Below are positions 1-64,000 of a stretch of DNA of 64,000 bases, in pieces (within the stretch, counting starts at the first letter, position 1; every line of letters starts with the position of its first letter). The notes below the pieces were generated by a model. The model made no database searches, was not told where the DNA came from, and worked only from the letters and a program-made list of their open reading frames with translations. Source of the DNA: Dioscorea cayenensis subsp. rotundata (Eukaryota > Streptophyta > Magnoliopsida > Dioscoreales > Dioscoreaceae); the NCBI RefSeq assembly GCF_009730915.1, contig NC_052494.1:744001-808000 (forward strand), read 5' to 3'. The translations under genes and the position numbers were made by a program.

Positions 1-1184
1 GTGAGACTTGATCCTCTGATCATATTAATTTGCTTAGATTCAAAGGGAAAAGACCAACCAAAAATGAAATGAAGCCAAGAAGAAATTGACTTAAAATAAG
101 TGAGCAATGTCCACATGCGTTGACACACAACTTTGAAACTTTTTGTTTGGCCTAAGATTTTATAGTGGATCCTTATCTCTTGTGTGTTCTTTTCTTTTGT
201 CATTTTATTTTATTTTGGTGAATAATTTTTTACACATTTATTCTATTATTTCTTGGAATTAAGCTATGAAAAGGAGAAGAAAAAAAGTGTTTTCTATTCA
301 TATATTTTTTAAAATATTTTAATATTGACACAGTTGGTTTTTAATAATAATAATAATAGGGTTAAATGTATCTTAATTTTAATTTATTTAATTATACTAA
401 TAATAATAAATTAATATAGATAAAGTTTTAAACCGGTTTTTATTCCCTTCTTGTTTAGGTCGAAAGAGAAATTAAAAAACATCAATATAGGCATAATATA
501 TATATATATGTTAACGTCCGAAAACTTTTGAAGAAGAAATTCTCTCTCTCTCTATATATATATATATAGGATCGGTTATTTAAAGACGTCCCTAAATTTA
601 AAAATCTAAAGACATCTCACAACAACCATTAGATCATAATCTAACCGTTGTTGTTTTATTATAAATACAACCCAGGATTTGGGGTTAACATCACTAACCC
701 AGGAGATGTCCTAAAAAAAACATATTGTTATATATATAAATATATACTAATAGAACTCAATTCAAATAATTAAAGACCATAAAATATAGCCAAAATAATG
801 AAGATCATGAAGCAATATCTGCAATTTTATGCCAAGACAATGACAAAAAACCAAAGAGACAATGCATGTCGGAAAAAGGTGAAGAAGACATGCTCTATAG
901 TTACAAGGCGTTTTTCCTGAAAGAAAATTGCAAAAAGAAGTACAAAGTACATGATTACATTCAAAAGCAAAAACTAAATGCTTTCAACGATCAAAAGAAT
1001 TATACATCCTGAGTAACAAATGAAAAGTTCCGACTGTAAACTCTTGCACATTATTGAACAATCAGAATCGAAACAAAAAGAAATAATTGCATAGATCGGT
1101 TTCTTGAAACCTGTGATCGATCAGGAATCGCATCTCAAGATGTAAAATTGGATCGAAATACAACAAGAGAAGCTACATTGAGAT
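1..1184. other. 3' flank of the HAK transporter gene, no other gene seen
   Basis: AT-rich sequence downstream of the minus-strand transporter stop codon; the nearest few hundred bases are probably its 3' UTR. A stretch near 570-720 has short facing motifs (a 'ctaaagacatctc' block and a 'ggagatgtcc' block) that could be a decayed MITE, but the ends are not clear. No ORF with family similarity was found on either strand. Confidence 0.5.
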
Positions 1185-4100
1185 TCAAAGCTCGACGTTC
1201 ATCCCCACCTTCAACAAACGATGGTGAGGAATTGTGAAAACTTCATTTTGTTGTCTTGTGTTCCTCTTCAAACAGTTGTAACCATAGTCGATAATAATCG
1301 TCTTCAACCAATTTGAATCACGTCTTGCGACTACTTCACTCTCACCGAACAAATGAATTACTCCTTTCTTCATCTCCCTCTCGACAACCTCCAAATCCTC
1401 ATCGATCTGTGGATTCATATTAATAGTCTCTTGTTTTATGAAGTCCTTGAGTCCTTGCACCAAAAGAAACTCAAATGTCTCCTGCTCATTGCTTCTCAAT
1501 TCTTTGTATCCATACCTTGCGATACACCGGAAAAGGAAGAGCTCACGGGGTCCGACACGCCTGAAAAGAAATCGCTCATCGCTTGGTACTCTACTTATTG
1601 GCAATGACTTCACCGAGACGAAGACAAGCACTGAGTGTAATGCAGGGACATTAGCAATGTAGTGGTTGAAGATTGGAGGTATTCCCTTGACAAGTTCTGA
1701 GTAGAAGAAGCCAAAACCGGGGATTCTTTGCAAGCTAGGATCAGAGACAATCTCTGTCACCTTTTCGGTCGGTACTCTGTTTTCCATCTCGTACATGTAC
1801 TTCATCCGGTAGACATAGTTCCATATGAGCATTACGGCGACTAGAAAGACTGCAAATCCTATTGGAATGTAGCCTCCATCGATAAACTTGTAAAGCACTG
1901 AGCTCAAGTAGACAAGCTCCATGGATCCAAACACAAGGACGTAAAGAATGACATTAATGATGCTTAGTTTCCATATCATGAGCATAATAAGCACCATGTA
2001 TCCTGAAGTCAGGGTCATCACAAACACCACTGCAATCCCTGCATATATAAAAAGCAGATGTATATGTTTATGTTTAGATTTTGTTTAAGTGACTTGATTT
2101 GCTTGAAGGTTTCAAAGGATGCAAACCGTAAGCATTGCCAATCTTTACAGTGTTCTTGAACCCAAGAGTGATCAAAACACACATTATCATTATAATGTAG
2201 TTCATCTCTGGTATATATACTTGGCCTTCATACTTGGTTGATGTCTGAACTATCTTCACTCTAGGAAAGCACCCTAAGTACAGAGACTGCTGAATGATGG
2301 AGAATGTACCAGAGATCATTGCTTGGCTAGCGATGATTGCCGCCAAGACAGACACAACAAACATAGGCCAGTACAAAGACTCTGCATGATAACCAAACAA
2401 CTAAATCACCCTGCAAAAACAATTAGAAGATGAAAGAGAGAAGGGAGCCATGAGCATATACTCGTATATACATACTAGGTATGGACTTGTAGAAGATACT
2501 AGCAACATCACCCATATTCTCCCTTAGATAAGAGGCTTGGCCAGTATATGCAAAGATAAGGGAAGGATAAACAAGGCCACACATGCTGACTTGAATGGAC
2601 TTTACTGAGAAATGACCAACATCAGCAAACAATGCCTCCACCCCTTATGCATCCAAATTCAATAACGTTAGCAAACTTAATATGATTTTGGGGTTGAATT
2701 ACTAATATGATCAAAATTATACCGGTGACGCAAAGAACAACGCCACCAAGAGAAACCCAAGCAGCCTTCCCATTCCTTCTGAAGTAATCAACAATGTACA
2801 TTGGATTGACAGCCTTGAACACCCAAGGATCGTACTTGAAAAAGTTGAAGATGCCTATGCCTGTAATGCTGATAAACCATACGGTGATGATAGGAGCAAA
2901 GGAGTAGCCCACCTTGTCAGTACCAAAACGTTGTAACATGAATAGCAAGATCAATATGGCAACTGATATCCAAGCCATTTTATCTGCAGAGAGATTTGAA
3001 GAAGAATGACTCATGAGCGATCAAACAAAGATCAACTCAGTACCATATTATCCATACTTCCATACCTTCGTTCAAGGTACTGCCAGCCTGCTGTAAACCA
3101 GACACAGCTGATAGAACTGTCAAAGTTTTCAATGAAATGATATATGAGTGAACAAGTGTCTAGTAGGAAAGGATTAATATCAGCAAAATCTTATATTTCA
3201 CTAAATGTAAATAAAACCATCTAAGAAAAATTCACATGGCATGTGAAACTACAAAGATCAAGGATACAAAGTGGTAATAAAATAGAAAAGGCACACGAGA
3301 GCAAACAGAACAAACACAAATCAAACTACATCTAAAGTAGGCAACATTTAGACAGCCGACAAAAAATGAAGGCAGGACAAACTAATTGAGTTCATCATCA
3401 TCACTTATCTCCTCCCTCCACATGCAAGGCACTGCAATATTTTATTTAGATAATCTAGCCAAAATACCTGAAAACAAACATTTGCAACATCTGCAAGCCA
3501 TGAATGTGAACATATGGTAGTCTTGACCATGGATTTCTAAGTTTAAGTACATATTTGTTTATAAAAATCTTACATTTTCAGCTAAAGAAATTAATTCAAG
3601 TGGGAAGTGTAGCGAATGGCTTCTGTTCCACTTGTATCAAAATAAACACAATAATTTTTAAAAGCTCTCTCTTTTATAAAATGCATCATAATGATACAAC
3701 TAACAAAAAAGAAATCTAAAAAAATAAGTAACATTGAATCAAAAATCTACAAAAATAAAATAAAATTGGGGACTAAAAATATAATTAAATTATGAATAAG
3801 ACATATATACCTGAAATACAAGGAGTGAGAATTCCATCCCCAATCACCATGGCAGTCCCAAGCATGGTGAAAATCAAAAGGAAGTATTTGGCGAACATTG
3901 TGCTCTCTAGAGCTGTCTTTATCTTTGAAGCTCTCTCAGAACGATTGTTTGGCAACTCTAGTTTAAAGTTAGAAACCTCTCCATCTTCTGCTTGTTGGCT
4001 TGGGATCAAGCCCACTTCACTGTGTCTACATATCAATGAGTATAATGCAAATGTGCCACCTAATGCCAATGAAAACTCATGTCTTTAATACCGCATTAAT

Positions 4101-4613
4101 TAATTCTTAGCAAGTATCTTATGCATTGTTCTTAAACTTTCATGGTTTTGGAAACCTCAGTTACAGTTTATATATGAACAAATAAAAAATAACAGATGGA
4201 ATTTAAATCGATAACTTGTTCACATAAAACTGGACTGTATTTCATTAATGCTCTCCGAATGGTTAAGAAAGGAAACTTAGGCATGCATGAAAGCATAACC
4301 CACTGAAGACCCTACAACTTTTTCCGTTCAATAATCAAGATATATAGTTCACATAATGAAAGGAATTTATATTAAAACTTTATGCAAAACTTTGCCTCTG
4401 TATATAACAAAAGAAATCATCAAGCTAAAATAACATATATTGTGTCTAAATATTTATAATTCTACTATCGTAATGCTTTAGTAAATCAAGTAATATGAGC
4501 AAAGATCAAATGAGCCAACCATGCTTGAGTTCAGCTTGTTTGGAGCTGCTTTCATGAGTTTGCTAACTCAATTGCTAACACTAAATAACACGAAGCTTAT
4601 ATGTGAGAGTGCG

Positions 4614-4677
<64 letters not shown>

Positions 4678-5206
4678 ATTTGGCTCACCATGTCCGTTAT
4701 CAGTGGCCTGAAGAACAATGAGAACATACTTGACAAGGGGGATCAAGGTGATGGTGTAGTAGATGAGAGAGAGCACACCAAGGATATCATCTTTGTGCTT
4801 AATGCCATCAGTGAAGATGCTTGATATAACATATAGAGGTGAAGTTCCTAAATCTCCGTACACAACACCCAAGCTTTGGAAAGCCAGTGCCATAATCTTT
4901 CCCCAATCTTCATTCTATCACAAAGTAGTAAATCATTTACAGACCATAAAGCATACTTATACACTAATATATTTTCCTAAATCATATATTAGCTAGACAA
5001 AGAGAGATGAGGAGGAGGATGAGAAGATGAATTACCTTGGACGAGCGCTCAGAAGTGAATTTAGCTGCTTCGATATCCAGGGAATCATATCGCCGGAGAC
5101 CAATGACAGTAGAAGATGAAGCTTCCTCCTTTCCCTTTTCTCCTTCCTCAACTGCCTCCTTGTAATTCTCTTCACCTTCTAGATTAGCCATCTCTTTCAC
5201 TTCCAC
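1185..5206 (-). CDS. HAK/KUP/KT-family potassium transporter, 8 coding exons
   Basis: H+-coupled K+ uptake transporter of the plasma membrane (family knowledge). Coding exons on the minus strand: 5206-5036, 4914-4689, 4059-3811, 3116-3066, 2983-2723, 2643-2476, 2381-2127, 2038-1185. The phases join cleanly to give 744 aa from the ATG at 5206, or 739 aa from the second ATG at 5191; the family is usually 720-800 aa. The signature [16 protein letters not shown] lies in exon 2. [28 protein letters not shown] and [13 protein letters not shown] follow in the expected family order, with many hydrophobic segments and a long soluble C-terminal tail ending KVGMNVEL. The YEGQVYIPE and GESEVVA motifs suggest the HAK1/HAK5-like group, an inference from memory. 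The exon 6 acceptor is AAG rather than CAG or TAG. GDGILTP is followed by CIS, where Ala or Ser is usual. Intron 2 holds a (GT)n microsatellite. Confidence 0.93.
4619..4676. repeat. (GT)n then (GA)n microsatellite in HAK intron 2
   Basis: About 22 GT dinucleotides followed directly by GA repeats, a few bases beyond the exon 2 donor. It creates spurious ORFs on both strands. Confidence 0.9.
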
Positions 5207-5239
5207 CTTTTGTTTCTCTCTGTCCCGCTTTCCTTCTTA

Positions 5240-6110
5240 TGTATAATCCTCCTATGTCATCAAGGGGATCAAACACATTACCATTAAGAAAAAAAAAAAA
5301 AGTGAGGCCCTGATGGAAAATATTCGTCTAATTTGGATATTCATGCCTAGATTGCTTACTAAATTGATTGTTTCTCATGAAGACGACCTGTAAATCTACG
5401 TAAAAATATGGCAAAAACGAGCAGAAAACCTTCTCTGCTTCTATTATCCACTATTAAGCACCAAAAAAACAGATGTTAGACTAAAGATTTCACAATAATC
5501 ACCACTAAAGCTATGCATTCCCATTACCAGAACAGCTTAAGAATGAAACCCCAAAACTAAAAACCCAAATAAACAACAGCATTGCCAGCATTCTAAAAAT
5601 TCAAACAAACACAAGAAAAAAATCCTCTCTGCTCCTATTATCCACTATCAAGCACCAAAGAAACAGATGTTCAAAAAACGAATATAGAAAAAATCACTCC
5701 TAGACTTCAAGATTTCAAAACAATCACCACTAGAGCTATGCATACCCATTACCAGAACAGCTACAGAATGAAACCCTAACCCTAGAAACCAAAGTAAACC
5801 ATGGCATTGCAAGCATTCTCAAAATTCAAACAAAACCAAACTGAATTGAAAGAAAATAAGGCGAGAGGAAGAGGATTACAGTGTAAAAACCTGCTGAAAT
5901 GTTATCTTCACCGATCCAACCCCAAAAACTCAACAAACAACCAATCAAACAACTCCCAAAGAGAAAAAACCAAGGATTAGAACCTCTGGAACTCCAAAAT
6001 CCATCGAAAAAGCAGAACAAATAGACGAAAACGCGCAGGATCGAGAAGCGGAGATCGCCACGGGGCTCCATCTCCAGCGAGAGCGCGCGCGCGCGGGAGG
6101 GAAGGCGAAC
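5240..6110 (-). promoter_or_regulatory. Probable non-coding 5' exon, leader intron and promoter edge of the HAK gene
   Basis: A GC-richer block near 5891-6110, including a run of GC dinucleotides at about 6084-6095, ends on the minus strand at a good donor (CAG|GTTTTT at 5891). A matching acceptor (CATAG) lies near 5255, just upstream of the first ATG. A 5' UTR intron is common in this family. The ORF that can be read in this block has no family similarity and is not called as a gene. Inferred, not proven. Confidence 0.45.
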
Positions 6111-9100
6111 AAATGGCTTTGAAGCGCGGGTGGAGTTTGTTTAGATCTTAATCACCGAGCGCGAATTTTGGAGCTATTTTGGCCGTTGGTTTTGTGCTCT
6201 GAGCCAAAGATTGAAAACCATCGGACCGTTGACAGTTGGAAGACGTTTAGCTGTATTTTTTTTCCATTTTTTTAATATTAAAAAATAAATAAATTTGGGA
6301 CTTTACTGGTCATTCCCTGAAATTTTAAAATATTATTCATAACACTATCCGCTTTTTTACCAATTAATATCGTAGGATACTTATTTTGGAGAGAACTTGA
6401 GATTGAACTTTAAAATCAACACTAAATAAGGGCATGGATATTTATCGAGATTACTCCACACCTATATATGTCCTTAACATGCGTTGCTGAATTTTTTCAA
6501 ATATATATATATATATACATATTTTGAAACAATTTTTTATATTATAAATTGGGTTAAAATATTTTTTTACTAAACCACTGTAGCAATAGCCAAGCAGTTC
6601 AGATATCTAATTTCTTTTTTGAGAGATTCGACTTACTTCTAATATATAATTGAGACGTAACAGTAAAATTTTTGTGTTTGAGATAGTTTATCCACATTGG
6701 ATAAAAAAACATAATATTTGAATGTTGTTGTTGTAAAACATAAAAATAAAAATAAAAATAGCAGCTACTATTTGAAAATTAATGGGGGTGGCAAATAATT
6801 TTGGTATTTTTTGGGTGGTGTGTGAAAATGTTTTTCTCCCAAAAAATTAAATGAACCTTACTCAATGAATTGAATAAGGTAATATTTGAAAAGAAAAAAA
6901 AAAGCCATTGTGAAACAAATAATTTTGCTATTTGTCAAGGTGGTGCATGAATTTTTTTTTTCTTTAAAAAAAAATGCTTATATACTCAATTATTTGAGAG
7001 AACCTTACACAATGAATTGAATAAGGTGAGATATGAAAATCATGGGTTGACAAATAATTTATTTTCCTTGGGTGTTATGTGAAATTTATTTATTTATTTA
7101 TTTATTTATTTTGTGGTAAACTATTAACAAACTTTGTTGTTTGAGGGTGTTTTTTTTTTAAAAAAAATCGGTAATATTTGAAAAATCCCCTGGTGAAAAA
7201 TAATTTTACTATTTTTTTAAAATGGATGTAAAAAAGCAAAAAAAAAAATTATAAAAATTATTAATATACAATATTATTTGAATGATTTTTTTTTCAATGA
7301 ATTGATACATGAGTGCCATCACAATGAAAGCTGAGTGGTTAAAGTATTTAACTCTTATACAGGAGTCAAATGTTTTTTTAATATATTATTAAAAAATAAT
7401 TTTAAAAAATATGTGTTTAGGGTGACTTATCTATTATGTCAATAAATAATTAATAATAATAATAATAATTTATATATGCCACTTAATTTGGGTGATTAAA
7501 ATTCAAAGTGGGAGGATGTAAGACACTAATTCGTGCATTTTGTGGAGTTTATGCCATTTGTTAATATATATATATATATAATAAAATAATAATAATAATG
7601 AAATAATAAATAATAATGATGATTGCTACATAAGTTTTCATAATTCATAGTATCTCACACTTCAATGCTTTCACGTGGCTTGCTTTTTAATATTCAAAGG
7701 CACAAAGTCAATTAGAAAGTTGAATAGATCCAATAAGAAGAAGTTCACTTAAGTGAATAAATAAATGCCTCCAATGTCCATATGCAATAATTCAAGGGGC
7801 CCTTGATATGATGTTTTTTTTAATGCCTTTTAAAAACAAATGCTTGTTAATATGGAGTATTTTAGAAGAAAACAATTTTTTTTTTTTTTGTGTACTCACA
7901 AAATATATTTATTTCAAAGTAACATTAACTAATCTTTTTTTTTTAAAAAAAAAATAGTTTTTATCTCGACTTATACTTTAATTTTTTCCATATAAATGTA
8001 AATATATATATAATAATAATAATAAGGAATACTAGTTAGTAGGATAATTAATTGTCAAAGGGGTCTACTGTTTTTTATAAGACTCATGTTATTTAAGCTC
8101 TTTCTTGATTCTTGAACATAATAACCGGTTAAAAAAAATAATTTGTGTGTAATAAATGCTTTTAATTAATTATGGTGTTATTTTTGCAAATATTTTTTTC
8201 TTAGAAAATAAGGATGGATTTATGATGAAGGGACCATGCATTTATAAGAGATCTAACTTTTACAAAAATCATAAACACTAAATTAAAGGATAGATAGATA
8301 TAGTGTGTGCACTAATTACAGTGCAGTGAATGACTTTTTAAAAATAAATCCTCCTGCCATGCAATGTTGGAGAAGAGAACGATATATATTTTTCACTAAA
8401 CTCTTATATGGAACCAAGTGCAATGTAAGTTGAAAAAGACTTGAATGTGAAATCTCTCAATCATACTACGGGGTAGATTATTACTGAGTTAATCCACAGT
8501 TCCTCATGAAAATATTGGACAATTTATTAATGAATAAAGGGACCAGTAACCCTTGTGCATATTGTACACAATCATTTTTTTTATTTTATTTTTTTGAAAA
8601 AGACAATTGAATTTATTATATTTGATTAAATTGTATACTTTTGAATAACAAATTAATATGATATAACTTTTTAAAACAAAAAAGTTATTTTAAAAATGTC
8701 AAAAAATAAAACAATTACTTTATGGTCTATTAACACTGAATATATTTTGTGCTTTTCCCAAACAAAAAAATAGATTTAAATTTTATATAAAAATAATATT
8801 AACTGAAATTTTAATAGAGAATCAATTTATGCTCAATGTTATATTTTAATTCTTCCCCATATAGATGAAGAAAAAAAAATAGATAGGATCAATTTGATTT
8901 TTTTAATTAAATGAAAATAATTTGTAAAATATATAAGTATATATGATTTTTTTTATTTTTTAGAAAGGGTAATAGCGGGTGCATGCAAGGGAATGATAAA
9001 CAAAACTATATACGAGATTAATTTGTTTAAAACCAAAAAAAAAATTATTATGGCCTACTTTTTTAAATATTTGCCAAAAAAAAAATAAGCATGAATTTAT

Positions 9101-10050
9101 GGTAACAGACCCTTGCATTTATAAGAGATTTAATAAATACATTTTAATATATATACATAGATATTTATATATAAATATATATATCTTTTGGTTGATTGAT
9201 TGATGGATGGAAATAACACCAAACTTTTCATGTGCACTGAGTTGGACATTCATTCCACAAACCCAACTTCAAAAGCTTCCACTAAAGTCTCCAATTAATT
9301 AATAATTAATTAGCCTTTAGCTCCACATTTAATTTTCATTTTGTTATTTTGCTGTTTGTTACAACTAACTTATTAATGAGATTATACATTTTATATTTAT
9401 ATGAAAAAAATAAGTTGATTATTATAGAATAAAATAAAAAATAACTTAAAATAACTTAATATTAGAAGTTTATATAATGGGTTGGAATAATCTTATATGC
9501 TTTAATATGTTTTTTAACAACATTTTATCTTATTTTCTTATGCAACTTTATAGATTTTTATTACTTGAATTTAAAACACAATGAATACAATGGTACCATG
9601 AGTTTTCAACTATATCATGATCCCTTTGATTTATTAATTGAATTTTCTTAAAAATTAACATATACATATATGTTAACAAGGGCTCCTTGATATATAATCC
9701 TAAAAAGTTTTTTATTTATTAAAAAATGTTCAAATGAATTTGTTATCCATTAATTAATATAAAATAAACATTTGTTAAATGTTTACTACAAAATTTTCAT
9801 GATAAAACCTAATTATTATAAATCAAAAATATCTTTTACAAATTATTACTTTATCAACACTAAAAAAAAAATAATACAATAGCAACAAATATTTTTAGCC
9901 ATATTAATTTTTTTATATAATATTAATTTGCATAAAATTTAAAATAATAGTAAATATTTTTAGACATATTAATTGTTTTATTTATTATTAATTTTTTGCA
10001 TAAAATAAATAACATTATATATATATATATTTAATTTTTTGTGGGAGTTG
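6110..10050. other. Intergenic AT-rich region with decayed short repeats
   Basis: No gene was found. About 6780-7260 contains degenerate repeats with shared phrases such as 'tgaattgaataaggt' and 'caaataattt', each unit near 100-130 bases. A tRNA-like phrase near 7330-7370 ('gctgagtggttaaag') resembles a Pol III A box and may be a SINE remnant. The rest is poly-A/T, ATT and TA microsatellites. Confidence 0.6.
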
Positions 10051-10056
10051 GGGCAC

Positions 10057-10064
10057 TATTTATA
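10057..10064 (+). promoter_or_regulatory. TATA box of the DUF1336 gene
   Basis: TATTTATA lies just before a GC-richer transcribed-looking leader, which puts the transcription start near 10090. It fits the start of the long 5' UTR inferred for the gene whose ATG is at 12045. Confidence 0.5.
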
Positions 10065-10429
10065 CGTCAGAGAGTTGACAGAGTGATGGTGAGAGTTTGT
10101 GAATCGCGAGTTGAACTCGCTGTGAAGACTTCGCCGGCGCGTTGAACGCCGACGAGTCCGGATCTTTGGAGGATGATCGACGGTGATCCTGCTGTAGATC
10201 TCTTTGGGGTGTTGGGCTTGATGTAATGCGGCTTCGATCGAGAGAAGTTCTGGTTTGTGAGCTCTTTTTCCTTTGATCAAAGCTTTGATTTTTTTTTTTT
10301 TCTTTTTTAGAGATTTTTTTTTTTAAAAAAAAAACTTTGTAATCGTTGTTTGTTTGTCTAAATTTGGCATTTTGTTGAGATTTTGATTGTTGGTACTTGG
10401 TACTGACTGGATCGAAACTTCCATTCTCG

Positions 10430-10433
<4 letters not shown>

Positions 10434-10465
<32 letters not shown>
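10434..10465. repeat. (CT)n microsatellite in the DUF1336 5' leader
   Basis: About 16 CT dinucleotides in the transcribed leader or its first intron. CT-rich tracts downstream of the start site are common in plant genes. A second compound (GT)n(GA)n tract lies at about 11020-11070. Confidence 0.85.
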
Positions 10466-10472
<7 letters not shown>

Positions 10473-11022
10473 AGAAATTTGTTTGATTATAAGGAAACAC
10501 ATGATTTTTTTCCTTTAATTTTTGGTTGATTTTTCGATGGTGATCGATTGAAACATTTTTGTTTGAAGTTATATGTAAAAAAATCTATCTTTTTGGAAAA
10601 AGATGAATAAACCACTTCAAAAATCTATCATTTTTCAATCTTGGAGTTTAGGGGCTGATTAAAGAATGTTTTTCTTGGAGGTAAAGCCATTGCTCTTTCT
10701 TTTTTTAATTTAGTGATGGTATTCTGGTTCGAATCTGTTGTTCTTGCTGTAAATTTTAATTCTTGTTTGTATTTTGGTGCCTTATTTTTTTAGCTATTTT
10801 TCCGTTGAATTGCGGTTCATTTCTAACTTTATTTCTTCTTCTCTGATCCATTATGATTTATGAGTTTGGGTTTTTCTATGCATGTTTGCAAAGATTAGTA
10901 AAACTTGACCATTCAGTAGAATTTTCTATTTATCTCATAATATTCGGATTGTAAGACTTCAAGAAGTTCATTTGTAACTTGTGTGTGTATATATATATCG
11001 TGTGTGTGCGTGTGGTCTGTGC

Positions 11023-11069
<47 letters not shown>

Positions 11070-12044
11070 TCTTTGGTCAAAGTTTTCGTCTGTGTATTTG
11101 CAGCAGAGAAGTCTTATTTTTTTAGTTTATTTGATCTTTTCTGGCCACCTTTGGTTGATTTTCCAAATTTTGTTCATATTGAATTGTTCTTCAAAAACTT
11201 AATCTAATCATGATCACAAATCGACATCTTTTTCACTGATTTTTCTTTCCCGTGAAGGGGACCAGCTCAGAATCTCACAGACGATAAAATAATCATAACC
11301 TTTTCTTTATTGCAAGAGAACTTTCTTGTGAGTTTCCCGTGATTTTACAAAAGATAATCAGTTGGGAAGTTGGCCTGCATTCTTTTAATCTATTTGCTTC
11401 TTTTGATTGCTTGCAGATATTTCTTTTAGCCCAACTGCTTGCTCAGGATAAGACTGCTGTTCCTGCTTTTTCTCCAAAATTTTTATGGTAATGTCCATTG
11501 CTATAATGCAAGTCCTCTCAAATTTGAGTGCTTTCACGATTTCTCACATATCTTGCTTATGAAGTGCCATTTTGTATGGGTATCACAGTTCATGTAATTA
11601 TATCCATAACTTGATTTTGTATTAGATTTATAATTTTTTCTGCATTGCGCATGGTCTTAATATTTGCATGATTTGAAAAATAAAGGAAATGCAAGCATGG
11701 GTAGGTTAATGTCAATCTACATGTTATACTTCCATTTTTGCAAAATATAGTTATTGTTCGAGTAACATGATCTTAGAGGTCATTGTTATTCCCCTCATAG
11801 GGCATTAAATTATTTGCAAGTATATCAATAGAAATTAGCCAACGCAGCGTGCTTTCCTTTCTTTCGGTGTGTTTGTCACATGATGTTTTCCCAAGTAACC
11901 ATCACTGACGATTTTTATCAATTGCATGCAGATATGGTGTATTTCAGGTGTCCTTGTGATTTCTAGTGCCTCCCACCAAAAGTTGGGCGGTCAAACAAAG
12001 GCTGCATTCTTTTCTGCAGATCTTTGTTAAACCGAATCATCGCC

Positions 12045-14946
12045 ATGGGTGCTTGCATCTCAACTCCCCACAGAAGGCCTAGATCTCGAAGGAGGTATAT
12101 TATAAGATTCAGAAGATGCCATGGAAAGATATCCGCTTCTGTTCCTGATGCTCCAAGCGCCCATTTTAGCAACAAAGCAAATCACCTGCCAGAATTTGGT
12201 CGGAGCGAATGTGGACACAATGATACTGCTGCTGTGTCTCGTCGAAAGTCTGAAGTTTCGAATTTGACATTCCATCTCACTCAGTTGCAGTGGCATCACA
12301 GCCAGTCTGATGCAAATGGTATAGTGGCCGTCCCTGCATTTCATTATTCCCAGAGCCCACAATTTCTCATGTACTGCTTTTCAACTATTCATGATCTTGT
12401 CAATTTTTTATACAAGCTAGATTGTTTGTTTCCTTAATACAACTTAAAAATCATCATCTGCTTCTTGATCCGAACTTGATGCCCACATGGTAATTGAAAA
12501 CTTGTAGAGGCTTATTTTTTGCTTTTGCTGTAATCCATGTATAGGAATTCATATTCATTTGTCTCATTGGTCTTGGTATTGTGCATTTTAGAATTAATAT
12601 AAAGATCTCTTTTTTCAGTTATCTGCCAAGAAGATGCTTGGTTTGACTCGGTCAGTATTCTGGAGTCTGATTCTGACGATGATTTTAGCAGCGTTCATGG
12701 AGGTATCTCTTTTCTGAAAAGTAAATGAGCAAATTGTTTTTCCTTGACTTATTTACTTATGAATGCTTTCCTAATGTAGACTGTTTTCCGTCCGTAAACA
12801 ACGCAATTGGTACTCAGATACAGCCGTATGAAAATGCTTCACGGTTTGCAGATGCTATCTGTAAGTTTGAGGAAATTTGTGATAGCACTCAGCTTTCATT
12901 GGCAGTTGAACAATATTTCAGAAAAGATGGATGCAGATCTGAGGATCTGATGAACAAAGTTGAATGCAAAGAAGATAATAAACCTTCAGCTTTAAGCCTG
13001 CAAGGCTATGAACCTCCCATGGGAAAGGTCGATGAGGCCAACTCTGGAGCCCAAGTCTTTGAACATTGTATGAAACCAAAAAAAGCTTTAGCAGAAACTC
13101 ATGGAAGTTTTAAAGGATTTAAGGAGTGCAAGACTGATACAGAAGACAAATCTCGAGAGAATTCTTTGATGCAGATGGCATCATCTTGCTTACCTCGGTT
13201 GACTACTTCTGTTAGTTTCACCAATAAAAATCAACAGATTCAAAATGTTAGCTCACCATGTCAAAAGAGAAAGTCAGCAGTCATCAGGCTTTCTTTTAAA
13301 AGAAAATCATATGACGGAGATGAGCCTACTGAAATCTGTAAGTTGCCTGTACTAGTAGTGCCTAAGAGTATGATTTACAGGGATGTAGTTTTTGTTCATT
13401 GTAAAGTGAATCATAGGAAGATGTTTGCAAACAAGTTGATACTTTAATGCTAGTTTTTGCCATCTTTTAATTCAAGATGTTACATTAGTTCTCATTGATA
13501 TTTAATCCCCAGATTATTAAAACTTTATTTTAGTGATTGAAGTGATAACTTGGCTCTTTAAATGGGTATAGGTGCTTCAAAGAAATTCTTGTATCGCCCA
13601 CGAGGTGGTCTCTCAGTCCCATGTTCAATGGGTGAGAAACTGAAGGAAAACTGCTGGTCTGCCCTTGAACCTTCAACCTTTAAGCTGCGAGGAGAAAACT
13701 TTTTCCGGTAAGGACTCCTTGAACACAAAATATTTATTACCTAATTATACCATTTATTTTTCTGAGTTTGCGTAACTAGTCTAGTAGTATCTTTGCAGAG
13801 ATAAGAAAAAATGTCCTGCTCCATGCCATGCTCCATACACTCCTATCGGTGTGGATTTATTTCTCTGTCCTCGCAAAGTAAATCATATTGCTCAGCACAT
13901 TGAGCTTCCAAGCATAAAGGCACACGAGAAAGTTCCCGCACTTCTTATCGTTAATATTCAGGTATGGTTTGTAGGACCAAACTTCCATTCTTAAGAACCT
14001 TGTTAATAATTGGTCATATGCATATCATCTCTTTACATTGCCAGCTGCCTACTTATCCGGCTGCTATGTTCCTCGGTGATAGTGATGGAGAAGGCATGAG
14101 CCTTGTATTATACTTCAAAGTTTCTGAAGATTTTGACAAACTAATTCCATCTCATGTTCAAGATAGTATCAAGGTAATTCCACACATCGATATGTAATCT
14201 CCGAAAAGTAGATGATAGTTCTGAAACTGATTGATGTTTGAATTTCAATATTAATGTGTGTAGAAATTTGTTGACGATGAGATTGAAAAGGTCAAAGGGT
14301 TCCCGCTGGACTCGAACATTCCTTTTAGAGAAAGGTTGAAAATAATGGGCAGGGTTGTTAATCCTGAAGATCTCCATTTAAGTGGTGCAGAAAAGAAGCT
14401 ACTAAATGCTTACAATGAAAAACCAGTACTTTCACGTCCTCAGCATAGTTTCTATGAGGTAAACAACATTGCACTCGTTGTAAACCGAGCAAATCCTTCT
14501 TGCCATTTTCGGGTTCGTATTTGCTGATTGTAATTTTTGGTTATGATCAGGGTTCAAATTACTTTGAGATTGACCTTGACATACATCGGTTTAGTTACAT
14601 TTCAAGAAAGGGACTCGAGGCTTTTCGAGAACGGTTAAAACATGGGATCCTCGATGTTGGCTTGACAATACAGGTAAAGTTTCACATCTTCACATTTTAT
14701 CTTGTTATAATTGATCATATATATATATATCTGCAAGTGTTACTAATATAGTACTTATATTGAAATCTTGATTATGTTTATCTTGAGTATTTCATTGTGG
14801 TATGACTCATTTGCAAAATAATACAGGCACAAAAGCAAGAGGAATTGCCGGAGCAAGTCTTGTGCTGCTTGAGATTAAACAAGATCGATTTTGTTAGCCA
14901 CGGGCAGATACCAACAATCATGACCCTGGGCGATGACCGATCCTGA
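12045..14946 (+). CDS. DUF1336 (EDR2 C-terminal domain-like) protein, 9 coding exons
   Basis: Exons: 12045-12318, 12619-12702, 12780-13337, 13572-13707, 13799-13961, 14045-14173, 14264-14458, 14551-14673, 14827-14946. They join in frame to 593 aa. The start MGACIS is a good N-myristoylation signal with a palmitoylatable Cys at position 4, suggesting membrane attachment. Residues 1 to about 305 are polar, low-conservation sequence. From about residue 306 the DUF1336 domain begins ([20 protein letters not shown]) and continues through [36 protein letters not shown], the [20 protein letters not shown] block and a C-terminal [16 protein letters not shown] block. In EDR2 this domain follows PH and START domains; neither is visible here, so this is the shorter DUF1336 class. 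The biochemical role is unknown; lipid or membrane association is an inference. Leader exons probably lie at about 10090-10480, 11418-11488 and 11932 onward. Confidence 0.9.
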
Positions 14947-15648
14947 GCTCCAGATTTCGTACTCCTCTCCTTCAAATCGACATCACCGGGTCTGCAGAGA
15001 AGAATGCTCGGACGCTTGCAAACCAGTCATCTCCAAGGCTGCACTAGGTATCTGTTAAGTCAAAAAGCCTACATATCATGCAGAATAAGTCATTCAAATC
15101 ATCTTTATTTAATTAACAAGTTGCAAATGTAGTTGGCTTAGTGAAGGGCAAAAATAGATAGGGTCGAAATCCTGGAAATCGAAGAATATTTTTTGTTTCA
15201 CATTGATTTCTTTAAAAAGAATTGAGACATTTCTCACCAATGAAGTACTTCATGTTTGTCCATCATATGTTCTTACTCTAAAACTAAATAAACTCTGTAC
15301 ATGGCTTCGAAATCATTCACACTGCATCTCCAACGGACTTTTAACATTCCGAACATACAAAAAGCCATATGTAGCAAATATGGCTCTGCATATAAAAGAA
15401 AAAAAGTCTTGCTTCCTCATTTCAAAAATGCTCATTTAAACTTTCCGAAAAGCACTGTTTCGTCCATCAACACATATGAACCTCTGAATCTGTCAGTGTT
15501 GTAAAGAATCATCCTTAAGACATAAAAACTCTCACTGGAATGAAATATAAATTTCAACATCAAAGGGTTCTTGATGCAGAAGAGATCACTTTCATCATGG
15601 AATCTTGATGCTCCTCTGTGGTATCTGATGGATGTTTTGCTTGCTTGT
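14947..15648. other. Intergenic space between two convergent genes
   Basis: Holds the 3' UTRs of the plus-strand DUF1336 gene and the minus-strand kinase. No independent gene is seen; the short ORFs here show no family features. Confidence 0.6.
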
Positions 15649-18600
15649 TTATTGGCCTTGCTTTCTTTCTGCAAGAATTATAAAATCAATAGATAAGAAA
15701 AAGGGTGTCAGTGTGTCACTAATTAGCCGCTAGAACTTGTATATCTTGAGATACAGATTACAGTTTTAGATAAAGAAGAATGTGGAAATCCAAACAATAA
15801 GTAGGGGTTGGAGGATTTCCCTTTGTTAATTCAAGAATCTAGAAAGCATTAACTTCGGCAAGCATGATTTCAAAACCATTTTTGTTAATCAAAACAAGGC
15901 TTTTGCTGTTACCTCTTTGTATCCATGATTTACAGTCTGCTTCCTGGATGTGACACACACGTCTCACTAACAATTCATCGATTTTACACGACCGAGACAG
16001 TATAGCACTAGAGAACCCGATTTTCCCTCCTTGATTTTGTTCATCCTGAGAATTACATGACACATCAGCACTCGGTATTTGAATTTATACTGTGAAAAAG
16101 AATGAAACAAGTAAATTATACCAGAATGCTGTGCTTAAATGAGACCGAATCTCTCCCGTATTGATCTCTAGACAATCTATTAGGGCGGTAGAGATCATCG
16201 GCATTAAATGAGTCTTGCTGTTCTAACTGTGTCCAGTGTCTTAACATAGCATTCCTTGAAAGCTCAGATGGCTTTTGAACTCTGGAATTGACTTTGTCTT
16301 TGTAATCTTGTGAGATGCTTAATGATTCCAATTGATTGGTAATATTGTTTCTCAAGCCACATGCATGATCTTCTCTTTGTTTCTTTGCCCATGCAAAGCC
16401 GCTAGACATAGAAACTCGTAAAGGTCCAGAGTCCGACGGATCTTCTTGGGAGAGATTCTTGATGTGTTGATGATCACACCGGAGATTAACTACTGAGGCC
16501 GGCTGTGTATCTACAGAAGCTCTGGATTGGATATTTAGTCTAGGGAGATCTTTATCATAGATTCCGCGACTTTTGATTCTTGGCCCCTGTAAAAATCATG
16601 GAGTCCTTTGAATCATGCTGAAGTTAAAGTATCTAATATCGAAAAATAAATACGATACCTCATATTGATAAGAAAATTCACACAGGCTGTTTGCTTCTCT
16701 TGAAGCTCTGGGTGCTATTGAAGGTTTTCTTGTTGCTTCTAACTCAAGATGCCTTTTGCTGCCTACCTTTTTCCTGTATCACAAGAATAGCAGCATTACT
16801 GATACTGATAAGCACATAATAGATTTCTTTCTCTTTGTTCTTTGAATACAAGATCTTTAGACAGAGAGCATATACAACTTCAAAATATCACTTGAATCAT
16901 TCTTTGAGGTATGAACAGTTTTACTCCATTAAGGTTTCTGATATATATTAGGGTCTGATTAATCTTTCATCAATACAAAGGAAAGAGTATGCTGGCTTAC
17001 CTGTGTGACTCACGTCTTTTAACATCGATCTCTTTAGTAGGTGGGTAGCGAGGTAAACTTGATGGTTCACAAGCTTGAGGCTTTGTTCTAAAATACTACA
17101 GCACAACAGAACCCATCAATAATGAGAATTAAGTTTCATTACACTTCTTTTCCAAAGTTCTATGGACTTAAAAACATAGTTTATAACAAGTGTCTCACAT
17201 TGTTTCACCTTTGAAAACATTCGAAGAGGATTAAAAATTTTCTAAAAAAAAATTTACCTCAGAGGCTAGAGCAGTTGATGCGGAGCCACGCTTGTAAGGT
17301 TCAACAGAGAGAAAAGTTGATAACAAGCTCAATGCACTAGACGATAAGTTCCGAAAATATTCTCCGAGGCAATTCTCATAATTATGCTGAGGCCTGAAGA
17401 GTGTTGTATGGGGTAGTTTTGACTTCTTCCAGTATTCATCCGGTGGTGATCCACACAGCTTGAAAATTTTATGCAGTTGTTCTACCTGACGTTAGTGCAA
17501 AAGAGGTTGAGCATCTATACATATTCAAAACATAGTGAAAAAAACTTATTGTGAATATATACCTCTGTTCTTCCCTGTAAAATAGGCCTACCGAGTAGCA
17601 TTTCCCCGAAAACACAACCAACACTCCATAAATCCACACTTGCTCCATACTCCATTGAACCGAGGAGAAGCTCCGGGGGGCGATACCATAAAGTCACAAC
17701 ACGACAAGTTAACGGTTGTTTGCGCTCAGGATTCAAGAAGTTTGCCAAACCAAAGTCTGCAACTTTGACAATTCCCTCTTCACTCACAAGAAGATTTGCG
17801 CATTTGATGTCTCTATGCATTACGCCGAGCGAATGGCAATGTTCAAGTCCAGATAATATCTGTTGCATGTAACACTTGACCTGCAACTCACATTCATAAG
17901 ATACATGCTGTCTATCAGAAATGAGATTCATGTTGATTATAAAAATATGGGCAAACCTGAGCTTCGGAGAATTGGACAGAAGGAGCTGATACTAGCCCTG
18001 CAAGATCATGTTCCATGTACTCGAAAACTAGATACATGTTACATGAGAGATGAGATGTAATTAATCCTTCCAATTTTATAACATTTGGATGGTCAAGTCT
18101 GCGAAGGATCTGTATTTCCCGTGCCATAAAACGAACACTTTCTGGCTCAAAGTTATCGAATCGAACCTTCTTCAGAGCAACAATTTTTCCGGTGTCCAAA
18201 TTGCGCGCTTTAAACACACTGCTGTATGTACCTTGTCCAATCTAAGGGACAAATGAATGCAATACAATCTAGTCAGAAACCAGTCTACAGAACCAAATGA
18301 ACAATAAAATTTCTGATCAAATGATCTTGAAACATCCACATTTGAACTGATACTTCCAACCTTATCTTCTCATGAAAAGGAAAAATAAATAAATTATTAT
18401 ATTGAAGAAGATAAAGAATTGGCATGCATGCAAAGATTACCCCATGAAGATGTGCAGTTTGATCCACAGAAGCAATGCTGGAAAACAAAAAATAATCAAT
18501 GCATAACACCTCATTCTGATATATATATTGTCTGAAAACTTATGATGATTCTGAAGCCAAAACTCTCATAAATCATGCCCTAATTAAGCCATGAAAAGTA

Positions 18601-19228
18601 CAGACATACAACCCTAATTTCATCTCATAATTTTTTTTTACAATAATTTCACCACTTTCGCACAATAAAGAGAGAGAGAGAATCAAACTTAAATAAACCC
18701 TAAATTTACAACAATGAAAACAAACAGTGAATTTCTCCATTGCTATTTGTAGAAAAGCTTAACAAGTTAACTTCATTTCATATATTCTTCTTCCTTTTTT
18801 TTTAACTGTTAAATTTCACCCAAATTTAAGAAACAAACTTCAACAAACCCTAATAAATTTAGCAAGAATGAAAAAAAAAATACAAAGATTTTCTCCATTA
18901 CCTTCTCTAACTTCTCAAAAGAATCAGCTTTGAGAGGAACCCATCCTTTGATTGCTTCTCCGGCGACAGCACTAAGCCAAGAAGGCCAGCCGGCGGCGAC
19001 CTGCTCGCCTACAACGTGTTTGTGAAAATTCCCCAATCGAAAACTCCTCGAGCTCCCACCATACGAGCTCACCCTCGCGGACTGATCCATTAACTCACTC
19101 CCCACCTTGATTCGATCCCACAGCGACAGCACCGCACCATCCCCCGTTCCCTGCGCCTCCCACGGCCCACCGGACGAATCCAACGCCGGCGTCACCGGCG
19201 CCGCCTTCTTCGACATCACGCACCCCAT
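15649..19228 (-). CDS. CDK-like Ser/Thr protein kinase with myristoylation start (At1g18670/At1g54610-like), 9 exons
   Basis: Exons on the minus strand: 19228-18902, 18241-17957, 17880-17563, 17485-17258, 17095-17001, 16773-16659, 16586-16122, 16045-15913, 15668-15649. All phases match, giving 661 aa. The start MGCVMSKK predicts N-myristoylation. The kinase domain starts at residue 110 with IGQGTYSSVF. Catalytic features are VALKK (Lys133), HRDIK (Asp228), DFGLA (Asp246), and TLWYRPPELLLG in the activation segment. The helix that is PSTAIRE in cell-cycle CDKs reads PESVRFMARE, as in this plant-specific CDKC-like subgroup. After the kinase domain comes a basic, Ser-rich tail. The short last exon gives the end SWIQRERKQGQ. 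If intron 8 is retained, translation runs on to a stop at 15839 instead. Partner and substrate are unknown. Confidence 0.92.
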
Positions 19229-19637
19229 CACCGCTGCCCTACATCCAAAATGCCTCAAAAAAATACACCAAAAAAACCGAGATTTTGAGATTTTAGGACT
19301 TACCAGCAAAGCAAAGAACCCTAAAAAAAGGGAAGCCGGAGCAAAAGAAGGAGAGATCTCAGCTATGGAATGGGAAATCCAACAAATACTTCTAAAAATA
19401 GGAAAAAAGCTGAGATTTTTATCGTTTCTCCACCTTTTCTCCCGATTTTTTTCGCTGTTTTTCGAGGTTTCAGTTGGATTTCTTAGGTTTTGGAGATCAA
19501 GGAGACAGGGATTGAGGATTTTAGTGGGTGAGATGGAGGGGAGAAGGAGGAGGAGGAGGAGGTCGTGGGGTCGGAGATGGCGCCAACGATGGGCTTCGTT
19601 GCCGTTGGAACGTATGAAAGAGCACCCTCTCTCTTTG

Positions 19638-19643
19638 TTTATA
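19638..19643 (-). promoter_or_regulatory. TATA box of the kinase gene
   Basis: On the minus strand the sequence reads TATAAA inside 'gcttataaac', about 410 bases upstream of the ATG. A start near 19610 would give a leader that is purine/CT-rich and otherwise unremarkable. Confidence 0.5.
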
Positions 19644-19701
19644 AGCAATGCTCCACTGATATCCTCACCCTCCATTTTTCACTTTCCACTCATACCCCTT
19701 C

Positions 19702-19737
<36 letters not shown>

Positions 19738-19738
<1 letters not shown>

Positions 19739-20032
19739 GTCCCTCTATTTTGCGTTTTCCGCCTTTTTAGTCTCTCTAATATAAAATCTGTTTTTTTTTG
19801 TCATCGTATTTTCACATTTTTATCTTTTTGGTCCCTATAATTGACTAATCTACTTTTTTTGTCATTCTAACTAATGAATTGGAGGGACAAAAAAAAATAA
19901 AAATGTGTAAATACGAGGATTAAAAAGACGGATTTTACAACTAAAAGACGGAAATGTGCAATTACGAGGACCAAAAAGGCGAATTTTATATTATATGAAC
20001 TAAAAGTGCGAAAAACACAAAATAGAGATACT
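19738..20032. mobile_element. Fold-back MITE inside a (TTA)n microsatellite
   Basis: The left part (starting GGTCCCTCTATTTTG, then 'cctttttagt' and 'taatataaaatc') is an imperfect reverse complement of the right part (ending near 'aaaacacaaaatagaga'). The whole ~295-base unit is a long hairpin with almost no loop. (TTA)n lies immediately left (19703-19735) and (ATT)n shortly right (about 20048-20096), as if the element had landed in a trinucleotide repeat. No transposase is encoded. Confidence 0.7.
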
Positions 20033-20049
20033 ATTTTGATATTTACACC

Positions 20050-20096
<47 letters not shown>

Positions 20097-20956
20097 TGGT
20101 TTTAATTTTAATTTTTTTATTTTGTCAGTATAGAATAAAATGACCCATAGTTTGTGCCTATCTGTTTTGGCTTTGTTGCAATAATTATTAACTATCTTCA
20201 TAATATATACATATATTATTTTATTAGAATATATATAATAAAAATGTAAAAATTTACATTTATGAAAACTTTGTGGTTGTTTAATGTGAGAATTTTATTT
20301 TATTTTATTTTATTATTTTGGTATTTGGCCCATTGGTTTTCTATAAAAGATAATGTTGTAAATAACCAAAGTTGTTCATAGTTACTTAGAACTTTTAAAA
20401 AAACTCATTCTTAAGTAAGTAAAGAAAATGCACTTAAACTCACGCTTGATTTTTGAGATTGAATAGTTAATAAAATTGAGCTCAAGTGATATTATTTGTC
20501 TCGTCAAGTCTTGTGAGCTTGAGAGCTTGTTTTTGTTTTTGTGAGTTGTTGTATTAACAATTAAACATACAATTAAACTATTAAACTTTGATGCATTATT
20601 ATTCTAAATTTAATTTATTATAAATGAGCTTATCATGTTTATCAAGCCAAGCTAGAGTTCGACTTGTTTTTATTATAAACAAATGTTTTTCAAACTCTCA
20701 ATTAGATTGGTTTGACTTGATTTCATCCTATTAAAAGATGAACTCCTCTTACCAACCTCTATCCCTTGAGGGCACCTCCGTTGGTGGTGGAAAATTTTTA
20801 TTACAATTAATATAAATTTATTGGTCAATTTATTTTTAATGAACACTACCAACATTATACTATTAAAATGTAAAGAAAATAAAATAAATATTGAAATTTC
20901 TAGGAAAAATAATTATTGAATAATAAAGTGTTAGAATATCTAGAGTGACACTATAA

Positions 20957-21004
<48 letters not shown>

Positions 21005-23686
21005 TGGAGAGAGATAGATGAAAATTAAAAAAATGAGAATAGAGAATAAAGAGTGGACCATGGAATGTTTACTGTTTAATGTTTGAGCACAAGAATTAAA
21101 AAGTGGTCACATTTTATGGGCAATATTTTATTAGTTTTGGAGTTCATACATGTGAATGAATACAAAGGAATAAACTCATTCTTTGTCATTTACGTGCAAC
21201 AAGATATCATGTGTGACCACAAATAAATAAATAAATAAATAAATATAAAAAAAAATATGAAATGTATGCAAATACTCGTGTGAATTCTAAAATTACATGT
21301 ATATCTTTTTGTTTATTTTTTAGAAATAAAAGCAATTAATGATGGCTCATAATTTTAATTTTTTTTTCGTCTTTGTTGGTGTACTTTTTCTTGGGGGATA
21401 TTAATGTGGTTGGATAAAAAGGTTAAAATGAATATAGCTATTTATTTTTGGGATTAAAATGGATAGTTTTTAGTTAAAAGGTAAAAGTAAATATAGTCAT
21501 TATTTCAGGAGTAATTAATCTTTTTTTTTCTCTTGTAAAATTCTGAGGAAAGAGAAAGTTATATTGTTAAATTTATTTATAATTTTAGATATATCAATAA
21601 AATTTTTTGTGAAACTCATATATGTATAGATTGAAAAATATGAACATGAATAAGAGAAAACTTGAATCTAATGACATACATATAATTATTAGGGAAAATT
21701 ATACTTTTAGTCCTTGATAATGTTTATATAATTATAATATATATATATATATACTTGATAATGTTTATATAATTATATATATATATATATAATTATAAAA
21801 CAAAAGATAAGAAAGAGAAGTTGAAGATGAAGTGGGTGCATTGCATAACAAACCCACAAATGATAGTGCTATAGACTCTTTATTCCACCAACTCTCTTTT
21901 TTCTTTTTGTCCATAAATAAATTATAAAAATAAAGATATTTTTTTTTCTTCTCTTGATCAATTGCACCAAATATTGACAATGAGCTTCCATCAACTTAAA
22001 ACACACACACACACACAGGGGAGATTTGAATGATGTGGATGCTGCTTTCTTTCTCTTGTTTCTAAAAATTCAGATTCATGGTTGAGTTCTCACAAAGCTT
22101 TTCAACAACTTATCCACTTTGCCCCACAAACATCATATGGTCCATGTTTTTCAATACATCACACAATACATCAACATACATTAATTAGTGTGTGTATGTG
22201 ATAGTCTTTGTCTCTCTAGAAAAATAAAAAAATAAAAATAAAGATAAAAACAAAAATATTGATCTCCGTTTATTTTGGTTATATATAATTTAAATAAGTA
22301 ACTAGTAAAAAAAGCCAATGAACTCTTTGTCTATTAGCACTAGATCCTCTACATAAGTTGTTTATGTTCTTGTCGAGAAAATTAGTTTGAATCTCAGCTT
22401 ACGCAAGGTGAGAATACTCAATACATACATGTTGAGATATTAACTCCACAATTGTACACGTCTTTGACTAAACTTATCTATTTTATCAAAAAAATAAAAA
22501 AAAATGTTTGAGTTTTAGAGATGAATTTTGCTATTAAAAAATAGTTTATTTGGACTGCATCTAACCGAATATTAGAGATGGTATAATTTATTTATTTTAA
22601 TTTTTAATTAAAATAATTTAACATACATCATGAAAGCGTAGAATAATTAATATGACTAATAAAAATAAACTAATATATATATATATCAAGAAAACATAGT
22701 CATTACATTGGTTTGCTAAAATGAGAATATTATGGAATAAACTAAAGATTTTTTTTTTTTTAATTTGGTTTAATGGAGAGAGAAATATGGAATATGATTT
22801 AAGTGATAAAAAGGTATATAATTTTTCTTTACATACGATAATTAATATAATAAAATTTAAATTTGTATATACACTAATAGAAGTTTCTTATCTTATTGTA
22901 TAATTTTTTGTTTAAATTTGTTATAATATACTTGCCATTTAGATATATTTATTTCCTTACCTCATCTATTTAGCAACATTATTATTAAATAAATATTCTT
23001 ATGTATAGAAATAAACTTATATATAAACAATCATTTTGATTTATTTAACATATTATTATTTTCTTTGTTCTTCCCCTTGACTATATATATATATATATTT
23101 TAATTGATTATATATATATATATATAAAACTTAAAAGAAAATGATTAAGTAGGTTTCTCTGTGTCATTAATTCATTAATGTATGTTGAAGTCATCATGGA
23201 TGCCTCCTATCAATCCAACACTGTTAGCTTTTGCATGTGCAAATCTTCATTCTTCTTCTTCTTTGCCTTTTGTGGTTCTTCTTACTTTTTGAAGAAGTCA
23301 TTCAATCTAGAACTTGTAATAAAATCATTTGAGCATTTAAAATTCAAATTCTAATTTTCAATAATTATATATATATATATATATATACACCATGTGCCTC
23401 AAACTCTTTCAATTTTCTAAAACAGTCCTTAAAAAATATTTACTATTTTCAAAAATTTTACTTTTAAATTTGAAGTCAATTAAAATTACAAAATTACTTC
23501 TATTTATCTTCATATTCAGTATATTCTTATCTGCACTATTGTTTTTGCTGTCTCTTTTATATTTGAATCATTTCACTTATGTTTAGTGTTATTTTGTGCC
23601 CCTGGTAGTGTCAGAAATATTTTTTTATGACATTTTATTAAATTATTAAAAACATAAGATATATAAAAAAATCTCAAAAAACAAAG

Positions 23687-23717
<31 letters not shown>

Positions 23718-23775
23718 AATAATTAAAAACTCTTTGTATATTTTGATTCTGATAATATAGTTCATCTTTCCTTTT

Positions 23776-23821
<46 letters not shown>

Positions 23822-24180
23822 TTGCAACGTAAAATATAGATAGTGGAGATGATGCACTTGTTCATAAAAGAACAAGAAGATGATAGTTGTAATTACACTA
23901 TAAAACATGCATGAGCTTTTTTTATGGTCATTAGAGACTAATAACTTTATTTGGTCAAAGTCCAATCTAATAACAAATACATCACTAATTAATGAACTCA
24001 TTAAAAAAAAGAAAAAGCTTCTTATGATCTTTTCTTTTCTTTTCTTTTTCTTTCCTTTTTTTTTTTTTAAATATAAACACTTTTGCTTTAACTCTCATTC
24101 TTTTTCCATGAAAAATAATGCTGGGCCATGGGATGCAAGAGAAGAGGAAACAAGGATTTAATTACATATTAAAGAAGACA
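20033..24180. other. Gene-free AT-rich intergenic region
   Basis: No coding features. Contains (TA)n tracts (about 20959-21001, 23696-23716, 23780-23812), an AATA tract near 21225-21243, and a possible tRNA-derived SINE remnant near 22310-22500. The ORFs here are low-complexity Lys/Ile/Phe/Tyr-rich and not credible genes. Confidence 0.6.
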
Positions 24181-24439
24181 CTCCCTTTGTTTATGTATAA
24201 AATGTCCTATTCGTCCCTTTTTATCTGTTTTTTTATTATATTAAAAAATATTTATTATAAATATTTTTCTTTTAAATTTAATCTTCTTTTTAAAATAGTC
24301 ATTGAATATATAGAGTTTGATATATCTAGGTAAAAATATTTAAGAGTAATTTTTGGAAGTTAAGTAAAATTTTTATTAAATGTCATGAACCAAATAACAT
24401 TCGGTTATTCAGGAAATATCTATATATGGATGGAGGGAG
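24181..24439. mobile_element. Stowaway-like MITE
   Basis: The left end reads CTCCCTTTGTTTATG and the right end reads GGATGGAGGGAG, which is the typical inverted Stowaway terminus (CTCCCTCC-type). A TA dinucleotide follows the right end. It is about 259 bases long and has no ORF. Confidence 0.7.
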
Positions 24440-25867
24440 TATATAATTAGTATTTTCGCTTATGAAATAAATTTTTATTATTTTCCATGCTAAAATTAAC
24501 ATAAACTAATTTATAATAAGTACTAAGCAAAGCAATATAATTTTATAAAATAATTAAAAATGTCAAATAAATATACTAAATGTTAGCAATGAAGTTTTAA
24601 CTTTAACAATTCATATGATTATTATTCATAGTATGAGACTACTAACGTATTGGTGATTTGGTATTTATATGAATTAAGTATTATTTAATAAAATGAAATA
24701 TAAACTAGATTAGATATATACACACACTTTAGAGTGGTTAAATGAATCAAAATTAAGTTAATTAGACACTGATCATGAATTAAGATAAAAATAATATACA
24801 TGTATAGATTGCATATGGCCTAAAATTATTTGTAATTGGGTATAATTTTATTTTATTTTTCAAGTAATCCAATTGGAATTCATAGTAAAATTACATACAA
24901 AAGAAAAAATACTATAATTTTATATCATTTAATTTGTAATTAATAGGTAATTAATTTTTCATTAAGCGATACAATTTCAACTATACTTATAATAGTTATA
25001 GATTTTTCATGCAGAAAACTAGCTATAACTCAGTTGAATTAGGGCACTTAGTACTTACGAGTTTGTGGTTTATTTGTTTTTAAAATAAAATATAAATATA
25101 AAAATCATCATGTAATTTTTTTTAAAGAAAACTCACATATACTTTTACCCAATTGATATATAATTTTTTTAATTTAATTTTTAATAAATAAAATTGATGG
25201 ATATGTTTACACAGATAAAAATTATTAGTCATCACTCATCAGAGGTCATTAGTAGAATTTTTAGAAATATAAATTTATGTAAATTTAGAATAAATTAATC
25301 ATTGTTTAATATTTTATTCGTTTCCTTTATTTTGACATGGAGTATACAAACATCAATCTTATGTTTGGGGGATATAATTGTAATTTCAATGCCCAAGGGT
25401 ATATTTGTAATTGTGTGCTTCAAGAGTTATAACAGTGGAGTTATATAAGCACAAAAATTACATTTATACCCTTTTATAATTTGAAAATACAACAGACATA
25501 TGAGTAGTATATATGTCATTCAAATGTTTCTCTAGGGGTACAAAAGTAATTTTTCTCATGGAAACATTAAATCACATCAAACTTTAAAAAAAGGGAAATG
25601 ATATATGTAAATTTTTTTTCTATAAAAGTATATTAGTAATTTTACATAAAGCAAAATTACTTACCTATCCCCATTGAAACATTGATAATTACCAATGTAT
25701 ATAGATAACATACATTATCCTGTGAAGGGGTATATTTGTACTTTAACATTGACAGGGGTATATAAGTAATTTGACTGACAGAGTTCACTGATTCCTCATT
25801 CTCTTCGCGCGCGCGCGCTCTTTGAAGTTTGGGAGCTGTTCTTGGTCTCGCCGGAGAATCGAAGGAG

Positions 25868-28502
25868 ATGGAGAACGAGATGGAGTGGTTTACTTGGGAT
25901 TTGGCCGGGCTTTACAAGAAGGACGGATCACCGGCGACGATTTTCACAGAGACCTCAGAATTTCATCCGGATTCGTTGCCATTGTTGAGGTTTTTATCTT
26001 TTGATTCGTTGTTTTTTTAATTTCTTTTTTGTGATTTGAATCTAGGGTTTTCTGTTGGTTTCCAGAGTTTCTTTTTCTTTTTCTTTTCTAATTGATTGTG
26101 TTCTTGGTTGTTTCTTTGCATTTTCTAGTGCTAATTACTAAAAAAAAAACAGATCTTTTGTTCTTTTTTTTCTCAAAGCGTTCGTTTATTGCGATTTGTG
26201 TTAATTTCTAGGGTTTTTGTTACCTGATTGATGAAATCCTTGGTTGTTTCTTTGGATGTTGTTTTTTGATTCTTTCTAGGACTTGTATATATTTGTTAAA
26301 AAGCAAATCTTGTGGTTCTGTTTCTTAGATTTTAATTTTTCTAATTGATGCTTTCTTTGTGGTTCTTTTTCTATTCTTGGTTTGTTTTCTTGCTAGGGTT
26401 TGTGCAATCTTGAGAAAAAAAATCACATCTTTGATCCAAGTTTTAATCTTCATTCTCTGAGCCTTGTTCCTTTTTATTCCAATTATATCCTTTTTCAATT
26501 GGAATTTATGTAATATGGAAGTCAATTCTCTTGATGAAATTTCCGTTCTTTGGGAAAAATGTTCAGTGGCACAAGTGAACGTGAGGCTCAACGCTATCTT
26601 CAGGTTTGGCACAACAGTTCTTTTTATCTTAATATTAATTTCTTTTATTTATTGTTCTTATGAAAAAAATAATTTATCATGATTTATAATTTATGTCTGG
26701 AAAATGAAATCTAGATTCAGAGCTGTATGTTATTTTGCATTTAGTTGTTTTCAATGCTTGTTGTGTCTTGAAATAATCATTGTTGCTATAAAATTGATAG
26801 TTTCGTATTCATCACAGTATTTCTTTTCATTTTGAAAAATTTACCATGAATTGTAGTTGTTCTTGATGTTGATTATGTAATAACTAAATCATTCTGTGTT
26901 CATTGTCTCAGCAGAATCATTGTTGCCATTAAATTAATACTTTGTATTCGTCATAGTAATCTTATCATTTTGAAAAATTTACCATGAATTGTAGTTGTTC
27001 TTGATGTTGATTATGTAATAACCAAATCATTCTGTGTTCATTATCTCAGATGAATCATTGTTGCCATTAATGTAATAGTTTGTATTTGTCACAGTATTCT
27101 TATCATTTTGAAACATTTACTATAACTCATATTGAAATCTTCAATGGAAATCAGAGCTGCAATCTATCAGGCATGTAGTTGTTTCTTGATGTTGACTGTT
27201 GAGTATGTAATAACCAACAATTATTCTCTGTTCATTATCTCAGCAGAATCATTGTTGCCATGAAAATAATAATTCCTATTTGTTGTAATATTTCTTATCC
27301 TCCTGAGAAACTTACCATAGTTTTGATCTTCAATGAAAATATAATCCAGAACACCAATCGGTAATTCTTTATTCCTTCTGGGTTGCACACTAAATTGCAT
27401 TCTAATTGTTCTCAATATTGATTGTGTAACAACTAACAAGTATCAACTCTGTTCAGTTGTTTCGTCTTAATGTTTGTTATCCTTATGGAATAATTACCAT
27501 GCAACCTAATCTATATCTCATCTTGCATAGTTAGTCGTTCTTTATGTTGATGAATAATAACTGACAATTGTTGGCTCTGTTCAGGATCTCGGAAAAATTA
27601 TTGCTGCCATGGTAGCAGAAAAAATTGCTCCTCAAAACAAATTGTATATTTGGCGAAGAAATTTATGGGCCATCAACATTGTTCTTCATTCGTATTTCGC
27701 AACTTCTGCATCACCTGTTTCCTTTGGTGAAGTACCACTTTTCCCTTCCCTTGATGCCGAAATTTATCCGGGCAGAAAACGTTCGATGCTCTTCTGGTAT
27801 TTTTCTGGATGTGGTCGTTGGATCGATGACATTGAACGATTAGTGTTCCAAGGACATCCTTCATCACCAGAAAGATTACCCTTTCTTTTCTTTATTCGTT
27901 ATACTGCAAAGGTAATAACACATCAGACCTTGCAACTGTCCAATTATTTCAAGCACAAGCTCTGAAATGCACTAAATGGAATTTAGTTCATTGATACAAT
28001 GCGGTTGTTTGAACTTTGATGTGATTATTATATTTCTCTGAAGGTGTGGAATATTTACCAACGCACACGCTTCGAATTGATGAAGACCGAAATTCTTAGG
28101 TCTTGTTCTTTATCGACACTTGCACGTTCGACGGCAACCTCAGATAACTCGCATAGATCTCCTCGATCACCATTCGAAACAAATAAACAATTTGCAGGTA
28201 TCATATGTTTTTTTAATGGTTTTTAGTTTAGAGATAACCATTGAAAGTTCTTTTTTTTTCCCCAATTTCTGTTACTTGTTTATGTAGAATTTCATTCATG
28301 TTTTTCCCTATGCAGAACTTGTGGATGTGTCAGATATTATATCTGTGAGTAACATTTTGTTGAAATTATTATGCAAAGATTAAACTTTAACATCCTTCAG
28401 CAATATATATATATATATATATATATGTAAATATGTTCTTAGGATTGATAAGTGTTTCTTGTTTCCTTGCATTTGCAGCTGTATGAAAGTATGAAGATTT
28501 GA
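25868..28502 (+). CDS. Unrecognised plant protein, tandem copy A (230 aa, 6 exons)
   Basis: Exons: 25868-25989, 26567-26603, 27585-27911, 28044-28197, 28316-28344, 28479-28502. Every phase matches and the sum is 693 nt. The frame of the 37-nt exon 2 is fixed by phase and gives GTSEREAQRYLQ. The protein starts MENEMEWFTWDLAGLY. A central part (about residues 54-165) has IWRRNLWAINIVL and VFQGHPSSPERLP, and the tail is Ser/Thr-rich and ends LYESMKI. No signal peptide and no clear membrane helix are visible. I recognise no domain. It is kept intact in both copies with identical exon phases, which argues for a real, selected gene. The start is the first ATG after a GC-rich leader ('cgcgcgcgcgc' near 25807). 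Confidence 0.75.
26770..27584 (+). repeat. Decayed tandem repeats in intron 2 of copy A, related to the start of exon 3
   Basis: Units of about 135-190 bases recur (matching points near 26777, 26912, 27052 and 27245). Each carries a phrase like 'ttctgtgttcattatctcag' then 'aatcattgttgccat'. The real acceptor and exon 3 start ('ctctgttcag', 'gatctcggaaaa', 'attgctgccatg') look like the last member of the series. Confidence 0.7.
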
Positions 28503-30093
28503 GAGAAAGTTGGTTTTCTGCAGATTATCAAGTAATCAACTTAATTTTCTGCAAATCTATGTGTTGATAAATAAGAATTTTGCATTCAATTTTTGTGCAT
28601 AATAATGCATGCATGCATGCATAATAATAATACAGTTGGTATTCTCATGTTGTATATATCCTTTGCTTAAAATGAATTTGATTTACAATTTGTATTAGTA
28701 CTTCATAAAGAAAGAATACAATATTTGGCCAAGCTTATCTATCTACAACAAGCACATTAATCCAATTATTTGATTTTTGATTGCCAATTAGGTTTATTTT
28801 GACTTCATTGATGAGTTCAATTGGAGTTTAATTGGCTTGATTTCATTAAGGATTCTTCTATATGATATTTTATGTAAATGAAATAGTGTATATAATTTTG
28901 TGAAGGTAAAATCAAGTTCTTATAAATTTTAGACACATAACATGAATTAAGATAAAAATAATATAGTTGAAAAGAATGCGTGTAGCATGAAATTATTGTA
29001 ATTCGGTTTAATTTCAATTATTTATTTATTTTTTTTTCGGGTAATTTAATTAGAATTCACAGTAAAATTACATTCAAGGAAAAAAATACTATAATTTTAG
29101 ATTATTTAATTTGATTTTTTCATTAAGTGATGCAATTTCAGCTATATTTGTAATAATTATTTACATATAAATAGTATTATTTTTATTAATTTCATGTAGA
29201 AAACTAGCCATAATTAAGTTGAATTAGGGCACTTAGCATTTATTTGTCTGTGGTTTATCTATTTATATATATATATATATATATGAATATTAAATTCATC
29301 TGGTAAATTTTCTTTTTAGGGGTTGTTTGGTTCCCCGTATTTCAAATTACAGTGTAAGTCAAATTACAGTGTAAGTCAAATTACTGTATTTTAACTTACA
29401 TGTAGAAAACTAGCCATAATTAAGAAAACTCACAAACTCATAAACTCATATATACTTTTACCCAACTTATTTAAAATACATGAATTATTTTTAAGATTTA
29501 AATTTTTTTTAATGATATCATGGTTTTCTTTTACTCAATTTGACTTTTTTATTAAAAAAAGATTTAATAACATAATTTTATTTATTTAATTTTTCATAAA
29601 TAAAAATTGATGGCTATGTTCAAGAGGAGTCATACAAATACAAAATTACTTTTTCAACCCTATGAAAAACATTAAATTACATATATACCCTTCCATAATT
29701 TGAAGATACAACAGACATTTGGTAGTATATATATGTGATTTAATGTTTCACTGTAGGGGTACAAAAGTAATTTTCTACATGGAAACATTAAATCACATCA
29801 AAAACTTCAAAAAAAATTACAGGGACTGATATATATAAATTATTTTTTCTATATGAGTATATTAGTAATTTTACATAGAACAAAATTACTTATCTACCCC
29901 ACTGAAACATTTATAATTACCAATATTTATCTCTTACATACACCCTCGTGTAAAGGGGTATATTTGTACTTTAACATTGATAGGGGTATATAAGTAATTT
30001 GACTGACAGAGTCCACTGGTTTCTCATTCTCTTCGCGCGCTCGCGCTTTGAAGTTTGGTAGCTGGTCTTGGTCTCGCCGGAGAATCGGAGAAG

Positions 30094-32688
30094 ATGGAGA
30101 ACGAGATGGAGTGGTTTACGTGGGATTTGGCCGGGCTTTACGAGAAGGACGGGTCACCGGCGACGATTTTCACAGAGACCTCCGAATTTCATCCGGATTC
30201 GTTGCCATTGTTGAGGTTTTTATCTTTTGATTCGTTGTTTTTTTTCATTTCTTTTTTCTGTTTTGAATCTAGGGTTTGTTGTTGGTTTCCAGAGTTTCTT
30301 TTTCTTTTTCTTTTCTAATTGATGATGTTCTTATTTGTTTCTTTGCATCTTCTTGTGTTAATTACTAAAAAAAATAAGAACTTTTGTTCTTTTTTTGTAG
30401 AAGCGTTCGTTCATGTTGATTTCTAGGGTTTTTGTTACCTGATTGATGAAATTCTTGGTTGTTTCTTTGGATGCTGTTTTTTGATTCTTTCTAGGACTTG
30501 TATTTATTTCTTAAAAAGCAAACCTTGTGCTTCTGTTTCTTAGATTTTAGTTTTTCTAATTGATGCTTTCTTTGGGGTTCTTTTTCTATTCTTGGTTTGT
30601 TTTCTTGCTAGGGTTTGTGCAATCTTGAGAAAAAAAAAATCACATCTTTGATCCAAGTTTTAATCTTTCATTCTCTGAGTCTTGTTCCTTTTTAATGCAA
30701 TTATATACTTTTTCAATTGGAATTTGTATAATATGGAAGGCAATTCTCTTGATGAAATTTTCATTCTTTGGGACAAATGTTCAGCGGCACAAGTGAACGT
30801 GAGGCTCATCGCTACCTTCAGGTTTGGCACAACAGCTCTTTTTATCTTAATATTTATTTCTTTTATTTCTTGTTCTTATGAAAATACTAATCATGATTTA
30901 TAATTTATGTCTGTAAAATATAATCTAGATCATCAACATGTAAATCTTTAATGCTTCAGAGCTGTATGTTATCTTGCATTTAGTTGTTTTCGATGCTGGT
31001 TATGTAATAACTAACAATTGTTGTGCCTTGAAATAATCCTTGTTGCCGTAAAATTCATAGTTCGTATTCATCACAGTATTTCTTATCATTTTGAAAAATT
31101 TACCATGACTTGTAGTTGTTCTTGATGTTGATTATGTAATAACCAACAATCATTCTCTGTTCATTATCTCAGCAGAATCATTGTTGCCATAAAATTAATA
31201 GTTCGTATTCATCACAGTAATCTTATCATTTTGAAAAATTTACCATGAATTGTAGTTGTTCTTGATGTTGATTATGTAATAACTAAATCATTCTGTGTTC
31301 ATTATCTCAGCAGAATCATTGTTGTCATGAAATTAATAGTTTGTATTGTTCACAGTATTCATATCTTTCTGAAAAATTTACCATAACTTATATTGAAATC
31401 TTCAATGGAAATCAGAGCTGCAATCTATCAGGCATGTAGTTGTTCTTGATGTTGATTATGTAATAACCAACAATTGTTGTCTGTGTATTATCTCAGCAGA
31501 ATCATTGTGGCCATGAAAATAATAATTCCTATTTGTTGTAATATTTCTTACCCTCCTGAAAAACTTACCATAGTTTAGATCTTCAGTGAAAATGAAATCT
31601 AGAACACCAATCCGTAATTCTTTATTCTTTCAGAATCATTGTTAATTCTTTTAACAATTATCATCTTAATATTTGTTATCCTAATGGAAGAATTTCTACA
31701 ATTTATATCTGCAGTTAAAATCATATGCAGAACACTAATCTATAACTCATCTTGCATACTTAATTGTTCATTATGTTGTTGAGTAATAACTGACAATTGT
31801 TAGCTCTGTTCAGGATCTCGGAAAAATCACTGCAGCCATGGAAGCAGAAAAAATTGCTCCTCATCACAAATGGTATATTTGGCGAAGAAATTTATGGGCT
31901 ATCAACATTGTTCTTCGTTCGTATTTGGCAACTTTGGCGAGTTCTTCTGTATCACCTGTTTTCTGTCGCGAAGTACCATTTTTCCCTTCCCTTGGTGCCG
32001 AATTTACTTTGCTCGGGCAACCTGATTTGTTCGTCGGGTATTTGACTCTATGTGCTTATTGGATCCATGACGTTGAACTATTAGTGTTCCAAGGACATCC
32101 TTCATCACCAGAAAGATTACCCCATCTTTTCCTTACTCGTTATACTGCAAAGGTAATAACACATCAGATCTTGCCATTGGTCATCCATTTCAACCACAAG
32201 CTCTGAAATGGAATAACTGGAATTAGTTCATTGATACAATGCAGTTGTTTGAACTTTGATGTGATTATTATCTTTCTTTGAAGGTGTGGAATATTTACCA
32301 ACGAATTGAATCGATGAAGACGGACAGTCTTATGGCTGGTTCTTTATTGCCACTTACACTTCCGACGGCAACCTCAAGTAATTCTCCTCAATCTCCTCAA
32401 ACAGCATTCGGAACTAGTGAACAAGTCACAGGTATTATGTGTTCTTAATGGTTTGTAGTTTAGCGATGACTAGTTAAAGATTTTTCTTTCCCAATTTTAG
32501 TTACTTGTTTAGGTAGAATTTCATTCTTGTTTTTTCCTATGCAGATAGTGTGGATGAACCGGATATTACATCTGTGAGTAACATTTAAACTTTAACATCC
32601 TTTAGAAATTTATATATATATATATCATGATTGATAACTGTTTTTTGTTTCATTGCATTTGCAGATGTTAGAAAGTTTAAAGCTTTGA
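30094..32688 (+). CDS. Unrecognised plant protein, tandem copy B (232 aa, 6 exons)
   Basis: Exons: 30094-30215, 30785-30821, 31814-32152, 32284-32431, 32545-32573, 32665-32688. The phases match and the sum is 699 nt. It is paralogous to the gene at 25868: same exon count, phases and start (MENEMEWFTWDLAGLY), with IWRRNLWAINIVL and VFQGHPSSPERLP conserved. Exon 3 is four codons longer than in A, and exon 4 two codons shorter. The C terminus is MLESLKL. The stretch around residues 115-128 differs completely from A because compensating indels shift its frame. The promoter repeats the same short phrases as A ('ggggtatatttgtactttaa', 'ggggtatataagtaatttga'). Function unknown; a small soluble protein is likely. 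Confidence 0.76.
30960..31813 (+). repeat. Decayed tandem repeats in intron 2 of copy B
   Basis: Same arrangement as in copy A. Units are recognised by 'tctcagcagaatcattgt' near 31167, 31307 and 31493, and a shorter remnant near 31632. The array therefore predates the segmental duplication. Confidence 0.7.
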
Positions 32689-33325
32689 GAGATGGTATTC
32701 TGCAGATTATCTAGTTATCAACTTAATTTCCTCCTGCAGATCTATGTGTTGATAAATAAGAATTTGGATTCATCCTTTGTGCATACATATGGTTTGAGCT
32801 GGTGGTTTTCCATGAACCCTTCCGAACCAGGGCTGCTGCAACTTGATACACATGAAATTTAAAACAATGTCTTCAATTCAATTTTATTTTGACAGCTTTA
32901 TGTTGTATATATCCTTTGTTTTTACCCATTTAAAATACTATACTGCAGACACTATTCCATTTGCCATCAATGGCAACAAATGAATAAAAGAAGAGAAAAT
33001 TCTAATTTTAGTTTTTTACATGGCAGCTTCCCATTTTCTTTATTCTTAATATAAATTTGATTTACAATTTGCATTTACTTCATAAATAGAGAATAAAATA
33101 TTTGGCCAAGCCTATCCACAACACAGGTACACAAATCCAATTATTGATCAACTCTGCCACCAAAGACTTTTCAACAAGACTTTGTGAGCTTGATTGTAGA
33201 GACAGCGTATTTTGATTTCATGGATAAGTTTAATTGCCTAGTTTTCTCAAGAGTTCTTGACTCTGATATTTATGTAAATGAAATAATTTCTCTAATTTTG
33301 TAAATGTAAAATCAAGTTTATAAAC

Positions 33326-34007
33326 ATGATGAAATACAATAAATAAAATGTCAGGCAATAACTTTCAACTAATTTTCTGACCTAATTTTTAATAAGCAAA
33401 TGAAAAATTTTGGACAAGTCCACAGAAATAGTAACTATAATCAAAGAATTTCACCACTAGAGAATATACCACATCACAAAAATTTAGTTCTAAGTTCTAA
33501 CACAATGGCATTCCATATCAGTAACATACTTGAGCATTACCCTGACAAGGCTGTAACTTTAACTACCCATTTCAGAGTAATAGAAAAATAGTAAATAATG
33601 CAATGAAGAAATAGCATGAACCAGTAAGACAATAGAAAATAGCTAAATGTGAATTACCGACAGAATTATACCTGATCAGCTCTCAAAGATGCTCAGCTGA
33701 TGCTAAAAATATTAATTATCATACAGATGAAACCGCTTTTAACTCAAGAGGTAATAAGTTGCATAAATCCTTGCCATGACTGGGAAATCTCCAATCTGAA
33801 TAACAAATATAAGAACATAGAAACAGGTAGTAGTGCCAAAAAGTGAGCAAAACATACCCCATGGTTGATGTGACACAAGCCAAACCATGATAGAAGAAGT
33901 CTTACAACTCTATGTATTTCTCAAGTCTGAAAGAACTCTAAAAGAGCTCCTTGCTGTAGCTCTTAGAAACTCTCACAACTTAAAATCAACTTCCAAAACA
34001 AATAAAT
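33326..34007. other. Intergenic region and 3' UTR of eIF5A
   Basis: The right half (to 34007) probably holds the eIF5A 3' UTR. The left half follows the end of duplication unit B. No other gene is seen. Confidence 0.5.
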
Positions 34008-36119
34008 CTACTTGGGTCCAATATCCTTCAGTGCACATATTTGTTCTTCACCCATGGCACACATGACACTCACAACCAGATCTTTACCTTCTGCAAAACC
34101 TTCTTTGATCTGAGGATAAAGAAAAAGAGTTAAGTCAGGATAAGTGACCAAAAGTAAAGAGGAAAGAGAAAACACCAAAAGTAGCATACACTGATTTCTG
34201 AGAATGCACATCCCATATGCCATTTTGTTTTTCACATCCTCTCTGATTATGTTTGCGCGAGCGCACACACACACACGAGTAAAAGTTTAAAAGACTCAAA
34301 TCAAATCCTCTGATGGATTTGAAATGTTAAAATGATATGCAGAGACCATTACATAACATCATAGTGCAATTGATTGGAAAATCTAGACTGCTAAATAAAC
34401 TACAGCAAGATTTAGCAAAATACTCACATAAGATAAGATAAAATAAAATAAAATAGAAATAAAAATAAAACATCTTGAAAGTTGCTGCACAGGTATAAAT
34501 ACATAGTGTAATGCAAAAATTCACCCATGAAATTAGTTGGAAATTTTCCATTGCCAAAGAGTCCAAAGATGGAAAATGGAATACTACATTAAGTTATATT
34601 ACACACAAATGAGGCTCGAGAGAAAAAATTAACAAAAGTAGCCAAGAAGATGTATCTTGCAAACTCACCTGAGTCAGCAAGGTTTCATCAGTAGGAAGCT
34701 TCAGATCATCTTTGGTGCCACCACTTTCAGTCAGCAGGCTAAGCTGCAGGATCCAGTTATTTTTTCAACCATATATACAAGAAATGAGATGACAAACAAA
34801 GGGGGTGAAAAAAGAAAGAACAGAACATACAAATCCATCCTCAGCTATATCAATCAGCTGATAATCAGTACGAGTAACATGAGGAACCTGTGAGAGACCA
34901 AAAGTAAAACATATTGTAGGCAGTATAAGAAAGGAACACAGAATAATAGGGCAACACGCCACCACCACATTATGAACTTATGATCACAACATGCTTACAT
35001 CACAGTTATGAGAAGAAGGCACAATATCCTCAAGCTTCTTTGCAGTGAAAATGTCTATGCCAACAAAGTGACACTTTGCATGGCCATGCTTACCAGTCTT
35101 TGAGGTAGAAACCTCCACAACCTAGGGCACAAATCACACACAAACTCAACTCTTAGAACAATGTAAGCTTGAAAAACATTAAATTTTATTGTGGAAAGAA
35201 GCTGAAGCAACATTTACAAATATAGAGAATATTCATGAAATGAAACAATAAATTAAAACGAAACAATTTACTGTCTAACAATATACATGATTGGCCAACA
35301 GCAGTGAAAAAATTAACCAAATGAAATTATTTTCTTGATGCCTGAAAATTTTTAAACCCCGCCAGTGGCCGTTAAAGTACAAGTCATCATTAAGTTTGGC
35401 CGCCAAAAGAGAGAAGCATGTTCATGGCTCTTGAAGTATACAAATTTGTTTGTTTTGGCCACTCCAAATAATGTAGACTCACACAAATGTTCCATATGTT
35501 TCGCAGCATAACCGGACACATTGGATAGAGGGGCAAAAAGACAAAGTGAACCATGACCGGAACTTTGGGGTTCCGTAGTGACCTTAACACTTAATTCCAT
35601 TCATGTACTACTTACAAGATACTTGCATCCCTCTGAATTCTCAGTCAAACAACTATTACACCCAAAAAACAAGGCTGAGAAATCTACTAACTTAAATGGA
35701 AGTCAATACTGGAACTTCAATCCACAACAAAAACTCATAAAAAGCCAATTATATCTCAAAAAGGTGATAATTTTATATAAGAGAAAATAAGCACGTATTC
35801 AATCACTTCACCAAAAACAAAAAAGTTTAACCTTCTACATCAAAACATTTCTTTTCCAAAACAAACAAACACTAAATCATAAAACCTTATCATCTTTGAA
35901 TACAAATTAGAGATCTAACCACTAAAAACAGAATCAAACGACAACAAACAACTAAAAACACAAAGAAAAGACTAACATCACAATCCAACAACGAACCTTG
36001 CAAGGCCTGTTCTTGATAACGATGTAGCCATTCTTCCTGATGGTTCCGGCTTGCTGCGGATAGGTCTTCGACGCTCCAGCGTCGGCTTTGGATTCAAAAT
36101 GGTGCTCCTCGTCCGACAT
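34008..36119 (-). CDS. eIF5A: Eukaryotic translation initiation factor 5A (159 aa, 5 exons)
   Basis: Exons on the minus strand: 36119-35997, 35121-34999, 34887-34831, 34743-34669, 34109-34008, giving exactly 480 nt. The factor promotes elongation and termination, especially at proline-rich stretches, and needs hypusine (family knowledge). The hypusination loop [12 protein letters not shown] is present, with the modified lysine at residue 52. The N-terminal SH3-like barrel ([14 protein letters not shown]) and the C-terminal OB fold ([12 protein letters not shown] through ALKDIGPK) are complete. Length is the plant standard. The starting ATG has a purine at -3 and lies downstream of a GC-rich leader. 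The best-preserved gene in the window. Confidence 0.98.
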
Positions 36120-36515
36120 GGCGATGGTTCCTGAGAAACAGACATCGATCGGCGTCAAATCTAGAGATCTAGATCACAGAAAGGAGGAGATTAAGAGGGA
36201 GATTAGCCTAGGGTTAGGGTTTACCCGGTTGCGGAGGCGGCTGCGAGACGAGAGTTCCTCCCCTTCGAGACGGAGGAGGCCCGGATTTGAGATCTAGGGC
36301 TTCGTTCTCTCCCTAAATATCTGTCCAAGTCCGGGATGAATCCTGACCGTTGATTTGTTCCGACAAATGTACGGCCAGATCTTCTTGAAGAGATAACGAT
36401 TGAAGTTTTTTTCCATAAATGTTCGAAATTATTATATACTGAATTTTGCATTTGTACGGGGGGATGTGTGACAAAAAAAATCCAAAACCCGTAGCAATTG
36501 ATTGTTACTTAAATA
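36120..36515 (-). promoter_or_regulatory. 5' leader and upstream region of eIF5A
   Basis: GC-rich transcribed-looking sequence from 36120 to about 36310, with a possible leader splice donor near 36222 ('cgggtaaacc' on the minus strand). No clear TATA box was found. Confidence 0.4.
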
Positions 36516-37201
36516 CTCTCTCCGTATATTTTTAATTGTCACATTTTTAATTTTTTCTTTATTTTTTTTATTTGTCATACTATAAATTTTATACAGTATT
36601 AAATAATTTATCTTTTAATTTAATATAGTTATATAATTTTTAATAAATCACAATCAACTAAATATCAAATTATATACTCTAATATACTCTACTAGTGGGA
36701 GTTTAAATAGGAGTAGATTTGGAAATTAATAAAAAAATTTTTATAAAATATAGGTAATAAATTAACTTTAACCGATTTTTTTTAATCGGTTTGAATTATA
36801 TAGATGTGACATGTAAAAAAAACGGAAAAGAGTAGTAAATAAGAAAATCCGAATTGAATTGATGATCTATATTTTTTTTATAGTATTATTCATTCATTAT
36901 TATACACCCTAGATCATTTTTATTTGTTTATTTTAACTAATTCATTTGGATTATCGAAGTTGGTTAATGTTAGTAAATAATTTAAAATATATAAAAATTT
37001 ATATTAATTTTTAGATATTATATTTATTTAAAATATAATTTAATAAAAATATGTAATTGAATATAATTAATTGAAAATTGCTGATGTAGATATAAAGGAT
37101 AAATTTGGAAAAAAAAAAGTTTCATATTTTATAAATTTTTTAGCCGGATAATTGAAAATTATAATTTTTTTTAAAATGAGATAAATAAAAAACCGAGGGA
37201 G
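36516..37201. mobile_element. Long Stowaway-like MITE between eIF5A and the ClpF-like gene
   Basis: The left terminus is CTCTCTCCGT and the right terminus ends CCGAGGGAG, in inverted orientation. A TA target duplication lies at 36514-36515 and 37202-37203. The element is about 686 bases, AT-rich, with no transposase ORF. Confidence 0.7.
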
Positions 37202-37203
37202 TA

Positions 37204-38040
37204 ATAAAATAAATCCCATGAAAAATGTTCCGGTTCCAATGTCACTTGTGCTCGTCCATAATTTAAAAAAAAACATAATAAAATAAAAAATAAAATGCAA
37301 GATTTTTTTTTAAAGTTTATACTTTCCAAATGAATTACTGTGAAATGAACATATTTAATTTACAATTTAATTATTTGAAATATAAGTTTGGTGTAGCTTT
37401 GATTATTCACTTCAGTTATTATATTATTTTTTTCATCACTTGTTTAAGAAATTCATGGTAAAAATAGGCAAATTCACTCTCCAAATTTATGGAGAAAAAC
37501 AAATAAAATAATAAAAATTAATATATGAGTTTAAATCATGTGAAATTTCATTTTATTTTTTAAATTATAAAAAAAATATTATTTTAGTAGTTACTTGTGA
37601 ATAAATAAATGAAAACTATTATTTAGAGTTTCCATGTAGGAATTTACCTAATAATAATGAAAAAAGCATAAAAATAAATCATAACTCATAAACATAAATA
37701 ATTAAGCAATATTTTATGGATATATAAACAAAAAATTACATATAATTTAGTTAACATATTTTTCAGGTGTATAAATAGAAAAACTTTTAATTAATTAATT
37801 AATTATTGTTTTTATAGAAATGTCAACTTTTCATAAACTTCCAATTCCTCATCAATGTATTTAAAGTACAACGTCTACAAAGAGGACACGTGGACTTTGA
37901 GATCCGTGTAATAGGGCGCATAGTGCGGGGTTTTGTAGATCAAATGCTCTCTCTTTCTCTTATCCTTCTAAAATTCTCTACTTTTATTGGTTGCTATTTC
38001 CCTCCATGTCCTGCTCCCCCGCCCAAAATCAACGACAAGG
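37204..38040. other. Intergenic AT-rich region and promoter of the ClpF-like gene
   Basis: No gene. The last ~190 bases become GC-richer, with 'acacgtgg' (a G-box-like ACGTG core near 37887) and CT-rich sequence. This suits the core promoter and leader of the plus-strand gene. A leader intron may start at the donor near 38078. Confidence 0.45.
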
Positions 38041-38872
38041 TTTCGATTTAGGGCTTTGTTTCGATCCATCTTCCACTTGGTATTGCTTTTCTCTCACTCT
38101 CTTTACTTTGATTCATGAGAAAAATCTCTTTTTTTAGTTGTTTGGTTGCTGAATTGATCACTGGAATATATGGACCTTTGGAATTTTTTTAGATAGTGAT
38201 GAGGAATTGGAAGTTTATTCTTGTTAGTTTAAGTGGAATTTGATATGGTCTTTGATTGGTTTTGTTCTGTAGCCATGGTTGGGGCTGGGATTGAAAAAAA
38301 AAAAATTAAGCTTTTCTTGGGAAAAATGAGTGTGATTCAACACCTCTTTTTTGTTTTTTTGGTTGGATTTTGGGGGTGTCAGGTGTGCGCGTTGAATTTG
38401 GAAACTGTGTTTTTTTTTTGTTTCTATAATTCTGATATCCATTTAGTTTGTATTTAGTGTTTTGTTGTTCATTTGAATTTATCTTATGGCTTGTGTTTAA
38501 TCTAAGAAACCAAATCTCTTCCATTTTTTGGGTCTAATTTTCCTTAATCCTAACATAACCATAGGTACAAAATCGTTGCATGGAATTCCATAGAGTTTCT
38601 TGTGTTGAGATTCACATACATGTTGCATTTGTCATACATTGATTTCCTTACAGCTAAAATGTTCACATCCTTTCAAGAAGATTTTTTGCTCAGAGTGATG
38701 ATTATCAATGCTCCTTATTCTTTTTGTTGTGTAGGCCTGTTTGGTTGCTTATTGGATTGTGTGGTGGCAATTGATTACTGTTGCATTGCAAAAGGGTAGT
38801 TCTTGAGCCTATACAGGAGCCCAGCCATTAAAAGGTACCACCACAAAGTATTCAAGGTTCTTGTACCAAACA

Positions 38873-41411
38873 ATGCGAGGTGCTATAATAAGCACTTTCT
38901 CTTTGGCAAATGGTGGTAGCTGTGGAGCCGCTGCAGCTGCTTTATCAAGAAGTGATATAAGGCTGCTGAATAGGAGATATGTGTCTTCGCTGAGTGAGGG
39001 TCTGGACCTTTGGCGTCAATATGGCCTGAGATTACAGTCAGCAAACTCAAGTAGGTCAAAGGGGTTGGGAAGGGTGAGGGCTACTTGGTTATTTAGGGGA
39101 AATGACAAAGGGATGGATGCGAACTTGGAGCGCAGTGAGACTGCTAATGAAGACATTTTGATATTCTTTTTCCAGTTGGACCTGGAGACTCGAATACAAG
39201 TAACTCTTGTCATTCTTTACTCATTTTCTTTTTCTTTTGATTATTTTAAATGGCAAATTTGCTTAGCAATTTTTTTTACATATAAAATATTTATTGAAGA
39301 TAGCTACTTCTTTCCTTATGTATGTAAAGCCTGCATAATATCTTCTGGTGGTCTCATCTGTACTATTGCAGTTTTTTTTTTTTAAATGATGTTTCAACAA
39401 TATATTTTTTGATCATCTTCTCCTGTTGGGCTTTATGATTGCAGTATGCCCTGAATACAGAACAATTTGACGTAGCACAGCAATTAAGAGAGAAGTTGGC
39501 TGAGGTATGCAACTTTCAAATTATTTATATCTAGCCAGTTTTTTCCAAACGAAGTTTTTTACCAGTTGAAGCAATGAACTGTTTTTGTGTGCTGAATGTC
39601 TTTCTGCCTCATTTTTGGGGGCAGGTTGAAACACAAATAATCAAGCAACAGGAAGCTAGAAGAGGTTCATCGTCCAAGAGTGAAGCTCAAGATCAGGCTT
39701 TACATATTTTACGTCTCCGGTGAGTCCCCTTATTTATTTTTTTATTTTTCTGGTAGCTTGTGCAGGACATAATCATCACTTCTGCTTTGAGTGATACTAG
39801 TATGATGTTAACATTTGTCCTGAATGTGTTCATATTTGCTTCTTTCTTTGCAGTGCAGACATGCAAAAAGCTATAGACAGTGAAAACTATGGTGTGGCTG
39901 CTCAGTTGCGTGATGAAATTACTAAACTTGAGGTTAAAAAAGAACCTAATGCATACTTGTATTTTGCTGATTATCTCAAAAATTATATCCTACAGCTTGG
40001 CTAGCCATCATTATCAGGATTACCCTTGACCATGTAAGGGTTTTAGGTTAGCTGATGCAAATCTTGTTTGCAGGCTGAGTCTTTGGCTGCTTCTGCTAAA
40101 GCTCTTGCTTATGCAAATGTGCAGTATGCATTTCGATTGGGACAAAAAGTAAAACACAAAATATTTGGTGAGTGCTTCTCGGACCACTCCCCCTTTGTCT
40201 TCTCTCTGACATGCACATCTCTTTGTTGAATTTGGAAGTTTCTTGGACCTTTGTTGAATTTGATTCAAGTTTCTGAATACTGGTGAAATTGAGGTTGTCA
40301 TCCAACTATAGTTTATCTTTGTGATATTGACATAGAGAAAGATGAGAAAAGAATGTATAAGATCACTTGTGCAGCATAACAGCCTTTTCCTCATGTGTAA
40401 TCATTTTCTCTGACAACTGCTTTGAAGATGTGTACTCTACATTTATGTAAGCTCTGTTTGTTATATTTTGCTTTTAGTACTCAAGGCTGAAGTTCGGCAA
40501 TGTTTGTCAAGATCCATTGCTATACATATTTCAAACTAATGGTTTCTCCTTTCTTGACACCGCATTTTCACAGGTTATCGAGCAGTAATTTGCGGCATGG
40601 ATCCTGTATGCTGTGAATCAAGTTCATGGATGGAGGTTGCAAATGTTGATAAGTTGTCTCAAGGTCCTAATCAGCCATTTTATCAGGTTAATGGTGTTCT
40701 TGACTAGATACTTCCATATCAGTATTAATTAGTGGCTTCCTAATCAAGTTCACAAACTGCCTCATCGGAGACCGCTTGTCCTCTTAGTGGTGTTAAACCT
40801 AACAAGTTTTTTTCCACTCTGTTGCAGGTCTTGGTTGATGTACACGCGGATCCAAACTTGCTTGTTGCATATGGTTTGTTTACATTGAGCAAGCTTCAAT
40901 ATTAGCATTTAATCCATTTTGTTTTGGTGCTGAATTGAGGTGTTCCCTCTATATGCACACCATTGTCTTGATAGAACATATTGATTAATCATGTTAATGC
41001 TTTTGGAAATCCTTTGATGGTTCATACATAAATCGTGACAATCTTTTGTTAAATCTGGATGTCCATGTGTAGTAATTGGTGCTTTTTTTTTTTAATAGTT
41101 ACATTGTGTGACTAATATCCTGTTGATAATTTTCTTCCAGTTCCTGAGGAGAATCTGTTAGCTGGTGAAGAACCAGACAGAGTGAGTTCCGAAACAACTT
41201 CTGTAACGGCATTGGCTGATGAAGTTTCTGACCCAAGTTCTATTAATCTGTGATGCAGGATAGGTTTGATCACCCATACCTTTCATTTCTGTTTTATGGA
41301 ATGGATACTGCTGGAGATTTCATCCCGATAAAGCAGCTTCGTGAAAAGTATGGCAGGCCTCGCCATGAAGTTCCTGCTGAACCCAACGACGACAGTGATG
41401 AGAGTGCTTAG
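38873..41411 (+). CDS. CLPF: ClpF-like chloroplast Clp-protease adaptor with UVR and YccV domains (335 aa, 9 exons)
   Basis: Exons: 38873-39199, 39445-39504, 39625-39719, 39854-39932, 40074-40167, 40574-40686, 40828-40873, 41141-41181, 41259-41411, phases consistent, 1008 nt. ClpF works with ClpS1 in delivering substrates to the stromal Clp protease (Arabidopsis At2g03390). Residues 1 to about 80 are Ser/Ala/Arg-rich with few acids, fitting a plastid transit peptide. UVR-type helices follow (LDLETRIQ, FDVAQQLREKLAE, then NYGVAAQLRDEITKLE). The YccV/HspQ-like domain runs from FRLGQKVKHKIFGYRAVICG to RFDHPYLSFLFYG. The acidic C-terminal tail is DDSDESA. The splice at 41182-41258 is needed, because read-through meets a stop. 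An acidic in-frame-looking remnant downstream (near 41513) is probably 3' UTR. Confidence 0.92.
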
Positions 41412-41911
41412 GGTACAATATCTACGACAACTTCTACTCTTTTAAACACTCACATTGGTTTTTAGAACATCCATTTGATGCGTCGATTTCGCCATTTTTA
41501 TATGATTTCAGATGTTTCTGACACTGAAGACAGCCTTTAAGTTGAGGGAACAAGAGAATTTGGAATCAGATGGAAACTGTATATATTTCCCATTTTTGTA
41601 TATATCAATGCTTGAACTCTAAATTTTTTATGCAACTGAATCAAAACCCGAAAAATATAAGTCTGTATTGTTCCAGTTGTCTGATTAATACTTGACTACT
41701 CTGTTGATTTAAATAAAATTATAACTGTTCTCACATTGTTGGTGCTCCCCATCTTGCAAGAGATATTGTCACATTGGTTTCTTCCAAATCTGTACAGGCA
41801 GTCTTGCTCAGAAAAACAGACAAAATGTACAATCTGTTTTTAAGAATTTAACTCTCAATGCAGGTAGTCTTTGCAGTCTGTCAGAAATAGTACTGGAATA
41901 AGCATGAAAGT

Positions 41912-44656
41912 TTAAACCAAAGGTGCACCAACACTTCCCGGTGGGCACCGTGGTCTTCGGCATCGTCTTGTTGTCCTTCCCCACCCTACGATGCTCTTAT
42001 CATCGTCCACAGGCTTGGCATTCTTTGGCTCTGATACTGGCTCCACTGCAGGCAAACTTCTAGGCCGTCCTCTTCCCCTTGTTTGCGCCTTTCTCTTTGT
42101 CGGACTTGCCTGAGACCAAGGTCCACCAGCAGACCTTGCCAACCCTTCAATGGTTTTCATGTCTTCGATAACTTCATGCCTTGATAATGTTGCGAGGCCC
42201 GGCAATATATCTTTCTGAAAGTCTCTTTTCTGTCGCCTCTTCCTTGTCGAGCCTCGTCGAGGCTTTGTCAGTAGTAGCAAAGCAACCGAACCCTTCCGTT
42301 CTTCTTCTTGGTCGTCTTGTCCCTGGGAATGACACTGTAACTCTTCCACCTTCATCTCTTCAAGCTTCAATGTCATCGATTCGAATAGATCAAGCCCATC
42401 ATCATCTAATGATTCAGAGCCAAGATAGTCTTCCCCCTTCAGCTCCTTCTCCATGTCGGATGACAACACGACGTCTGCAAACCAACTCAATGCATCAGAT
42501 TCAGTTACCAGAGTCTTGTGGCATGTAAGTTTGTCAGCATTGTTGAATGTGTCCTGTGAAATGGCGAAAATGCTCTCTGCTGCTTCTCTGATGCATTGTT
42601 CATGCAAGTTCTCAGTTTTGTTCAAACAGTCCGCTTTGAAAGTGTAATCTATTTCTGCAGATTCATCATCTGCCTGACAAGTGACTGGTGCTTCCAAATC
42701 AATATTTAGCATGATTTTCCGTGGAGAACCCAAGGAATTTAGATCTATTTGATTCCTAGAGCTTTTACTTCCAGAGGTTCTTTCAAACCGAATCCCCGCC
42801 CCCTCATTGCACTTCACATTATCAGTCAAAAACCGGGTCTGAATGTCACTCTGCTTGAATGTCTCAGCAAAAGTAAACCCAAGAATTGTTTTACCAGACA
42901 GAGAATTCGATGCCTCATCCATTTCCAAAGTTTGTTGTAATTCCTGCTGACTAGACGTGAAAAGGCCCTTACCATTATTCGGTTTTCCCTCAAATCCTGA
43001 AGAAGTTATAGCACAGTTAGCCAGCAGCTGAGTATAGCTCTGCGCAGCATTTCTTTCACAAATTGGTTTCTTTCTGAGCCAAGGGATTCCTCCTGATGAT
43101 TCCTCGTTTTTCATCGAAGTATCTTGTTTGGTGGCGAAGCCATCAACAATGTCATTTGTACATGCTTGGTTCAGATTCAAAGCTTTGGCGGACTTAACAT
43201 CAATGCAGTGCAAACTCTTAAAATATTTTGACGATCTGTGACCTTCGGAGGCCCCAAAAGCAGAACTACTATGATTGCTGTTTTGGTTTGGCTTATCAGA
43301 GATGAACGATGTGTGGTTGGAGCTATTGTGATTGAACTGCAAATTCACTGTTGAAGGTTTATTAAAGCAAGGAAGTGCTTGAACTGCAATTGGTATGTGG
43401 CTTATTTTATTTGACGGCTTTCTCCAAGATGAATCCAGTGGAGAATGACTCCCATTTGTTCGATTTAGCTTCAGTTCTACTGCTTCAGAGACTATCGGTG
43501 CTTTCTCATTGTAAAGAGGCAGTACGGAAGAATTGAGACGGTAATGACTTCGCCCTGCAAATTGAGACAAATAAAAGTTATTGGATTCATTTGATCCCAC
43601 AAACAAGTAAACATATTCACACTTTTGAAGAATTTTTAAGTCTTACCAGAATCTTTTCCCAAGAGAGGCAATTCCTTTGAAGAACATTCTGCGTCCTTGT
43701 CTCTTTGATGGCTTCGGGCAGCTGTCTCTGTTTGCAGAGGCAACTTGTTCTCTCGAATAACTTCACAGCCAGTTCCCGTGCTGAAAATGAAGGTGGAAGC
43801 AGATCCTATTGCTCTGTCGGAGCATTCTTTTGCCGGCTCATTCAAGTCAGCCAAGTCACAGTTCTTTAAGCGTGAATCCAATTTCTGACTATTTTCTCTG
43901 CAACCAGAATTCTCACCAGTTCCCAGAGTAAGTTTCAGATCATTCCCAGGTTGCCTAGTTGCAGCAAATCCCGTTTCATTATCAATATACACATCAGCCG
44001 GGAGCTCAAGGTCAAGCATTTTCCGGGGAAACTGGTTAGACTTGGACTTTGAAACCTCATCATCTTTTCGAACCTCCATTTTCAACTGTACTTCGGCAAG
44101 ATTGAACACTGCTTTGATTCTCATTTAGAAAGTTTAAGGGCACATTCCCAAAAGACAAATGAGATGCACTCAATTTGTTCTCATTTTCTCCTGGTGGTGC
44201 TTGAGATAAAAAAGAACTTGTTTGTGATGTGTACAACAAATCTTTTGGCAAACAAAATCTATACAACTCTTTCCTTTTAAGCTCATCCATTAAATTCTTC
44301 TGTGTTCTGTAAAGACGGTGGAGTTCATAGACCTATCATAGAAACGTATCGTCATGATCTTCTTATTAGTACAACAATATCACACATTGTATGTAACATC
44401 AAACTCGAATGAAACAGTAACATCGACATACCTGTTTCCGGAATATAGCTTCATGTTCAAGCATTGTCCGCTTCAACATCTCTTTATCGTATTCTGAATA
44501 TCCTAAAACTGTCTTCAGCATGACTTCATTATAGGCATGCCCGTTCCGAGCTTTTCCATCGCAAAAAAGCGACCAACTAACATTTCGGTCGTCATCTTGT
44601 CCCCTCATCGGATTATACCCTGGCAGGTAACTTTTACACTGATATTTCGCTCCCAT
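41912..44656 (-). CDS. DUF863 family protein (about 850 aa), carries a +1 frameshift in exon 2
   Basis: Exons on the minus strand: 44656-44432, 44332-43647, 43554-41912. The start MGAKYQCKSYLPGY, the block YDKEMLKRTMLEHEAIFRKQ, then VYELHRLYRTQKNLMDELKR and RKMLDLELPADVYID are DUF863 hallmarks. The C terminus is basic (PRRGSTRKRRQKRDF, GWGRTTRRCRR) and suggests nuclear localisation. The molecular role is unknown. Exon 2 is 686 nt, but phase at both ends needs 685 (mod 3). The frame changes within ENGGSKR, at an A-run (T-run 44065-44068 on the plus strand). Upstream and downstream of it both frames keep family similarity. As written, translation would stop at 44060. Either a base-call error or a recent null allele. 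Confidence 0.85.
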
Positions 44657-45581
44657 TTCCGTAAAAATACAGAAATTCCGAAGAACAACTCTCAATCAAT
44701 TCTACAACATTCAATCCTTTTTATCAAAACCTTACTCAATAAGAAGAAAAACAGTGTTTCAATTGTCCAATAAAGAGATTAACCAAATTAATCAACAAAT
44801 GTGGCAAAATATAAGTGCTAAAAGCATGATGCATCAATTGTCAGATTCAATGTTGCTTTTAACAATACACACCATAATCATAGTCAAGATAAATCAGTTA
44901 ATTATAGGTATCTACCTCTTCAGACTCGTCGATTTCATTCGATTTGTATCTGCTAACCAAAGCTTGATTTGATTTTCATGTGACCTGAAATCATAAGAAA
45001 AAAATCTCAGAAATGCATCAATTTGATTTCTATACATTAATCACCATGAATCCCCAAATAGAAACTAATAGAATTGCAAAACAATCCTGCTTGCAATCAA
45101 ACAGTCACTTCAATTCCCCAACAAAATCTCACAAAAATGAAGATAAAAAGATTTCAATTTTAATCAGCATAACAACAAACACAATGCTAATACCCAAAAT
45201 CAAAAATCAAAGATCAAATCAAACTATACAACTTGCAGAACATCAATCAATTTTAAAACTAAGAACATACAGAAAAATAAAATAAAATAAAATAGATACA
45301 TGACAAAGTAAGAGAATCAAAGATCACAACTTTACCTCCTCAATCAGCATCAGAAACCACCTCCAAACAATTCAGCATCAAAAGAAGCACAAGAAGAAAA
45401 GTGATAACTCCCAATCAATGGAAACAAAATCAAGCAATGAAACACAAGTACTTGGTCTACAAAAAACCATCAACACTAAGAATGGCTTCAGATCTTCAAC
45501 AAATTGATTGTTTTCTCATCTGTTTGCCCAAAAGACATAGCAACAAAGAGAAGATGAGAAGAAGAGATGGACAACAACACA

Positions 45582-45604
45582 AAGAGAGAGAGAGAGAGAG
45601 AGAA
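45582..45604. repeat. (GA)n microsatellite in the DUF863 5' leader
   Basis: A run of GA repeats, read as CT on the coding strand, within the probable leader between the TATA box at 45989 and the ATG at 44656. Confidence 0.8.
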
Positions 45605-45988
45605 AAAGAGAGAAAGAGAGATCCCAGGTGAGAAAATCTCCCAACCAAGAACAAAGCCTTAAACAATGACATGAAAGTTTGTCAACTAGTGGTCTTCTTC
45701 TCTACAATTTCTCTACAACTTCTTCTCTCACTAGAAAAATTCATCCATTGATGACTTTCCAATGGATTTCCCCTCAAAATTTTCCCTTTTTTTGACTCCA
45801 TTAACTGATAAAAAAAGGAAAAATTACAACTTTTTTCATCCAAGATATGGATATTCTCAGATTTAATACAAAAAAAAATTGGATTTTTGAGGAAAAACAA
45901 AAAACCACAACTGCTTTTACTTTCAATCCTGCCAAGACAAGCAACAGACCACCCAAAATCTACAAAAACCAGCTGCCTTTTTCTTCCC

Positions 45989-45995
45989 TTTTATA
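45989..45995 (-). promoter_or_regulatory. TATA box of the DUF863 gene
   Basis: TATAAAA in the context 'aggggtataaaaggg' on the minus strand, an excellent match. It sets transcription start near 45960, so the leader is long (about 1.3 kb of genomic DNA, probably with an intron). Confidence 0.65.
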
Positions 45996-47022
45996 CCCCT
46001 GCAAATTTCTCTTAATTACATTTCTACCCAAAAAATTGTTTTTTTTTAATATTTTTTTTTATTTTATATAACTTTAATAAAAGAGTGGCAATTTTTTTCT
46101 CCTCAGATGTGAGTTCGACTTCTGACTTTTTTTCTAACTTAATAGTTAAGAGTATGTGACTTATCTATATTTATCAAAATTAATAATAATTTGATTATTT
46201 AATTATAAAATTTGCAAAGCAGATATAGTAGAACTAAATAAGCCAAATAAATTATTGAAATTATAATAATAATTTGAGTATGTAATTATAAAGTTTTTGA
46301 AGGGTATTTATGTGAAAATAGTACTAAGTAGATTTTTTTAAGTTATAAATAATTGTTAAGTGATAATGAACTAATGAAGTACATGTTTGAAGATATTAAT
46401 GAAAGTTTTTAGTAAAGAGATTAAGAGGGGTGATTAGAGATTTAAGTAAATTAAATTAAGGAATAAATACAAGAAGGTCATGTGGGGTCCATTTTGATTA
46501 GAAGATTTGGTTGTACAATTAAATTGTCATTTTCAGAGATGGCGTGTTCGGTGAGTTTTGAAATAGAAGGAAATATCTTTCTATATATATAGTTTTACAT
46601 CTAAAAAAATGTAACACTATATATAAATAATTTTTAATTATTAATATATATATAAACATGGTGAAAAAAAAATTAAAAAATAGTTTTTGATTTTTAATTT
46701 TTTAAGATTTTGTCATGTGAGACTATTATTTAAATAAAAACTCTATATATATAACTTCATATTTATAATAAAAAATTATTATAATTAATATATATATACT
46801 TTGTTAACCAAATTTTTTTTGTGTCCAGTAATACTGGTCACTTCATAAAGTTTGTTTTACACAACTTTCATTATTTAGATTCTAAACACACATAACACAA
46901 TGATATTAAAAGTCTTTGGTTATGAGATCAAGCTTGCAATCTAATCCCCGTATTATTGGGTAAAGACGCACGTGCGTGTACGCAATACGTTTGTCGCATT
47001 TATAAATATATATATATATATA

Positions 47023-47126
47023 TTCTGTTAAAAAATAATAAATATATAAAAAGAAACAGAAAATTGTGCACATATATATATATATTCTGTTAAAAAATAA
47101 TAAATATATAAAAAGAAACAGAAAAT

Positions 47127-47132
<6 letters not shown>
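47023..47132. repeat. 62-base tandem duplication next to (TA)n
   Basis: The block from 'ttctgttaaaaaataataa' to 'gaaaattgtgca' occurs at 47023 and again at 47085. It is followed by an uninterrupted (TA)n of about 60 bases (47131-47191). Confidence 0.9.
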
Positions 47133-47197
<65 letters not shown>

Positions 47198-47741
47198 TGT
47201 ATTTGAAATTATGAATGCACTTCCAAAAAAATCATAAGCATTGTCTTCATCATCCCTTAATCTTTATTGTCTTTAGAACAAGACGATGATTGTTATATAT
47301 GTAAAATCATTGTATGATTTTACAAGGGTATATATATATTTTTTTTAATGTAAATAAACAAATATAAAGTAAAATTCAAGATTGATTATAATTAATGAAT
47401 TGGACTTTTGTAAGGTCACAAAATTTATGATTCCTTTGTGGTACCTTTTTTTTATTTTCCATTAAATTGTGGGCCATTAAAAGTGGGTGCATCCTTGCAC
47501 ATGGATAGTCCCTTGGTACAATCTTCACCCTTTTGTTGTGAAACCCCCCACAAAAATAAAGATGACTCTTCTTTTTACAATTATACCCCCCACCCCCACA
47601 CAATCAATATGAGGTTTTTTTTTAATTATTGTTAATAAATAAAAAAAAAAGTAACCCATATACCTCTATATTGTTGTATTTATAATTTTTTTTACAATTA
47701 TACAAACATTAATAATCATAAATTCATGTTAGCATATATGT

Positions 47742-47994
47742 AAAAATATCATGATTTTTTTATTGTGCTTATAAAATTCATTTTAGTTTGTATATAGCTT
47801 TATATCCCTCTCATGTCATAATATGTATTCTGTATTTTAAATTTTATTTAATATTGATATGAAATGCAAAAATATCATGATTTTTTTATTGTGCTTATAA
47901 AATTCATTTTAGTTTGTATATAGCTTTATATCCCTCTCATGTCATAATATGTATTCTGTATTTTAAATTTTATTTAATATTGATATGAAATGCA
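47742..47994. repeat. 126-base perfect or near-perfect tandem duplication
   Basis: The unit starting 'aaaaatatcatgattttttt' is repeated at 47868 with the same internal phrases ('ccctctcatgtcataatatg', 'tattgatatgaaatgca'). No difference was noted by eye, so it is recent or an assembly artefact. Confidence 0.92.
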
Positions 47995-48417
47995 ATTAAA
48001 CCTTCTAAGAATTTATTTTTTTTGTGTGTTTGGTATGGCCGTATGGCAGAAGACATTGGATATGTTTGACATGAAAATAAAACCCCGAAGGACATCACAA
48101 TATAAATTTTTTTGCCCTTTGTTTAATTTGTAAATGAACTTACAGTATAGCACAAAAAACTGCGTGAATGCATCACTAATTTGAAAAATATTGTCCCATC
48201 AAAACTATGAAATAATTTTTTTACTGTGAGACATCACAATCAAAAAACAATTTTGGTTTCAGTTAAAATAAAAAATCACAATACCATATCATTGACCTTA
48301 GCCCAATAAAAAATTCAAAAATTTAAAAAAAATATAAAATTATTAATTAATATATATATATATATATATATATGGGAATCCTATCCACTAAATTTTTATT
48401 ACATAAAATTCTAATAA

Positions 48418-48465
<48 letters not shown>

Positions 48466-48905
48466 GTAGAAGATCTATTTGACATTTGTTAATTTCTCAT
48501 AAAAATTTTACCAATATTATTTTAATAATATTAAAATATTTATAACATAATACTAAATTATATTATTTTAAATTAATTTTTTTATCTCATAATATATAAT
48601 AAAAATTAATTTTTAAAAAAATATTATATCTTTTAAAGTTGATAAATAGCTTATTTTTATCTAATCTTAATTTTTATCTTAATTTTTTTATTAAAAAAAT
48701 AAAAATTATTAATTTTTTTAAAAAAATTTCATATAATTATATTCAGATCATCACACTCGGGAATGTAATACTTTAGTATTACTAAAAGTCTAAAACATTA
48801 CTAATAAATACCAAAAATATATATTTTTTTAAATTCAAATATTTGGTCCTTATAATCTTATATTCATATTGAACTTTTTTAATAAATAAATAATCTTATA
48901 AATTA

Positions 48906-48980
48906 TCGGGGAATCCCCGTTGGGAGCGGGCCGGGGAGGGATTTTCCTCCGTTCCCGGGGAACGGAGATTTCCCGACCCA
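48906..48980. other. Isolated GC-rich palindromic block
   Basis: About 75 bases with several small hairpins ('ggggaatcccc', 'cggggaggg', 'cgttcccggggaacg') inside very AT-rich DNA. This style of repeated CCCCG/CGGGG is seen in some plant transposon remnants. Origin not identified. Confidence 0.5.
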
Positions 48981-50638
48981 TTTACATCCTTAAATAGAAG
49001 ATCGTCCAATGCATACAACCTCACCATCTATGAAGAGTAAACATGTCATCATCTATGGTTGTTTTTTCTTATATATATATTTATTTTTATTTTTGTTAAT
49101 TTTCATAATTTTTATTTAAAAATAAAAAATAAAAATACAAAAATATTTATAAATCAAACAAGGGGCAATGTGAAAATTTTTAAAAATATTTAATTGATAA
49201 TATATATGTGTGGTTTTCAATTTTTTTAAATTCATATATGCCAAAAAAACATTAGTTGGACTTTGGGAGTACTGTTTTTGTAATTATGTGGAGAAAAGGG
49301 GGCTTTCTTGAATAGCCGCAAGGACCGAAATTCTCTTTCCTTATGTGGGCCCCAGTCGCACGAATCGTGGGACTTTTCAATTTTGCCCTTCTCCCAATTC
49401 TACCCTTGCTCCTTTTAATGCTTTGACCCTTTTGCCCCTTCTTACTTCCTAAATTTACTCTTTTGTAATTTATTTTGTTGTATATTTGTATGTGCAGATA
49501 TAAAATTTTAAACTTATGTTTCATTATATTGAAAAAAAATAAATTATTTAATATTATAAAATAAATTTTATCAACAAAGAAGTTATTTCATTGAAAATTC
49601 ATTAATCGGTTAAATAACCAATATATATATATATATACAAAGACTTGTTGGTCAACGCCCATTTTGGTCAACTAATTCACATTAGTATTTAACTTAGACC
49701 TTTAAAAATTAGGTATTAATGTGAAAAACGAGTGAAATTTTTTAGAAGTTTAAGTGATAGAACCATCATGTCTTGGATTATTGGGAAATTATGTTTTTTT
49801 TATTATTCACAAATAATTCAAAAATAATTATTTAATTCACCACTGTATGATTGAAAATTATTGAATTTTCATGCTACTTCCTCATTTTTTTTTATCTTTT
49901 CATTAATATTTTATAATCTCCAACAAAATTACTTTTACCTCCTTGTTTCAATATATATAGAGAAAAAGGCATAAATATTAATTTTAGTATTATATATATA
50001 TATATGTAATTATGAGGTAATACAAGGGGACATATGCAAAAATAAAAAGGTGGTTGGTTTTCTTATATTCGGTTTATATATTTTAATTAAAGTGAAGTTT
50101 AGTGCTAGATTTGAGAATATAACAAACACCAAAAGGCACTAAAAATGAATATTCTTTATCATTATTTATTTCCCAATAAAAATAAAAAAAATTTATTTCA
50201 TGGATCCACTTGAAGAGAATTTTGATATTCTTACCTCTAAAAATTCAAAATTATAAAAAAAATTCCAATAAATAAATCAAAATAAAACTAATAAATTTGC
50301 AACATACAATTCTAATTCTCACTGTTAAATTGAGCTCATCTTTATACATGCATTCAACATTGTTCATAAAAATGTATATAAAAAATATATAATATGAAGA
50401 ACACTCTTAAAAGAGCAAAAGAATCACTAAATCATCGCCTTACGACGAATAAAGAAAACTAAAACTTGATGTATTTAATCATAAACTTCATCACCTTTAA
50501 GCTTTAACTAGTAAAAAGCTGTCGAAAAATTGGAATGATAAAACATTTCGATGAATTATGATGATTGCTACCGTGTTAGACAGAAAAAGACCGAAAAATT
50601 TCTGAAGTTGATGTCATGAATCATGCACCTGAATGTTG

Positions 50639-53600
50639 TTAGGAAGGAACTATGCTTGAACCTTTGAGAATCTCATACATTGCGATGATGTTTTCGATCG
50701 TTAGCAAGATGATGATGCCCCATTCGAGAAGATCCGATCTTCGGTTTTGAAGTACTTCTTGAAGAAAATGAATGTTGTGCTGCAAACAGAAATTTTTTCA
50801 CATTTCCGATTCGATTGGTTTGGACATAATTTTTATGTGATTCATGTTTCTTAACCTCAGGAAAAAAAATGCAAAAGAGAATTACCTCCACAAATTTGAG
50901 TTTAAAATCAAGGCTTCCGAATCTCTGAGTGAGTTCGTATTCTTCTCGGAGATACTCTAGAATTTGCGCGTAATTAGCATTCTTCCAAGCAATCTCTGAT
51001 CTGTTTCCAATAGAAAATGAAATCAGGAAGGAAAAAAAACAGTAAAATAATGACCGGAAAGATGATCAGTAAGTCAGTTTTACAAATCGAAGAAGTTACT
51101 GGTCAAATGGGTTCTTTCTATCTATTATTACTTTAACCGCGTTGAAAAGAATTTGATATACCTATCAAAAAGGCCAAGTTTAATGATCACATCGGCAAGA
51201 TTAGAGTTTGCTTTCCCCACAAGTTGAAATAGTTTTTTTCTTTGCATTGTGAAAGTTCCCGACTTTTCCATCCCTCGATTTATCCCTGTGAATTCTTCTA
51301 CCATGTCATCGACCTATGAAAACAAAAAGGGAACTGTAACATGATCATTACATGCATTTCGGTTTAAACTCTAATTATGTTTCTTACGAAGCATGGGATA
51401 AAATACCTGCCCAATGAAATGATCAAGAGCAATACTTTGCCCAAGCACACTTGCAATTATCCGCACGCCGTCTATATCCAAACTTTTAAGTACTATGTAG
51501 TCAAGACCGCCTTGCATCCATGTCATCAAGAACGGCTTTTCAACAACACCATAATCTGCACATGCGATGAAATGTGTTCACTTAAATGAAATAAAATAAA
51601 ATAACTTTGAAATAGAGGTGATCATGCATTTAATTATGCTTCAATGGGAATAATCAGCAGCTCATAATGATTTTGAGACAATCCTACAAAGAACAGCATC
51701 CTCATACTATGACGTAACAAGTTCTAATGTTCCTTCGCGAGATTTACAGCATAACAAAACCGTATTTCTTTGAGTTAATTACAGCATAACAAAACTGTAA
51801 ACTTAACATAGAGTTTGATGTGTTTGTTGGCATCAAATGAGAGAAAAAGAAACACTTGGACAATAAACTTCACCCGAGAAATACTGGAATGGCATTTTGA
51901 CTACAATATAAGTCACCGAAACATTAACTTTTAATGAATGCAAGGATATAGAGAACCATGTGAATATATGTCGCAAAATTTACCATCCTTTTCTCATTTC
52001 AGGGAGCAAACCAGAAGCATGCTTCCTCACGATATCTAGATATTCTTCAGCTTCATGATCTGCTATGTTGAATAACACTGCTGAGCCATATTGGAAAACA
52101 ATCACATATCGGCAATGATTGTCTTCTTCCTTGACTCCTATTTCCTAAAAAGCAAATATACACGAGAGAACTTACCAAAGTGCAAATAAATCATATTTAG
52201 TTATGCTATCATAAGTCAGGATAGATAATATTTGCAACACTATAAAAGTGCCATAGGTCATCGAGAGCAATACCGACAAGCACCTTATTCCCTTCCAATA
52301 TCCATTTGCATCATTAGAATAAAGTATTTATCCAAAGGAAAAAAAAGAAGAAGAAAACAAGATGACCTTGTGAAATTTCTTTGTACCAAACTACAGGATC
52401 AGAAACCTTTGGCATGCAAACGAGGATGCTTATGGTTTTGTGACGTAGTAGGTTCAAATGTTCCAAAGTGTGAAGCACATCAAATTTTGAGAACATAGTG
52501 TGGTTACTTTATTAAGATTGATAAATATATAGGAGTCGGTATTCTGTCAACAGTTAATGTTCTGGAAAATATAATATGAATAAAACAAATAGCGTGAGAT
52601 GGTAAGCAATGACAAAAGCATTATGCCAAAGGAAGTCTAATACAATCAGAACACATCATACCACAATCTCTGGAGGAAAATCTGCGTAACGGAGGGCAAC
52701 ATAGTTTGACGAGCGAGAATTTGGAGGAATGACATTGCTTATATTCTCTGTCTGCACACCCTTCAAATCAATGCTGCCAAAACAATAATTTGTGCAACTC
52801 TTAAATCACACAAGCAAATAAATTTTCTTATATAAAATCGAAGTGCCAGTATTGAACTCAATAGAAACAATTTAAGAAAACCAAACCCCATGATCCAAAG
52901 AAACCAAAATATCTACTACTTTGGTTAAAATTAAACTGCATTTCTATGATCAACACTCTCAGAAAAAGACTATCACTTTCTACAGCACTACAATCACGGA
53001 ACTCTTAAATCACACAAGCAAATAAAATTTCTTATATAAAATCGAAGCTCCAGGATAGAAACAATTTAAGAAAACCAAACCCCATGATCCAAAGAAACCA
53101 AAATATCTACTTACTGTGGTCAAAATTAAACTGCATTTCTATGAAGTAAATAAACAATGCTGCAATCCCAAACTTAAAGATGGAAGATGAAGCAAAACGA
53201 AATAGAAACAGTAGAAAGAACTAAAAATTTCTACTCAATATGGTTTAAATCAACAATTGCTTCCATGATCAACACTCTCATTAAGAAAAAAAATCATTGC
53301 TTTTCTAATGGAAAAACTACGCTGCAAAGTTATAGTGGTTCTATAATCAAACACAAAACAATTGATAAAACACATAAAAAAGATTGCTTTATGATTGAAA
53401 ATCATATCTAAAACCAAAAGAAACAATACCTGGTGCTTAAAAAATAAGCTTTGACTGGAATATATCTAACAACCTCCTCCTCATCTTGTGGCATCAAAGC
53501 ATGACTGTGAACATGCTCTTGATGCCCGCCAAAGAAACCATGGTCAAAAACCTCAGGAGCAGCAGCAGAAGTATTAGATAAAAACCTCAGAAAAGATGGA

Positions 53601-53740
53601 TAAAAACTCCTCCTTGGAGCATCCAAAGATCCATGGAGAGAAGGAAGAAGGTGCTTGGCCGGTGAAGAAGAGATCAAAGAAGACCTTGTTTTGGGAATCA
53701 TTAGGTTCCTGAGATGAAGCCAAGCTCTCTGCGTCCCCAT
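50639..53740 (-). CDS. RRG: RETARDED ROOT GROWTH-like DUF155 mitochondrial protein (about 379 aa), +1 frameshift at the end of exon 3
   Basis: Exons on the minus strand: 53740-53430, 52773-52662, 52144-51984, 51555-51407, 51313-51162, 51000-50886, 50779-50639. It belongs to the DUF155/RMND1 family; RRG is a mitochondrial protein needed for root meristem cell division. The first ~50 residues are basic with no acids until Asp, a good presequence. The domain starts YIPVKAYFLSTSIDLKGVQ and includes PNSRSSNYVALRYADF, SVLGQSIALDHFI and AWKNANYAQILEYLREEYEL. A C-terminal hydrophobic helix (WGIIILLTIENIIAMYEIL) is typical. Exon 3 is 161 nt where 160 fits: the C pair at 51987-51988 (plus strand) carries one extra base, so the junction that should read MRKDDYGVVEKP is broken. 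The other six exons are in phase. Confidence 0.86.
52797..53150. repeat. Tandem duplication in intron 1 of the RRG-like gene
   Basis: About 150-170 bases starting 'actcttaaatcacacaagc' occur at 52797 and again, slightly diverged and with a small deletion, at 53001. Shared phrases are 'accaaaccccatgatccaaa' and 'ttaaactgcatttctatga'. Confidence 0.85.
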
Positions 53741-54379
53741 GAGACGAAAACCGGCAAAGAATTCACAGCAGCCTCCCCCAATCCACGGCCGCCATGCCCA
53801 GACCCTCCAAAGCTCTCTCCTTTCTCGATTGCTTGCAAAGGCCCCTCCAAATTGGGACCAGAAATTGGACTCGGGATGCGGGGCCCACTTTGCGCTGGGT
53901 TTAGTTTAAGCGTCTGTTTTTAGGGTGAGTGTTGAGAAAACGGATTCGGGTTTGGAACTTTTAGACCCGCTAAGGAGTTATTAGTCATCTTCTATTCTTC
54001 AACTCAGACAGTCAGAAAGACGTGATATTTATTTAATTTTCTATTTAGGAATTATGTTTATTTAATTTCAATTTTCATTTTTTTTTTTAAATGCTGGTGT
54101 GTATTTTTGGGGTGTCTCATCTATTTTTGTCACCTTATTTTTAATCTAATTACTAGTTATTGCATGATTAAACTCTCAATTTTTTATAGTTTTTATTGGT
54201 TCTAAATTTTTATCCCACAATCCGAAAAAAAGTCATGAAATATTATTTATTTATTTTATTACTATTGTTATATATAAACGATTTTAAAAAAACATTGATA
54301 ATACTATTTTTTTATACAATAAAACACTTCCAAAAATTAACTGGTTGATTTTTATCAGACACATAAAAAATACAATTTA

Positions 54380-54445
<66 letters not shown>

Positions 54446-54738
54446 GAGTGATAAATTTCATTTTGGATGACTATAAGCCTTCATATATTTATTATACATC
54501 TCAATTCGCCATCACAAATTGATAATATTAAAGTGATATAATTTATAATAATATTTAACAACATCCTCATTTAATAAAGATTTTTTTTAATTGAATAACT
54601 TTTTATTCTTGCTAATATTTCAGTCTAGTTCAATATTTATTAACAATAAATGCTCATAATATTACCAGAAGTTTTTGTTTGGGGGTGAGGACCGTGAGAC
54701 ATATCTCATTCTATGAGAAATAGGTTTCACTTCTGTCT

Positions 54739-55280
54739 ATTACATCTTTCATCCATTACTTTCCAATACATATTTAGATGTTTGACACATGTCATTTATG
54801 TTTTTAATGACCAAAATTTAAACTTGATTAATATCATTTTTTTTTGTGCTAAAATCCAATCTAAATATTAAACCAACATTTTTAAATAGCCTTTTATAAT
54901 TTTATCTTTTCTTTATTTTTTTTTTAAAAATAAACTGTATTATTTTCTACGCCAATGGACAAATTTACATTTAAAAAACTAAACTCTTTTTTATTTCTTA
55001 TCAACAATTGCAACAAACTTTAACTTTTCTTTATCAAAATTTTTATTAAAAGGAGAAAAAAATTTAAAACATATTACAAAATTTATGCTCTAATTAAAAA
55101 ATTAAATTTTTTTTTTTTTTACATATATTGATCTCTACATTGAGTAAATATTACATCATGATTAAATAAATGTGTGAAAAAAATATTAATCAAGTTTAAA
55201 TCATGGTCATTGAAAACATAAATGACACGTGTCAAACATCTAAATATGTATTGAAAAATAATGGATGGGAAGTGTAATGG
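54739..55280. mobile_element. Inverted-repeat (fold-back) element
   Basis: The left arm 54739-54839 ('atccattactttccaataca', then 'tatttagatgtttgacac') is the reverse complement of the right arm 55182-55280 with a few mismatches. Arms of about 100 bases flank an AT-rich loop of about 340 bases. No transposase ORF. The termini are not precisely defined. Confidence 0.75.
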
Positions 55281-55715
55281 ACTGGAGCCGAACCCATTAC
55301 AAATAAAATTACAATATATGACAACCAACCATTAACATATAATTATATTTTATCTCATAAATTATGAAATATTTTAAAATTACAAGAAACATATAATAAA
55401 TTTGTTAATTTAATGATCGCTATCATTTTCTAAATAATAAGTTCAATAATAAAATATATTATCAACACATGAATAATTTAGTACCTATAATTATGCATGA
55501 AACTCAAGAAATTTATTTAATTATGATATAATAGCTAAATTTGCCTTGGTATGGTAGGCTAGTTTTCATTTATATGTCAATAAAACATATGAATTTCTAT
55601 ATCTTGATATGATTACAATTTTCCACATAAGCAAATTAATCTCTTTGATTTTTTTTTTTATTGCATATTTTTAATAGTAAATTCAAACATCCTTAACATG
55701 AAAATTCTATTGTTG

Positions 55716-57050
55716 AATGCCCCCTTTCCCTCCGCCCTCCCCCTTCCTCCCTCTTTTTTATTTTTATTTTTATTTTTTATTTTTTATTTTTTAAGTATAT
55801 ATATATATTAATTTTAATTTTTTTGTCTTTATATATTTTTATATTTTTATATTTTCATTATTTTCTATTTTTTATTTTTCATTTGAATAATTAGATTGAT
55901 TTATTAATTTTTTCCTCATTTATTAGATGCTTTCGTTGAGTTTTTTTTTAAAAAAAAACATTTTGAGAAAATTTGTAAAAATATGTATGATTGATTAATG
56001 TGCATTGATTTAGGGATTTGAGAAATATTAAACCTTTGATTTAGTAATAAATAATTTTATTTTAAATTATGGTTAATAATATAGAAGTTTAAGTGAAAGT
56101 TATTATTTTTAAAAAATATTTAAATATCGGTTTATTTTGTATTTACTAAGATCTTAAATGTAAATAGTTTAAAAATTTATTTAAATGAATTCAGATAAAT
56201 TATTAAAATACATATATCTTGCAAATGAGAATTTTTTTAATTTAAAATATTATCTATATTTTTACAATTATAAATCAAAACAATATCAACTCAAGGAATG
56301 AAGGAATTAGTTTAGGTCATTTGTTTTTTCTAGAATCCTCATATTTAGAATTTTTTTAATAATAATTTAAAAAAATCAAATTTTGAAAGACTACCAATAA
56401 TTATCATAATACAAAAATATTTTAATTTAATATTTAATCAATGCAATTTAATCTTAGTTATTTTTAGATTTTAAAATAATACATTCAGATATTAAATATT
56501 TTATTTTAATGCTTAATCAGTAATATCTTTTTTATCTAACTTTTCAAAATTATATTGTGATCCTATGTACTGGCTTTTCATACATTTATTTCTCCAAAAT
56601 TAATATAATATTTATTTATTTTAATTATAAATAAGAGCTTTTATAGTTTTTTATATTTTTACAATTTTCTTGTTAGATTTTTATTTTGTTGAGTTTTATT
56701 CACAAATTTTAAATATATCTTTTTATCATAAGTTTAGTAGTATGTGAAAAGATAAATAAACATCTCAAATAAGTATTTATTAAAAAATCAAAATAAGTTT
56801 AGTTTTTATTAAATAAATTTAGTTTTTATTAAATAAATTTTAGGGTTTATTCTAAATTATGATAAAAAATATATATATTTTGATACACTAATTAATTTTA
56901 ATTATATCTCTTAAATTTTACTTGTAATAAAAAAATTAAATGTATTTTATAATTTTAAAATTTAATTTAAAAGTTTTGTTAATTAATTATTTTAAAACTT
57001 GTAGTCCCCCCTTCCTTCCCTTCTATATAATTTGTGACTTCGCCCCTGAT
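55716..57050. mobile_element. Possible degenerate transposon segment
   Basis: Bounded by two C-rich pyrimidine blocks (55716-55755 and 57004-57027); the second is followed by 'gacttcgcccctga', a phrase that recurs at ends of plant elements ('caggggcgaagtc' on the other strand). No coding capacity remains. Weak, pattern-based call. Confidence 0.25.
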
Positions 57051-59039
57051 TGTTCTATTATAGTATAAGAGCATATGCTTATTAATACATAAATTTTCAA
57101 TTATATCGAGAAACTATAATTAAGAACAACATTTATAAAACAATTATATCCAAAAAGAATATAATTAAATATTTTAAAAATAAACAAAACATCTCAAAAT
57201 ATTAGGTGACATCATAATTTTTTTTTTTATAACAAGGATAAGCATCTCCACTTAAGGATTTGCTAAAGGAAAAGTAAATACAAAAGTACATGCACCAATT
57301 TCAGTGGTTTATCTACTCTTTAGGGTCTTATTAACTCAACCAAATGTCACGTGCACACTCAAAAAAAATTCAAAAAAATTATATTAAGTTAATAAGTCCC
57401 TCCTAGGCTCCTACCATGCAACTTTTAATGAAAGAGATACAATTTTTTTCACAAGTGACTTACTGAGACCATTAAACGGTTTTGTGCCCAAAAACAGTGG
57501 ATGAACAATGCTGTTATAATCTGACCAACCATTGCGTTAGGCGGCAGTTGTCTGTGATATTATACTCTTTGGCGGGTTTTCAAGCAATCAAACTCTGATA
57601 TTAATTATTCTTCAATTATTTTAGAAACAACTTGCTAACACAATTTTGTCCTTCTATATGTTCTAATTCACATGATTGCATGGCCTAAAAACTCAAGAGA
57701 GTTTTGGAGGACCCCAAAGAGTTACATATATGTAGATATACATATTTATATTGATTTATAATGTAAAGGAAGAGAATTCAATGAAGAAACATCCAGATGA
57801 GTTGTAGTCTCCAAATGGCATTTGGTCTCTCATTTCATGATCAGAAATACATGCATCAATATGGACCAGTGTTTTTTCCATAGATTAGAACTCTTCTTTT
57901 TATTTCATTCTAATTATTATTATTACTATTTGTTTTGTGTGGACATGAATGAGATATTGGTTTGGGAATAAGACAATGAGCACATCACATGATATGTCCT
58001 TTTTTTCTTTTTTCTTGTTTTTTTGTAATATCATGTTGAACATTTAGATTTTGAGTGTGTTTTGTTTCATGGCAAGTTGAAGATATGGATGCTACATTAC
58101 ATTTAGACTTAAATTTGTTGGGTGAAATTTAGTTATCAATTGATTTATAGTAAACCGAATAATTGAAAGTGGTCCAGATATAAAACAAATTTGGAGATAA
58201 GTTTCCACTTTATCAACTCTCTCATAACTTGCAATAAATAAATAAATAAATAAATAAAAATTCGTAATTGTTTTACAAATGATTGTTGTTAGCTTTCTAA
58301 ATTTGAATATAAGGAGAATATAACATAAAATTATTGATTAGTTTTATTAATTTTTTTAAATAATTATAAAAATATTTGACAAACAAATTAATGAATATAA
58401 ACAACTCAATAACTTTTGAGTATGGAGGAGAATGAATTACCAACTATCCCTATTTTAGGGGTGGTCACTCACAGTCAGTTATTCTGATTTATATTGTTAG
58501 TGATTTATTTCTCTTTCTATATATTCCTAATTTTTATGGAGTGACTTTCTAACTTTGATCAATGTGATCAAATAATAGAAGGATTTGTTTCCATGATTGA
58601 CAAGCATAATGCAACCAAAACAAGGTGACAACAAATAATACTAATCATTCAAGAGAGAAAAAAAGGTCTCATATTCATTCTACAAATAATGAAGTTCATA
58701 TTCATTCATCATTGAATTCAATTAGCTATTTATTATTACAAAGTAAATAACTAAAATAAATATAATAATTGGAAAATTGGGAATTTTATTGATTCCATTT
58801 AATCCCTTTTCATGGAAGAATAAGTTTTCAATTTAAGATGCTGTGATTAGTAATAATTATGCATGCTAGAGACGTGTGAACTAAGGGATTTCTTTTTTTT
58901 TTTTTTTAAATAATTATATCATTTTAATTTTGCTTTTGAGACTATATTTTATTTTATTTGTTTTTTTTTTCACTTTTTAGATAAAAGTTAGGAGATATAT
59001 ATGATAGTTAGAATAATTTTTTTAAAAAAATATTGTATG

Positions 59040-59088
<49 letters not shown>

Positions 59089-60034
59089 GCCATTTTATTT
59101 TTATAAAATGATATAATGAATTTTTTTTTTTGTATTTTTTATTCTCTTTCTAGATAAGAGGTAGGAGAAAGGACGGATAAAAATAATTTTTATAAAAATA
59201 TGAAGGCATTTATTTATTTATATTTATATAAAAAATGATATAATGAATGATAAATTATGTTTGATTAGACTTTGTTCCGTATGATTGCCTCTTGTCCTTT
59301 GATTCACATTCGTACAAATAATTCTATTTCTTTTTCATGCGCTAAATGACATGGCATGACATGATATTTTTAGATAAATTATTTATTGGTATTTTGATAA
59401 ATTCCTTTTGTCTTGTAATTTTTTATTTTTCTTCAAAATTGATATTTATACCTATTTTAACAATAATATTATTTAAAAATTTCAAATTTATTATTATTAA
59501 TATATTATTATTGAAATTCTAACTACAAACCTTAACCACAAAGATTACCCTAGTCGCCTGAAATATATATATATATATATATATAAAACCAAATAATAAA
59601 TAATATAATTTTTTATTTTAATTTATAAACTACAACAATTAGTTTGCTTGATATGACCTTTGGCTAACTTTTTTGTTTTCTTATTAATAATAAATATATG
59701 TACCCTTTGTATTTTTTTGGACAAACTAAAAGTTTTCTTGTTAATAATAAATATGTATTTTTATTTTTTCTCATATAAATAAAGATTTGCACGAGTGAAG
59801 TTATTATTTCAACATATTTATGTTTTTAATCAGTATAAATTAAAGTTTACATTTTTTTAGACGAACACTTTATGTTAGGACCTTGTAGTTATTTTAATAT
59901 AATATAATTAACACCTAATAATTTGTATTAAAAAAAAACCTATTTGATGTCAAAATAACAAAATCTAATACCCAACACAATTTATAATTTATTCCCAAAA
60001 TTCTATATCATATTCCTTATTAAAAAAAATCAAA

Positions 60035-60180
60035 AAGAGGAACTGCCTAGCACTTTAAATAGTAACTCACCCTAGTTATAAATGAGAGATCTCGAGTTCG
60101 AACCCCTCTCTTCGACTTGTCCTTTCTCTTTGTCGACATCGACTTTGTCAAAAAAATAAATAAATAAATAAATAAAAAAT
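60035..60180 (+). mobile_element. Possible tRNA-derived SINE
   Basis: 'gagttcgaacccc' at about 60093 matches a Pol III B box (GGTTCGAANCC-like), preceded by a tRNA-like body and followed by a 3' (AAAT)n tail at about 60154-60175. The A box is poorly conserved. Confidence 0.4.
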
Positions 60181-60290
60181 CAAAAGTGAACTTTTTTTAA
60201 AAATTTTCAAAAAATCCTCTCTCAAATACATACATGCATCTCCTTACTCCTTCAAGCTCCACTACACAACTACACTATTCTCACCCTTTA

Positions 60291-60331
<41 letters not shown>

Positions 60332-60412
60332 TTCTATATATATCATCTCTCTCTCCATTCTAAACACCACAAACTAAACTTACATGTGAATCCTTCTGCT
60401 CTCCTTTGATCC

Positions 60413-60439
60413 ATGGAACAACATGCTCTCCATCTCTAA
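60413..60439 (+). promoter_or_regulatory. Short uORF overlapping the CNGC2 start codon
   Basis: ATG at 60413 opens an 8-codon frame ending in TAA at 60439, and it spans the proposed main ATG at 60423 in another frame. It has a good context (CCATGG). It could lower translation of the main frame or show that the real start lies elsewhere. Confidence 0.45.
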
Positions 60440-63400
60440 GCTCCTCCTCTATCTCTCAAGGTAACAAACTTGAACATATTCATTCATATGCATCTTCTAT
60501 TGAGCATGAAGTTCAAGACCAACTTTCCTTAGAGAAATGATGTTATTCACAAAGTATTAAGTCAGTGAATCTCTCATTAATTTCCCAAGATATTCTTCCC
60601 TCATTGTTTGAAGATTTTTCATGTAAACATCAGTGTGTTTCCCTGCTTATTTTTCTTATCTTGGCCTCCTCTTGTTCTCCTTAATTCAAGCATCTGTTTT
60701 CTCTAAGCTGTTGCACAAAAACACACACACACACACACATATATTCCTTCACATGCAATTTTTTTTTTATTTTGTGCATGAAGTTCAAGACCAACTTTGT
60801 TAGAAAAGAACATGATATTTACAAATGACTAAATTTTTCATTTAATTTTTCCTATTTTAATCTCCTCTTGCTCTCCTCTTCTTGTTCACTTCAATTAAAG
60901 CAAGCATCTGTTCTCTTTCAGTTAAAGAATTCTTTCATATACAATTTTTTTTTTCTTGTTGTGCATGAAGTTCAAAACCAACAACAATTTTGTTACTGAG
61001 TGAATTTTTCTTGCAAACATTGTTGTGTTGTTGTATTGCAGATTCATCACAACTGATCATCTCAATCCATCATCAACTTCCATTAATGAACCTCTTGAAG
61101 ATACAAGCACCACCACCACCACCACCACCACCACAACAACAACCAACAATGGTGTTCAAGAATGCTATGCCTGCACTCAACCCGGCGTTCCTTCCTTCCA
61201 CTCCACCACCTGTGACCGTGCTCATTCCCCCAACTGGCAAGCCAACGCCGGCTCCTCCCTCCTCCCCATCACCTCCTCTCACTCCTCTCTTCCCCGCCGC
61301 CACCACCACCCTTCCAATTCCAAAACCTCTAAAGTTTTTGATCCTCGGAGCAAACACATTCAGCGTTGGAACCGCATTTTTCTCCTTTCCCGTGCCTTAG
61401 CTCTTGCCATTGATCCTTTGTTCTTCTACTCTCTTACCATTGGCCGTGCCGGAGCTCCTTGTTTGTACATGGATGGGGGGTTGGCTTTCTTGGTCACTAT
61501 GTTGAGGACTTTTGCTGATGTTGTTCATGTTGCTCATATTTGGTTGCAGTTTAGATTGGCTTATGTTTCAAGGGAATCACTTGTTGTGGGTTGTGGAAAA
61601 CTTGTTTGGGATGCTAGAGATGTTGCTTCTCATTATCTAAAATCCATCAAAGGCTTTTGGTTTGATGTTTTTGTCATCCTTCCTGTTCCTCAAGTATGTT
61701 CCTCCTTTCTCTCTTATCTTCCTTCTTTCATGCAGTTTCTTATTTATATATATATATATATATGGAATATAGACATGAGAATTGATTATTTTGAATGAAA
61801 GGTTGAGATTATGAAGATTGATGTGTATTGATATGGAAAAGAATAATCAAAACTCCATAGATGAAGCAGAGTAATTGAAAGATGGATTTATATTGTTTGA
61901 TTTTGTTTGTTGAATGAATTTTGTGATTGTTCTTGAGTGTTATGAAGGTGGTGTTACTATTAATATATATATATATATATATGAGAATTGATTATAAGGA
62001 ATGAGAGTTTGAGATTATGAGGATTGAAGTGTATTGATAGGGAAAAGGTTAATTAGAACTCAACATAGCAGAGTAATTGAATGATGGAATTATATGGTTT
62101 TGTTTTGTTTGCTGAATGAATTTTGTGATTGTTTTTGAGTGTTTTGAAGGTGGTGTTACTATTAATATATATATATATATATATATATGAGAATTGATTA
62201 TGAGGAATGAGAGTTTGAGATTATGAGGATTGATATGTATTGATTGAGAAAAAAATAAGTTAAAACTCAATAGATGAAGCACAGTAATTGAAAGATGGAA
62301 TTATATGGTTTTGCTTTGTTTGCTGAATGAATTTTGTGATTGTTTTGAGTGCTGTGAAGGTGGTGTTCTGGTTGGTGTTACCGAAACTAATCAGAGAGGA
62401 AGAAATCAGGCTTATCATGTCAATACTTTTGCTCATGTTCTTGTTCCAATTCCTTCCGAAAAGTTTACCACATTATTTATGTCATGCAAAAGATGCAGAA
62501 AGTCACCGGCTATATATTCGGCACAATTTGGTGGGGTTTCGCTCTCAATCTCATTTCCTATTTCATTGCCTCTCATGTAAGTTCTTTAAACTTATTTCAC
62601 ATTAATAATACGAAACTAAAGACATCGGCGGTACATCATTATTATTGAAACTTCAAAACAATAATACAAATTTGGAACTGCAGGTAGCTGGTGGATGTTG
62701 GTATGTACTCGCGATCCAAAGAGTATCCTCATGTCTTCGACAACAATGTGAAAAAAACAACAATTGTGATCTTGTATCGCTTGCTTGTTCAAAGGAACTC
62801 TGCTACCGTATGTTCTTACCTTCCGGCTTCAAAGAACTTACTTGTGATAGTAACTTGGAAAGATCGATTGGAAGTAAAAACACACCGATGTGTTTAGATA
62901 TGGATGGTCCTTTCAACTATGGCATCTACAATTGGGCACTTCCTGTTGTATCAAGTAATTCACTTGTTGTTAAAGTTCTCTACCCAATCTTTTGGGGTCT
63001 TATGACTCTCAGGTAAAATATTCAAAACTAATGATGAAAAAATTTAGTAATGTAGATAAACTTTCACCATATCAATGTTATCTTGTTTTTTTTTTACAGC
63101 ACTTTCGGTAATTGTCTTGAACCTACAAGTCATTGGTTGGAAGTGATTTTCAGTATAGTTATAGTTTTGAGTGGGCTAATGCTCTTCACTTTGCTAATTG
63201 GAAACATTCAGGTAGATTTATTGATAGTTTTGCTTTTCCAATTGACTGTTTATAGATTTATGTGAATTTGGAATTAAGTTGATGTTTGTAAAATAAAAAT
63301 GTAGGTGTTCTTGCATGCTGTGATGGCAAGGAAGAGAAAAATGCAGGTAAGATGCAGAGATATGGAATGGTGGATGAAGAGGAGACAACTTCCGTCGAGG

Positions 63401-64000
63401 TTGAGACAGAGAGTTCGACAGTATGAACGACAGCGGTGGGCGACATTGAGAGGTGAGAATGAGATGGAGATCATCGGAGACTTTCCAGAAGGTCTCCGGC
63501 GAGGTATCAAGCGATATCTCTGCATTGATTTGATCAAGCAGGTGCATTACACTCCAAACATTGTTTTTTATAGTCAATGTTACTACTTGATAGAAATAGA
63601 ATTAAACATCTCATTCTTAACAAATTATTTCTGCATATAATCAATGTTAATACTTGAAAGAATTAGAATTCAATGTCTCATTCTTGACAAATTATTTCTG
63701 CATATAATCAATGTTAATACTTGAAAGAATTAGATTTCAATGTCTCATTCTTGACAAATTATTTCTGCATATAATCAATGTTAATACTTGAAAGAATTAG
63801 AATTCAATGTCTCATTCTTGACAAATTATTTCTGCATATAATCAATGTTAATACTTGAAAGAATTAGAATTCAACATCTCATTCTCTGCAAATTATTTCT
63901 GCATTTTTTTTTTGTTAAGAATCAGAACATATGGCAATCAATGCAAAGTATTTCTGCAGTTTGTTTTTTCTTTTTTGTATCAGCTAAACCAAAATGCATC
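60423..64000 (+). CDS. CNGC2: Cyclic nucleotide-gated channel, CNGC2 type (5' part, cut by window end; +1 frameshift in exon 3)
   Basis: Exons: 60423-60460, 61042-61693, 62360-62576, 62684-63012, 63100-63211, 63305-63541; the cyclic nucleotide/calmodulin-binding exons lie beyond the window. CNGC2 (DND1) conducts Ca2+ at the plasma membrane in immunity and calcium signalling. Diagnostic motifs: ECYACTQPGVPSFHSTTCD, AGSSLLPI, DPRSKHIQRWNR, FRLAYVSRESLVVGCGKLVW, GFWFDVFVILPVPQ (S3), VAGGCWYVLAIQRV (S5), SIVIVLSGLMLFTLLIGNIQ (S6), then RDMEWWMKRRQLPSRLRQRV and RRGIKRYLCIDLI. The pore reads STFGNCLEPTS where Arabidopsis CNGC2 has AND. A (CAC)n-type tract encodes 12 Thr near residue 33. Exon 3 has one extra A in the run 62459-62462: FQFLPK is in one frame and QKMQKVTGYIFGTIWWGF in the next. 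The first exon and ATG are less sure. Confidence 0.88.
61743..62359 (+). repeat. Three ~200-base tandem units ending in copies of the CNGC2 exon 3 acceptor
   Basis: Each unit has (TA)n, 'gagaattgatta', a 'gattatga.gattga' block, 'gtaattgaa.gatgga', 'gaatgaattttgtgattgtt', and ends '..tgaaggtggtgtt'. Acceptor-like AG positions are 61946-61947, 62148-62149 and the real one at 62358-62359. Confidence 0.88.
63590..63905 (+). repeat. ~67-base minisatellite in the intron after CNGC2 exon 6
   Basis: About five units of 'ctcattcttgacaaattatt' plus 'tctgcatataatcaatgtta' plus 'atacttgaaagaattagaat', with very few differences in the middle copies. The outer copies are more diverged (first 'aacatctcattcttaac', last 'aacatctcattctctgc'). 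Confidence 0.92.

Follow-up and report, generated by a model that had tools for sequence, protein, structure and literature searches.

Two tandem genes on a Dioscorea contig as probable NUP58 derivatives that lack FG repeats and are likely to be coding and diverging

Duplicated units and gene models

The window, that is, the whole stretch of 64,000 bases of plant-type DNA that was analysed, corresponds to positions 744001-808000 of contig C24 (1,002,403 bases) within a genome of 584,211,761 bases in 2249 contigs. It contains two directly repeated units, each of which carries a gene with six predicted exons; coordinates are those of the window.

24770..28925, plus strand: duplication unit A, co-linear with 28937-33325
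25868..25989, plus strand: A exon 1; its product aligns from L15 onwards with the beginning of the helical region in NUP58
26518..26556, plus strand: segment of A intron 1 that, in another frame, may be what is left of the missing 5' part of exon 2 of NUP58
26567..26603, plus strand: A exon 2 (37 nt), putative 3' remnant of NUP58 exon 2
27585..27911, plus strand: A exon 3, aligning co-linearly with exon 3 of NUP58
28044..28197, plus strand: A exon 4; its start is the same junction as that of NUP58 exon 4
28316..28344, plus strand: A exon 5 (29 nt), predicted from splice sites and the comparison of the copies
28479..28502, plus strand: A exon 6 (24 nt) with stop, predicted
28937..33325, plus strand: duplication unit B, defined by co-linear repeat pairs and the unit alignment
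30094..30215, plus strand: B exon 1, from the gene model and the NUP58 match
30727..30774, plus strand: segment of B intron 1 that is probably what is left of the missing 5' part of exon 2 of NUP58
30785..30821, plus strand: B exon 2 (37 nt), gene model
31814..32152, plus strand: B exon 3, containing a stretch of excess amino acid change between SYL and LVFQGHP
32284..32431, plus strand: B exon 4, gene model
32545..32573, plus strand: B exon 5 (29 nt), predicted
32665..32688, plus strand: B exon 6 (24 nt) with stop, predicted

Unit A was tied to unit B by numerous co-linear repeat pairs with a spacing of 4.17-4.24 kb, and the two units were 84% identical over 3959 ungapped aligned columns, confirming the head-to-tail duplication that had been reported in a preliminary description of this DNA. 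The duplication had also been said to include the promoter, introns and 3' flank. The conservation was uneven: at A 25070-25469 the 5' flanks differed by 43-49% per 100-bp window and were barely homologous. The outer flanks differed more than the introns, by 0.13-0.21 per window at the 5' end (24770-25069) and by 0.16-0.36 at the 3' end (28570 onwards).

Both genes had GT-AG introns, equal phases and open frames, of 230 aa in A and 232 aa in B, in agreement with the earlier account of an intact pair. The exon lengths were 122/37/327/154/29/24 nt in A and 122/37/339/148/29/24 nt in B, so that the very short exons were reproduced in both models, those of 29 and 24 nt as predictions. The only indels in the coding alignment were of 12 nt and 6 nt, both multiples of three.

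Several other features of the window were recorded. Intron 2 of both genes contains 138-bp tandem repeats (2.5 copies), at 26775-27120 and 31035-31384. An 84-bp piece of unit B (29317-29400) belongs to a dispersed repeat with at least 38 genome matches (38 of the 41 listed) at 90-100% identity, as determined from 40 scored candidates out of 427 with a query that ended at 29400. On either side of this piece is a copy of a 24-bp sequence (29195-29218 and 29401-29424), to which a single stretch of unit A (25010-25028) is similar. The window contained no tRNA and gave no Rfam match at the gathering score. Ten neighbouring ORFs were scanned, of which six were without a family; the following family matches were obtained.

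1185-2084, minus strand: K+ transporter (K_trans)
17515-17991, minus strand: protein kinase
41912-44124, minus strand: DUF863 plant protein

Relationship to NUP58

A phmmer search of the PDB sequences at E<=10 gave a single match, chain I of 9sob, which is Arabidopsis NUP58; the E values were 1.6e-8 for B, 0.0097 for A and 5.2e-9 for a profile of both. The 9sob entry is presented in PMC12626886 as a modelled Arabidopsis nuclear pore. The match was co-linear and in two pieces, with profile positions 15-46 on chain positions 1-32 and 42-184 on 57-202. Taken by itself, the first of these pieces was weak (5.5 bits). Local alignment of each copy with each piece was accompanied by 2000 shuffles for each of the four comparisons, none of which reached the observed score. 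Identical residues were present in A, B and Arabidopsis NUP58 at 48 of the 160 aligned columns.

The canonical FG-type NUP58 gene of the host was located on contig C15 by a genome search with the larger Arabidopsis piece. Its exon 1 (exon ends were read by eye) codes for a Q-rich segment that contains FG and is followed by LCTKDG..HPDSQKLMLQIQ; the product of exon 2 is a coil of approximately 38 residues that ends in EASRIIQ; exon 3 begins with ELGG and finishes with AAK; and exon 4 begins with VENLHQYIESM and continues into FG motifs. Two junctions fall at the same places in A and B: exon 2/3, which is RIIQ|ELGG in the host gene versus EAQRYLQ|DLGK or EAHRYLQ|DLGK in the pair, and exon 3/4, which is AAK|VENLHQ versus TAK|VWNIYQ. 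Since these junctions coincide, exon 2 of A and B resembles the last 12 residues of NUP58 exon 2, and the 37-nt exon looks like a 3' remnant of it.

Immediately upstream of exon 2, intron 1 reads in another frame as EVNSLDEISVLWE in A and YNMEGNSLDEIFILWD in B; the paralogous gene C, listed below, has YKDESRSLDEFSCLYD. Shuffled introns reached the match to exon 2 of gene C in 3/300 cases for B and 15/300 for A, and the match to NUP58 exon 2 in 10/300 and 158/300 cases, respectively. Because of the last of these values the A relic was weak on its own. By this comparison, intron 1 of B probably, and that of A possibly, carries a relic of the remainder of NUP58 exon 2. A complete coil exon overlooked in intron 1 was considered and rejected, since the frames hold stops and just a short relic was seen.

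Compared with NUP58, both products retain the beginning of the helical region and of exon 4, the end of exon 2 and the greater part of the helical portion encoded by exon 3. The flanking FG-repeat segments are absent (one FG dipeptide per product, at non-matching sites, as counted by eye), as are approximately 25 residues of the first coiled-coil segment, which is incomplete, the long exon 3 loop and two short pieces near the end of NUP58 exon 3.

No Pfam family was matched at E<=10 by the product of either A or B. Searches with B gave nothing useful in PHROGs and one match only in NCBIfam (E 0.034, far below its cut-off), and a scan of IMG/VR with two N-terminal patterns gave three matching stretches, none of which encoded a relative. 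A structure model of exon 3 based on two sequences had a pLDDT of 46, and Foldseek found no match to it in the PDB. When the window was searched with helical pieces, no convincing NUP58-like piece was found beyond the A/B pair. Profile and structure searches had been proposed beforehand; Pfam and the exon 3 Foldseek search were empty, and the PDB sequence search led to NUP58. That match and the two exon junctions in common with the host gene do not bear out the assignment of the pair to an unrecognised family; it is very likely that the pair arose by local tandem duplication of a NUP58-derived gene. The case illustrates why a Pfam domain search turns up nothing for A and B.

Three further NUP58-like loci, genes C, D and E, were found on contig C24; coordinates are those of the contig.

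407.7-409.4 kb, minus strand: gene C, NUP58-like
from 403.99 kb: gene E, NUP58-like, stop-free in the exons examined
from 396.7 kb (L037:706-1990): gene D, adjoining gene E and interrupted in exon 1 by an in-frame TGA

All three are, like A and B, related to NUP58. Genes D and E start in the same way as A and B (ME.E...GL[F/Y]..DGSPAT) and look short, whereas gene C differs from A and B in its longer exons 2 and 3, which are like those of canonical NUP58; the in-frame stop is present in D and in neither A nor B. Identity to exon 3 of B was 32% for canonical NUP58, 26% for C, 23% for E and 21% for D. No match at the DNA level was found between the A/B duplication and the loci L036-L039, among which L037 and L038 contain the NUP58-like genes. 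Beyond exon 1 fragments, the genome gave only weak matches on other contigs (E above 2) when it was queried with B, with E and with C at E<=10. As the search with B missed C, D, E and canonical NUP58, more distant members may exist.

Dispersed fragments of the pair were also detected. A 790-bp piece comprising the end of intron 1, exon 2 and the start of intron 2 has two copies on contig C1, which differed by 4.1 and 5.4% from B versus 8.9 and 10.6% from A, A and B themselves differing by 7.7% in this piece. Both copies have indels in exon 2 and one is also without the acceptor AG; A and B are intact there. These B-type fragments (L026:3773-4615 and L027:4401-5240) belong to a repeat that spans 4.9 kb or more and is 94% alike between the two places; at both, one side of the repeat is bounded by exactly 1000 consecutive N. 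Exon 1 fragments of approximately 70-100 bp are present on contigs C5 and C1732 (L024:4855-4954 and L025:4485-4555). They lie approximately 440-470 bp from the motif TTGGTGTAGTG, which we take to resemble the end of a CACTA transposon; the other transposon end was not found. Capture of gene fragments by a transposon is a possible origin of these two pieces.

Divergence between the two copies

Over the 228 codons compared, the NG86 method gave a dN of 0.170 and a dS of 0.153 (omega approximately 1.1; bootstrap range 0.73-1.93 with 500 replicates), and the whole-gene pN/pS of 1.08 was inside the neutral range of 0.57-1.32. The retention of coding capacity had been attributed beforehand to selection, with a dN/dS well below 1 as the expected sign. 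Such a ratio was not observed for the whole gene, and the claim holds for exons 1 and 2 only, where dN was 0.016 and dS 0.175 (Fisher p 0.004; this and the other codon-level Fisher p values are uncorrected and come from many tests). Uniform neutral change reproduced this N-terminal constraint in 3/2000 simulations. In exons 3-6 the NG86 dN was at or above dS: the values were 0.194 and 0.085 for exon 3 and 0.257 and 0.257 for exon 4, for which YN00 gave 0.213 and 0.468. Clustering of nonsynonymous change as strong as that observed arose under uniform neutral change in 1/2000 simulations.

Purifying constraint on the N-terminal 53 codons is well supported by these results. Beyond these codons the data support either relaxed constraint or diversification, whereas for positive selection proper they are no more than suggestive. 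An asymmetry between the copies was also considered. B matched Arabidopsis NUP58 at 10 sites and A at 1 (p 0.012); comparison of exon 3 with four host relatives gave 8 sites against 8, with 20 uninformative, and the idea that A is the fast copy was rejected, no asymmetry being claimed. Likewise rejected was the view that gene conversion alone produced the pattern, since exons alternate with introns over distances of a few hundred bases.

On the reading that we consider somewhat more likely than not, A and B are NUP58 derivatives in tandem that lack FG repeats and are probably still coding and diverging. The two C1 fragments, with indels in exon 2 where A and B have none, count in favour of this reading. 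Coding function in itself, judged from these sequence comparisons, is likely for both. A stronger version, in which both genes are coding and exons 3-6 are under positive selection through an arms race or partner switching, is a tentative but serious alternative. Nonsynonymous differences in exons 3-6 (0.194) exceeded differences in introns 2-5 (0.106) with an odds ratio of 2.03 (Fisher p 1.1e-5; synonymous 0.136), but the introns are an imperfect yardstick that may understate the neutral level, because the outer flanks diverge more than they do. The stretch SYF..LVFQGHP had a pN of 0.287 and a pS of 0.090 (p 0.013), with 18/13/5 differences by codon position; however, it was picked after the fact, and in a scan that allowed for this choice the strongest window of nonsynonymous over synonymous change was equalled under uniform neutral change in 96/2000 simulations, which is borderline. 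In exons 4-6 the pS of 0.224 was close to the pN of 0.235, and synonymous sites also exceeded the introns (p 0.026). Furthermore, only two sequences were compared.

It is unlikely that A and B are a recently silenced pseudogene pair of a NUP58 derivative with frames left open by chance. The whole-gene dN/dS near 1, which had been named beforehand as evidence against functional genes, is consistent with such a pair, as are the nearly equal differences at the three codon positions in exons 4-6 (18/15/13) and the in-frame stop in a C24 relative, gene D. The division between exons 1-2 and the remaining exons argues against it, and so does the simulated decay: with neutral change at intron rates, the start, the frame, the absence of stops and the 20 splice bases were all kept in 0.14-0.23% of 20000 runs (a proportion of 0.0014-0.0023). 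That the only two coding indels preserve the frame also speaks against a plain pseudogene pair. An error at the 3' end of the six-exon model, with the protein stopping soon after exon 4 and exons 5 and 6 non-coding, is improbable too. In its favour, divergence is greatest in exons 5 and 6 (identity 0.72 and 0.75), and an unspliced intron 4 would close the frame within approximately 10 codons in both copies; against it, both copies preserve the splice dinucleotides and an open frame up to the stop.

Possible role and comparison with known NUP58 systems

If A and B are coding and diverging derivatives of NUP58, the acceptor of exon 2 would have shifted towards the 3' side with the loss of coil residues, a step suggested by the apparent rest of that exon lying out of frame just upstream. 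Such a shift in an old exon is a possible origin of very short exons. Both genes would still yield protein, with purifying selection on the N-terminal 53 codons and with exon 3-6 residues that have diverged between the copies faster than the introns. The shortened helical part might still dock on a NUP58 partner, for example NUP54 or NUP62, without adding FG repeats, in which case A and B would be competing or regulatory subunits and not barrier subunits, and the copies could drift apart in partner preference. Docking on a NUP58 partner of this kind is conceivable but doubtful as a mechanism; the internal deletions in A and B would disturb the coiled coil. Alternatively, the short FG-less form may retain just a non-pore role.

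More speculative still is the proposal that contig C24 is home to a group of mini-NUP58 genes that lack FG segments and are specific to this lineage (A, B and E, possibly C, and the broken D), which might act as competing or regulatory central-channel subunits under diversifying selection. With a constrained N terminus, a changing core and no FG segments, A and B could provide a natural test of the partner-binding parts of NUP58.

Among the papers listed for NUP58 and plant nucleoporin duplication, pseudogenes, positive selection and Dioscorea, no such paralogues were mentioned in the titles or abstract openings. McDonald-Kreitman tests in Drosophila are reported to indicate positive selection for nine nucleoporin frames, and the Drosophila Nup58 promoter to gather indels fast (PMC10192361). 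In the pore channel, NUP58 assembles with NUP54 and NUP62 into a complex of coiled coils; of the three, the helical region of Nup58 is described as the least conserved between fungi and animals (PMC6371224). Arabidopsis NUP58 (TCU1, At4g37130) is described as a single-copy, 513-aa FG-nucleoporin for which two-hybrid assays gave binding to components of SCF and to further nuclear proteins (PMC3695937).

The helical region of A and B is co-linear with that of the Arabidopsis protein and of the host NUP58 on C15, and the exon 2/3 and 3/4 junctions are equal to those of the host gene. A and B differ from NUP58 in being shorter and present in two copies, with one FG dipeptide each, and in having 12 instead of approximately 38 residues in exon 2. 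They resemble the mammalian Nup58/Nup45 system in that a shorter form exists; Nup45 lacks the FG parts. In the rat, Nup45 is a proteolytic product of Nup58 (PMC6371224). Unlike A and B, the mammalian short form is a product of the same gene and not a separate paralogue.
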